NCBI GenBank assembly: GCA_015486055.1
Contig: WFSJ01000039.1
Coordinates: forward strand, 1-47,715
Direction: 5' to 3'
Source: Acidobacteriota bacterium
GTDB lineage: Bacteria; Acidobacteriota; Aminicenantia; S016-38
Length of the DNA stretch: 47,715 nucleotides
Positions 1-47,715 of the stretch are shown here, in pieces (within the stretch, counting starts at the first letter, position 1; every line of letters starts with the position of its first letter). The notes under the pieces are model-generated. The model searched no databases. It was given only the letters and a program-made list of their open reading frames with translations, and was not told where the DNA came from. The position numbers and the translations under genes are program-made.

Positions 1-131
1 AACAAGGGGTGGGGCAAATCTTATCACATATTCGTGGGTTTCTTTGCAGAGAAGGCCCTCATCCATAAGCTTCTCCGCATATTTCCTTGCAGGCTTCTTG
101 AGCTGGACCCCTATAAAAAGGCCCCTACCTC
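1..131. repeat. 131-bp exact direct repeat of rocD 3' region (copy A)
   Basis: Bases 1-131 are identical to 2483-2613, which lie inside the 3' part of rocD. Identity stops at base 132 (a here, t at 2614). Copy A is joined directly to the 5' end of a different gene, a signal-peptide ORF, so the junction at 131/132 is not a normal gene arrangement. The copy starts at the first base of the window, so its full extent to the left is unknown. Confidence 0.95.
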
Positions 132-212
132 ATCGGAATTCTGAGAATATATCGGGGCATTCAAAGATAGGATAAGCAATAAAATTGCAAGCAAACCCAG
201 AATCTTTCTCAT
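111..212 (-). pseudogene. Truncated secreted-protein gene (signal peptide only)
   Basis: An ATG at 212 follows a good ribosome-binding site (GGAGGAAAG) and encodes 33 residues. They begin MRKILGLLAILLLILS, a typical Sec signal peptide, and then read [11 protein letters not shown]. The frame then runs into the 131-bp rocD copy, out of frame with rocD, and stops at TAG (111-113). The original gene is therefore cut at base 132 by the duplication junction or by an assembly join. It sits 76 bp downstream of the SH3b-PEGA-NHL gene on the same strand and could belong to the same operon. The family cannot be identified from the signal peptide. Confidence 0.7.
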
Positions 213-288
213 CTTTCCTCCTTATAGATTTCTATATTTAAATCTTAAAGTCAGCTCAATGTTTAGTCAAATTCTGAAGATGCGATTT

Positions 289-1980
289 CTATTTCCTGAT
301 TTTCCTTGGACGATGGAATCTCTCGCTGTGGCCTGCTGAGCCAGGGAATCCTCTTCTGAAGCTGTTGCTATTAAAGGTGGAACCATTCCTGCGGGATGTT
401 GTTATCTTTGCAGTAGCTGTGCCTGTTGTCTGGCTTGTAATTTTCCACTTGCAAATGCGGTTGTTCCGATTATCAGAGACAATCACATCCCCATTTTCAA
501 AAACCCCCAAACCCCATGGAATACTTAGTTGTCCATCACCGCTTCCCCTGGTGCCAAAACAAGTCCAATTTGAACCATCAGGGGGGAATTTACATACTTG
601 GCCCACACTGTAATCAGTTACATAGACATTCCCTGTTCTGTCAAAGGCAATTGCCATGGGATCAAGCAGATTTCCCTTGAACTCACCCTTCTTTACACCT
701 GGGGAGGAATAGATTACGATTTTTGAGCTTCTTATTGAAACATATATATCCCCGTTCGGGCTCTGTTCTGCATCCCTTGGGAAGTAGGAAGCGCTCCCTC
801 CTGTTGACCATCCTGTTATGTAATTTCCTGAACCGTCGTATTTTAATATTTTGTTGTGTTCCTCGTCTGGTATGTAAATATTCCCTGAAGTATCCACTCC
901 TATGCTCTCCGGTCCCCAAACCCCCAGTGGTTTGCTCCAGTCAAATAGGATTTCCTTTGTAAAGCTGTATAAATTTGCAGAAACGGTAAAATCTGTTACA
1001 TAAATTCTCCTATTGTAATGGGAATATCTTATTCCAGTTGGGTAAAAACTGAGGGTTACTGCTTTTATGAAATTCCCTGAACTTGTGAATTTCTGGACTC
1101 GTCCATTGCTATGATCTGCAACATATATGTTCCCGTTTTCATCTATTGTAAGATCCCGGGGACCATCGAACTGACCATTTCCGCTTCCATAAGAGCCAAA
1201 GCAGCTGTCAAAATTGTATTTAAATGGGGCAAGTGTTGCATCTACATTGTATTCCTGATAACCCTTTAGCTCCATCTCCTGCTCCCATTTTCCGTAAAGT
1301 TCCCTTTCTACCTTAATCTTGTGTTTTCCAGGGGCTACATTTTCCACTGTGCATGGGGTTGTGCATTTCTCCGTCCCGTCCACATATACTTTTGCCTCAG
1401 ATGGATTTGATGTTACTCTCAGTGTTGCTGTCCCTTTGTTTAGAAGCCCTCCTTTTCTTAAGAGGAAGTATGCAGCTCCACCTGCTAAGGCAAGTCCTCC
1501 AATAAAATAAAAGGCTGTCATTGAGCGCTTTTTCCCCTCTTTTACCTGTGTTCCTGCCTGAGGGGCTGCGATGGGTTTTACTGCTGTTGGCTGGGCAGGT
1601 TGAACTGGCTTTACTGCTGCTGGTTGAGCTGGCTGAACAGGCTTTACTGTTGTTGGTTGAGCCGTTGGTGCCTCTTTTACTATCTTTTCAATCTCAACCC
1701 TCACGAGTTTTGACCATACAAAGCCTGTCCGTCCATCCTTTAGCTTGACCTTTAGCCATACTCCAAGGTCCTCTGCTAATTTGAGCTTTTCCCCGAATTT
1801 TGCAACATAGATTATCTCACCCTTTGTTGAGGGCATTGTCCTTATGTTTGCTCCTGCCGAGATTACAACTGCCCATTTCTTTACCTGGACCTGCTGGGCA
1901 AAACCTTTAAATCCCCCTGTAAAAATTAATAAAACTAAGACGAAGGGATAAATCATCCCTTTTGAGAAAAATTTCTTCAT
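289..1980 (-). CDS. Envelope protein with SH3b, PEGA and NHL-repeat domains
   Basis: This 563-residue protein starts after an excellent SD (GGAGGTGA). It has a hydrophobic N-terminus (about 8-29), an SH3b domain (about 35-97), a Pro/Gln/Ala linker made of three 11-residue repeats (107-139), a second hydrophobic segment (about 155-175), a PEGA domain (about 184-250, with the PSEAKVYVDG motif) and a C-terminal NHL beta-propeller (about 255-525; repeats of the form GxFxxPxxxxxDxxGNIYVAD). SH3b and PEGA domains are common in cell-wall-associated proteins and NHL propellers bind proteins or glycans. The ligand here is unknown. The last 30 or so residues are basic and atypical. The +1 frame from about 375 down to the stop at 267 reads more like protein (PLIATASEEDSLAQQ), so the C-terminus may be frameshifted. 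Confidence 0.8.
   Translation of the reverse strand: MKKFFSKGMIYPFVLVLLIFTGGFKGFAQQVQVKKWAVVISAGANIRTMPSTKGEIIYVAKFGEKLKLAEDLGVWLKVKLKDGRTGFVWSKLVRVEIEKIVKEAPTAQPTTVKPVQPAQPAAVKPVQPAQPTAVKPIAAPQAGTQVKEGKKRSMTAFYFIGGLALAGGAAYFLLRKGGLLNKGTATLRVTSNPSEAKVYVDGTEKCTTPCTVENVAPGKHKIKVERELYGKWEQEMELKGYQEYNVDATLAPFKYNFDSCFGSYGSGNGQFDGPRDLTIDENGNIYVADHSNGRVQKFTSSGNFIKAVTLSFYPTGIRYSHYNRRIYVTDFTVSANLYSFTKEILFDWSKPLGVWGPESIGVDTSGNIYIPDEEHNKILKYDGSGNYITGWSTGGSASYFPRDAEQSPNGDIYVSIRSSKIVIYSSPGVKKGEFKGNLLDPMAIAFDRTGNVYVTDYSVGQVCKFPPDGSNWTCFGTRGSGDGQLSIPWGLGVFENGDVIVSDNRNNRICKWKITSQTTGTATAKITTSRRNGSTFNSNSFRRGFPGSAGHSERFHRPRKIRK
1564..1662 (-). repeat. Three in-frame 33-bp coding repeats (Pro/Gln/Ala linker)
   Basis: Codons 107-139 of the SH3b-PEGA-NHL gene form three 11-residue units: AQPTTVKPVQP, AQPAAVKPVQP and AQPTAVKPIAA. 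They form a flexible linker between the SH3b domain and the membrane segment. Repeats of this kind vary in copy number between strains and are prone to assembly error. Confidence 0.75.
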
Positions 1981-1998
1981 CTTTCACCTCCTATTAAA

Positions 1999-2026
1999 AT
2001 ATTAGAACACGCAGATTAAAAATCAA
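1999..2026 (-). promoter_or_regulatory. Putative sigma70-type promoter of the SH3b-PEGA-NHL gene
   Basis: On the minus strand TTGATT (2021-2026) and TAATAT (1999-2004) are separated by 16 bp, 19 bp upstream of the ATG at 1980. It lies in the 68-bp gap after the thioesterase gene, so the SH3b gene probably has its own promoter even though it shares a strand with the mre run. Confidence 0.5.
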
Positions 2027-2048
2027 TAAAAACTATCTCCTAAGGATA

Positions 2049-2462
2049 TTAAGGGGAGAAGAAGCGGGCATGGGCCTCTGCCACTATTTCATTTCCTCTC
2101 TTTAAAAATGCTTCAAGCTCATGAAGATTCCTTCTTGAGGAAATGAGTCTCCCATAGACCCTGTATTTTTCTCCTGGAATAGCTTTTTTCCTGAAGCGGA
2201 CTTTTATCTCGCCTGTGTATGCTATCTTCCCTTTGAAAAGGACTGCCTTTGCCATTGCCTCGTCAAGAACAGTGCTTACAATTCCTCCGTGAATTGCATC
2301 AGGGTAGCCCTCATAATTTTTGTGAAATACCACATCCGCAAAGGCATATTCACCATCAAAGCTGAATTTCAGCTTCAGCCCTATTGGGTTTGATTGGCCA
2401 CAGGCGAAGCAGTTGTCGTATTCGTTCAGCTCAGCACCTTCTTTATTCTCTCCATTGCCCAA
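2049..2462 (-). CDS. PaaI/YigI-type hotdog-fold thioesterase
   Basis: This 137-residue single-domain 4HBT protein would hydrolyse a cytosolic acyl-CoA thioester; the substrate is unknown. The family marks are the N-terminal [14 protein letters not shown] and the [13 protein letters not shown] helix, where the Asp is probably the catalytic acid. The start is a TTG: a full SD (AAGGAGG) lies 7 nt upstream, embedded in codons of rocD, and the gene overlaps the rocD 3' end by 37 nt. This strong overlap implies translation from the same mRNA as rocD. The family assignment is sure, but any link to ornithine metabolism is only positional. Confidence 0.85.
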
Positions 2463-3616
2463 TCTATCTCCTCCTTTGTTATAACAAGGGGTGGGGCAAA
2501 TCTTATCACATATTCGTGGGTTTCTTTGCAGAGAAGGCCCTCATCCATAAGCTTCTCCGCATATTTCCTTGCAGGCTTCTTGAGCTGGACCCCTATAAAA
2601 AGGCCCCTACCTCTCACTTCCACTATATCGGGGTTCTTGAGCTCTCTCAATCTGCCCATAAAATAATTTCCCAATTCCTCTGCCCTCTGAGGAAGTTTTT
2701 CCTCGACAAGAACATCTAAAGCTGCGATGCTAACCACTGCCCCCAATGGATTCCCTCCAAAGGTAGAACCATGGTCCCCTGGATTGAATACCCCGAGAAC
2801 TTCCTTTGAGGAGGCAAAAGCAGATACAGGAAGGATACCACCGCTGAGTGCCTTTCCAAGGATTATTCCGTCGGGCTTTGCATTTTCCCATTCCCATGCG
2901 AACATGCGGCCTGTCCTCCCGAGTCCTGACTGAATCTCATCAAGAATGAACAGAACCCTTTCCCTTTCAGTTATTTCCCTCAATCTTTTGAGATAACCGG
3001 CAGGAGGAATTATTATTCCCCCTTCACCCTGTATTGGCTCTATAAGAACAGCCACAGTGTTGGGAGTTATCGCCTTCTCTACTGCCTTTGCGTTCCCATA
3101 GGGAACCATCACAAACCCTGGAGTAAAAGGGCCAAATCCATCTTTATATTGTTCCTCCGAGGTAAAGGATATTATTGTTATTGTTCTTCCGTGAAAGTTA
3201 TTTTCTGCGACTATGATTTCTGCCCTGTCTTTTTCAACGCCTTTAACATAATATCCCCATTTCCTCACAGCCTTAAGGGCAGTCTCTACGGCCTCAGCAC
3301 CTGTGTTCATTGGAAGAACCATTTCCATTCCTGTCATCTCAGCCACTTTCTTTAAAAACAGAGGGAGCTTATCGTTATAAAAAGCTCTTGAGGTCAGGGT
3401 TAATTTTTTAAGCTGTTCTTCTGCAGCCTTTACTATCTTTGGATGACGATGGCCCTGATTAAGGGCTGAATACGAGGAAAGCATATCCATATATTTTCTT
3501 CCCTCAACATCCCATACCCATACACCTTCTCCTCTTTCTATAACAATTGGAAGGGGAAGATAATTGTGCGCTCCATATTCAGCATCAATTTTCATCAGCT
3601 CTTCACTGCTATACAT
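2426..3616 (-). CDS. rocD: Ornithine aminotransferase (ornithine--oxo-acid transaminase)
   Basis: This 396-residue fold-type I, class III PLP aminotransferase converts ornithine plus 2-oxoglutarate to glutamate-5-semialdehyde and glutamate in the cytosol. The PLP lysine is K255 in the motif [11 protein letters not shown], with [11 protein letters not shown] before it and the N-terminal signature [13 protein letters not shown], which is typical of RocD rather than ArgD or GabT. I chose the ATG at 3616 because GGAGGTGA ends 2 nt before it; an in-frame ATG at 3628 lacks an SD. It lies 39 bp downstream of the radical SAM gene and is probably in the mre run. A 131-bp stretch of its 3' end (2483-2613) recurs at 1-131. 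Confidence 0.93.
2483..2613. repeat. 131-bp exact direct repeat (copy B, inside rocD)
   Basis: This is identical to bases 1-131. Here the segment is in frame within rocD and encodes part of the C-terminal small domain, so this is the original copy and the one at the window start is derived from it. Confidence 0.95.
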
Positions 3617-3655
3617 GATCACCTCCATATATCAATAAAAAATTATATCTACCTA

Positions 3656-6025
3656 TTAAGCTTTCGTCAACGATGGTTTCTCCTTAAAGAGAGCGCTCCT
3701 TTTTAAAAGGATTTTTAGTCCCATCTTACCTGCCCTTTTTGCAGGGGATGGAGTCTTGAGGTCATGGATAAAGTAACATCCATCTTCTTTCTCTATGAGC
3801 TCAAAACCCAAGGAGGAGATTTTTTCCTTCTCCTCACACGGAAATGAATATAATGCCCAGCGAAGCTGAGGAATTATCTTTTCTTCAATCCTCTCGAGGT
3901 GTAAAAATTCAAGACCTTTTATTGACTCCTTGTTCCATTTGCTTAATTCTTCAGAGAAAATTTTATCTGTAAATTCAACTTCTGCCATTTCCTTTTCTCC
4001 TTCAACTCCTACAGGAAGCGCAGGAGGAAGGCTTATCCTTGGCTTAGGATGAAAACCTTGCGTGAAGGACAATGGGGAACCAGTCCTCCTGAATATTCTT
4101 TCCATTGTTTTTAATAGGTCAGTCTGAGTAAGGAAAGTTGCATTCCCCATTTTTTTATAAGTTAAAAGGTAAAGGAATCTTCCCTTTTCTTCCCTCACTG
4201 AGAGTCTTTCTTCAAGCTTAACCTTCGTAGGAAATTTCTTAACTGCAATTTTCCAAAAATCGCATCCCTTGCATCTTCCGCAGAGAAGTTCCAGGCATGA
4301 AGGGGTCCTCTCCTCCCTGAATGCCTTTTCAAGCTCTTCCTTAAGGTAATTCTTCCTTGGACCGAGCTCCATATGCTCCCAGGGAAGAGGAGCATTAAGA
4401 GGAAAGGGGTCTGTGAAAATTTTGGGCTCTAAACCTATCTCTGAAAATGCCTCTTCCCACAAACTAAAATCAAAATTATCAGTCCAAGCCTCAAGGGCTC
4501 CGCCCTTTTCAAAAACTTTCCTTATAACTTCTCCAGCCCTGAAATCGGCCCTTGAAAGAAAGGCCTCAAGAAAACTCTGTTCCTTTTTGTGAAACGAAAT
4601 CCTTATATTTTTTCTCCTTTTTATGAGGTTCAACAAAAAACTTTGCTTTTTCCTCAGTCTTTCTCTGTTTTCAAATCCAAGCCACTGGAATGGGGTCCAG
4701 GGCATCGGCACAAAGTTGGAAACAGAGACTGAAAGATGGGGTGCGCTCCCTAAGATCTTCCTTCCAAGGTCGGACACTCTGAATAAAAGCTCAGCTATTC
4801 CTCTTATATCCTCTTCCCTTTCTGTTGGAAGGCCTATCATAAAATACAGCTTAAGTCTCCTCCACCCAAGGCTAAAGGCTGTCTCTGATGCCTTCATTAT
4901 CCCATTTTCGCTAACATCCTTGTTTATTACAGCCCGCAGTCTTTCTGTTCCTGCCTCAGGGACAATTGTGAAGCTCGTTTTCCTTAGCGCCGCTATTATA
5001 GAAGCTACATCATCCCTCCTCAATATTTTAGGCCTGAGAGAAGGAAGAGAAACCGATATACTCCATTTTTTAAACTCTGGATAAAGTTTTAAAAGAAGGT
5101 TGTGGAAACCCGGAAAATCAGCAGTTGAAAGTGATGAAAAGCTGACCTCCTCGTAACCAGTATTTTTAAGGCTCCTTACCAGGGAATTTGCTATTTTGCT
5201 TATATTTCTTGCCCTGAAAGGGGAATAGAACTGAGTTGCCTGGCAGAATCTGCATTTTTGGGGACACCCCCTTGCAATTTCCCAGGATAGCCTGTCAAAA
5301 ACAGATTCTGCATGGGAAAGCACAGCTTCCTCTGGAAATGGAAATTCATCGAGATCTGGTGCAATCCTTTTTTTTACTCTAACTCCTTCAATATAATAAT
5401 GGCCGTGGTGATGGAGTTTCCTTTTTCCTTCATCAGGAATGTAAACCCCTTCAACCTGCCGCAGAGCTTCAAGTCTCTCTTCTCTTCCCTTTATTTCCCT
5501 GAAAATTGGAATTGTCTCAGAGAAAAATGGCTCCCCATCACCAAGGTAGAAAAAATCAACAAAATCAGTCAATGGCTCGGGGTTTGAAACATTTGGTCCG
5601 CCAGCCCCTACGATCGGGTTATCTTCCTCTCTTTCCCTCCTTAAAAGGGGTATTTTGGAGAGCTTGAGCATCCAGAGAACATTTGTATAGTTAAGTTCAT
5701 AGAGGAGCGAAAAAGAAAAAATGTCAAATTTCCCTATAGGGGTTTTCGTTTCCAAGGAGAATAAAGAGATATCCCTTTTGATTAATTCCTCTATCATGTC
5801 AGGACGCGGCATAAAAACTCTCTCAGCAGAGGCATAGGGGAAGGAGTTTATAAGGAAATAAAGAATCTTAAGTCCAATATAGCTCATCCCAATTTCATAA
5901 AGGTCAGGGTATGCAAGGGCTATCTTTACTTCAGCATCCTTTTTTACTATGGAGCCGTATTCTCCGCCCAGATACCTTGAGGGCTTTCTCACCCTCTCAA
6001 GAAGCTCCTTTATTTCCATCTCCAA
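3656..6025 (-). CDS. B12-binding-type radical SAM protein fused to a DUF2344 domain
   Basis: The 789-residue protein has the TIGR03960-type radical SAM architecture: an N-terminal cobalamin-binding-like region (about 30-170), then a radical SAM core with C254-x3-C258-x2-C261 (GCPQKCRFC). A C-terminal DUF2344 (TIGR03936) domain from about 625 contains TFLTQTDLL and SFTQGFHPKPRISLPPALP. A Cys-rich patch (CLELLCGRCKGC, about 578) lies between them. These two proteins are often separate neighbours near rodA, mre and rng genes in other bacteria; here they form one chain. The precise reaction is unknown, with RNA or ribosome modification often suspected. The gene overlaps rodA by 16 nt. The start is TTG at 6025 or ATG at 6019. 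Confidence 0.85.
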   Translation of the reverse strand: MEMEIKELLERVRKPSRYLGGEYGSIVKKDAEVKIALAYPDLYEIGMSYIGLKILYFLINSFPYASAERVFMPRPDMIEELIKRDISLFSLETKTPIGKFDIFSFSLLYELNYTNVLWMLKLSKIPLLRREREEDNPIVGAGGPNVSNPEPLTDFVDFFYLGDGEPFFSETIPIFREIKGREERLEALRQVEGVYIPDEGKRKLHHHGHYYIEGVRVKKRIAPDLDEFPFPEEAVLSHAESVFDRLSWEIARGCPQKCRFCQATQFYSPFRARNISKIANSLVRSLKNTGYEEVSFSSLSTADFPGFHNLLLKLYPEFKKWSISVSLPSLRPKILRRDDVASIIAALRKTSFTIVPEAGTERLRAVINKDVSENGIMKASETAFSLGWRRLKLYFMIGLPTEREEDIRGIAELLFRVSDLGRKILGSAPHLSVSVSNFVPMPWTPFQWLGFENRERLRKKQSFLLNLIKRRKNIRISFHKKEQSFLEAFLSRADFRAGEVIRKVFEKGGALEAWTDNFDFSLWEEAFSEIGLEPKIFTDPFPLNAPLPWEHMELGPRKNYLKEELEKAFREERTPSCLELLCGRCKGCDFWKIAVKKFPTKVKLEERLSVREEKGRFLYLLTYKKMGNATFLTQTDLLKTMERIFRRTGSPLSFTQGFHPKPRISLPPALPVGVEGEKEMAEVEFTDKIFSEELSKWNKESIKGLEFLHLERIEEKIIPQLRWALYSFPCEEKEKISSLGFELIEKEDGCYFIHDLKTPSPAKRAGKMGLKILLKRSALFKEKPSLTKA

Positions 6026-7071
6026 GCCAATATGCTGTTTACCACTCCAAGCGAGGCATAAGATGATAAAAGGTCAGAACCTCCGTAGCTCATAAATGGA
6101 AGGGGAAAGCCTGTAACCGGAAACAGCCCGACTGCTATAAGAAGATTAAAAACAACCTGAAAAGCCAACCAGCCCGCTGTGAGATAGAGCAGAATTATTG
6201 CCCTTTCCTCATCGAGTATTGCCCCTATTTTAAATATCCTGAGAAATAGAACAGCATACAGGAGGAATACTACAATCACCCCTAAGAATCCGAAACTTTC
6301 AGCTATAACGGAAAAGATGAAATCAGTGTGAGCCGCAGGAAGAAATTTGAGTTTGGCCTGGGAGATTTCTTTCAATCCCTTGCCAAAGAATTTCCCCGAA
6401 CCAATGGACACCTTTGATTGATAGATCTGGAATGACCTCCCCCTGGTATCCTCAGAAGGGTTCAGAAAGGAGATTATTCTATCCTTCTGATATCCCTTGA
6501 GAAGAAAGAACCATGAAAAGATAAAAATTAGTATGGACAGTGCCAGGGCTGCTTTTACATGAACTTTTTTCATACCGAAAACAATGATGGCACTCAGGAT
6601 GAAAGATAAATAGATAAAGGCAGTGCCAAGGTCTGGCTGGAAGGAGATAAGAATAATAGGAACACCTGCTATTGCTGAAATCTTTACAAGCCAGGGGAAG
6701 GATAAAGGAGAGGGAGCTTTTTTGGTCATTATTTTTGTGAGAAAAAGTGGAAGAATTATCTTCCCAAGCTCCGATGGTTGAAACCAAACTCCTCCTATCT
6801 TGAACCAGCTCGATACACCTCCACCTCTCAGAAGAGGAATGAGCGACAATATAAGACCTCCATAGAGCCACGGAGACAAATTTATAAGCTTGTCGTAATC
6901 AATTATAACCAACAAAAAAAAGACGATAAGGGAGAGGGTTATCCAGAGAATTTGTTTTACAAAGTATGGTGAATTGCCTCCCTTGCTTCCCCATATTCCC
7001 ACCAATCCAAGAACGGACAAGAGAATGGAAGAAGTCAAAATCCCGTAATCAATTTCCCTTAATCTTCTCAT
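6010..7071 (-). CDS. rodA: RodA, SEDS peptidoglycan glycosyltransferase
   Basis: This 353-residue polytopic membrane protein polymerises lipid II during side-wall elongation together with its cognate PBP2. It shows the SEDS hallmarks GVWFQPSELGKI and SFQPDLGTAFIY (the Asp is the essential catalytic residue of the family) and the C-terminal GFPLPFMSYGGSDLL. Length and hydrophobicity fit a complete RodA. It overlaps the PBP2 gene by 23 nt and the radical SAM gene by 16 nt, so translation is probably coupled. FtsW is the paralogue to exclude; the mre/PBP2 context favours RodA. Confidence 0.95.
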   Translation of the reverse strand: MRRLREIDYGILTSSILLSVLGLVGIWGSKGGNSPYFVKQILWITLSLIVFFLLVIIDYDKLINLSPWLYGGLILSLIPLLRGGGVSSWFKIGGVWFQPSELGKIILPLFLTKIMTKKAPSPLSFPWLVKISAIAGVPIILISFQPDLGTAFIYLSFILSAIIVFGMKKVHVKAALALSILIFIFSWFFLLKGYQKDRIISFLNPSEDTRGRSFQIYQSKVSIGSGKFFGKGLKEISQAKLKFLPAAHTDFIFSVIAESFGFLGVIVVFLLYAVLFLRIFKIGAILDEERAIILLYLTAGWLAFQVVFNLLIAVGLFPVTGFPLPFMSYGGSDLLSSYASLGVVNSILAWRWK

Positions 7072-8803
7072 TGAAATAATACCTTAGTATATCCCCTGCC
7101 ATTGGCGCAGCTATTTCTCCACCTTCACCAGACCTTTCAATTAATACTGAAATCACTACCTGAGGATCTTTACAGGGAGCTATGCCAAGAAAGATAGAAT
7201 GTGACTTTACTTCCCTCGTTTTTTCAAGGGCAACTATCTGAGCTGTTCCAGTCTTACCACATATCTCAACCCCAGCAACCCTTGCAGCTTTTCCTGTGCC
7301 TTTTTCCACCACTCTTCTCATTCCTTTAAGAACCGCTTCAAATATCCATTTATCCACTCCTGTATTATTAACCTTTCCTTTCCAACCTTTCCCCCCATGG
7401 GAAATAAGGAAATGAGGTTGAGGATACCATCCTCTATTGGCTATGGCTGCGCCAAACAGAGCAATTTGAAGGGGAGTGGCTGTCAAATATCCCTGTCCGA
7501 TGGAGAGAGAAATTGTTTCTCCGGGAAACCAGGGAATACCAAGAGTTTTTTCCTTCCATTGCGGGCTTGGTAGTATACCTGATTTCTCATTTGGAAGGTC
7601 TATGCCGGTCTTCCTGCCGAAAGGAAATTTTGAGATTGCTTCCACAAGTTTTTCTATGCCCAGTTTTGCTCCAACTTTATAAAAATAAACATTGCAGGAT
7701 TTTTCTATCGCTGAATACAAATTCACCCATCCATGGCCTCCGGTTCTCCAGCATTTGAAATTTCTATTCCCAAAATAAAAAAAACCAGGACAAAATATTC
7801 TGTCCTCAGGTTTGATTATCCCTTTCTTTAAAGCAGCTATAGCCACTGCTATTTTAAAAACGGAACCTATTGGGTATGTCCCCTGAATGGTTCTTGTATA
7901 CAAAGGTTCCTGTGGAGAATTCATCATTTTTAACTTGTAATTGTTCTCGAATCTTGACGAAAGCTTATTTGAATTGAAACAGGGAGACGATACCATTGCC
8001 AAGACTCCCCCTGTTTTCGGGTTAAGAACCACAACACCACCTTTTTTGCCTTTCATCTTTCTAAAAATAAATCTCTGCAGTCTAAAATCAAGTGAAGTTT
8101 TAATTACCTCTCCTTCCTCTGGAAAGGCTTCCTCTTCAAGTTTTAAGGGGTTACCAAGACTGTCTCTCAGCATCATTCTATATCCTTTCTTCCCTCTTAA
8201 TTCCTTATCATATTCCCTTTCAAGCCCCTTCTTCCCCACAAAATCCCCCATCTCTACACCGAGCTCTTTTATTTCCCTCTTGGTTGCCTCACCCACATAA
8301 CCCAAAACATGAGATAATATCTCTGGATATGGATAGTATCTAAGGGGTTCAGCCATAATAACAAGTTCTGGAAATTTCTCCTTTATAAATTCAATGCGAG
8401 ATACCTGTTTCATTGAGAGATTTTCTGCAATCACTATAGGTTTTCTCTTAGGATAATTCTTCTGGGAATGAAATCTCTCAAGGAGAATAGAGGTCGGTAT
8501 ATTTATAACTTTACTTACCTCGGAAAGCGTTTCCGTGGGAGACCTTGAAAAGGCTCTTATTATGGCTAAGGAGAATGAAGCTCTCGTCTCAGCTATAATC
8601 CTTCCTTCCCTGTCGTATATTCTTCCCCTTGGAGCTTTGAGTTCTATTCTAAATATAGAGTTCCTCCTGGCAAGTTCTGAATAGAGTCCTCCTTTTATTA
8701 TCTGGAGCTGGAAACATCTGAGAACTACCAACGCGAAAAAAGCCAGTATCAATTCTGAGAGGAGGCGTGATTTTCCCCTTAATTTTTCAACTCTCTCTTT
8801 CAT
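7049..8803 (-). CDS. mrdA: Penicillin-binding protein 2 (peptidoglycan transpeptidase)
   Basis: This 584-residue class B PBP cross-links nascent peptidoglycan in the periplasm during elongation. It has one N-terminal membrane anchor (about 17-36), a PBP dimerisation domain opening with APRGRIYDREG, and a transpeptidase domain with S314-x-x-K317 (GSVFK), S369-x-N371 (SCN) and K517-T-G519 (CGKTGT). The order mreD - PBP2 - rodA is the classic elongasome cluster. It overlaps mreD by 17 nt and rodA by 23 nt. The ATG has only a weak SD, consistent with translational coupling. Confidence 0.95.
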   Translation of the reverse strand: MKERVEKLRGKSRLLSELILAFFALVVLRCFQLQIIKGGLYSELARRNSIFRIELKAPRGRIYDREGRIIAETRASFSLAIIRAFSRSPTETLSEVSKVINIPTSILLERFHSQKNYPKRKPIVIAENLSMKQVSRIEFIKEKFPELVIMAEPLRYYPYPEILSHVLGYVGEATKREIKELGVEMGDFVGKKGLEREYDKELRGKKGYRMMLRDSLGNPLKLEEEAFPEEGEVIKTSLDFRLQRFIFRKMKGKKGGVVVLNPKTGGVLAMVSSPCFNSNKLSSRFENNYKLKMMNSPQEPLYTRTIQGTYPIGSVFKIAVAIAALKKGIIKPEDRIFCPGFFYFGNRNFKCWRTGGHGWVNLYSAIEKSCNVYFYKVGAKLGIEKLVEAISKFPFGRKTGIDLPNEKSGILPSPQWKEKTLGIPWFPGETISLSIGQGYLTATPLQIALFGAAIANRGWYPQPHFLISHGGKGWKGKVNNTGVDKWIFEAVLKGMRRVVEKGTGKAARVAGVEICGKTGTAQIVALEKTREVKSHSIFLGIAPCKDPQVVISVLIERSGEGGEIAAPMAGDILRYYFNEKIKGN

Positions 8804-9212
8804 ATCTCAAATACACAGGTATATAGAAAATCAATGTCACCAAATCAGCGAAAAAGGAGAATTTTCCTGGATAAGAAAAAATCTTAAGCACCAAGAACGC
8901 AAGAAAATCCTTAAAAATCAAAAATAAAAATAAAAAAAGGAAAAGGGACTTCCCTTTTGGAGTGAAATTTTCCCATATTTTCACTATCAAGAGAGAGGCT
9001 AAGGTCATTGAAAAACCATAGGTCCCCAGGGGAACCGAGAGGAGCATATCTTCGCTCAAGCCTGCAGCTGTTGCCACAAATGGTCCTTCCTTCTTTCCCG
9101 CATAGAAGAAAGTAATCATTGCTAAAAGATCTACGGGAAGAATGTAACCCAAAAAAGAAGATTGATAAATAAAGGCAAGGAAAATCAGGAAAGCTATCCT
9201 CAGGGCTACCAT
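8787..9212 (-). CDS. mreD: Rod shape-determining protein MreD
   Basis: This 141-residue protein with about five transmembrane helices is an elongasome scaffold linking MreC to the membrane. MreD sequences are poorly conserved. The call rests on its size, its hydrophobic profile, the LPVDLLAMITFFYAG and GLSEDMLLSVPLGTYG segments, and its place between mreC and PBP2. The ATG lies inside the mreC stop region (7-nt overlap), so expression depends on the upstream gene. Confidence 0.88.
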   Translation of the reverse strand: MVALRIAFLIFLAFIYQSSFLGYILPVDLLAMITFFYAGKKEGPFVATAAGLSEDMLLSVPLGTYGFSMTLASLLIVKIWENFTPKGKSLFLFLFLFLIFKDFLAFLVLKIFSYPGKFSFFADLVTLIFYIPVYLRYERES

Positions 9213-9988
9213 CTCAGGATAATTCCCACATATTTTAGATTCCTGAAGTTGAAATAAGGATTTACTTCTATTTTCAGGAAAATGTATTTCCCTCTTCTTA
9301 CTCTCCCTATCTTTCCTATCTTGACCCCTTCAGGAAATATTCCATCAAGACCTGAGGTAAGAACCTCCTCCCCCTTTTTCGGATATTGGGTTATATAAAT
9401 ATAGTCAAGGAATAGGAGCTTTTCCCCTGTTCCCCTCAGTACCCCTGCACCTTCCTTTATCTCCGCTCCTATTGAGGAATAAGGATTCGTTATGGGTTCT
9501 ACCGCAGAACTTGAATAGGTTATGGGCTCAACAGTTTTCCCAATAAGGTTCCCTTCCATGTCGATAACAGGGAGGTATTCCCTTACTCCATCTCTTTTTC
9601 CCCTATCAATATAGAATTTGAGCCTTGAATTTTCTGGGGTAAGAAATACTGTCTTAGCCACTATCATTTTAAACCTTAAAGGTGGAAATTTTTCAAAAAT
9701 CTTAAAGTGCTCAAGTTCCTCCCTTAATCTTAGATTTTCCATCCTGAGGCGAAGGAATTTCCTCTTCAAATTTTTCTCTTCTTTTATCGCTTCCGAAGCT
9801 TTCCCCAGAACTTTTATCCTATGAGAAATGCCCTCCTGAAAATTAGAAATTGCTGAGTTTACCGAGCGAAAAAAAACTATACCTGACGCCAACGAATCAC
9901 TGATAAAATTTGAGGAAGATCTGTTTGCGATGATTAACAAAAAGTTAAAGATTATTAGGAAAAAATAGCTTCTGTAGCTGCCATGCAA
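9206..9988 (-). CDS. mreC: Rod shape-determining protein MreC
   Basis: This 260-residue protein has one N-terminal transmembrane helix (about 5-22), a coiled coil (about 60-95) and a C-terminal periplasmic double beta-barrel with VIDMEGNLIGKTVE and GLDGIFPEGVKIGKI, the usual MreC signature. It joins cytoplasmic MreB to the periplasmic PBP2. The best start is TTG at 9988, 4 nt after the mreB stop; the ATG 4 nt further on is in another frame and quickly stops. Its fit to the family is good despite the non-ATG start. Confidence 0.92.
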   Translation of the reverse strand: MHGSYRSYFFLIIFNFLLIIANRSSSNFISDSLASGIVFFRSVNSAISNFQEGISHRIKVLGKASEAIKEEKNLKRKFLRLRMENLRLREELEHFKIFEKFPPLRFKMIVAKTVFLTPENSRLKFYIDRGKRDGVREYLPVIDMEGNLIGKTVEPITYSSSAVEPITNPYSSIGAEIKEGAGVLRGTGEKLLFLDYIYITQYPKKGEEVLTSGLDGIFPEGVKIGKIGRVRRGKYIFLKIEVNPYFNFRNLKYVGIILRW

Positions 9989-9992
9989 TTTT

Positions 9993-11012
9993 TTAACCCA
10001 CAGATAGCTTTTTCAATAGATCCAAATTCTCCAGAATATTTCCAGCTCCAATAACCACGCTTGAAAGTGGGTCTCTTGCAATGGTAACCGGAAGCCCGAT
10101 TTCCTCGCTTACTCTTTTGTCAAGGTTTTTAAGAAGAGAACCTCCTCCTGTAAGAGTTATTCCCCTTTCCAAAATATCGGCTGAAAGCTCTGGTGGAGTT
10201 TCCTCAAGGGTATCTTTTATTGCATCTATTATTAACCTTACAACTGGCTCAAGGGCTTCCTTTACATCTTTTTCACTTATAGTTACATTCTTTGGGAGCC
10301 CTTTCTTTAGATCTCTTCCCTTCATATCCATTTCTCTTGAATCTTCAGTTAAATATGCAGAACCAATATCTATTTTTATGTGTTCTGCGCTCCTTTCTCC
10401 TATAAGGAGATTAAACCTGTTTTTCATATAGCTTTTTATTCCCTCATCCATCTCATTGCCGGCTATCCTTATCGTCTTACTCCTTACAATCCCTGCTAAG
10501 GAGATAACTGCCACATCAGTTGTGCCACCTCCTATATCAGCAATCATGCTCCCAGTCGGTTCTTCAACGGGAAGGCCCGCTCCTACAGCAGCAGCCATGG
10601 ATTGCTCAACCATGTAAACTTCCCTTGATCTTACTCTTAAAGCTACATCTCTTACCGCTCTTCTTTCCACCTGGGTTATCCCGGAAGGAATGCCTATCAC
10701 AACTCTGGGCCTAACCCATGTGCTATTTCTCAAAGCTTTTCTCAGAAAGATCTCAAGCATTTTCTCGGCTGCCTCAAAATCGGCAATCACTCCATCTCTC
10801 AAAGGCATAATAGCAGACATTTTTTCCGGGGTCTTCCCCAGCATTCTTTTGGCTTCATTCCCTGTGGCCAGAACCTTCCCACTGCCCTTGTCCATTGCAA
10901 CTATAGAAGGCTCCCTTAAAACAATCCCCTTGCCTTTCATATAAATAAGAGTATTTGCTGTTCCAAGGTCAATTGCGAGGTCTGCGCCCTTTAGGAAATC
11001 AAAAAATCCCAT
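9993..11012 (-). CDS. mreB: Rod shape-determining actin MreB
   Basis: This 339-residue bacterial actin forms membrane-bound filaments that orient cell-wall synthesis. It has DLGTANTLIYMKGKGIVL (phosphate 1 loop), IADIGGGTTDVAVIS (phosphate 2) and the C-terminal GITLTGGGSLL adenosine motif. The N-terminal MGFFDFLKG is the usual amphipathic anchor region, which favours the ATG at 11012, preceded by GGGGA and directly after the TAA of the FecR-like gene. An ATG at 11024 overlapping that gene is the alternative. It is second in the operon. Confidence 0.97.
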   Translation of the reverse strand: MGFFDFLKGADLAIDLGTANTLIYMKGKGIVLREPSIVAMDKGSGKVLATGNEAKRMLGKTPEKMSAIMPLRDGVIADFEAAEKMLEIFLRKALRNSTWVRPRVVIGIPSGITQVERRAVRDVALRVRSREVYMVEQSMAAAVGAGLPVEEPTGSMIADIGGGTTDVAVISLAGIVRSKTIRIAGNEMDEGIKSYMKNRFNLLIGERSAEHIKIDIGSAYLTEDSREMDMKGRDLKKGLPKNVTISEKDVKEALEPVVRLIIDAIKDTLEETPPELSADILERGITLTGGGSLLKNLDKRVSEEIGLPVTIARDPLSSVVIGAGNILENLDLLKKLSVG

Positions 11013-11013
11013 T

Positions 11014-11970
11014 TTAGTCCCCATATATTACCACTTCTTTCTGTTTCTTCGTCATGTTTCCTGCTGAATCCACTGCTTCAATCACAACGGTTTTTACCCC
11101 AGATTTATTATAATAAAGGGTAGAATAAAAATTCCCATAGCTATCCGCCCTTACAAGCTTTCCATTTACATATATCTTAACCCCTATCTCTGTTTTCCCT
11201 GTTATTATAACAACTCTGCCCTTGGGAGTGATGGTAACATCAAGGAATGGAGGAGTCTCATCTATTTTCGCCAGCTCTTTTTTAAGGTCCTTTACCTTAA
11301 AAACCTCTGGCTCTGAACATACATATAAGGGGAAATATAAACATTTCCTCAAGTAGTAAACACCGTTTTTTAGCACAAATTTCTTGAACCCGTTAATTTC
11401 CCCGGTAAAGAAATTTTCTGAAAATAGGGGATTTCTTGAGATCTCAACGGAAAAATTTCCTGAACTATTCACAGTCAAATGCCCATTCGAAACAGAAAAA
11501 TCTGGCTTTGAAATTGATACCTTCATTTTTTCCCCTGCTGAAAAACATTCCCCTTCTCTAAGAGAAATCCTCCCTACCTCAGCTTCTCCTTTTAAAACAC
11601 ATACCCCTTTATCAAAAACAAAACCCTCACCAGCAAAACTCAATGTTCCAAAGCCTGTTTTTATTATAGACTTCCCTTTATACTCAATCCTCCCTTTCTC
11701 AAATTTAACCCCTTCTACCAGAAAATTCACATCTGTATTGTCATGAATGAGGAAATATGAACCATTTTTCAGGATCTCAACATCACCGGAACCTGTCTTT
11801 ACCAGTATTTTCCTGTTTTCGCTTTTCACAAGAACCTCCCCATTTGAGGAAAGGAGCTTCGGCTTGGTTATTAACTGTTGTTCATTGTTTCTTTTTCCCC
11901 TGCTCAGTAAGAAAAGAACCAGAAATAATAAAACTGAGGCCAGAAAAAGATACAATATCACTCTTTTCAT
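11014..11970 (-). CDS. FecR-like membrane-anchored protein with a C-terminal Ig-like domain
   Basis: This 318-residue protein has a single N-terminal membrane anchor (about 4-23) followed by a FecR-like beta-rich region (about 45-170; typical phrases VKTGSGDVEILKNGSYF and GEAEVGRISLREGECFSAG). From about 240 a Glucodextran_B/bacterial Ig-like module reads TGKTEIGVKIYVNGKLV and EAVDSAGN. FecR domains in such proteins are periplasmic and often bind peptidoglycan or other envelope partners. As the first gene of the mre run, abutting mreB, it may be an elongasome or wall-binding accessory. No catalytic motif is seen. It lacks an SD; TAAATT ends 6 nt before the ATG. Confidence 0.7.
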   Translation of the reverse strand: MKRVILYLFLASVLLFLVLFLLSRGKRNNEQQLITKPKLLSSNGEVLVKSENRKILVKTGSGDVEILKNGSYFLIHDNTDVNFLVEGVKFEKGRIEYKGKSIIKTGFGTLSFAGEGFVFDKGVCVLKGEAEVGRISLREGECFSAGEKMKVSISKPDFSVSNGHLTVNSSGNFSVEISRNPLFSENFFTGEINGFKKFVLKNGVYYLRKCLYFPLYVCSEPEVFKVKDLKKELAKIDETPPFLDVTITPKGRVVIITGKTEIGVKIYVNGKLVRADSYGNFYSTLYYNKSGVKTVVIEAVDSAGNMTKKQKEVVIYGD

Positions 11971-11976
11971 AAAAGT

Positions 11977-11985
11977 AATTTATCA
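11977..11985 (-). promoter_or_regulatory. Possible leaderless promoter of the FecR-mre run
   Basis: On the minus strand, TGA-TAAATT (an extended -10, 4 of 6 matches to the -10 consensus) ends exactly 6 nt before the ATG at 11970. There is no SD in between. If used, transcription would start at or next to the A of the ATG. It is one of several with the same spacing in this window. Confidence 0.4.
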
Positions 11986-12000
11986 AAAATGGTAAGAAAT

Positions 12001-12028
12001 TTCAAAAAAACCTCTGTAATGTTAAGAT
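12001..12028 (+). promoter_or_regulatory. Possible leaderless promoter of trmI-purB
   Basis: TTCAAA (12001-12006), a 16-bp spacer and TAAGAT (12023-12028, preceded by TG at 12020-12021) form an extended -10 promoter. The -10 ends 6 nt before the ATG at 12035. No SD is present. It is divergent from the FecR-mre promoter within a 64-bp gap. Confidence 0.5.
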
Positions 12029-12034
12029 TTAACC

Positions 12035-12781
12035 ATGAAGATAGGAAATAAAATACTTCTTTACAGCGGCAAAAAATTCCTGACATCCTTTGAGCCGGGA
12101 AAAAAGATTCACACTCACCTTGGGAAAATAACACTTCCCGACGAGCTTGAATTCGGGAATATCCTGAATTCTTCAACAGGAAAAGAGTTCTTGGTTCTCA
12201 GACCATCCATCTCTGACTTAATGAAGGGAGTAAAGAGAAAAACTACAATAACATATCCAAAGGATGCAGGAATAATGCTTCTTGAGGCAGGGGTGAGGAG
12301 CGGATCAATTGTGGGCGAAGCAGGGACAGGCTCAGGCTCTTTTACCCTTCTTCTTTCCATGACAGTGGGGAAAGAGGGAAAGGTCTATTCCTTTGAAAAG
12401 AGGAAGGAATTCATAGAGCTTGCCCTTGAGAATCTTAAGGTCTCGCCATGGGATAATTACGAGATAATAGAAAGGGATGTTTACTATGAAGGCTTCGTAG
12501 GTCACAAATTCGATTCCCTTTTTATAGATCTTCCAGAACCATGGGAAGTTGTAAAACAGGGAAGAGAAGCAATAAAAGGAGGAGGAATATGGGTCTCACT
12601 TTCACCTAATACGGAACAGGTAAAAAAGACCGTATTAACTCTTCAGGAGGAAGGTTTCGTGAGAATAAACAGCTTTGAAACACTGAGAAGGGAAATGGTA
12701 GTAAGAAGCTATGGGACAAGGCCTAAAGAGATAATGAGATCCCATACTGGATATATTACAGTAGCCTGGAGGGGAAAATGA
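12035..12781 (+). CDS. trmI: tRNA (adenine(58)-N1)-methyltransferase TrmI
   Basis: This 248-residue class I SAM methyltransferase makes m1A58 in the T-loop of tRNAs. It shows the small N-terminal beta domain followed by TITYPKDAGIMLLEAG, SAM motif I GEAGTGSGSFTLLL (from G94), the acidic motif after beta-2 (YSFEKRKEF) and motif IV FIDLPEPW, which is characteristic of TrmI. m1A58 supports tRNA stability and is common in thermophiles and actinobacteria. It overlaps purB by 4 nt. No SD precedes the ATG; see the promoter at 12001-12028. Confidence 0.92.
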   Translation: MKIGNKILLYSGKKFLTSFEPGKKIHTHLGKITLPDELEFGNILNSSTGKEFLVLRPSISDLMKGVKRKTTITYPKDAGIMLLEAGVRSGSIVGEAGTGSGSFTLLLSMTVGKEGKVYSFEKRKEFIELALENLKVSPWDNYEIIERDVYYEGFVGHKFDSLFIDLPEPWEVVKQGREAIKGGGIWVSLSPNTEQVKKTVLTLQEEGFVRINSFETLRREMVVRSYGTRPKEIMRSHTGYITVAWRGK

Positions 12782-14061
12782 TTGATAGATATAGCCTTGA
12801 GCCAATGAAAACCCTGTGGTCAGAGGAAGAAAAATTCAAAAGATGGATGGAGGTTGAAATAGCAGCTGCAGAAGCAATGTCTGAGCTTGGAATTATTCCG
12901 AAGGAGGCTGCAAGGGCAATAAGGGAAAAGTCAGGTTTTGACATCGGTGAGATAGAGAAAAGGGAAAAGATTACCCATCATGATGTTGCCGCTTTCGTTG
13001 ACGTTATGGCAAAAAAGGTAGGGAAAGAGGGAAAATATATTCATTTCGGGATGACCTCTTACGATGTTGTGGATACAGCCCTTTGTATGATAATGAAAAG
13101 GGGCCTTGAAATAATTCTTGAGAAGGCTGAAAAACTGAAAGAAGTGCTGAAAGAACTGGCATTAAAGTATAAATTTACTCCTCAGATGGGAAGAACACAT
13201 GGGATTCATGCAGAACCAATAACCTTTGGTGTAAAACTGCTGGTTTATTACCAGGAAATGCTGAGAAATATAGGCAGGCTTAGGAGGGCAAAGGAAATAA
13301 TATCTGTGGGGAAACTTTCCGGAGCTGTTGGCACCTTTTCCCAGCTTCCTCCTGAGGTGGAGGAACTCACTATGGAGAAATTAGGACTTAAATCAGCTTT
13401 GGCCTCCACACAGGTCTTACAGAGGGATCGTCACAGCGAAGTCTTATGGTCATTGGTAGTTACTGCCTCTACATTGGAAAAAATAGCCCTTGAGATTCGC
13501 AATCTCCAGAGGACAGAGGTTTCAGAGGTGGAAGAACCTTTTAAAGGTGGCCAAAAGGGCTCATCCGCGATGCCTCATAAGAAAAACCCTGTGCGAAGCG
13601 AAAGGATATGCGGAATAGCAAGATTGCTCAGGGGCTATTTGATAACTGCCTTAGAGAACAATGCTCTGTGGCACGAGAGGGATATTTCGCACTCTTCTGT
13701 TGAAAGGATCATAATTCCCGACTCTTTTCTCATCCTTGATTTTGCCCTGAATGAGGCAGAGAATATCCTTAAAAATTTAAGAATAAATCCTCAAAGGATG
13801 AAGAAAAACATCTGGGGAAACTACGGCCTTTTCCTTTCACAGAGGGTACTATTGGCTCTCGTTAAAAGAGGTTGGAGCAGGAACGAAGCATATAGAAAAG
13901 TCCAATCTCTTACAATGAAGGCAATGAATGAGGAGAGGGATTTCAGGGAGATCATCAGGGAAGGATTGAAAAATGAAATAGAAAACACCGAAGAATTTTT
14001 TTCTCTAAATTATTACTTCAGGCACATAGATAGAATATTCTCAAGGTGTCTTGACGAATAA
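12778..14061 (+). CDS. purB: Adenylosuccinate lyase
   Basis: This 427-residue fumarase/aspartase-superfamily enzyme catalyses two steps of purine synthesis: SAICAR to AICAR and adenylosuccinate to AMP. The signature loop GSSAMPHKKNP (261-271) carries the catalytic serine, and T140-H141 in GRTHGIHAEP supplies the general acid. The N-terminus IDRYSLEPMKTLWSEE is typical of PurB rather than of argininosuccinate lyase. The ATG overlaps the trmI stop (ATGA) and has a GGAGGGG SD. The last 21 bp overlap, tail to tail, the 3' end of the GT-C gene on the other strand. Confidence 0.96.
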   Translation: MIDRYSLEPMKTLWSEEEKFKRWMEVEIAAAEAMSELGIIPKEAARAIREKSGFDIGEIEKREKITHHDVAAFVDVMAKKVGKEGKYIHFGMTSYDVVDTALCMIMKRGLEIILEKAEKLKEVLKELALKYKFTPQMGRTHGIHAEPITFGVKLLVYYQEMLRNIGRLRRAKEIISVGKLSGAVGTFSQLPPEVEELTMEKLGLKSALASTQVLQRDRHSEVLWSLVVTASTLEKIALEIRNLQRTEVSEVEEPFKGGQKGSSAMPHKKNPVRSERICGIARLLRGYLITALENNALWHERDISHSSVERIIIPDSFLILDFALNEAENILKNLRINPQRMKKNIWGNYGLFLSQRVLLALVKRGWSRNEAYRKVQSLTMKAMNEERDFREIIREGLKNEIENTEEFFSLNYYFRHIDRIFSRCLDE

Positions 14062-15927
14062 AACTTTCTGGGCAAGAAGGAAAAGCGAATCGGACAAATT
14101 TATGATCTTTCCTGAAACCTTCCCTCCCTCCCACTGAAATTTCCCTAAACAAGGGTACCAGGTAACCTTGTAAGGATAAAACCTGTATACTTTACCTCCC
14201 AGGACCAGCAATACAGCCGTTCCCTTTCCCCTAACTTTCAGGAAGAACCTGTAATTACCAGGGGGAAGAGTAAAGGAAAAAGAACGGGAAGAACGGGGAG
14301 GAAATGCCTGGGTTTCCTTGAAGTCATATAGGTAAAAATTGCCAAGGTTCAGGAAATTTTTCCCCTCCTCTTTGTATTTTCCTTCTTCGTAAACATCGGG
14401 TAAGAAAGTTGAATATATTCTGAGTTTCTCCTCAAGCAAGGGATCACTAATTTTATAAAAAGTATATTTCAAAAACGGCACAACAGCACTTTGGGAAATT
14501 GTCCATTCCCCTATCTCTTCCCACTGCTTTGGGAGAGCTTTTCCTATAGATTTTTTGTAAACGATAGCAAGGTCTGCATGACTATTTGCTAAATAATTTT
14601 TCAAAAGAGCGACCTTTTTCTTAGGAGGTATGGGAGCTTTTCTTATCCTGTAAACCTCCCCATCCGCAAGCCCTCCAAAATCAACAATTTTAATGTGGTC
14701 ATTATAGAAGGACACAGCCCCTATATCATTGATAACCACTTTCCCTTCGGGATAAAACATCCCTATAAACCTCGCCATCTGTATATGCTGGGAGTAAATG
14801 TTGGAACAGGCGATGGGAACCATGAAGTTTGCAAGGAAGATTTCACCAAAGGAAAACAAAAGAAACCCCAGGAAAACTGCAAAGCCTGTCTTTTGAAATT
14901 TCTCCTCAGAGAATATCTCAAGGAGAAACACAAGAATAATAGCAAAGAGATAACTTTGATATCTGGGGGGATTGGTAAAATAGGAAAAGGTTGCATGAAT
15001 CAGTAGAACGACAGCGGGTAAGTAAAAAAGCGACTTCCTTCTTCTGGAAAAAGCCGCAAGAAGGAGCAAAGCGAAAAATATCAGCACAAAGGGGAGAATT
15101 TGATACTGGGAATGGCTAAAATAAATGGAAAACCTATCCTGTGTTTCCTTGAGAAATTGAACAAAAGCTTGGTAAATTTTTCCTCTGAACAGATAAGAAA
15201 GAAAAAGGGAATTTCCCTTAATGGAAATAGAAGAGGGGAAAGGTCCCCATCCATGGGCAATGTTTACTACGGCAAAAACCGCTGGAACAGCGGAAGATGT
15301 CCCCAACAAAATCAAGGTTTCTTTAAATTTCCTCTCCAAGAACAATACAAAAAGAAAAGGTAGGAGGATGAAATAGGTTTCATATCTCACTCCAACGGCA
15401 ATAAGGGAAATCCAGTATATTGAAGGCTTTAGCACACTGGTTTTTAGATAACTCAAGATCTCCAAGGAAAGCAGTAGAACGACAATGATATGGAGAATGT
15501 GCTCCATTCCTGAGTAAATCAGATGATAAATTGGAAGGACAGCAAGGAAAACAGTAATTATAAAGAAGGAAATGTAAAGATTATACCTAAAAGTGATTTT
15601 CCACAGAAGATAAATGAGAATAATGGAGAGAACAATGTTGAAAATAAGAGGTATCCAGGTATTCACGCCAAAGATGAGAAACGAAAAGCTTAGCAAAAGG
15701 TCCCAGAGAATGGATGATGCAGCAGGTGTATATTTCCTGGGAGTTATGCCAAAGACACCGTGCTTTGCAAGATTCTTTGAAAGAGCCATATGAATATAAG
15801 CATCGTCATAGGAATAGACCATCTCTCCATTGGTCCTTAGGAAAACAGCCCTGTGAACAAGAACAAGGAAAAATACAAATACTAAAAAAATCAGGATAAG
15901 GAACTCAACCCTTCTGGAAATCCCCAT
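14041..15927 (-). CDS. GT-C-fold membrane glycosyltransferase-like protein
   Basis: This 628-residue protein has about ten or more transmembrane helices in the first 390 residues and a soluble C-terminal domain. The first periplasmic loop carries the acidic pair in SYDDAYIHMALSKNL, the place where GT-C enzymes (PMT/ArnT/GT39-like) bind metal and the polyprenyl-phosphate sugar. The donor and acceptor cannot be told from sequence. It is the last gene of the octaheme-cytochrome run, 22 bp after the RNase HIII gene, but TAGAAT ends 6 nt before its ATG and there is no SD, so it may have its own leaderless transcript. Its 3' end overlaps purB by 21 bp. Confidence 0.7.
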   Translation of the reverse strand: MGISRRVEFLILIFLVFVFFLVLVHRAVFLRTNGEMVYSYDDAYIHMALSKNLAKHGVFGITPRKYTPAASSILWDLLLSFSFLIFGVNTWIPLIFNIVLSIILIYLLWKITFRYNLYISFFIITVFLAVLPIYHLIYSGMEHILHIIVVLLLSLEILSYLKTSVLKPSIYWISLIAVGVRYETYFILLPFLFVLFLERKFKETLILLGTSSAVPAVFAVVNIAHGWGPFPSSISIKGNSLFLSYLFRGKIYQAFVQFLKETQDRFSIYFSHSQYQILPFVLIFFALLLLAAFSRRRKSLFYLPAVVLLIHATFSYFTNPPRYQSYLFAIILVFLLEIFSEEKFQKTGFAVFLGFLLFSFGEIFLANFMVPIACSNIYSQHIQMARFIGMFYPEGKVVINDIGAVSFYNDHIKIVDFGGLADGEVYRIRKAPIPPKKKVALLKNYLANSHADLAIVYKKSIGKALPKQWEEIGEWTISQSAVVPFLKYTFYKISDPLLEEKLRIYSTFLPDVYEEGKYKEEGKNFLNLGNFYLYDFKETQAFPPRSSRSFSFTLPPGNYRFFLKVRGKGTAVLLVLGGKVYRFYPYKVTWYPCLGKFQWEGGKVSGKIINLSDSLFLLAQKVLFVKTP

Positions 15928-15933
15928 AGATGA

Positions 15934-15957
15934 ATTCTATATTTTTTACTTAGGAAC
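15934..15957 (-). promoter_or_regulatory. Possible leaderless promoter of the GT-C gene
   Basis: On the minus strand TAGAAT occupies 15934-15939 and ends exactly 6 nt before the ATG at 15927. A TTGAGT lies 18 bp further upstream at the end of the RNase HIII gene. No SD is seen between the -10-like box and the ATG. Confidence 0.45.
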
Positions 15958-16582
15958 ACTCAAGTTTTGAGGTTATCTTGAAGTGAAGCTTCGCATATTT
16001 CTGAAGAAGAGATTTCCCTCCCTTCTTAAGAAGCTGGCAGGCAACCTCCTCAATTTTCTCTGACGAAGATCCTAAGGGAAGCTCTATACCCAGTTTGTCA
16101 GACTCCCTTTCCATCCAGGAAACGAATCTGAACCTCGAAAGCACGGAAGCTGCTGCAACAGGTATGTATTTTTCTCCTCCTTCCTCCTCTATAATTTCAA
16201 TTTTTATGTTCTTTTTTTTAAGAAATCTCTGAAATTCTCCTCTCTTTGAGAATTTGTCCAGTATGGCTATTTCTACATCGTTTCTTGATGAAATTAGGTT
16301 TTCTAAGGCTCTTGAATGCGCCCATCCAAGCAACATATTAAGGTTCTTAAACTTAAGGTAGAGAGAATTATATCTCTCAGGGGAAATTAGAACAGTTGAA
16401 TGGGGATATTTTTCTATTATCACTGCAAGTTCCTTTATCCTTCCCTTAGTGTGTCTTTTGCTGTCCTTCAGTCCTAAGGAATCAAGATGTGATATAGCTT
16501 CGCCGCTAAGAGCAACGGCACCTGCAACAATGGGACCGAAATAATCTCCCTTACCGCTTTCGTCAAGACCTGCTATAAGCAA
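15950..16582 (-). CDS. rnhC: Ribonuclease HIII, short form lacking the N-terminal domain
   Basis: This 210-residue type 2 RNase H removes RNA from RNA-DNA hybrids in the cytoplasm. The opening GLDESGKGDYFGPIVAG is the HIII signature (D7, E8), followed by GLKDSK (D40) and AILDKFS (D109). AAASVLSRFRF marks the C-terminal part. Typical RNase HIII proteins are about 300 residues with an N-terminal TBP-like DUF3378 domain; here the catalytic core starts at residue 5. The TTG at 16582 has a clear SD (AGGTGA) and directly abuts the NfnB stop, so there is no room for a longer form. RNase HII is the alternative, but the DESGKGDYFGP motif argues for HIII. Confidence 0.85.
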   Translation of the reverse strand: MLIAGLDESGKGDYFGPIVAGAVALSGEAISHLDSLGLKDSKRHTKGRIKELAVIIEKYPHSTVLISPERYNSLYLKFKNLNMLLGWAHSRALENLISSRNDVEIAILDKFSKRGEFQRFLKKKNIKIEIIEEEGGEKYIPVAAASVLSRFRFVSWMERESDKLGIELPLGSSSEKIEEVACQLLKKGGKSLLQKYAKLHFKITSKLECS

Positions 16583-18942
<2,360 letters not shown>

Positions 18943-18954
18943 AAATCCCTCCTT

Positions 18955-19794
18955 TTATTGATAAGCGTGCAATGCACCTTCTGCCGAAGGCAGATAATTA
19001 ACACCAACATAAGTCATAATTATAACAGCAAACCCTATTATGGAAAGGATAGCTGATTTCTTTCCTTTCCATCCTTTAACATACCTCATGTGAAGATATA
19101 TCAAATACACAAACCATGTTATAAGGGCCCAGTTCTCCTTGGGGTCCCAGCTCCAGAAAGCGCCCCATGCTCCCTTGGCCCAGATAGCTCCCAATGACAA
19201 TCCCAAGGTAAGGAACATAAACCCATAGAGTATAGCCCTGTAGGAAAAGATATCGTAATCCTTCCACATCTGGCCACTCCAGTGGGCCTCGCCAAGATAT
19301 CTCCTCTTAGGAAAAGGAAAATAAAGAACACTCATTAAAAAACCTATGAAAAGAAAAGAATATCCTGCAAAATAAAGGACCACATGGGGAATAAACCAGG
19401 CAGAGCGAAGCGACGGTGGAAGATTGATCTTCACAAGATCAGTAAATACCATGGAAAACACAAGAACGAAAAGATTAAAAAAACTGACGAATCCTCCGAG
19501 AAAATATAGATTTTCGGTCTTTTCAAGAACAAAATATATGAGCGATATGTTCCACACCAAAAATACAAGGGATTGAAACATTGTTTTAAAAGGAGGTTGA
19601 CCTGTTGAAAGCCATGCTTTCAATATGTAAACTGTAATTAAAGCAAACCCAAGGAGAAAAAGAATGTTTGCCTGAAATTTAAATTTTTTTCTTCCTATGG
19701 AAGAAATGTAAAAAAGTCCTCCCAGAAGGAAAGAAAAAATGGCAATAATGTAGATATAACCCTCACTCAATAATCTGTAGTATATTAGCTCCAT
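18955..19794 (-). CDS. ccsA: Cytochrome c synthase subunit CcsA/ResC
   Basis: This 279-residue polytopic membrane protein is the heme-channel half of system II cytochrome c biogenesis and delivers heme to CXXCH apocytochromes outside the membrane. The tryptophan-rich WWD motif is at 205-222 (GAWGAFWSWDPKENW), flanked by candidate heme-ligand histidines H137, H235 and H276. Eight helices are apparent. A GGAGG SD precedes the ATG, which overlaps resB by 10 nt. It lies in one operon with an eight-heme cytochrome that would be its client. Confidence 0.93.
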   Translation of the reverse strand: MELIYYRLLSEGYIYIIAIFSFLLGGLFYISSIGRKKFKFQANILFLLGFALITVYILKAWLSTGQPPFKTMFQSLVFLVWNISLIYFVLEKTENLYFLGGFVSFFNLFVLVFSMVFTDLVKINLPPSLRSAWFIPHVVLYFAGYSFLFIGFLMSVLYFPFPKRRYLGEAHWSGQMWKDYDIFSYRAILYGFMFLTLGLSLGAIWAKGAWGAFWSWDPKENWALITWFVYLIYLHMRYVKGWKGKKSAILSIIGFAVIIMTYVGVNYLPSAEGALHAYQ

Positions 19795-21263
19795 ACTTTC
19801 CTCCTGTAGGCTACTGTAAGAAGAGCTCCTATGGACATAAGGACAAAGCCGATATATAAGAGCAGTTCCCCTGGCTCTTTTACAACCATTATCCCTGAAA
19901 AGTCAGGGTTCGCTGGGTTATAGTTGCTCTGATAAAACATATATCCTTTATACTTATAGGGATGGTTAACTCGGACCCTAAATATTCTGCTATTAACTTT
20001 TAAAACCGACTTATATTCTTTTTCCTGGGGAGGAATAGTGAGTAATCTATAGGCAAATCTCCCGTTGAAATATGGCTCATCGTTGGGTAGCAGAGCGAAC
20101 TCTTCTCCATCCTCTTTAAAGATGCCTCTTAATATTTCTAATTTAGTTTTCTTCGGAAATACCTTATAAGGAGCTATAAGAGAAAGGCCTTTTGTGTCCA
20201 TGATGTATGAAATCACATAATTGCCTAGTTTTAGTGCCCTTCTCACGGTTGCAAAAATAAAAGTTTCCTTTTCACCCCTGGGAGTTATTATCCTCAGCTT
20301 CACAGCCGGATTCTTCATTTCATTTCCGTCACTAAAGGCCCTCTTTTCCTTTATGTCATATTTGAAATTGGGGTAGAAATCTTCCGGAATTGCTACTGAA
20401 ACTTTTCCCACAAAAATCGGTTGCCTTTTAATTGGAAGATATAATTTTCTCTCCCGTTCGTTGGCTACGCTTATGAGTCCTGGAAATTCGTCTCCGGTAG
20501 AAAAGGCCCAAGCTCCTCGCTGTCCAATTATTATCCTACCTATTGGGAATACTCCCTCCCGTCCTTCTCCCCACAAAACCCTAAGCTCTATGGCAGCATC
20601 GCTAAATCCTTTAAATTTTAAACCAAATATTTCTTTACCTATCTCAAGGGGAAAAGTCTTTATAAGACTATATTCTCTCCCTGACTTTAGAAAGACCCCA
20701 AGAACTGGTCTTTGTTCATAATACAAAACCTTAAAATCCTGAAGGGTAACTGCAAAAGGAAAATTTACCTTCTTTTCTGTCACTTCTGTGTTTTTCATTG
20801 CAAGGCAATCGTTTGTCGGCTTTCCCTTCTCTAAGGGGAAATAACACTTCTTCATTCCCAGTGCATTTACGAGAAAACCTGTAGCCACTATAAGTATGGA
20901 CAAATGCAATGTAAGAAAAGACATGTATCTAAGATTAAATTTTGGTTTAAGGGCAAATATACATGCAAGAATAGAAACCAAAAGCAACCCGAACAGCACA
21001 TTAAACCAAAATGTAAAATAAATATTAGTCTTATGTAGAAAGGTCGAATAAGCCACAATGGAAGCCAACACGGCTAAGATTATTCCTGCAGTTTGATACT
21101 CTGAAAGGATTTTTTTGACTATGAAAAATGTAATCGTAAGCAATACAATTCCTGCGATTATCTTATAGGTATGGGGAGTGTTTTTCAAAAGGAAGTCAAG
21201 GATCAAATCAATTAAAACGAATCCTGCTATAAACTGCACCCTCTTTAAGTTTCTCACGAACAT
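19785..21263 (-). CDS. resB: Cytochrome c biogenesis protein ResB/Ccs1
   Basis: This 492-residue membrane protein has three or four N-terminal helices (up to about 140), a long periplasmic beta-rich domain and a final helix (about 462-485: ELLLYIGFVLMSIGALL). It matches ResB/Ccs1, the partner of CcsA in system II. The segment VNHPYKYKGYMFYQSNY is the usual ResB signature before the last helix. It has no SD; TAGAAT ends 5 nt before the ATG, so it may also be transcribed on its own. The gap after the cytochrome b gene is 45 bp. Confidence 0.9.
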   Translation of the reverse strand: MFVRNLKRVQFIAGFVLIDLILDFLLKNTPHTYKIIAGIVLLTITFFIVKKILSEYQTAGIILAVLASIVAYSTFLHKTNIYFTFWFNVLFGLLLVSILACIFALKPKFNLRYMSFLTLHLSILIVATGFLVNALGMKKCYFPLEKGKPTNDCLAMKNTEVTEKKVNFPFAVTLQDFKVLYYEQRPVLGVFLKSGREYSLIKTFPLEIGKEIFGLKFKGFSDAAIELRVLWGEGREGVFPIGRIIIGQRGAWAFSTGDEFPGLISVANERERKLYLPIKRQPIFVGKVSVAIPEDFYPNFKYDIKEKRAFSDGNEMKNPAVKLRIITPRGEKETFIFATVRRALKLGNYVISYIMDTKGLSLIAPYKVFPKKTKLEILRGIFKEDGEEFALLPNDEPYFNGRFAYRLLTIPPQEKEYKSVLKVNSRIFRVRVNHPYKYKGYMFYQSNYNPANPDFSGIMVVKEPGELLLYIGFVLMSIGALLTVAYRRKVWS

Positions 21264-21268
21264 ATTAC

Positions 21269-21274
21269 ATTCTA
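21269..21274 (-). promoter_or_regulatory. Possible near-leaderless promoter (-10 box) of resB
   Basis: TAGAAT on the minus strand ends 5 nt before the ATG at 21263 and no SD is present. TTGGAC lies 19 bp further upstream. It resembles the other start-proximal -10 boxes of this window but is one base closer, so it is less certain. Confidence 0.3.
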
Positions 21275-21308
21275 AACTTCTGGTCTATTTAAGGTCCAAA
21301 AAAGCCCA

Positions 21309-21932
21309 TTACTTCTCTTCAGTGACCTTCTCCCAGCCAGTAATCATAGCCCATATATAGGAGAAAAATGTGCTGCCCGTAGTACTGAGATAAACATGGC
21401 CGATCAAATAGGCAAGGAAAAGAAAAGCTCCAATAGTATGAAGCAAGGCGATTAACTTAACAGTTTTCCCAAATATGCTTACAAGTCCCCATTCCCTCCA
21501 ATGTGGAAAATAGTAATAGAGAAGGCCCGTTATTATCTGAAAGGGTAGAAGGAGATACAATATTCCAAAATACACTATTCTCTGAAGAGAATTAAGTTTA
21601 TTTTTCCTTGTCTTATGTTCAGGATGTGGTTCACCGCGAAAAATTCCCCATGCATAGAACCTTATCATCGGAAGTAATTTCTCCTTTTTAAAGGTAGGAA
21701 TGTATTGTTTCCAATTACCAGTCCATACATGCCAGCAAATGGATAAAAGAGTGAGGATTATAAGGCTCCATGCAAAAATTACATGTAATCCATAGGCCCC
21801 TTTAAAACCAAAAACAGTAATAACACCATGGACTTCAAATCCTGTCAGCAAGAGCATTATTATCAGAGCTGCCTGTAACCAGTGCCACAATCTTTCAAAT
21901 CCTGAATATAAATATATCATCTCCTCTCCCAT
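21309..21932 (-). CDS. Membrane cytochrome b (b561/thiosulfate reductase cytochrome b-like)
   Basis: This 207-residue di-heme cytochrome b-like protein has four transmembrane helices. Histidines sit in the expected helix positions (ERLWHWLQA, YGLHVIFAW, CWHVWTGNW, ALLHTIGAF and IGHVYLS). Such proteins take electrons from, or give them to, the quinone pool and pass them to a periplasmic multiheme cytochrome. It lies 12 bp after the octaheme cytochrome gene with a strong SD (AAGGAGG), so the two very likely form one membrane complex. The direction of electron flow is not visible from sequence. Confidence 0.85.
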   Translation of the reverse strand: MGEEMIYLYSGFERLWHWLQAALIIMLLLTGFEVHGVITVFGFKGAYGLHVIFAWSLIILTLLSICWHVWTGNWKQYIPTFKKEKLLPMIRFYAWGIFRGEPHPEHKTRKNKLNSLQRIVYFGILYLLLPFQIITGLLYYYFPHWREWGLVSIFGKTVKLIALLHTIGAFLFLAYLIGHVYLSTTGSTFFSYIWAMITGWEKVTEEK

Positions 21933-21944
21933 TTTTTCTCCTCC

Positions 21945-23546
21945 TTATTTCTTCTTGGGAATAAAGAGTCTTCCTAAGCTGTGGATGAATATTCCAATAA
22001 GAGCCAAAATTACCAGCAGCCATCCAAGTTTATCCAGCAGATTGTTGGAATCTCTCCCGGGTAGATAAATTCCCGTTAATCCTGCAAGTCTACCATCCCT
22101 TGAATGACATTCTCCGCACGAAAGGGCCTTCTCCTTGGGAGCGACTTCATGATTTATCGGCCAGAAGGTATCTGTTTCTACAAAGGAGACCTTTCCGCTG
22201 AAAGGGAGCCCCGCATATTTCATGCCGGTTTTTGCAGCCTTTTCCCAATCGTAATCTGCCCAGAAAGCTCCTGAACCCTTAGGACCAAAAAGCTTTGGAG
22301 TTATGAAAATTCTATTTACTGGATCAAAGGGTTGTTTTCCCCCATGGATTTTAAAAGGGTATATTTTCGATTTTGGGTCATCTGGACTTCCTAAAGGTTT
22401 GTTTATAAGAATAGTCCCTGCGGTTTTCAGTTTATCACCTTCTCTTACATATTTCATAGCACCGTTGTACCACATATAGTGTGGAATAACATTTTTTGCC
22501 TCAATAACAAGACCTTCATTAGTGTTGTAAATTACACTACCCTCCTTAGTTTTTCTCAACTCCTTAACAAAGGGTTTCCCATCCTTGTCAAGCTTACCAG
22601 CCTGTGACCAGTCCCTATAAAGCTCTGTGGGCTTACACCTGGCAATTGCGGGAATGTGGCAAGCCTGACAGGAAACCCTGTCTGTGTGATTATTAAGGAT
22701 GGCCTCTTTATGAGGTGAATTGCCATGACATGACTCACAGGTAAGGGTGGGACCCTTGCCTGAAGGTAAAACAAAATTCTTAGGAACTTTTGCTGGGGTT
22801 TCATAACATCTCCCGGGAATTTTATGTGCCTTGGTTTCATGACATTTTGTGCATGAAAAATTGAGACCATTGGCATCCATATGAACATCAAGAGATCTGG
22901 GAGGATTATACAAACAGGATGAAAGGTCTCCGTGTTTCACATTATTTCCCCCTCCCCCAAAGAAATGGCAGGTTCCACAATTTCTACGGCTTGTAGGCCC
23001 CACATTCTTGGCTACATAGTTTAAGTTCACCGCTTTAAAGACCTTACCCTTAAATACTTTATCTTTGTAGGGTGGATATCCTGCATCCGTAGGAAATTTC
23101 TTGTATGTGCCTGTGGTATCATGACACACAAGGCAATCTACATTTTTTGGATTCTTAAAATTAAAATTCTTATCCTTCCATCCATACCCTGCATGGCAGC
23201 TTGTGCATCTTGGTTCATTGGAAAGAATGGATATACAGAAATTATTAATGGAATGTCCCTTCCCAAGAGGTCTTTTTCCATGTTCTAATGAATTTGGACA
23301 GGTCCAGCTCCAATGTATGGTCTTCATCACCTGAGCAGAAGCTTCTGTGTGACACGTAAGACAAGCCTCAGTTACTTCTGGTGCAGATTTAAATTTCTTA
23401 TTCAGAATCTCAAATTTGTGATGGTCTGCTGTAGAGCTAATAGCTAAAAAATCCCCTTTTTCTGGCTTCCCTTTCTTTGGTTTAGCAGCAAATGTAAAAA
23501 GGAAAGAAAGGACAAACATAGCAGAAATCAAAATCGTTCTTCTCAT
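21945..23546 (-). CDS. Octaheme c-type cytochrome, tetrathionate reductase (OTR)-like, membrane anchored
   Basis: This 533-residue secreted protein has a signal peptide (1-21) and eight CXXCH heme sites (62-66, 114-118, 138-142, 190-194, 232-236, 270-274, 293-297 and 477-481). A C-terminal membrane helix (about 507-527) is followed by a lysine tail. Seven hemes cluster in the first 300 residues and the eighth lies 180 residues later, a layout typical of the octaheme tetrathionate reductase family. Characterised OTR-type enzymes reduce tetrathionate, nitrite or hydroxylamine in vitro; the physiological substrate here is unknown. It heads a run with a cytochrome b, the system II heme-attachment pair and NfnAB. 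A consensus-like promoter lies upstream. Confidence 0.88.
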   Translation of the reverse strand: MRRTILISAMFVLSFLFTFAAKPKKGKPEKGDFLAISSTADHHKFEILNKKFKSAPEVTEACLTCHTEASAQVMKTIHWSWTCPNSLEHGKRPLGKGHSINNFCISILSNEPRCTSCHAGYGWKDKNFNFKNPKNVDCLVCHDTTGTYKKFPTDAGYPPYKDKVFKGKVFKAVNLNYVAKNVGPTSRRNCGTCHFFGGGGNNVKHGDLSSCLYNPPRSLDVHMDANGLNFSCTKCHETKAHKIPGRCYETPAKVPKNFVLPSGKGPTLTCESCHGNSPHKEAILNNHTDRVSCQACHIPAIARCKPTELYRDWSQAGKLDKDGKPFVKELRKTKEGSVIYNTNEGLVIEAKNVIPHYMWYNGAMKYVREGDKLKTAGTILINKPLGSPDDPKSKIYPFKIHGGKQPFDPVNRIFITPKLFGPKGSGAFWADYDWEKAAKTGMKYAGLPFSGKVSFVETDTFWPINHEVAPKEKALSCGECHSRDGRLAGLTGIYLPGRDSNNLLDKLGWLLVILALIGIFIHSLGRLFIPKKK

Positions 23547-23579
23547 AAGTTTCCTTTTTTAATTTCTATTACCTTAATT

Positions 23580-23608
23580 ATATTAATCAGATTAACAATG
23601 CATGTCAA
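23580..23608 (-). promoter_or_regulatory. Sigma70-type promoter of the octaheme cytochrome operon
   Basis: On the minus strand a perfect TTGACA (23603-23608), a 17-bp spacer and TAATAT (23580-23585) lie 33 bp upstream of the ATG at 23546. An overlapping TATAAT at 23577-23582 is a second -10 choice. An AAGGAA SD precedes the ATG, so this transcript has an ordinary leader. The 106-bp gap shows no obvious FNR-type palindrome. Confidence 0.65.
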
Positions 23609-23653
23609 TTTTTTATAAGGCTTTAAAGACATGGAGATGATTTTTAACTGACT

Positions 23654-24904
23654 TTACTCGTATCTCAGGGCTTCAATTGGATTCTGGTTGGCTGCTTTGT
23701 AAGCTGGATAAATCCCGAAGAAAAGGCCTACTAAGGTAGAAACCCCGACGCCGAGTATAACACCGAAAGGTGTAACCGCCGCGGGGAAATGCGCCAATGC
23801 CTTTGCAAGAAACGAAACGGCAAATCCGAGGAACATTCCCAAAAGGCCCCCAATGAGTGAAAGAGTGATAGCTTCCACGATAAACTGGAACATTATATGT
23901 TTTTTCTTCGCACCAATTGCCCTCCTTAGACCGATCTCAGAGGTTCTCTCTCTGAGGGAAACAAGCATTATGTTCATAATACCTATGCCACCCACCAGAA
24001 GAGATATTGAAGCAATGAGAATTCCCACAAGGAACACTCCTGAGACTAACTGATTGAAGAGGTTATTAACATATTCCTGGGTATATATTGCAAAGTCATT
24101 ATCATCCTTTGGCTTTAGCTTTCTCCTCATTCTCATCACTTCTATCATCTCATCCATCGCTATATTCAAAGACTCAGGGCTTTTGGGCCTTGCAAGAATG
24201 ACCATTCCACCCCACATTCTTCGCTTGGCACTTGGATATTTTTTAAAGAGAGTCGTTATTGGAATTATCACAAGGTTGTCCCGTGATTGACCGAAAAAAC
24301 TCCCTAATTTCTCCAGGACCCCGACGACCCTGTAGCTGGTATTCCCAATATGAAGGCGTTTGCCAACAGGGTCAACTCCCGGGTAGAGATTTTCCGCAAC
24401 ATCTGCTCCTAAAATAGCAACGTTTGCTTTCCCGGTCTCCTCGCCTTTGGTAAAGAACCTTCCGTTCATGAGATTGACTTTTACAACCTCTGGATAATCA
24501 GAACTCGTTCCTATTAGTATTACGCCACTTGTAGTTGAATACCTGGATTTAATAATTCTCCGCTCAAACATTTTTATCTGAGCCGCAGAATCTTCAAGGT
24601 AAGACAGCTTCTTAACTGCCTTAAGGTCCTCAAGGGTAAGGTTCTTTCTCATCCTCAGCTTCTTCGGTAATCTCCCCATCCTTATTCCTGGTTCAAATTT
24701 GGACATATATATAAGATTGGATCCAACTATTTCCATTTGCTTCTCAAAGCTCACTTTTATTCCTTCTGTCACCCCAACCATGGCAATTACTGTAGTAACC
24801 CCTATTATTATCCCAAGGACTGTGAGAAATGCCCTCGTTTTGTTTCTCATCAAAGAGGAAAAGGCTGCCCTTAGAAGCTCTGATAGAAGGGTAAATCTTC
24901 TCAC
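23654..24904 (-). CDS. MacB/FtsX-type ABC transporter permease (second of pair)
   Basis: This 416-residue type VII ABC permease has an N-terminal helix (about 25-48: AFLTVLGIIIGVTTVIAMVG), a MacB_PCD periplasmic domain (about 50-255) and three C-terminal helices containing GGIGIMNIMLVSLRERTSEIGLRRA-type signatures of the FtsX fold. Such proteins act as mechanotransmitters for efflux or lipoprotein export. The GTG start overlaps the preceding permease stop by 4 nt (GTGA). No ATP-binding subunit or membrane-fusion protein is present in the window, so the partners must be encoded elsewhere. Confidence 0.88.
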   Translation of the reverse strand: MRRFTLLSELLRAAFSSLMRNKTRAFLTVLGIIIGVTTVIAMVGVTEGIKVSFEKQMEIVGSNLIYMSKFEPGIRMGRLPKKLRMRKNLTLEDLKAVKKLSYLEDSAAQIKMFERRIIKSRYSTTSGVILIGTSSDYPEVVKVNLMNGRFFTKGEETGKANVAILGADVAENLYPGVDPVGKRLHIGNTSYRVVGVLEKLGSFFGQSRDNLVIIPITTLFKKYPSAKRRMWGGMVILARPKSPESLNIAMDEMIEVMRMRRKLKPKDDNDFAIYTQEYVNNLFNQLVSGVFLVGILIASISLLVGGIGIMNIMLVSLRERTSEIGLRRAIGAKKKHIMFQFIVEAITLSLIGGLLGMFLGFAVSFLAKALAHFPAAVTPFGVILGVGVSTLVGLFFGIYPAYKAANQNPIEALRYE

Positions 24905-26133
24905 ATCTCGCCCCTCAAAGCCTCAACAGGACTTAGGGCAGCGGCTTTTGACGAGGGGCATATGCCAAATATTAAACCTGTAAGAGCTGCAATTCCTATT
25001 CCGAGCAGGGAGGACCAAAGCTCAATCCTCGCAGGAAGCGGGGAGAAAGAGTTTATCAACACTACAAGAAACCATCCAAGGAGAAAACCCGCAATTCCTC
25101 CTATGCTCGTAAGGAATACTGCCTCAAGAAGAAACTGCCCCATTATGTCAGTCTTCCTTGCACCTACTGCTCTTCTTATTCCTATCTCTGGAACTCTTTC
25201 TGCAACAGAAACAAGCATTATGTTCATAACCACTATCCCCCCAACAAGAAGGGAAACTGAGGAAATTATAATCATAGCTATATAAAGAGTGGAGGTGAGG
25301 CTTTTGTAAATTTTAAGCATTGACTCAGATGTGGTAAATGAAAAGTCATCCGGGTTCTTTGGAGAAATATGCCTAAGGGAACGCAATATCCCCCTGACCT
25401 CTTCTGTAGCCTCTTCCATCTTCGCAGGAGTGGATGTGTGAACTTTTATACCTATATCTTTCCTTTTATTAAATACAGTGTAGAAGCTTTTTAATGGGAC
25501 AAAAATATAATTGTCAAGTGAAATGCCAAGAATCTTCCCCCTCTTAGCCTCAACACCTATTATTCTAAATCTGACACCTTTTATCTTGAGCCATTTCCCT
25601 ATAGGGTCAACATTTGGGAAGAGGTTTTCCTTCAATGACCAGCCTATCGTAGCTACCTTAGCCCCTGTTATTGCCTCTTCCTCTGTTATGGGTCTCCCAT
25701 CGTAAAGGTCTCTTACGCCTCCTATTTCTCTTGAAAGTTCGGTCTCACCCACAACAACCACATCATCAAGTTCTTTCCCTCTATAGTTAACATCAGCAGA
25801 ACCAGAATCAGAAGCTCCAACCTTCTCGCAGGAAACACACAGTTGTTTGATCCTGAAATAGTAAGACATGGGAAATCTTTTCCTCTTTGAATACTTCAGG
25901 TAGTTTTTCCATGAGGTTACAATGTCAGGCATCCTCTGAACTGTAAAGTCCGATGTCCCATAAGGGATTATTTTTTTCTCAACATAGTTATTGAGCCCCT
26001 GAATTGTGCCTATTATTGCTATTATTGTGGAGACTGCAATTATTATTCCCAGAAGAGTTAAGAATGTCCTAAGCTTGTTCCTCAAAAGGGACCCAGTTGC
26101 AAGCCTAAGGGTTTCTCCTATAGAAATTTTCAT
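24901..26133 (-). CDS. MacB/FtsX-type ABC transporter permease (first of pair)
   Basis: This 410-residue protein has the same layout as its neighbour: an N-terminal helix (RNKLRTFLTLLGIIIAVSTI), a large periplasmic MacB_PCD domain and three C-terminal helices with GGIVVMNIMLVSVAERVPEI and IGIRRAVGARK. The two are diverged duplicates and may form a heterodimer. I chose the ATG at 26133 (MKISIGETLRLATGSL). It lacks an SD, but TATAAT ends exactly 6 nt before it, 23 bp after the M16 stop, suggesting a leaderless internal transcript. A TTG further upstream at 26175 would overlap the M16 gene. Confidence 0.87.
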   Translation of the reverse strand: MKISIGETLRLATGSLLRNKLRTFLTLLGIIIAVSTIIAIIGTIQGLNNYVEKKIIPYGTSDFTVQRMPDIVTSWKNYLKYSKRKRFPMSYYFRIKQLCVSCEKVGASDSGSADVNYRGKELDDVVVVGETELSREIGGVRDLYDGRPITEEEAITGAKVATIGWSLKENLFPNVDPIGKWLKIKGVRFRIIGVEAKRGKILGISLDNYIFVPLKSFYTVFNKRKDIGIKVHTSTPAKMEEATEEVRGILRSLRHISPKNPDDFSFTTSESMLKIYKSLTSTLYIAMIIISSVSLLVGGIVVMNIMLVSVAERVPEIGIRRAVGARKTDIMGQFLLEAVFLTSIGGIAGFLLGWFLVVLINSFSPLPARIELWSSLLGIGIAALTGLIFGICPSSKAAALSPVEALRGEM

Positions 26134-26139
26134 CAATAA

Positions 26140-26145
26140 ATTATA
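26140..26145 (-). promoter_or_regulatory. Possible leaderless promoter (-10 box) of the permease pair
   Basis: A perfect TATAAT on the minus strand is followed by 6 nt (TTATTG) and the ATG at 26133. No clear -35 is seen 16-18 bp upstream. The box lies just after the M16 stop codon. Confidence 0.4.
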
Positions 26146-26155
26146 CGGAAAAACT

Positions 26156-28552
26156 TCATCGCAGTTCGCCGGCAAGGGAAATCTTCACAGGGGAACCCAT
26201 ACTCGAAAAGGCTCTCCCAATATCTTCAACTCTCAGCGAGTCAACGATGGAGGGCAGTTTCCACATATATTCTGGCCCCAATCCAAGGTGAATGAAGAAT
26301 CCCATATAATATGCTCTGTTTATCTTTCTTTCCCCATACCTCAGGACTCTGGCAGCAAGAGAAATTTTGTATCTTTTAAATTCTTCCTTCCCAAGCTTCA
26401 TGGGATTAAAAGAGGAGAGAACCTTCTGAGCAGCTTCTTCAACATCAGGCACATCTACTTTTGTTGTTGGAATAAGTAATACCATAAGTCCCTGATGATT
26501 TGAAAAGGGATAGAAATAGAAGGAAACAGAATAGGCGAGTCCTTTCCTTTCCCTTACAACTTCCACTATTCTGTCCCTCAATATATGAGCAAGAAGAAGA
26601 TAGGAAGGATAGCTTCCATTATCCCAGGCAACCTTCCATCCAAGCCCAAATATGCCTCCTCTTATTTTGCCCGAAGGTTTTAAAGAATCTCTAAATGGTA
26701 CTGAAATTCCCTTCTGGTTCCTTAACCTCTTCAAACAGTCTGGAACAATTTTTCCCCCCACACCTGTGAATATAATATTTGAAGGGGAGAAATACCTGTT
26801 TTTGAAGGAAATTAAAGATTTAAATGTGGAAGAAGACACCAATTTTGCATTTCCGTAAAGGGGAAAATTAAAAGGAGGGGAAAGAAGCCTGAACCTCATC
26901 TTTTCCTCACCAACCCAGCTCCTTTTTCTACTCAAATATTCAAGCTCACCTAAGATTTTCTTCCTTGCCTCCTTAAAGGCTTTTTCCTTTAAAGGTTGCT
27001 CCATTACCCTGCACACTGCTCTGCTAATCTCTTTCTCATCTCTTCCCACAAACCTCATATAGGAATAATCCTTACTGAGATAATAATCATCAAAGGGAAA
27101 ATATGGATTATCAGTAAATTGATAGCTTATGCCTCTTTCCTCAAGAAAATCCCTGTGTTGCAATTCAAGGGTTTTGAAAAGAAGATGGGCCTGGCCAGGG
27201 AAGCTTTCTTTCTCTGCCCTCCTTTCCACAAGAATATGATAGGCTTTTATTTCTTCTTCTGAGCCTATAAGCGCATATCTCAGGCCGTTTTTAAGCTTTT
27301 TGAGACTAACTCTGGGAATTTTTTCTGAGAATATCTTCTCCTTAACAGGCTGCTGGATAAGTGCATAATACTTCTTTATCCCTTTCAGGGCTCTTTCCTC
27401 ATCCTGCAGCGAAGTAGCGTTTATCTCCCTGAGAAATGCCTCTCTTCTCTCTTCGCTGCACAGTATCTCCCACTTGCCAATTTCTCTTGCAAGCTGGAGT
27501 TTTTTCTCATTTATGAATATTCTTGAGCTCAGGTATTCCTTCCTTGCCTTTTCAATCTCCTCCTGATTTATGGAGCTTTTGAGAGCTTGTGATATGGATT
27601 TTTTCACTTCCTCCTTGTTCAATTCTCTATAAGGGAACCCGTAAAAATGGATAAAGGAAATTCCTCTGTGCTTCTCATAATATGATTCATAGTTATTCAT
27701 TCCCAGACCTAAGGCAATTTTGTCTCCAATTACAGGGGCTAAAATCTCATACGCTCCAGAACCCTTTTGACAAAGAGAACTTGCCTCAAGAGCAATGTCT
27801 ATTCTTTTAAGCTTACTATTGGCCAATTCAATCTTATTCCACTTTGGATTAATCTCTGGAAGAGGAATTTCAGCTTCCTTTCTATTTACAGAAAATATTC
27901 TTTCAAGTTCGTCCTCTATGTTCTTGAAGTGAAAATCGCCTACGATTACGAGCTTCATTCTAAAAGGCGCATAGAGTTTCCTCCAGAAATTCATCACCCG
28001 CTCTCTTTTCAGATTCTTTACTATAGTGGGATAACCAAGGACAGGAGTCTCGTAGGGGGTACCTTCAAGCCAGTTCTCATAGAATTTATAGCCTGAGGAC
28101 TCCATTGGATTGAGGTAATCCTTCACTATCTCCTGATATACAACTCCCTTCTCCTTTTTGAACTCAGCAGGAGGGAATGAACTCATGAATATCATTTCAC
28201 TAATAAGCCTCATCGCAGGAATTATCTGGGATGGAGGAGAAGAAAATTCAAAGGAAACAAAGTCCTTTCTCGTAAAGGCATTGTAATATGTTCCAATATT
28301 GGCAAAAGCGTTTTCAAGCTCTTCCCTTGACCTTCTAAGAGTTCCGTCAAAGAGCATGTGCTCCAAGAAATGGCTTAATCCCTTTTCACCCTGGGCTTCA
28401 TAGGAAGATCCTGCCTTTATAGCTATAACCGCCGAGACAAGGGGATAATCATGATCTTCCTGATAGATTACCTCTGCTCCGTTCTTCAAGGTATATCTCT
28501 GAAACGAAAACAACAGAGAAATTAAAAAGAAAGAAAGAATTATTTTTCTCAT
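26156..28552 (-). CDS. Secreted M16-family zinc metallopeptidase (two-domain)
   Basis: This 798-residue protein has a signal peptide (about 1-17) and two tandem M16 units. The N-terminal unit carries the inverted zinc motif H61-F-L-E64-H65 and the distal glutamate E141 in GVVYQEI. The C-terminal unit, with PFSNHQGLMVLLIPTTK and RERKGLAYSVSFYF, lacks HxxEH, as usual for the inactive half. M16 enzymes degrade small peptides or process exported proteins in the periplasm. The ATG at 28552 was chosen for its AGGTGGT SD; a longer frame to 28615 runs into the tRNA gene. The start is only 10 nt from the CCA end of tRNA-Val. Confidence 0.9.
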   Translation of the reverse strand: MRKIILSFFLISLLFSFQRYTLKNGAEVIYQEDHDYPLVSAVIAIKAGSSYEAQGEKGLSHFLEHMLFDGTLRRSREELENAFANIGTYYNAFTRKDFVSFEFSSPPSQIIPAMRLISEMIFMSSFPPAEFKKEKGVVYQEIVKDYLNPMESSGYKFYENWLEGTPYETPVLGYPTIVKNLKRERVMNFWRKLYAPFRMKLVIVGDFHFKNIEDELERIFSVNRKEAEIPLPEINPKWNKIELANSKLKRIDIALEASSLCQKGSGAYEILAPVIGDKIALGLGMNNYESYYEKHRGISFIHFYGFPYRELNKEEVKKSISQALKSSINQEEIEKARKEYLSSRIFINEKKLQLAREIGKWEILCSEERREAFLREINATSLQDEERALKGIKKYYALIQQPVKEKIFSEKIPRVSLKKLKNGLRYALIGSEEEIKAYHILVERRAEKESFPGQAHLLFKTLELQHRDFLEERGISYQFTDNPYFPFDDYYLSKDYSYMRFVGRDEKEISRAVCRVMEQPLKEKAFKEARKKILGELEYLSRKRSWVGEEKMRFRLLSPPFNFPLYGNAKLVSSSTFKSLISFKNRYFSPSNIIFTGVGGKIVPDCLKRLRNQKGISVPFRDSLKPSGKIRGGIFGLGWKVAWDNGSYPSYLLLAHILRDRIVEVVRERKGLAYSVSFYFYPFSNHQGLMVLLIPTTKVDVPDVEEAAQKVLSSFNPMKLGKEEFKRYKISLAARVLRYGERKINRAYYMGFFIHLGLGPEYMWKLPSIVDSLRVEDIGRAFSSMGSPVKISLAGELR

Positions 28553-28562
28553 ACCACCTGAA

Positions 28563-28637
28563 TGGTGGGCGACAGAGGACTTGAACCTCTGACCACTACC
28601 GTGTGAAGGTAGCACTCTACCGCTGAGTTAGTCGCCC
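28563..28637 (-). tRNA. tRNA-Val (anticodon CAC)
   Basis: A complete 75-nt cloverleaf can be folded: acceptor GGGCGAC/GTCGCCC, D arm ACTC/GAGT, anticodon arm CTACC/GGTAG around the loop TTCACAC (anticodon CAC, reads GUG), a short variable loop and a T arm AGAGG/CCTCT around TTCAAGT. The discriminator is A and CCA is encoded (28563-28565). The M16 gene begins 10 nt downstream on the same strand, so the two are probably co-transcribed. Confidence 0.97.
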
Positions 28638-28648
28638 ACTACACAAAA

Positions 28649-28676
28649 ATTATAAAACTCCCCTTAAGAATGTCAA
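28649..28676 (-). promoter_or_regulatory. Consensus promoter of tRNA-Val and the M16 run
   Basis: On the minus strand, perfect TTGACA (28671-28676) and perfect TATAAT (28649-28654) are separated by 16 bp. The -10 ends 11 nt before the first tRNA base, leaving a 5' leader of about 5 nt. This is the strongest promoter by consensus in the window, as expected for a stable RNA gene. A GGGG run lies in the spacer. Confidence 0.8.
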
Positions 28677-28701
28677 CATTAACACAGGAGTAAGATATAA
28701 T
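28673..28701 (+). promoter_or_regulatory. Possible promoter of the coiled-coil/nuclease-fold gene
   Basis: TCAACA (28673-28678), a 17-bp spacer and TATAAT (28696-28701) face right, 62 bp before the ATG at 28764. The -35 overlaps the -35 of the opposing tRNA promoter, so the two may interfere with each other. Confidence 0.45.
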
Positions 28702-28763
28702 TTAAAAAGTTTCATTCCAAAGGCAATTGAATTTTCATATTTAAGGAGGTATCATATACAGGT

Positions 28764-29447
28764 ATGGGATTATTAGTTTCACTTGTTGATGCAACTTCCA
28801 TTGATCGGAACACTAAAAAGATACTGCGCCAGTTTGCGGAGAAGATAGAATATCTTGAGACAAAACAGGTAACAAAGGATGAGTTCAGGGAGCTTAAGGA
28901 GGCACAGCAAAGAACAGAGGAGAGGCTCGACAAACTCATCGAAAGAGTTGATGCACTCGCTCAGGCTCAGCAGAAAACCGAGATAGAGATAAGAATGCTT
29001 ACAATGAAAGTGAAGGACCTTGACAGGAAGTTTGATGAGCTTTCCTCCCAGGTAGGTGGTCTAAGTCACACCATTGGCTACACTCTTGAGAACGAGACGA
29101 TAAGGGCTCTTCCTGGGCTTCTTTCTGAGGAGGGGTTAGTCTGCGGCAAGCTTACAAGGAAATGGATAAAGCTCCCCTTAAGAGAGGGTAAATACAAATG
29201 GGAGGAGATAAACATATACGGTGAGTGTCACCGTGGAAATGAGGAACTTCTTATAATAGGGGAGAGCAAGGCACAATTTGGGCAAAAGGCAGCGAAAGAG
29301 TTTCTAAAAAAGATAAAAAAGATGAGAAAAATGATGAAGAAGGAGCTCTTTGCTATAGTCATTGCTCACTCAATTCACCCGGAGGCGGAGGAGATATTTA
29401 AAGCAGAGGAAATAAAGTATTACACTTCTATTGAACTTATGGGATGA
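28764..29447 (+). CDS. Coiled-coil plus PD-(D/E)XK nuclease-like protein (DUF3782-type)
   Basis: This 227-residue protein has a long heptad-rich coiled coil (about 20-105; TEERLDKLIERVDALAQ). The following domain resembles the PD-(D/E)XK-like fold of DUF3782-type proteins: a core strand ends in EINIYGECHRGNEELLIIGESK, split here as EINIYGEC then LLIIGESK, which supplies the Glu-x-Lys pair, and FAIVIAHSIHPEAEE forms a later strand and helix. The function of these proteins is unknown. Many genomes of uncultured bacteria and archaea carry several, often in variable regions. The SD (AAGGAGG) is 14 nt from the ATG, longer than usual. The Tricorn gene follows after 89 bp. Confidence 0.7.
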   Translation: MGLLVSLVDATSIDRNTKKILRQFAEKIEYLETKQVTKDEFRELKEAQQRTEERLDKLIERVDALAQAQQKTEIEIRMLTMKVKDLDRKFDELSSQVGGLSHTIGYTLENETIRALPGLLSEEGLVCGKLTRKWIKLPLREGKYKWEEINIYGECHRGNEELLIIGESKAQFGQKAAKEFLKKIKKMRKMMKKELFAIVIAHSIHPEAEEIFKAEEIKYYTSIELMG

Positions 29448-29536
29448 ATTTCTACCTCGATTGTGGACCGAATTTAAAAGGAATAATTTCTCCATTCTTT
29501 CGTAAAATATTAATAAAAAAATTCAAGGAGGGTTTC

Positions 29537-32500
29537 ATGAAAAAAATCATAGTTATTTTTGTAGCAGTTTTCCTTTCAGCTCTTTCCCTCTTTGCAATAG
29601 AAGGAAGAGTAATGAGATTTCCTACCATAACTCATGGTAAGATCGCTTTTACCTATGGTGGGGATATCTGGATTGTGGGGGAAAATGGGGGAACAGCCAG
29701 GAGACTTACAGCCCATCCAGGACTTGAGCTTTTCCCAAGGTTTTCTCCTGACGGTAAATATATAGCATTTACTGGTCAGTATGACGGACATTTTGAAGTT
29801 TACATAATGCCCTCAGAAGGAGGAACTCCAAGGAGGCTTACCTACCACGGTGAGATAAAAACACCTGAAAGATTTGGTCCGGATAACCTTGTGATGGGAT
29901 GGACTCCTGATGGCAAAAGGGTTCTCTTCCGCTCAAGGTTCAAAGTAGTTGATACGTGGTTCGGGAAACTTTACACAGTTGGTCTTAACGGAGCCCTTCC
30001 AGAATCCCTTCCCCTCCCTTATGGAGGCTTCGCATCTTACTCGCCCGACGGCAAAAAGATAGCCCTCAACAGAATTTTCAGGGACTTCAGAACGTGGAAG
30101 AGATACAAAGGAGGAATGGCTCAGGATATATGGATTTATAACCTTAATAATTATAAGCTTCAGAGAATAACAAATTATGTCGGTTCTGACAGATTTCCTA
30201 TGTGGTGGAAGGATAAGATATTCTTTCTCTCAGACAGAAGTAAAAGGAAAAGTGACGGAAGAGAAATTCTTAATCTCTTTTACTATGATCTTAAAACAGG
30301 AAAGATTGTTCAGGCAACAAATTTCCAGGATTATGATATCAACTGGCCTTCCCTTGGTGATGGAAAGATAGTCTTTGAAAAAGGGGGAAGGCTTTTTGTT
30401 TACAACATTGAAAACGGAAAGGTCAGAGAAATAAAGGTTAATATACCAACTGACAGGGTCTGGGCAAGGCCCCACTGGATAAATGTGAGCAAAAATCTGG
30501 AGGAAGTTGATATATCTCCCCACGGAAACAGAGCAGTAATTGTTGCAAGAGGTGACATCTTCTCAGTCCCTAAGAAAAAAGGTGATACTGTCAACCTTAC
30601 AAATTCCTCAAACTCAAGGGAAAAATATGCAACATGGTCTCCCGATGGGAAATGGATAGCTTACATCTCGGAAAAGAATGGGAATCAAGGAATATATATA
30701 ATCTCAAAGGATGGAGGAAAACCAATCAAGATAACTGATGGAGAAAATGTCTATAAATATCAGCTCATCTGGTCACCTGACAGCAAGAAGATAGCATGGT
30801 CAGACAAAAACCTTAAATTATGGTATGTTGACATAAAAGAGAAAAAGCCAGTTCTCGTGGACAAGGCAAAGATATGGGAAATAAGGAGCTATGCCTGGTC
30901 GCCTGATAGCAGCTGGCTTTCCTATTCAAAACCCGAAGAAAACAGGCTAAGTTCCATATTCCTCTATTCCCTCAAGGACAAGAAAATCTATAGAGTAACA
31001 TCCAAGATGACCGATGACAGGAATCCATACTTTGACCCCAAGGGAAGATATCTATATTTCACTTCCTCAAGGGATTACCAGCCAACCCTCGGGCATTTTG
31101 AGATGAGCTATACCTACAACAATATGGACAGGATATACGCAGTTCTTCTCCGCTCCGGTATCAAAAATCCAATGGAACCCCAGAATGACAAAGTTAAGAT
31201 AAAAGAGAAAAAGAAAGGAGAAAAGAAGGAGGAAAAATTTTCTATAGAGCTGAAGGGAATTTCTTCAAGGATAGTTGCTCTAAAGATGAAGCCTGGAAAC
31301 CTTTCCGGGATAATGGCAAATGAAACCAGAATATTCTATGCAGAGGTTCCAACTGAAGCAATGGGAGGAGAAGAAGAAGGTCCCATAGGAGCTGTCCTTA
31401 TGGCTTATGACCTTACAAAGAAGAAGCCTGTAAGGGTTATCTCGGGAATTCAGGGAGTTTCGCTCTCGGCAGATGGGAAAAACATAATTTACCGCTCAGG
31501 AAATACTGTCGGGATAATCCCGTCAAGCACAACGAATGCAAAGATAGGACAGGGCAAGGTGAATCTTTCAAATATGGAATCCTACGTTGACCCCTTAGCA
31601 GAATGGAAGGAAATGTTCATGGAGGCTTGGTCCCTTGAGAGGGATTTCTTCTATGCTCCGAACATGCACGGTGTAAATTGGAAAGGTATGATAAAGAGAT
31701 GGGGAAGCCTTATCCCTTACATTTCCCATAGGTTCGATCTTAATTACATAATCGGTGAGATGATTGGGGAACTCTCATGCTCACACACCTATGTTGGAGG
31801 AGGAGATTATCCAAAATTCAAGCACACAAATGTAGGTCATTTAGGGGCAGACCTTGAGCCCGACAAAGCAACAGGATACTACAGGCTTAAGAAAATTCTT
31901 GAGGGAGCAAACTGGGAAAGGAAATACAGAAGTCCTCTTAGGGAACCTGGAGTGAAGGTAAAAGAGGGGGATTATATAATTGCTATTGAAGGAAAGCAGC
32001 TCCGCTTCCCAACAAATCCTTATTCTCTCCTTCAGGAAAGGGCAGGAAAGCTCACAAAACTCCTTGTAAACTCTAAACCAACAAAGCAAGGCGCATGGGA
32101 AATAAATATAATTCCAATTGCAAATGATATGAGCCTCAGATACTACAACTGGGTCCTCAACAACAAGAGAAAAGTGGAAAAACTCTCAGGTGGGAAAATT
32201 GGATACCTCCATATACCAGATATGAGCCTTGATGGGCTCAACGAATTCGTAAAGAGATATTATGCCCAGATAAACAAGCAGGGACTCATAATAGATGTCA
32301 GATTCAACGGTGGAGGATTCGTTTCCCAGATGATACTTGAGAGACTTCGCAGGCTCCTTGCCGCAATGGAAGCCCCAAGAAATGCAGAGCCAGGAACATA
32401 TCCCGATTCTGTTTTCCATGGATATATGGCCTGCCTTGTAAATCACTATTCGGCCTCTGACGGAGACATATTCCCCTACTTCTTCAAATATTACAAGTTA

Positions 32501-32791
32501 GGGACACTGATAGGAACAAGAAGCTGGGGAGGAGTTGTGGGAATAAGGGGATACAGGCATCTCCTTGACGGTGGATACATAACTACCCCTGAATTCGCCA
32601 CCTATGGTCTAAAGGGTAAATGGATAATAGAAAACCACGGTGCTGACCCTGACATAGTGGTTGACAATGACCCTGGCTCGGTTATTAAAGGAAGAGACCC
32701 ACAGTTGGAGAAGGCAGTGGAAATATTGATGAAGAAGATAAAAAAGCACCCTCCAAAGCTTCCTTCAAGACCCAAACCTCCTGTTAAATAA
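29537..32791 (+). CDS. Tricorn protease homologue (secreted S41-type peptidase)
   Basis: This 1,084-residue protein opens with a signal peptide (MKKIIVIFVAVFLSALSLFA). It continues with a beta-propeller region of WD40/PD40-like repeats (to about 670; SPDGKYIAFTG and WSPDGKWIAYIS recur), a PDZ-like domain (about 790-880) and a C-terminal S41-type protease domain. The Tricorn catalytic tetrad can be placed: S749-H750 in SCSHTYVGG, S974-D975 in SASDGDIF and E1032 in IIENHGADPD. The signal peptide indicates a periplasmic or outer location, unlike the cytosolic archaeal enzyme that works behind the proteasome. The ATG at 29537 has a perfect SD (AAGGAGG); an upstream in-frame start at 29444 is not supported. 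Confidence 0.92.
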   Translation: MKKIIVIFVAVFLSALSLFAIEGRVMRFPTITHGKIAFTYGGDIWIVGENGGTARRLTAHPGLELFPRFSPDGKYIAFTGQYDGHFEVYIMPSEGGTPRRLTYHGEIKTPERFGPDNLVMGWTPDGKRVLFRSRFKVVDTWFGKLYTVGLNGALPESLPLPYGGFASYSPDGKKIALNRIFRDFRTWKRYKGGMAQDIWIYNLNNYKLQRITNYVGSDRFPMWWKDKIFFLSDRSKRKSDGREILNLFYYDLKTGKIVQATNFQDYDINWPSLGDGKIVFEKGGRLFVYNIENGKVREIKVNIPTDRVWARPHWINVSKNLEEVDISPHGNRAVIVARGDIFSVPKKKGDTVNLTNSSNSREKYATWSPDGKWIAYISEKNGNQGIYIISKDGGKPIKITDGENVYKYQLIWSPDSKKIAWSDKNLKLWYVDIKEKKPVLVDKAKIWEIRSYAWSPDSSWLSYSKPEENRLSSIFLYSLKDKKIYRVTSKMTDDRNPYFDPKGRYLYFTSSRDYQPTLGHFEMSYTYNNMDRIYAVLLRSGIKNPMEPQNDKVKIKEKKKGEKKEEKFSIELKGISSRIVALKMKPGNLSGIMANETRIFYAEVPTEAMGGEEEGPIGAVLMAYDLTKKKPVRVISGIQGVSLSADGKNIIYRSGNTVGIIPSSTTNAKIGQGKVNLSNMESYVDPLAEWKEMFMEAWSLERDFFYAPNMHGVNWKGMIKRWGSLIPYISHRFDLNYIIGEMIGELSCSHTYVGGGDYPKFKHTNVGHLGADLEPDKATGYYRLKKILEGANWERKYRSPLREPGVKVKEGDYIIAIEGKQLRFPTNPYSLLQERAGKLTKLLVNSKPTKQGAWEINIIPIANDMSLRYYNWVLNNKRKVEKLSGGKIGYLHIPDMSLDGLNEFVKRYYAQINKQGLIIDVRFNGGGFVSQMILERLRRLLAAMEAPRNAEPGTYPDSVFHGYMACLVNHYSASDGDIFPYFFKYYKLGTLIGTRSWGGVVGIRGYRHLLDGGYITTPEFATYGLKGKWIIENHGADPDIVVDNDPGSVIKGRDPQLEKAVEILMKKIKKHPPKLPSRPKPPVK

Positions 32792-32797
32792 ACGTAA

Positions 32798-32821
32798 AAG
32801 GGAGGGATAAAACCCTCCCTT
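32798..32821. terminator. Hairpin between convergent Tricorn and DUF4382 genes
   Basis: A 9-bp perfect GC-rich stem (AAGGGAGGG / CCCTCCCTT) with a 6-nt loop starts 7 nt after the Tricorn stop codon. A T-rich run follows on the minus-strand side only (TTTACGTTTATTT), so it may terminate transcription in both directions but fits the minus strand best. Confidence 0.7.
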
Positions 32822-32903
32822 GAAAAATTCCTCTCTGATAAAATAATTTCACTTTTTAATTAATATTTCTGGGCAGGCTCGAGGATTTGGTATTTCTAAA
32901 TCT

Positions 32904-33431
32904 TCACTGATATGTTATGGATTCCACTTTAATGACAGGCCTTAAGATATATTTTTCTGAACCTCCAGCCTGAATTACCTCGATGGAATTTTCTGCTTCA
33001 AAATCAAGGGTGATTGAAACCGTAGCAGCTTCTTTGACATCAAAAACACATGGGATCTTCGCTTCCCCACTTGGTACCTGAAGCTCGTAAGTATTCCCCC
33101 CAATTACAATCTCTCCGCTTTTAACTACAAGCCTTAGCTCTGTGTATTTTCCTGCTTTTAAATCCACATCAGAAATAAGTGTAGGATTGTTAATCAAGAC
33201 CTTTAAGTCAATGGTTAATTCCCCATTAAATATTGTTTGCCATGATTCACCTGTCTTATGTGCTTCTACAGAAGAAATAGTAATCAAAATTTTATCTACC
33301 TTGGTTATATCTATAGGAGTATCTTTAATGAATACCTTCACATTACCTTTGCTGGGGAAAATGGAGCAAGAAGGGAAAAAGAAAAGGACCATAACCACAA
33401 TCAAAGCGATTAATAAATATCTCTTCTTCAT
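32904..33431 (-). CDS. DUF4382-domain lipoprotein
   Basis: This 175-residue protein has a lipoprotein signal peptide with lipobox FFPSC (C22). The single DUF4382 domain follows: VKVFIKDTPIDITKVDKILITI opens it (split VKVFIKDTP... KILITISSVEAH), and VDLKAGKYTELRLVV and SGEAKIPCVFDV come later. DUF4382 proteins are envelope lipoproteins of unknown role. The gene has its own promoter-like sequence with a good SD (AAGGAGG). It is single, between the Tricorn terminator hairpin and clpB. Confidence 0.82.
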   Translation of the reverse strand: MKKRYLLIALIVVMVLFFFPSCSIFPSKGNVKVFIKDTPIDITKVDKILITISSVEAHKTGESWQTIFNGELTIDLKVLINNPTLISDVDLKAGKYTELRLVVKSGEIVIGGNTYELQVPSGEAKIPCVFDVKEAATVSITLDFEAENSIEVIQAGGSEKYILRPVIKVESITYQ

Positions 33432-33448
33432 TTCTACCTCCTTATTTT

Positions 33449-33457
33449 ATTATATCA
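33449..33457 (-). promoter_or_regulatory. Extended -10 promoter of the DUF4382 lipoprotein gene
   Basis: On the minus strand TG-A-TATAAT (TATAAT at 33449-33454) lies 17 bp upstream of the ATG, with AAGGAGG in between. No strong -35 is visible, consistent with an extended -10 promoter. Confidence 0.5.
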
Positions 33458-33501
33458 CATTGTGTATTTCTATTCTAAACAATTTGTTTGTAGAGTAAAG
33501 C

Positions 33502-36084
33502 TTAGCTTTGCGGGGAGAATATGGGCTTTCCATCCTGTATATCTGCTATTATCCTATCTCCCTCTTTCACCCTTCCCTCAAGTATTTCAACTGCGAGGGG
33601 ATCCTGAATGTATCGTTGAATTGCTCTCTTCAGCGGCCTTGCACCAAATACCGGATCATATCCCTTCTCAAGCAGGAATTTTTTCATTCCCTCTGTAAGC
33701 TCTATACTTATCCTCTTAGCCTCAAGAAGTTTCTCGAGCCTTTCCATCTGGATATCTATAATCTGATAAATCACCTCTCTGCTCAGTGGTTTGAAGATTA
33801 TTATCTCATCTATGCGGTTGAGAAATTCAGGCTTAAGGCTGTTTCTTAAAAGACCCATAATTTCATTCCTCATTTTCTTCTCATCCCCAATCAAATTCTG
33901 TATAATGCTTGAACCTATATTTGAGGTCATTATTATCACTGTGTTTCTGAAATCCACTGTCCTGCCTTTGTTATCCGTGAGCCTCCCATCGTCAAGTATC
34001 TGAAGAAGGATGTTAAAAATATCAGAATGAGCCTTTTCTATCTCATCAAATAGAACTATCGTGTAGGGTCGGCGCTTTACTGCTTCTGTAAGTTGTCCTC
34101 CCTCTTCGTAGCCAATATATCCAGGAGGGGAACCTATTAGCTTTGAAACAGAATAGGCTTCCATGTATTCTGACATATCAAGGCGAACCATGGCTCTTTC
34201 ATCATCAAAAAGCTCTTCAGCAAGAGCCTTTGCAAGTTCTGTTTTTCCAACCCCTGTTGGCCCAAGAAAAACAAAGGAACCTATCGGACGGTTCGGGTCC
34301 TGAAGACCAGCTCTTGCCCTTCTTATGGCATTGGAGACTGCTTCAAGCGCTTGGGCCTGGCCAACAACCCTGCGGCGTAACCTTTCCTCAAGATGAATAA
34401 GTTTTTCTTTCTCACCTTCCATGAGCTTTGAAACAGGTATACCAGTCCAATGGGAAACAATCTGAGCTATCCTTTCTTCATCAACCTCTTCTTTCAACAG
34501 ACCGCTTTCCCTCTGGATCTCTTCTAATTTATCGTGAGCCCCTTCAAGTTCTTTCTCTACCGTTGGAATCTCCCCGTATTGAATTTTCGCCGCAAGTTCA
34601 AGGTTGCCTTCCCTCTGTGCCTTCTCAAGCTGTCTTTTCAGTTCATCTATCTTCTCCTTAAGGTCTCTGGATTTTTTAATAACTTCCTTTTCCGCTAACC
34701 ACTGTGCTTTCAGTGCCGAGCTCTTTTCCCCAAGCTCCGAAAGCTCCTTTTTTATTTTCGCAAGCCTTTTCCTGGATTCCGAATCCTCCTCTTTTGAAAG
34801 GGCCTGCTTTTCTATCTCAAGCTGAATGATCTTCCTTTCTATCTCATCTATTTCTCTCGGCATGCTGTCTATCTCTATCCTGAGCTGGGCTGCCGCCTCA
34901 TCAACAAGGTCAATTGCCTTGTCAGGAAGAAATCTTCCAGATATGTACCTGTGGGAAAGAACTGCTGCTGCAACAAGGGCGGTGTCCTTAATTCTTACTC
35001 CGTGATGAACTTCATATTTCTCCTTGAGTCCCCTCAGTATAGCTATTGTCTCCTCAACTGAAGGTTCCTTAACATAAACGGGCTGAAACCTGCGCTCGAG
35101 GGCAGGATCTTTCTCAATATGCCTTTTGTATTCAGTTAATGTCGTCGCTCCTATTGCCCTAAGCTCCCCCCTTGCAAGTGCGGGCTTGAGCATGTTCGAG
35201 GCATCCACCGCCCCTTCTGCGGCTCCTGCCCCAACAACTGTGTGGATTTCATCTATAAACATTATTATGCCGCCCTGTGAGTTTACAATCTCATTAATAA
35301 CTGCCCTGAGCCTGTCCTCAAACTCTCCCCTGTATTTTGTCCCTGCCACAAGGGAACCCATATCAAGAGCAAAAATCTTCTTATTCTTCAGCCCCTCTGG
35401 GACATCGCCGTTCACTATCCTCTGGGCAAGTCCCTCAACTATTGCCGTTTTGCCAACCCCAGGTTCACCAACAAGGATAGGATTGTTCTTCGTCCTCCTG
35501 GAAAGGATTTGCATAACCCTCCTTACCTCCTCATCCCTTCCTATAACAGGGTCAAGTTTACCCTTGGCTGCAAGTTCTGTGAGGTCCCTTCCAAATCGGC
35601 TCAGTGCTTCATATTTCTCCTCAGGATTCTGGTCAGTTACTCTCTGAGTGCCCCTTATTGATGTAAGCGCTTTAAGAACAACATCCTCAGTTGCACCCAT
35701 CGCCTTAAGGAGCTTGGATGAAGGACAGTCAACGGACATTATGCCTAAAAGAATATGTTCCTGGGCAATATATTCGTCTTTGAACTTTTCAGCATAGGAA
35801 AAGGCATTCTCAATTGCCTTTGTTGCCTTTTCTGAAAGGTATACTTCGCTTAAACCTTGAACTTTGGGAAACTTATTTATCTCTCTCTCGATGTCCGTAG
35901 CAAGGGTCCCAATATCCACCCCAATCTTTTCAAGAACTCTTCTCCCGACAGAATCTTTATCCTTCAAAAATACCGCCAAAATATGTTCTGGTTGGAGATA
36001 TTGGTTCCCATAGCCAAGGGCAAGATTCCTTCCTTCCTGAAGAGATTCAGAAGCTTTTATTGTAAATTTATCCCATCTTATCAT
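33502..36084 (-). CDS. clpB: ATP-dependent disaggregase ClpB
   Basis: This 860-residue Hsp100 protein rescues aggregated proteins together with the DnaK system. All parts are present: an N domain (1-145), NBD1 with GEPGVGKT (206-213), the long M-domain coiled coil (about 405-530) that separates ClpB from ClpA/ClpC, NBD2 with GPTGVGKT (about 605), and the C-terminal D2-small domain. The length is typical. The ATG overlaps the manC 3' end by 17 nt, so clpB is probably read through from uppP-manC. No HrcA/CIRCE element or separate heat-shock promoter is visible before it, which is unusual for clpB. Confidence 0.97.
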
Positions 36085-37108
36085 TCTTTTCCTCCATTTC
36101 TTTTAGAATTTTTTTCAGCAAGGCAGAAGAGTCTCTTTTCATAACAAGAAGACCATTCTCTGTATCAACTATCGCAAGGTCTTTAGCCCCAATAACTATG
36201 GTTTTCTTATCTGTTACCACCAGGTTTCCCTCCGAATCAACAAAGTAAGCTTCTCCTCTGGTTGCGTTTCCTGCATCATCCTTGTCCATTACCTCCCAGA
36301 GTGAATGCCATGAACCAAGGTCTGACCAGCGAAAATTTGCTTCAGCCACAAAAAATCTTGGCAGCTTCTCCATAAAAGCTTCATCTATCGGAAGAGCTTC
36401 CATACCCATATAAACTTCCTCCTCCTTGCCTTTTTCAAGTTCTTTATAATAATTATAGAACAATGGAGAGAATTTAGCAAGTCTTTGTAAGAAAATCTTA
36501 GCATACCATATGAAGATTCCAGAATTCCATAAATAATTCCCTTCCTGAAGCATTTTTTCTGCCCTTTCCCTGTTGGGTTTTTCCACAAATCCTTCGGCCT
36601 GGTAGAAGTCCACACCTTTGAATCTAACTTCTTCCTCTCTTTTGAACTTTATATATCCGTATCCTGCCTCAGGCCTCTTTGGAGGAATGCCAAAAGTGAC
36701 AATGTCAGCAGTGGCAGCAGTATAAGCAGCATCTATTTCCCTTTGGAATTCCCATTTGTCCTTAATATGATGGTCTGCAGGAAGGAAGGACACGAGAAAG
36801 TCACCGTACTCTTCCACAAGTCTTCTCATAGAAAGAATTATTGCAGCAGCAGTATTCCTTCCCACTGGTTCCACTATCACTCTGCCTTCTACAAATGGGA
36901 GTTGACGTTTTACTTCCTTCTCCATTCCCCTGACTGTCACAACCCATATATTTTCCTCCCCTAAAAGAGGAATCATCCTCTCGGCGCTTTCCTGAAGCAT
37001 TGTTCGGCTTGAGGTTATCTTCAGAAATTGCTTTGGACTCTTTTCTACGCTCATCGGCCAGAACCTCGTGCCCTTCCCGCCTCCCATAAGAACTGCTATT
37101 CTTCTCAT
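36068..37108 (-). CDS. manC: Mannose-1-phosphate guanylyltransferase
   Basis: This 346-residue enzyme makes GDP-mannose from mannose-1-phosphate and GTP. The nucleotide-binding loop [13 protein letters not shown] and the KSPKQFL segment are characteristic, with [14 protein letters not shown] and [10 protein letters not shown] further on. It lacks the C-terminal cupin (isomerase) domain of bifunctional ManC/AlgA. I chose the ATG at 37108 because GGAGGTTGAA lies directly before it; this SD overlaps the uppP stop. It sits between uppP and clpB and supplies sugar for envelope glycans. Confidence 0.93.
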
Positions 37109-37109
37109 T

Positions 37110-37856
37110 TCAACCTCCAAAAATAATTATCAGCAAACCGAGAATAAAAAGATAGGGGGCAAAAATATATAGCTTCCCTCTCTTTATTATCCTATCCAGG
37201 AGTATCAGCGCAAAGTAACCAACAATGAAGGCTGCAAGAGCCCCGAGCCAGTGGGAAGAAAGGCTTGCAATTCCGACTTTCCTTATCTCTAAGAGGCCTG
37301 CCCCCAAAATTGCAGGCACCGAAAGGAGAAACGAGAATGTGAACGCCTCCTGCGGTTCAACACCGAGGTGAAGGCCTGTCGTTATTGTTGAACCTGAACG
37401 AGAGATTCCCGGAAAAATAGCACAGGCCTGAGCAACCCCGATAAGTATTGAATCCAGCCAGTTTACGGGTCTTTTCCTGTTTGCCGCCCAGTAGGAACTG
37501 AGGATTACAAAACCATTGATGATGAGCAGAATTCCTATAAGAAGAAGCGAAGAAAAGGCTTCCTCAACCTTACTCTCAAAGAAAAGCCCTATTATGCCTG
37601 CCGGAATAGAGCCGAGAGTAAGATAAAGAAGATAGCCGAGACTCTTACCTTTAAGCCAGTCTATGATCAAGCGCCAAAGCCTGACCCTGAAGTAAATAAG
37701 GACAGCGAGCAAGGTCGCAAGGTGGAGGGCAACCTCCCTTGAGAGATTCTTTGAAAAAATCCCAAAATAATGCTCAAGTATGGCAATATGAGCAGAAGAA
37801 CTTACAGGAAGAAATTCAGTAAGCCCCTGCATTATACCTATAATCAATTCCTTCAT
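37110..37856 (-). CDS. uppP: Undecaprenyl-diphosphatase UppP (BacA)
   Basis: This 248-residue polytopic membrane phosphatase dephosphorylates undecaprenyl diphosphate, recycling the lipid carrier of wall and glycan synthesis. It has the two family signatures GLTEFLPVSSSAH near the N-terminus and PGISRSGSTITTGL at about 150. The length is on the short side of the family (250-280) but complete. It heads the uppP-manC-clpB run. There is no SD; TAGAAT ends 6 nt before the ATG, preceded by TG, suggesting a leaderless transcript. Confidence 0.95.
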   Translation of the reverse strand: MKELIIGIMQGLTEFLPVSSSAHIAILEHYFGIFSKNLSREVALHLATLLAVLIYFRVRLWRLIIDWLKGKSLGYLLYLTLGSIPAGIIGLFFESKVEEAFSSLLLIGILLIINGFVILSSYWAANRKRPVNWLDSILIGVAQACAIFPGISRSGSTITTGLHLGVEPQEAFTFSFLLSVPAILGAGLLEIRKVGIASLSSHWLGALAAFIVGYFALILLDRIIKRGKLYIFAPYLFILGLLIIIFGG

Positions 37857-37862
37857 CCGAAA

Positions 37863-37871
37863 ATTCTAACA
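37863..37871 (-). promoter_or_regulatory. Possible leaderless promoter of uppP-manC-clpB
   Basis: On the minus strand TG-T-TAGAAT (TAGAAT at 37863-37868) is followed by exactly 6 nt (TTTCGG) and the ATG at 37856. Three short GTTAGT-like direct repeats lie just upstream (37866-37882), possibly a small operator. Confidence 0.5.
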
Positions 37872-37952
37872 CTAACACTAACGCAGAGAAATCTGTAGTT
37901 GAAATTAAGGAGTTTTGGTGTGGCGTCTTAGAAAATTACTGATTTTTATAGT

Positions 37953-37982
37953 TTGCAATGCGAATAAACCAAATGTTAAAAT
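37953..37982 (+). promoter_or_regulatory. Possible promoter of the GT-C gene at 38009
   Basis: TTGCAA (37953-37958), an 18-bp spacer and TAAAAT (37977-37982) lie 26 bp before the ATG at 38009, which has an AAGAGGG SD. This is a weak match in an AT-rich gap. Confidence 0.35.
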
Positions 37983-38008
37983 TTCATTTAAATTAAGAGG
38001 GCTAAAGT

Positions 38009-39946
38009 ATGAAAAGTAGTAGGGTTGTTTTTCTTTTTCTTCTTCTTGCTGTATTTTCTTTTGTTCAACTCAGAATTCTTGACGCAGACCCCCCCTATAA
38101 TTTAAGCAAGGTCTCATCAGGAGAGTTTGGAGACCCAGGAAGTTATTCTTTAAATGCAAGGAATAAAGTGGTCCTCGGTCACTGGAAGTCTGACCAATGG
38201 AATCTTATGTATACAAATCCAGTGCCTCATATAATAACCTACTTGGTATTTAGGCTCTTCGGAGTTTCATTCTTTACCATGAATCTCATTCCTCTTTTTT
38301 TTTCTCTCTTCACCATAATAGTGATTTTCTCATTATTCCTTAGAATTCTCAAGAACGAAAATTATGCTTTTCTACTGACAGTCGTTTTCTCTTTCCAGTA
38401 TCTCTTCCTTTGTTATTCAAAAATTGCCAACAGAACTTTACCCATGGCCTTTTTTATTCTTCTTTCTATTTATTTAATGGAGCTTGCCCAAGGCGGAAAA
38501 ACATATCTTGTTTTCCTCTCCGGAATTTCCCTTTTTCTTTCTTTTCTGTCAAAGGGAAAAATGGCCTATCTCTTCCCTATCTTTCTCTTTGCTCTCCTCA
38601 TTTATAAGAGGGACTCCCTGAAAGAAAGGGTTAAGGAAATTCTCATTTTCACTTCAGGAATGGGCCTGATTGCTATACCATGGTATTTCCTCCTTTACTC
38701 TCCCCACAGGAAAATCTTTGAGAAATTTGGTGAGAAAGCAACATGGCAGATCATGAAAATTCACAGTATCCCAAATGCCATCAGCAATTTCACACATCAG
38801 CCATTGTTTCTCTTTTATCCTTACCTGGTTCTAATCTCAGTTCTCGCGTTCTTAGGACTTTTCCTTTCTTCCGACCATCTGCTTAGGAAAGATCTAAATT
38901 TCTCATTCGCGCTTTCAATATTCTGGCTGCCAAGCCTATATCTTTTCTTATCTTTCTTTAGTTTGAGACCCATAAGATATTATTTTGAGCTTATTTTTCC
39001 GCTTTTTTTCCTTACAGCTTTCCTCTTTAAGGAAAAAGAAGGAAAACCTGATGGGTTCTTTCCATACATTATGAGGGCATGGGTAACAATGGAAATTTTT
39101 CTTCTTTTCGTAAGGCTAATCAGGAAGGAAGCTCTTATCTCTTCACCTTTCACATTAACTATTTTTCTCCTCTTTCCATTTTTGCCCGCGCTGGCAAAAA
39201 TCAGGATAAAAATCCCGACACTTATAGTCATTTTCCTCTTAGTCTTACAATTTTTGATAAGTCTGAGGATATACTCTGCGTATTATTTCCATCCAGAATA
39301 CAGGATGAAAGAGATATCAGAAGACATCGGGAAGGCATATTCTCCAACAGGATTTGCAGGACTCTGGTCCCCTGTCCTTTCAATGGAGAACAAGCACATC
39401 CCTCATGTTTCCTGGCCGACTCATAAAATAAATTACAGTAAGGACTTTCCTTCAAAAAAGAATATTTCTCTTGTGATTGCTCTCACATATAATGGAGAGG
39501 TAAATTATTACCTTCAACATTTCTCAGAATTTATGAAAAAGATGAATCCCGTGGCGAGATTTTATGTGTGGAGGACTGACGCCATTCTTTACTCAAAGGA
39601 AAAGCCCTCCGGGTTTACTGAAGCGGAGATTATGAAAAGGAGATCAGGCATTGCAAGATTTGACTCTGAAGCTTCTAAAAAATGGGCTCTTTTTTGGGGG
39701 AAAAGAACCGAGGGGAAAATCCTCTCCCTTTCGGCTGATTCAGATTACCTTTTTATAAGGCACAAAGGAGGAAGGAGATGCGTTTTTCTTGAAGCATCCG
39801 GGAGCAAAACATTTCTTAAAGGGAGAAAAAATTATGGGCTCTCCAAATTCCTTGTTTCCAAAGGAAAAGAAATTATCTTAAGAAAAATGAAAGGATGTGA
39901 GCTCTGGATAGATTATTTCCAAACTAAAGGTATCCCAGGGTCTTAA
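38009..39946 (+). CDS. GT-C-fold (GT39/ArnT-like) membrane glycosyltransferase
   Basis: This 645-residue protein has an N-terminal helix, a first periplasmic loop with acidic residues (DADPPYNLS and GEFGDPGSYSLNARN), about nine further helices up to about 425, and a soluble C-terminal domain. This is the layout of PMT_2/ArnT-like enzymes that transfer sugar from a polyprenyl phosphate. It differs from the gene at 14041-15927, so the two probably use different substrates. Its last 23 bp overlap, tail to tail, the sulfatase-fold gene. The donor and acceptor are unknown; it could modify lipid A, wall polymers or proteins. Confidence 0.72.
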   Translation: MKSSRVVFLFLLLAVFSFVQLRILDADPPYNLSKVSSGEFGDPGSYSLNARNKVVLGHWKSDQWNLMYTNPVPHIITYLVFRLFGVSFFTMNLIPLFFSLFTIIVIFSLFLRILKNENYAFLLTVVFSFQYLFLCYSKIANRTLPMAFFILLSIYLMELAQGGKTYLVFLSGISLFLSFLSKGKMAYLFPIFLFALLIYKRDSLKERVKEILIFTSGMGLIAIPWYFLLYSPHRKIFEKFGEKATWQIMKIHSIPNAISNFTHQPLFLFYPYLVLISVLAFLGLFLSSDHLLRKDLNFSFALSIFWLPSLYLFLSFFSLRPIRYYFELIFPLFFLTAFLFKEKEGKPDGFFPYIMRAWVTMEIFLLFVRLIRKEALISSPFTLTIFLLFPFLPALAKIRIKIPTLIVIFLLVLQFLISLRIYSAYYFHPEYRMKEISEDIGKAYSPTGFAGLWSPVLSMENKHIPHVSWPTHKINYSKDFPSKKNISLVIALTYNGEVNYYLQHFSEFMKKMNPVARFYVWRTDAILYSKEKPSGFTEAEIMKRRSGIARFDSEASKKWALFWGKRTEGKILSLSADSDYLFIRHKGGRRCVFLEASGSKTFLKGRKNYGLSKFLVSKGKEIILRKMKGCELWIDYFQTKGIPGS

Positions 39947-41303
39947 GGTTTTCTATGGTTTTCCTTGGTAATTTTCTCTTTTTCTTTTCCCATGTTGAAA
40001 AGTATGGAGCACTTATGTTTTCGTAAACCTCATTGAATCTTCTACTCAATCTAAAGAATTCTATTCCAATGGAGGGTGTAATCTGAAGGGGGTTTAGCTC
40101 AAGAGGGTCTTTTTCTATGTTAAATAAATACTCCTTATTTATACCAAGAGCCGAAGCAAATTTATCATTTGTCACAACAAGTTTATATGGATAGCTGATA
40201 AGGGCATGCCCTCCTAATGCCAGGATAAGAAGTTTCCTTCTCCTTCTTGGGGAAAGGAGAGATGTTCCCTGAATATCGTAAGGAAGACGGAGCGAGAGGA
40301 GCTGTGTAATTGTAGGGTAAATATCCATATTGCTCACGGGAAGAGAACTTTTCCTATGTCTTTTGCCCGGAATCCACACTATCATAGGTATTCTTATGCT
40401 TGAGTTAAAGGCAAGAGGGCCGTGGCCGAAAAAGAAGTTGTGTTTCCCCAACTCCTCTCCATGATCTGCACTTATTATTATAACTGTTTTGTTCTTAAGG
40501 CCCTGCTTCTCTATAAATTTCAGAACTTCTCCAACATAATGGTCTACCCTTCTTATTTCTCCATCATAAAGAGACAAGTAATAGCCGCTTAAAGGATTTT
40601 TCTCAAGATTAATCCAGTTTTTCCTTCCCAGTCCTACAACTATTCTCTTTTTGAGTGAATTTATATTTATGCCTTTTTCCTCTTGCACAAAATACTCAGG
40701 GGGAGGAATATAAGGGGCATGAGGGTCAATATAATGAAGCCACAGGAAAAATTTCTTCCCTTTCTTTTCCTTTATAAACTTTATAGCTGCTTCAGTTATA
40801 TTTTTTGCGGAATTTCCCTTTGCAGGGTCCCTCTTCCACACCTCATCATAAAAATCAAATCCCTGATTGAATCCAAAACTTCTATCAAGATTCCCATTAA
40901 ACACACTCGCGCCTGTTTCATATCCCTTCATCTTCAAAAGTTCTGCTATGGTGAGGAACTTATCCTTCAGGGTTCCAAGATTTGGCTTTGTTTTGTGGAC
41001 CATGGGATGAAGTCCTGTTAACATTGACGCGAGAGATGCGGAGGTCTTTGGTATGGGACAGAATGCATCCTCGTAAATAATCGCCTTTTCTGCAAACTTA
41101 TCTATTTCCGGGGATGTGTTGTATTTATAACCATAACACGAAAGATGGTCGGCTCTGAGTGCATCTATGGTTATTATCAGAAAATTATATTGCTTTTCCC
41201 TCCCGCACGAGAAGAGAAGAAAAATCATCACAAAACCAAGAAGGAAAACTTTTAGATTACTCTTTCCCGTTTTATCCTCCTTCAGACAAAATTTTACCAC
41301 CAT
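39924..41303 (-). CDS. Sulfatase-fold lipoprotein (alkaline phosphatase superfamily)
   Basis: This 459-residue protein has an N-terminal lipobox (LLFSC, C33) and a sulfatase-like domain: ITIDALRADHLSCYGY (metal-binding Asp), KTSASLASMLTGLHP, WLHYIDPHAPYIPP and IISADHGEELGKHNFFFGHG. At the position of the sulfatase nucleophile Cys/Ser (CxPxR) there is T87, so formylglycine cannot form. It is more likely a phosphotransferase or phosphohydrolase of the LtaS/EptA type, or another non-sulfatase member. It faces the GT-C gene. The start is uncertain: the ATG at 41303 has no strong SD, while an AAGGAGG at codons 8-10 has no standard start after it. Confidence 0.75.
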   Translation of the reverse strand: MVVKFCLKEDKTGKSNLKVFLLGFVMIFLLFSCGREKQYNFLIITIDALRADHLSCYGYKYNTSPEIDKFAEKAIIYEDAFCPIPKTSASLASMLTGLHPMVHKTKPNLGTLKDKFLTIAELLKMKGYETGASVFNGNLDRSFGFNQGFDFYDEVWKRDPAKGNSAKNITEAAIKFIKEKKGKKFFLWLHYIDPHAPYIPPPEYFVQEEKGININSLKKRIVVGLGRKNWINLEKNPLSGYYLSLYDGEIRRVDHYVGEVLKFIEKQGLKNKTVIIISADHGEELGKHNFFFGHGPLAFNSSIRIPMIVWIPGKRHRKSSLPVSNMDIYPTITQLLSLRLPYDIQGTSLLSPRRRRKLLILALGGHALISYPYKLVVTNDKFASALGINKEYLFNIEKDPLELNPLQITPSIGIEFFRLSRRFNEVYENISAPYFSTWEKKKRKLPRKTIENLKTLGYL

Positions 41304-41337
41304 TCTTTCAGATTTGCAACACGCTCCCAGTAGTGAA

Positions 41338-41384
41338 GGTCAAATGCTATCTTCACAGTCAAGGAATAAATTGCAGGCATAGTC
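41338..41384. repeat. Dispersed 47-bp repeat, copy 1
   Basis: It matches 47383-47429 at 43 of 47 positions, in the same orientation. The core reads CTTCACAGTCAAG and ATAAATTGCAGGCATAGTC in both. On the minus strand both copies can encode DYACNL-x-LDCEDSI followed by a stop, with two of four differences silent in that frame. It could be the edge of a REP- or MITE-like element, or the shared 3' end of a decayed gene. Confidence 0.75.
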
Positions 41385-41606
41385 AGTAGCAATTTGTCTA
41401 TTCCAGGTCTGGCCACTTTTCCGTACTGTATAAGTCATAGCGCAACCTTCTCTCCAACACCCTATATAGTCTGAAATCTTGCAAATTCTTCCTTTATCTT
41501 TCCTACGCCGCTCTTTTCATTTTTTACATTTCCTCTATCATGCGAGGCCTTGAAATAACACATTTTTTCGTTTCTGTCCTCAATTTTCCTGCAAAGTCCG
41601 GTGAAA

Positions 41607-41615
41607 TGATATAAT
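41607..41615 (+). promoter_or_regulatory. Possible leaderless promoter of ntrY-ntrX-gltX
   Basis: TG-A-TATAAT (TATAAT at 41610-41615) is a perfect extended -10. It is followed by exactly 6 nt (TTCTTC) and the GTG start at 41622. No SD and no clear -35 are present. If used, the mRNA would begin at the start codon. Confidence 0.55.
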
Positions 41616-41621
41616 TTCTTC

Positions 41622-43712
41622 GTGTTCAGGAAGAAAGAGCTTATTTCCGCCGCTCTTATTGTCGGAGCTTTTATAGTTCTCTTTGCCGTAGAGATGTATA
41701 TCTCTAACATTTCTCCTATGGCAGGCGCCTCGGAAACCCTTCTTCTCTTTTTCCTATGGAACATAGTGATAATACTCTTCCTTACCCTGGTTTTTGTCCT
41801 CGGGAGAACTTTCTTCAAGCTTTACATTGAGAGAAAGAAAATGGCTTTGGGAGCGCAGCTTAAAACCAAGCTTGTTATGTTCTTTTTCCTATTCTCACTT
41901 GTCCCAACAATAATGATATTTTTCTTTGCATCGGACATAATAGGCAGGTCAGTTGAAAGCTGGTTCAAAACACCAATGGATAAAGTAGTAGAGGAAATAG
42001 ATTCAGTATCGAAAGAATTTTATGAGAGCTGGAAGCCCCATCTCCTGCATTATGCTAAGTTAATAAGAGGGCAAGTAAAGGGAGAGGAATCTTTTAAAGG
42101 ACTTTTCAATAAGGTCAGGGGGAAGATGATAGAATATAACATTGACCTTATTAGCATATATGATAGGAATGGAGAAATATTTACATTGCTGAATCCCTCT
42201 CTTCCTCTCAGGTCTTACAGGGATGTATCTTCAATGGCTATAAATAAAGGAATGATAGGCGAGGATACATGTGTGATGGACAGGATGGAAAAGGGAGATA
42301 TTATAAGGTGCATAGCTTCAAAGAGAAGGGCTTCTCATTACATAGTTATTGTAGGAAAATTTGTTCCCCAGAGCATTTCCCAGAAAGTTGCGCTTCTTGA
42401 GTCAATCGTAACAAGATATAGGGAAATGAAACTCCTGAGCAATCCAATGAAAACTACTTACATGCTCCTCCTCATACTCCTTTCCATCCTCATCCTTTTT
42501 TCCTCATCCTGGGTGGGAATTCATCTTGCGAAAAACATAACCCAGCCTGTCGAGAGGCTTCTTTCCGCGACCGAAGAATTATCAAAGGGAAACTTCTCAG
42601 TAAAAATAGAACATGAGAGTTCAGATGAAATTGGACTTTTGGTGAATGCCTTCAACAGGATGGTGGAGGATTTGAGAAAGCAGAGGGGAGAAATAGAAGA
42701 GAGAAAAAATTACATAGAAATTGTTTTAGATACCATAAATCCAGGCGTAATCGGAATTTCTAAGGAAGGGAAGATAATTTCAGCAAATCCCTCCGCGAGA
42801 AAAATACTCAACCTTGAGGGCAAAATAGGCCTTCCTTTGGAAGAAGCAGTAGAGGACGAGGAGACAAAGAAGATACTTAAGGAAGGAATGGATAAGGGAG
42901 TTGCTCTTGATTCAAGGGAGGTAGTGAGGAAAAAAGGTGGGGAAACAAGCCATCTTGTTATCAACTTCGTGCCCATAAGGAAAGGGAAGCAAATAAAGGG
43001 GGGCATTGTGGTTATTGAGGATATAACCCCCATAATGAATACTCAGAAGATGGAAGTATGGAGGGAGGTTGCAACAAGAGTTGCCCACGAGATAAAAAAT
43101 CCTCTTACTCCTATAAAGCTCTCGGCCCAAAGAATCATATCCAAACTCCAATCCCCTAATCCAGACATTAAGGAAATAGAAAGCGCTGCCAAAACAATAC
43201 TCTCGGAAACGGTCTCCATAAAAAGCCTTGCCGAGGACTTTTCCCAGATGGCTCGGATGCCTCAACTGAGAAGGATGCCCTATTCCCTGAAAAAACTTCT
43301 CGGTGAACTCTACGAATCTTACAGGACAACATACTCAGAGATAAAATTTTCCCTTGAAGTAGATGAAAATCTCCCTGAGATTTTGTATTTTGACCCCGAT
43401 CAGATGAAGAGAGCTGTTAGAAACCTCCTGAACAATGCAGTTGAGGCTGTGGGCAAAGGTGACAGCATAAAGCTCAGAGGAGAAGCCGATCTTGAAAAGG
43501 GGATATGGAGGATAATAGTGAAAGATACCGGCCCCGGGATTTCGGATGAAGACAAATCCAGAATTTTTACGCCTTATTTCTCAAGGAAGAAGGGAGGTTC
43601 AGGACTCGGTTTACCAATAGTAATGCACATAATAAGGGAACACAACGGCAAAATATATGTCAGAGATAATAAACCGAGGGGAACAGAATTCATAATAGAG
43701 GTGCCAGTTTGA
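41622..43712 (+). CDS. ntrY: NtrY-type sensor histidine kinase
   Basis: This 696-residue membrane kinase has helices at about 10-30, 39-62, 82-103 and 279-300, a periplasmic sensor region (104-278), HAMP (about 300-355) and PAS (about 360-470). HisKA follows with H489 in VAHEIKNPLTPIKLSAQRI, then a HATPase domain with NNAVEAV, DTGPGISDED and GGSGLGLPI. The three helices before the sensor and the HExKNPLTP motif are typical of NtrY. NtrY/NtrX systems respond to nitrogen or redox state and to envelope changes in different bacteria. The start is GTG without an SD. It is the first gene of an operon with its regulator. Confidence 0.9.
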   Translation: MFRKKELISAALIVGAFIVLFAVEMYISNISPMAGASETLLLFFLWNIVIILFLTLVFVLGRTFFKLYIERKKMALGAQLKTKLVMFFFLFSLVPTIMIFFFASDIIGRSVESWFKTPMDKVVEEIDSVSKEFYESWKPHLLHYAKLIRGQVKGEESFKGLFNKVRGKMIEYNIDLISIYDRNGEIFTLLNPSLPLRSYRDVSSMAINKGMIGEDTCVMDRMEKGDIIRCIASKRRASHYIVIVGKFVPQSISQKVALLESIVTRYREMKLLSNPMKTTYMLLLILLSILILFSSSWVGIHLAKNITQPVERLLSATEELSKGNFSVKIEHESSDEIGLLVNAFNRMVEDLRKQRGEIEERKNYIEIVLDTINPGVIGISKEGKIISANPSARKILNLEGKIGLPLEEAVEDEETKKILKEGMDKGVALDSREVVRKKGGETSHLVINFVPIRKGKQIKGGIVVIEDITPIMNTQKMEVWREVATRVAHEIKNPLTPIKLSAQRIISKLQSPNPDIKEIESAAKTILSETVSIKSLAEDFSQMARMPQLRRMPYSLKKLLGELYESYRTTYSEIKFSLEVDENLPEILYFDPDQMKRAVRNLLNNAVEAVGKGDSIKLRGEADLEKGIWRIIVKDTGPGISDEDKSRIFTPYFSRKKGGSGLGLPIVMHIIREHNGKIYVRDNKPRGTEFIIEVPV

Positions 43713-45073
43713 GAAGGGGCAAGATACTTGTGGTTGATGATGAGGAGAGCATAAGGAAGGTCCTGAAGGAGATTCTCGAAGACGAGGGATTTGAGGTGGA
43801 AGTGGCGGATACAGGTGAGGAGGCCTTGACGCTTGTTGAAAGGAGATTTTTTGACTTAGTCCTTCTTGATATATGGCTTCCTGGAATAGACGGTATTGAA
43901 GTATTGAAGAAAATAATGGCAGGAGAATCCCCACCTTATGTTGCTATGATATCAGGACATGGAAACATCCAAACTGCAGTAGAGGCCACCAAACTCGGGG
44001 CCTACGGATTCATAGAAAAACCCCTCTCTATGGAGAAGATCATTTTAACAGCCAAGAATGCAGTTAGAGAAAAAAGGCTGGCAGATGAAAACAGGCTTCT
44101 CAGGGGAACTCAGGAAGAGGTAAAGCTGATAGGTGAAAGCACAGCCCTTCAGAAAGTGAGAAAATTAATCGAGGAAGTAGCTCCTACAGATGGGGCTGTT
44201 CTTATAACAGGAGAAAACGGCACGGGGAAGGAACTTGTAGCGAGGCTGATTCATATTAAGAGCAAAAGGAGAGCAAGAAATTTCGTCCCTTTAAACTGTG
44301 CTGCGATTCCGGACGAGCTTATAGAAAGCGAGCTTTTCGGATATACAAAAGGGGCCTTTACCAATGCATTCAAGAACAAGAGGGGGAAACTGCAGATGGC
44401 TGACGGAGGCACATTATTCCTTGATGAAATAGGGGATATGAGCCTGAAGACCCAGGCAAAAATTCTAAGGGTAATAGAAGAGCAAAAATTTGAGCAACTT
44501 GGCTCCACTGAGTCAGTTGAGATAGATACAAGGATAATAACTGCCACGAATAAAGAACTTCAAAAAGAAATACAGGAAGGGAGGTTCAGAGAGGACCTCT
44601 TCTACAGGGTAAATGTTATACCTATAAATATCCGACCTCTCAGGGAGAGGAAGGAGGATATAATTCCAATTGCTAAATATTATTTAGAAATATTCGGGAA
44701 AAAATACGGAAAGCTGAGCCTTAAATTTTCCCCTGCCGCCAGCAGAGTAATGCTCCAGTATCCATGGTATGGTAATGTGAGGGAACTGAAAAATGCAATT
44801 GAAAGGGTGGTGATCCTCAAGAAGGACGATTGCATAGAGCCAAGCGACCTGAATTTAATTTATAGAAAGGAGGAGGAAAGCATATTTGAAAGATACCAGA
44901 AGCTTCAGGATGCAAAGGAGGCCTTTGAGAAAAAATTCATAGAGAGAAAACTCAGGGAAAACAACTGGCAGATAAAGAAAACATCAGAGGCCATCGGGAT
45001 AGAAAGGTCATACCTTCACAGAAAGATTAAACAATACGGAATAGGAAAGGAAAATGGGAATGATAAGGGTTAG
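43709..45073 (+). CDS. ntrX: NtrX/NtrC-type sigma54-dependent response regulator
   Basis: This 454-residue protein has a receiver domain (phospho-acceptor D54 in LLDIWLPG, K104), an AAA+ domain with Walker A GENGTGKE (168-175), Walker B GGTLFLDEIG (233-242) and the R-finger region, and a Fis-type HTH (ENNWQIKKTSEAIGIERSYL) at the C-terminus. The sigma54-contact loop reads GAFTNA (215-220) instead of GAFTGA, with N219 replacing the conserved second Gly. It starts with TTG overlapping the ntrY stop (TTGA) after a GAGGTG SD. It should receive phosphate from NtrY and act with RpoN, unless the changed loop alters that. Confidence 0.9.
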   Translation: MRRGKILVVDDEESIRKVLKEILEDEGFEVEVADTGEEALTLVERRFFDLVLLDIWLPGIDGIEVLKKIMAGESPPYVAMISGHGNIQTAVEATKLGAYGFIEKPLSMEKIILTAKNAVREKRLADENRLLRGTQEEVKLIGESTALQKVRKLIEEVAPTDGAVLITGENGTGKELVARLIHIKSKRRARNFVPLNCAAIPDELIESELFGYTKGAFTNAFKNKRGKLQMADGGTLFLDEIGDMSLKTQAKILRVIEEQKFEQLGSTESVEIDTRIITATNKELQKEIQEGRFREDLFYRVNVIPINIRPLRERKEDIIPIAKYYLEIFGKKYGKLSLKFSPAASRVMLQYPWYGNVRELKNAIERVVILKKDDCIEPSDLNLIYRKEEESIFERYQKLQDAKEAFEKKFIERKLRENNWQIKKTSEAIGIERSYLHRKIKQYGIGKENGNDKG

Positions 45074-46490
45074 ATTTGCCCCATCCCCGACAGGTTATCT
45101 TCATGTGGGAGGAGCGAGGACAGCTCTTTTCAACTGGCTTTTTGCAAGAAAGGAAGGCGGAAAATTTATCCTCAGGATAGAAGATACTGATCTGGAGAGG
45201 TCCTCCAGGCAGATGAGCATTCAGATATTAAAAGCACTCAGATGGCTTGGATTGGATTGGGATGAAGGTCCCTTTTTTCAGAGCAAAAGACTGAAAATAT
45301 ACACTGGAATAGCAGAAAGGCTATTGAAAGAGGGGAAAGCCTATCACTGCTACTGCACAAAGGAGGAAATTGAGGAAAGGAAGAATAAGGCAGAATCAGA
45401 GGGGAAGGCATGGAAATACGATAGAAGGTGCTTGAACCTTACAAAGCAAGAAAAGGAAAGATTCGAGAAAGAAGGCAGACCTAAGGCTGTAAGATTCATA
45501 GTTCCAGAGGGCAGGACAGAATTCCGCGATCTTGTCCTTAAAGATATAAGGGTTAAAAATGAGGAAATTGAGGACTTTGTCCTTATAAAATCTGACGGAT
45601 ACCCAACATATCATTTATCCGTTGTGGTTGACGACCATCTTATGAAAATTTCCCATGTCATAAGAGGGGCAGACCATATTGCAAACACTCCCAAGCAGAT
45701 AATGCTTTACAAAGCGTTGGGGTGGAGCCCTCCCCAATTCGCTCATCTTCCCCTTATCCTCGGCGCGGATAGGAAAAAACTCAGCAAGAGGCACGGGGAA
45801 ACCTCCCTGCTTTCGTTCAAGAAAAAAGGATACCTTTCCCTTGCAATGTTTAATTTTCTGGCCCAGCTCAGCTGGTCTCCTGGAGAGGAGAAAGAATTTT
45901 ATGAGGTAAAAGAGCTTGTAGAAAAATTTTCACTTGAGAAGGTTAGGCATTCAAACCCTGTATTTGATTTTGAAAAACTTTCATGGCTCAATTCAAAAAT
46001 GATTTCATCACTTCCTGTCGAAAAGATATGGGATGAGCTCCTTCCATTCTTTGAAAAAGAAGGCATAAAGGATGAGATTGGAAGAAGGGGAGAATGGTCA
46101 AAGAGAATGATATCCCTTGTAAAGGAAAGGGCAAGGAATCTTGAAGATCTCGCCTCAATAGCTAAAAGATATGTGAGAAGCGATTTTGAATACAGGCAGG
46201 ATGCAGTAAAAAAGTTCTGGAAGAAAGACTCAAGGGAAAGAATTTTAAAACTGAAGGAAGCATTTGCTAAAACTGAACCCTTCACTGCAGATGAGACCGA
46301 AAAAGCCCTCAGAGACTTGGCCGACAAAATGGGCGTGAAGGCAGGGGAATTAATCCATCCTCTTAGGGTTGCTCTTATTGGGGAAAGAGTCTCCCCTGGA
46401 ATATTTGAAGTATTAGAAATTCTCGGGAAAGAAGAAGTCCTTTCAAGAATCCGCAGAGCAGTGAAAAATTGGGGCCAAGTCTTGCATTAA
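45054..46490 (+). CDS. gltX: Glutamyl-tRNA synthetase
   Basis: This 478-residue class I aminoacyl-tRNA synthetase charges tRNA-Glu (or tRNA-Glu and tRNA-Gln, if non-discriminating). The HIGH motif is in RFAPSPTGYLHVGGART and the KMSKS motif appears as KKLSKRHG. The C-terminal anticodon-binding domain is complete. It overlaps ntrX by 20 nt with an SD (AAAGGAAA) inside ntrX. Linking gltX to a nitrogen-type two-component system puts glutamate use and nitrogen sensing in one transcript. There is no clear terminator in the 46 bp before the convergent rfbC. Confidence 0.96.
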   Translation: MGMIRVRFAPSPTGYLHVGGARTALFNWLFARKEGGKFILRIEDTDLERSSRQMSIQILKALRWLGLDWDEGPFFQSKRLKIYTGIAERLLKEGKAYHCYCTKEEIEERKNKAESEGKAWKYDRRCLNLTKQEKERFEKEGRPKAVRFIVPEGRTEFRDLVLKDIRVKNEEIEDFVLIKSDGYPTYHLSVVVDDHLMKISHVIRGADHIANTPKQIMLYKALGWSPPQFAHLPLILGADRKKLSKRHGETSLLSFKKKGYLSLAMFNFLAQLSWSPGEEKEFYEVKELVEKFSLEKVRHSNPVFDFEKLSWLNSKMISSLPVEKIWDELLPFFEKEGIKDEIGRRGEWSKRMISLVKERARNLEDLASIAKRYVRSDFEYRQDAVKKFWKKDSRERILKLKEAFAKTEPFTADETEKALRDLADKMGVKAGELIHPLRVALIGERVSPGIFEVLEILGKEEVLSRIRRAVKNWGQVLH

Positions 46491-46536
46491 CACATTTTCC
46501 TGGCCTCTTTCCTCAATCCGTTTTTGGGAAATAGCC

Positions 46537-47073
46537 CTATTTAGTAAGAAGGGGCCAGGATCTGTCCTTTTTTGAAAGAATAGGTTCCTTTATCGGCCAA
46601 TCTATCCCTATCTTTGGGTCGTTCCATATTATGCCTCTTTCGTGCCGTGGGGAGTAAAAATTTGTTGTTTTGTATAGAACATCTGCAACCTCCGAAAGCA
46701 CACAGAAACCATGGGCAAATCCCTCCGGGATATAAAGCATTTTCTTATTTTCCTCAGAAAGATTCACTGCAACCCATTTGCCATAGTAGGGAGAGGTTTT
46801 CCTTATATCAACCGCCACATCAAATATTTCGCCGCGAACAACCCTTATGAGCTTTGCCTGAGCCCTTTCTTTTAACTGGTAATGAAGTCCTCGAAGAACA
46901 CCTTTACTGGATCTTGAATGATTGTCTTGGACATAATTATCCTTTAAACCGAAGGCCTCAAATTCCCTATAATTATAGCTTTCCATAAAAAATCCCCTGC
47001 TGTCTTCAAAGACTGTAGGCTCTATAAGAACAACATCAGGAATTTCAAGCTTTGTAAATTTGAATTTTGCCAT
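46537..47073 (-). CDS. rfbC: dTDP-4-dehydrorhamnose 3,5-epimerase
   Basis: This 178-residue cupin enzyme acts in dTDP-L-rhamnose synthesis, epimerising C3 and C5 of dTDP-4-keto-6-deoxyglucose. It shows the N-terminal PDVVLIEPTVFEDSRGFFMES pattern (split VVLIEPTVF and EDSRGFFMES), the catalytic His region VLRGLHYQ, RVVRGEIFDVAVDIR, and PEGFAHGFCVLSE. The chosen start is the ATG at 47073 (MAKFKFTKLEIPD), 12 nt after GGAGG; a start at 47106 is possible. No other rml genes occur here, so this is an isolated rfbC or the edge of a cluster. Confidence 0.92.
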   Translation of the reverse strand: MAKFKFTKLEIPDVVLIEPTVFEDSRGFFMESYNYREFEAFGLKDNYVQDNHSRSSKGVLRGLHYQLKERAQAKLIRVVRGEIFDVAVDIRKTSPYYGKWVAVNLSEENKKMLYIPEGFAHGFCVLSEVADVLYKTTNFYSPRHERGIIWNDPKIGIDWPIKEPILSKKDRSWPLLTK

Positions 47074-47141
47074 ATCTTTTGGACTCCTCCTTTCTTCCGA
47101 ATCCAACGCCGCATAACAATTTCCTTCTTCATCTCTGAGGT

Positions 47142-47174
47142 ATTATATATACATATAAAATTTCTTGTTGTCAA
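47142..47174 (-). promoter_or_regulatory. Sigma70-type promoter of rfbC
   Basis: On the minus strand a perfect TTGACA (47169-47174) is 17 bp from TATATA (47146-47151), with an overlapping TATAAT at 47142-47147. The predicted leader is about 60 nt. The heptamer tandem repeat begins only 8 bp upstream of the -35. Confidence 0.6.
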
Positions 47175-47182
47175 TAGGGATG

Positions 47183-47224
47183 TGATGGGTGATGGGTGAT
47201 GGGTGATGAGTGATGGGTGATGGG
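47183..47224. repeat. Heptamer tandem repeat (TGATGGG)6
   Basis: Six head-to-tail 7-bp units occur, five TGATGGG and one TGATGAG (fourth), followed by a partial TGAT. On the other strand the unit reads CCCATCA. It lies just upstream of the rfbC promoter, in non-coding sequence. Copy number is likely to vary. Confidence 0.95.
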
Positions 47225-47247
47225 TGATCTGTGGAAGAAGATACATT

Positions 47248-47379
47248 TCATCGTTCATTCCTATCTTCTCTCCTCAGGTAACGAATCAGACCGAGCATTA
47301 GTTTCCTGACCGTCCTTATCTGCTCTTCAATGCTATCAAGATTGTTCAGGTAGCCAAGTCTATCGGCTATAAAACGAAT
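47248..47379 (-). pseudogene. Remnant of a four-helix-bundle (S23/avd-like) protein gene
   Basis: Forty-three codons plus a TGA stop encode a helical tail, including ADRLGYLNNLDSIEEQIR and KLMLGLIRYL, that resembles the last helices of four-helix-bundle proteins (23S rRNA intervening-sequence protein family). The frame has no start: it is interrupted upstream by a stop and by the 47-bp repeat (47383-47429), so only the C-terminus remains. The resemblance is by pattern only and may be wrong. Confidence 0.5.
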
Positions 47380-47382
47380 TGG

Positions 47383-47429
47383 GGTCAGATGCTGTCTTCA
47401 CAGTCAAGTGATAAATTGCAGGCATAGTC
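47383..47429. repeat. Dispersed 47-bp repeat, copy 2
   Basis: It matches 41338-41384 at 43 of 47 positions, same orientation. Here it is extended at its left end to GGGGTCAGATG, a sequence type often seen at the edges of REP-associated or IS200-like elements. It abuts the four-helix-bundle remnant, as if the element had replaced the 5' part of that gene. Confidence 0.75.
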
Positions 47430-47560
47430 AACCTTGCATTGCCACATTTGCCACCTTTCAATTCCTTTTTTAATGTTTCAGTGGCTATTTCTTTCATACT
47501 CGGAATCATCTTCGCAAAGTTCCTCTTTGTTCTTCCTTTCTCCATCATTTGAAGCTTCAT
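47430..47560 (-). other. Small unassigned reading frame, possibly a decayed gene 5' end
   Basis: A minus-strand frame starts at 47560 (MKLQMMEKGRTKRNFAKM) after a weak SD-like AATAGGAA and continues about 44 codons before running into the 47-bp repeat. It is rich in Lys and Glu and could be the start of a small protein, but no family is recognised and its 3' part is made of repeat sequence. Confidence 0.25.
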
Positions 47561-47650
47561 TTCCTATTACCATCAGAGGATATTCTATCATTTTTTCTCC
47601 TCTCTTCCAATCTGGATTCGTGAGAGGGGAAAGTAAAAAATCCACCCTAA

Positions 47651-47671
47651 CCCTCCTTTACGAAAGGAGGG
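47651..47671. repeat. Inverted repeat with 9-bp stem
   Basis: CCCTCCTTT (47651-47659) and AAAGGAGGG (47663-47671) form a perfect stem with a 3-nt loop. The surrounding text (CCACCCTAA before, GAATATAAGAGGG after) resembles the CCCTAACCCTCCTTT-type interspersed palindromes found in many environmental genomes. No T-run follows on either strand, so it is not a typical terminator. Confidence 0.7.
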
Positions 47672-47700
47672 AATATAAGAGGGATATTCCTTATTCTTCC

Positions 47701-47715
47701 CCCTTTGGAAAAGGG
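47701..47715. repeat. Second short inverted repeat at the window end
   Basis: CCCTTT (47701-47706) and AAAGGG (47710-47715) form a 6-bp stem with loop GGA, and the window stops at its last base. With the hairpin 30 bp to the left it may be part of one larger palindromic element. Confidence 0.5.

What the first reader, a model, noticed from the sequence alone, without database searches (positions are those of the whole stretch)
28540..28676. tRNA-Val CCA end abuts and can pair with the ribosome-binding site of the M16 gene
The encoded CCA of tRNA-Val is 10 nt from the M16 ATG, and AGGTGGT is the only SD. The junction reads CCACC-ATTCA-GGTGG, so the 3' end of the unprocessed tRNA can form a 5-bp hairpin with the SD, in competition with the last acceptor pairs. 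Cutting after CCA would free the SD but leave a leader of only 10 nt. Translation of a secreted peptidase could thus depend on tRNA 3' processing. The promoter ahead is a perfect TTGACA-16-TATAAT.
Basis: partly seen in the sequence, partly recalled or inferred. Interest (0 to 1): 0.5.

Follow-up and report, generated by a model that had tools for sequence, protein, structure and literature searches.

The report
tRNA genes serving as mRNA leaders
In an unnamed family of bacteria, about half of the tRNA genes that stand alone or end a tRNA cluster sit only 7-19 bases ahead of a protein gene that usually lacks a ribosome-binding site, which suggests that cutting out the tRNA makes the start of the messenger, much as in animal mitochondria; the hairpin in the original finding looks like a peculiarity of one genome.

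Summary
In detail: tRNA-Val(CAC) ends in an encoded CCA at 28563 and the M16 peptidase ATG (28552) follows after TTCAGGTGGT, behind a perfect TTGACA-16-TATAAT. The proposed CCACC/GGTGG switch is not supported: the only relative found with the same junction (G002) has CCA-TTTTTTAT-ATG, without SD or that pairing, and 10% of shuffled spacers pair as well. What is conserved is the tight tRNA-CDS junction. In three of the family's seven genomes about half of the solo or cluster-last tRNAs have an ATG of a long ORF within 19 nt (16/32, 11/23, 17/33), against 3/25, 1/34 and 2/33 in three other genomes. Of 18 such genes here, 16 have recognised families (thrS, galU, prs, tilS, tig, secE, lepB, surE and others). 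Most lack an SD and a promoter at the start codon. Elsewhere this genome has leaderless genes (-10 box 6 nt before the start), and the two junction genes that could be compared have such a box where they lie away from the tRNA. Best explanation: tRNA 3' processing replaces a promoter as the source of near-leaderless mRNAs, a bacterial tRNA punctuation. There are no RNA data, and no canonical RNase Z was identified.

The parts
28671..28676 (-). -35 hexamer TTGACA of the tRNA-Val promoter
   Evidence: 12/12 consensus match with the -10 at 16 nt; TTGACA-16-TATAAT also in G002, TTGACT-16-TATAAT in G004
28649..28654 (-). -10 hexamer TATAAT, 11 nt before the tRNA 5' end
28563..28637 (-). tRNA-Val, anticodon CAC, CCA encoded
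   Evidence: ARAGORN; RF00005 hit over the gathering cut-off, one of 44 tRNAs in the genome
28553..28562 (-). 10-nt junction TTCAGGTGGT between the tRNA 3' end and the M16 start codon; would be the whole mRNA leader if the transcript is cut after CCA
   Evidence: sequence; no TANNNT hexamer within 12 nt before the ATG
28553..28559 (-). SD-like AGGTGGT; absent from the sister genome
   Evidence: anti-SD GGCTGGATCACCTCC found once in the genome, just ahead of tRNA-Ile; G002 has TTTTTTAT instead
28553..28568 (-). possible hairpin of tRNA 3' end and SD: CCACC/GGTGG as claimed, or ACCAU/GUGGU without loss of acceptor pairs
   Evidence: fold of precursor and of the 16-mer; shuffle control 10%; not conserved
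26156..28552 (-). M16 peptidase (798 aa) with a hydrophobic, signal-like N-terminus and an HFLEH motif (both by eye)
   Evidence: PF00675 E 2e-24, PF05193 E 3e-20; ATG and N-terminal MRK shared by the five orthologues with an intact 5' end
24901..26133 (-). MacB/FtsX-type permease adjoining the end of the M16 gene, probably in the same operon (inferred)
   Evidence: PF12704, PF02687; ATG 14 codons into the listed ORF

Best explanation
The tRNA-Val gene and the M16 gene form one transcription unit driven by the strong tRNA promoter. Removal of the tRNA 3' trailer by an endonuclease releases an mRNA with a 5' leader of about 10 nt (8 nt in G002), which is translated as a nearly leaderless mRNA. 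This is one case of a design shared across the family, in which the tRNA cut, instead of a promoter at the start codon, defines the mRNA 5' end: a bacterial form of tRNA punctuation. Because a folded tRNA 7-10 nt from the start codon would lie inside the mRNA track of the 30S subunit (general knowledge), translation should have to wait for the cut. Shown from sequence: the junctions, their spacing, conservation of partners, scarcity of SD and of start-codon promoters, tRNA promoters, and leaderless signals elsewhere. Inferred: cotranscription, cutting, and translation of the short-leader product. The SD-like motif in this genome may help M16 translation, but it is not part of the shared design.
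For: Junctions: ATG of a long ORF 0-19 nt after solo or cluster-last tRNAs in 16/32 (G000), 11/23 (G002), 17/33 (G004), against 3/25 (G037), 1/34 (G022), 2/33 (G064); Fisher p 3e-7, 1.2e-5, 1.2e-7 against the three pooled controls. Within each family genome ORF starts pile up in the first 20 nt (20-nt bins 0-99: 16,1,3,2,3; 12,1,0,1,0; 17,2,2,3,1), not in the controls (3,2,3,2,1; 1,2,4,2,1; 2,5,3,2,4), so base composition does not explain it. No spacer under 7 nt among these 44. Of 18 junction genes in G000 (two with TTG starts), 16 have recognised families, and SurE, GalU, FolE2, Tig and acylphosphatase align from residue 1 or 2. TANNNT ends 5-8 nt before the start in only 1/18, 0/13, 1/19 junction genes, whereas over 106 genes of this genome the hexamer-to-start distance peaks at 6 nt (14 genes; 3 at 5 nt, 2 at 7 nt; next highest value 8, at 18 nt). 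SD-like motif in 2/18 junction genes against 40/90 other genes, p 0.008. Natural swaps: M16 next to the tRNA has no TANNNT within 12 nt of the ATG (G000, G002), but its orthologues away from the tRNA have one at 6-7 nt (4 of 4: G003-G006); the response-regulator gene after the same tRNA has none at that distance when 10-13 nt away (G004, G005) but has TAATAT at 6 nt when 36-38 nt away (G003, G006); the GTG-start gene 31-46 nt after tRNA-Glu has TATAAT at 6 nt in 3 of 3.
Against: No RNA data. No protein of G000, G002, G004, G005, G022, G037 or G064 reaches the NCBIfam RNase Z cut-off (5 of the 14 control genomes fall below it too). The two best candidates of G000 are metallo-beta-lactamase proteins, one matching the profile without its middle, the other only its first half, so the cutting enzyme is unknown. 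M16 and tig do carry SD-like motifs. Leaders of 7-19 nt are longer than those of strict leaderless mRNAs. TTTT in the first 9 nt is also found after tRNAs without a close downstream gene (8/16 ATG junctions, 5/14 others in G000), so part of the transcripts may end there. In the G002 precursor the predicted fold pairs the U-run of the leader with A-rich early codons, so the leader may be structured there in another way. The tRNA-Val/M16 pair itself is shared by only two genomes.
Confidence: 0.55

Rival explanations
1. SD-sequestering switch as proposed: the tRNA 3' end pairs with the M16 SD, and tRNA processing frees it.
For: The complementarity exists and folds at -7.3 kcal/mol alone; the precursor fold also hides GUGGU. 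The anti-SD is intact.
Against: Pairing and SD are absent in G002; 10% of shuffles pair as well; no other of the 16 ATG junctions of G000 reaches 5 pairs, though 13 of these had a shorter tRNA tail to pair with because no CCA is encoded.
Confidence: 0.08
2. Simple cotranscription without a role for cutting: the strong tRNA promoter drives the downstream gene, and ribosomes start on the unprocessed or randomly trimmed RNA at a T-rich, SD-less site, for example with protein S1.
For: Spacers are T-rich (mean 4.6 of the first 8 nt at the 16 ATG junctions of G000); promoters of 9/12 or better within 60 nt of 12/16 G000 junction tRNAs that are first in their unit (and of 10/17 other first tRNAs).
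Against: A folded tRNA 7-9 nt from the start codon should clash with the 30S subunit (general knowledge, not tested). It does not explain why no start lies nearer than 7 nt or why the leaderless box is missing only at short junctions.
Confidence: 0.22
3. tRNA plus T-run acts as a leaky terminator or attenuator: most transcription ends in the T-run after the tRNA, and read-through sets a low, fixed level of the downstream mRNA.
For: TTTT in the first 9 nt in 8/16 G000, 7/11 G002 and 8/17 G004 ATG junctions, and in 5/14, 5/10 and 5/14 of tRNAs without a close downstream gene. It would solve the mismatch between tRNA and mRNA levels.
Against: The acceptor stem is not a normal terminator hairpin, and about half of the junctions lack TTTT. 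It is compatible with the best explanation rather than exclusive of it.
Confidence: 0.1
4. Independent promoters inside the tRNA genes make leaderless mRNAs.
For: Leaderless signals are common in this genome.
Against: TANNNT at 5-8 nt before the start in only 2 of 50 junction genes, and none within 12 nt for M16.
Confidence: 0.05

Closest known systems
tRNA punctuation of animal mitochondrial transcripts (recalled; abstracts seen)
   Same: tRNA genes lie directly ahead of coding sequences without SD; cutting out the tRNA would create the mRNA 5' end
   Different: Here tRNA units have sigma-70-type promoters, spacers are 7-19 nt instead of about zero (recalled), a bacterial anti-SD is present and other genes have SDs, and cutting is not shown
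Leaderless (TA-led) bacterial genes, Zheng et al. 2011, PMC3160421 (passages seen)
   Same: Start without SD on an mRNA with little or no leader; the genome has the same TANNNT signal about 12 bp before many starts
   Different: Junction genes lack the TANNNT box; the 5' end would come from RNA processing
tRNA-Thr ahead of tuf and tRNA-Trp ahead of secE, as in many bacteria (recalled)
   Same: Cotranscription of a tRNA with a translation or secretion gene; both neighbours occur here
   Different: tRNA-Thr(GGT) and the tuf-like ORF (by eye) are 31 nt apart with an SD; the other junctions are shorter, mostly SD-less, and involve about half of the solo or cluster-last tRNAs
RNA map of Propionibacterium acnes, PMC3848588 (passages seen)
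   Same: Reports endonucleolytic cuts at or near the 3' CCA of tRNAs and many leaderless mRNAs in one bacterium, without an obvious RNase Z homologue
   Different: The passages seen do not link the two; leaderless mRNAs there were found from transcription start sites

Membership tests
   Pairing and SD absent in G002, the one relative with the junction; shuffle control 10%; G001 not testable because of a contig end
TA-led leaderless gene | TANNNT box ending about 6 nt before the start codon | tested here: not met
   Absent for M16 in G000 and G002 and, at 5-8 nt, in 48 of 50 junction genes; present in the 4 M16 orthologues away from the tRNA
tRNA punctuation | tRNA directly ahead of a coding sequence on the same strand, recurrent in the genome | tested here: met
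   16/32, 11/23, 17/33 solo or cluster-last tRNAs in three of seven family genomes
tRNA punctuation | no or almost no nucleotides between tRNA and coding sequence | tested here: not met
   Spacers 7-19 nt (19 was the limit of the count), none of 44 below 7
tRNA punctuation | downstream mRNA without SD | tested here: met
   SD-like motif in only 2/18, 1/13, 1/19 junction genes; M16 of this genome is one of the exceptions
tRNA punctuation | mRNA 5' end made by tRNA cleavage | not testable with these tools
   needs 5'-end mapping
tRNA punctuation | RNase Z-type enzyme present | tested here: inconclusive
   Best single stretches 63.8 bits (G000; 92.5 for the whole protein) and 101.8 bits (G022), cut-off 292.95; 5 of 14 control genomes also fall below the cut-off

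The most novel reading that the evidence does not exclude
A bacterial lineage has made tRNA excision a genome-wide way of creating translatable mRNA 5' ends: about half of its solo or cluster-last tRNA genes act as removable leaders of housekeeping genes (secretion, tRNA charging and modification, nucleotide synthesis, chaperone), so that their translation is gated by tRNA maturation. Cells would thereby tie synthesis of, for example, FtsY, ThrS, TilS, PRPP synthase and trigger factor to the rate of tRNA production.
Probability: 0.35. Interest if true: 0.85.

Novelty: new variant of a known kind. Interest (0 to 1): 0.58.

Why it matters
If the junctions work as inferred, a bacterium uses at genome scale a strategy known from mitochondria: tRNA excision as the step that makes mRNAs translatable. 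That would couple tRNA supply to the expression of housekeeping genes, offer a bacterial parallel for how mitochondrial punctuation could arise, and warn gene finders (which could call the GTG at 28615, inside the tRNA, as the M16 start). It can be tested with one 5'-end RNA-seq data set.

Tried and rejected
CCACC/GGTGG switch: rejected as the shared mechanism. Own promoter at the junction: rejected for 48 of 50 genes at the leaderless distance. T-run as a translation signal: not specific, also found after tRNAs without a close downstream gene.

Crude survey of the phylum with GGTTCRANYCC N{18,29} ATG against N{60,71} ATG (297 genomes each): G000 19 vs 8, G003 18 vs 13, G004 22 vs 13, G005 22 vs 12; I did not total the other 293, many of which show similar near and far counts. 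The counts proved unreliable: G022 had 17 near matches but only 1 of 34 real junctions. Nineteen near matches that I picked by eye from G041, G043, G016 and G030 gave 7 with an ORF of 120 aa or more starting within 17 nt, among them tilS-like genes (by eye) 8 nt after tRNA-Met in G041 and G043; so single junctions exist outside the family, but no genome-wide set was shown there.

RNase Z: not identified. A name for the organism was not obtained; the one genome-contig scan found two distant relatives of M16 (28-30% identity).

Literature: the listings (no paper; titles and abstract starts of the listed papers; several searches matched more papers than were listed, for example 86 with 20 listed and 111 with 8 listed) and passages of PMC4633059, PMC3848588, PMC3160421, PMC12340547 showed me no report of this arrangement in bacteria. 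Subscription papers and preprints are not held, so this is weak evidence of absence.

Limits of the counts: three of the seven family genomes seen were surveyed in full (G000, G002, G004); G003, G005, G006 only at tRNA-Val and M16. G037 was analysed with the 33 tRNAs found around 30 places copied from the cut list, of 41 in all. Dropped before the count: tRNAs with under 150 nt of sequence downstream (1, 0, 0, 2, 3, 1 in G000, G002, G004, G037, G022, G064) and tRNAs followed by another tRNA within 80 nt (11, 9, 10, 6, 6, 9). The Fisher tests treat tRNAs as independent although the family genomes are related. The gene finding behind searches is a simple longest-ORF method that takes the first ATG in the first 30 codons, so some starts are wrong, and its list shows at least one repeated gene.

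Full report
What is there. On the minus strand, a tRNA-Val(CAC) gene (28637-28563, CCA encoded) is followed after 10 nt, TTCAGGTGGT, by the ATG (28552) of a 798-aa M16 peptidase. Ahead of the tRNA lies a perfect TTGACA-16-TATAAT. The M16 reading frame is open upstream into the tRNA (GTG at 28615), but the five orthologues with an intact 5' end also start at an ATG with MRK.

The hairpin. The claimed CCACC/GGTGG helix folds at -7.3 kcal/mol alone. In the 100-nt precursor the predicted structure keeps the full acceptor stem and pairs ACCAU with GUGGU, so there is no forced competition. Of the 16 ATG junctions in this genome it has the longest pairing (5), but 10% of shuffles of its own spacer do as well. 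In G002, the only relative found with the same tRNA-Val-M16 junction (M16 58% identical), the spacer is TTTTTTAT: no SD and no such pairing; the predicted fold there instead pairs the U-run, with the last A of CCA, to A-rich early codons. In G001 the gene is cut by a contig end. The anti-SD sequence is present in this genome, so AGGTGGT can be a real but private SD.

The junction is the conserved thing. I examined the tRNA 3' junctions of G000 (44 tRNAs), G002 (32) and G004 (43) of the same family, G037 (33 of 41) and G022 (43) of the same class, and G064 (43) of the same phylum outside the class. After leaving out tRNAs followed by another tRNA and truncated ones, an ATG that opens a long ORF lies 0-19 nt downstream in 16 of 32, 11 of 23 and 17 of 33 cases in the family, but in 3 of 25, 1 of 34 and 2 of 33 in the others (Fisher p 1.2e-5 or lower). 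The starts are concentrated in the first 20 nt and absent from 0-6 nt. With two TTG genes seen in all three genomes (a signal peptidase, lepB, after tRNA-Asp and an unnamed gene after tRNA-Leu(CAG)) the sets are 18, 13 and 19.

Which genes. In G000: M16, lepB, ftsY (SRP54_N domain; the gene is cut by the contig end), a YitT-type membrane protein, secE, thrS, a CdsZ-like zinc-ribbon protein, surE, acylphosphatase, folE2, galU, tilS, prs, sppA, a DUF4388/DnaJ protein, tig, and two without a family. Some of these, cut short by the stretch that I held, score below the NCBIfam cut-off (thrS, ftsY, sppA), as does CdsZ. Ten anticodon-gene pairs with ATG starts recur in all three family genomes, judged by eye from the N-terminal sequences: Arg-acg, Gln-ttg, Leu-caa, Leu-tag, Met/tilS, Phe, Pro-cgg, Pro-ggg, Ser-gct, and Trp (the last by position and length only). 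Spacer sequences differ between genomes.

How translation starts. Among 106 genes from the window and tRNA-flanking stretches of this genome, the distance from a TANNNT hexamer to the start codon peaks at 6 nt (14 genes; 3 at 5 nt and 2 at 7 nt; next highest 8, at 18 nt), the signature of leaderless genes described by Zheng et al. 2011 (PMC3160421, passages). Other genes have an SD. Junction genes mostly show neither: SD-like motif in 2/18, 1/13, 1/19 (against 40/90 other genes of G000, p 0.008) and a TANNNT at 5-8 nt in 1/18, 0/13, 1/19. The SD windows differ (spacer only against 13 nt), so that contrast is indicative.

Natural swaps. M16 beside the tRNA (G000, G002) has no TANNNT within 12 nt of the ATG; in G003-G006, where the gene lies elsewhere, it has one 6-7 nt before the ATG (4 of 4). 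The response-regulator gene that follows the same tRNA-Val in the other genus lies 10 and 13 nt away without a box at leaderless distance in G004 and G005, but 38 and 36 nt away with TAATAT at 6 nt in G003 and G006. The GTG-start gene behind tRNA-Glu, 31-46 nt away, has TATAAT at 6 nt in 3 of 3 genomes. In these three cases a gene has either its own leaderless promoter or a tRNA immediately ahead of it. This is the strongest sign that the tRNA junction replaces the promoter as the source of a short-leader mRNA.

Mechanism. Shown: promoters of 9/12 or better within 60 nt of 12/16 junction tRNAs in G000 that are first in their unit (10/17 of other first tRNAs; 8% in shuffles), tight junctions, scarce SDs, scarce start-codon promoters. 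Inferred: one transcript, an endonucleolytic cut at the tRNA 3' end, and translation of an mRNA with 7-19 nt of leader. From general knowledge of the 30S mRNA track, a folded tRNA so close to the start codon should block initiation until it is cut. Weak points: there are no RNA data; no protein of seven genomes passes the NCBIfam RNase Z cut-off, although 5 of 14 control genomes fall below it too; and T-runs after tRNAs occur with and without a close downstream gene, so a leaky terminator may also operate.

Known or new. Mitochondrial tRNA punctuation and bacterial leaderless genes are both well known; their combination as a genome-wide habit of a bacterium did not appear in the listings of nine searches of an open-access library. 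I therefore call it a new variant of a known kind, with the mitochondrial membership failing on spacer length and untestable on cleavage.

Verdict. Observation confirmed; hairpin reading not supported; dependence on tRNA processing plausible and, as an architecture shared across the family, more interesting than the original finding.

Noticed in passing
G000:C1:1374-2093, G000:C54:8761-9204 and six other genomes: No protein reaches the NCBIfam RNase Z cut-off in seven genomes of the phylum; the best candidates in G000 are two metallo-beta-lactamase proteins that match the profile only in part. Many tRNA genes encode no CCA, so some 3' endonuclease is expected.
   Followed up: partly
44 ATG junctions of G000, G002, G004: No junction shorter than 7 nt and a mode at 8 nt; the lower limit is unexplained (room for the nuclease, or for the ribosome).
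   Followed up: no
L050, L093, L122: tRNA-Glu(TTC) is followed 31-46 nt later by a GTG-start gene with TATAAT exactly 6 nt before the GTG in all three family genomes: a likely leaderless gene.
   Followed up: yes
window 28563-28615: The M16 frame is open into the tRNA up to a GTG at 28615; an automatic gene finder could start M16 inside the tRNA gene.
   Followed up: no
window 41622 (+), 12035 (+), 37856 (-), 15927 (-): Starts with a TANNNT box 6 nt ahead (for example TATAAT-TTCTTC-GTG at 41622): further likely leaderless genes in the window.
   Followed up: partly
L230 (G041), L240 (G043): A tRNA-Met to tilS-like gene (by eye) junction of 8 nt occurs also in another family of the class, so this junction may be older than the rest.
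   Followed up: partly
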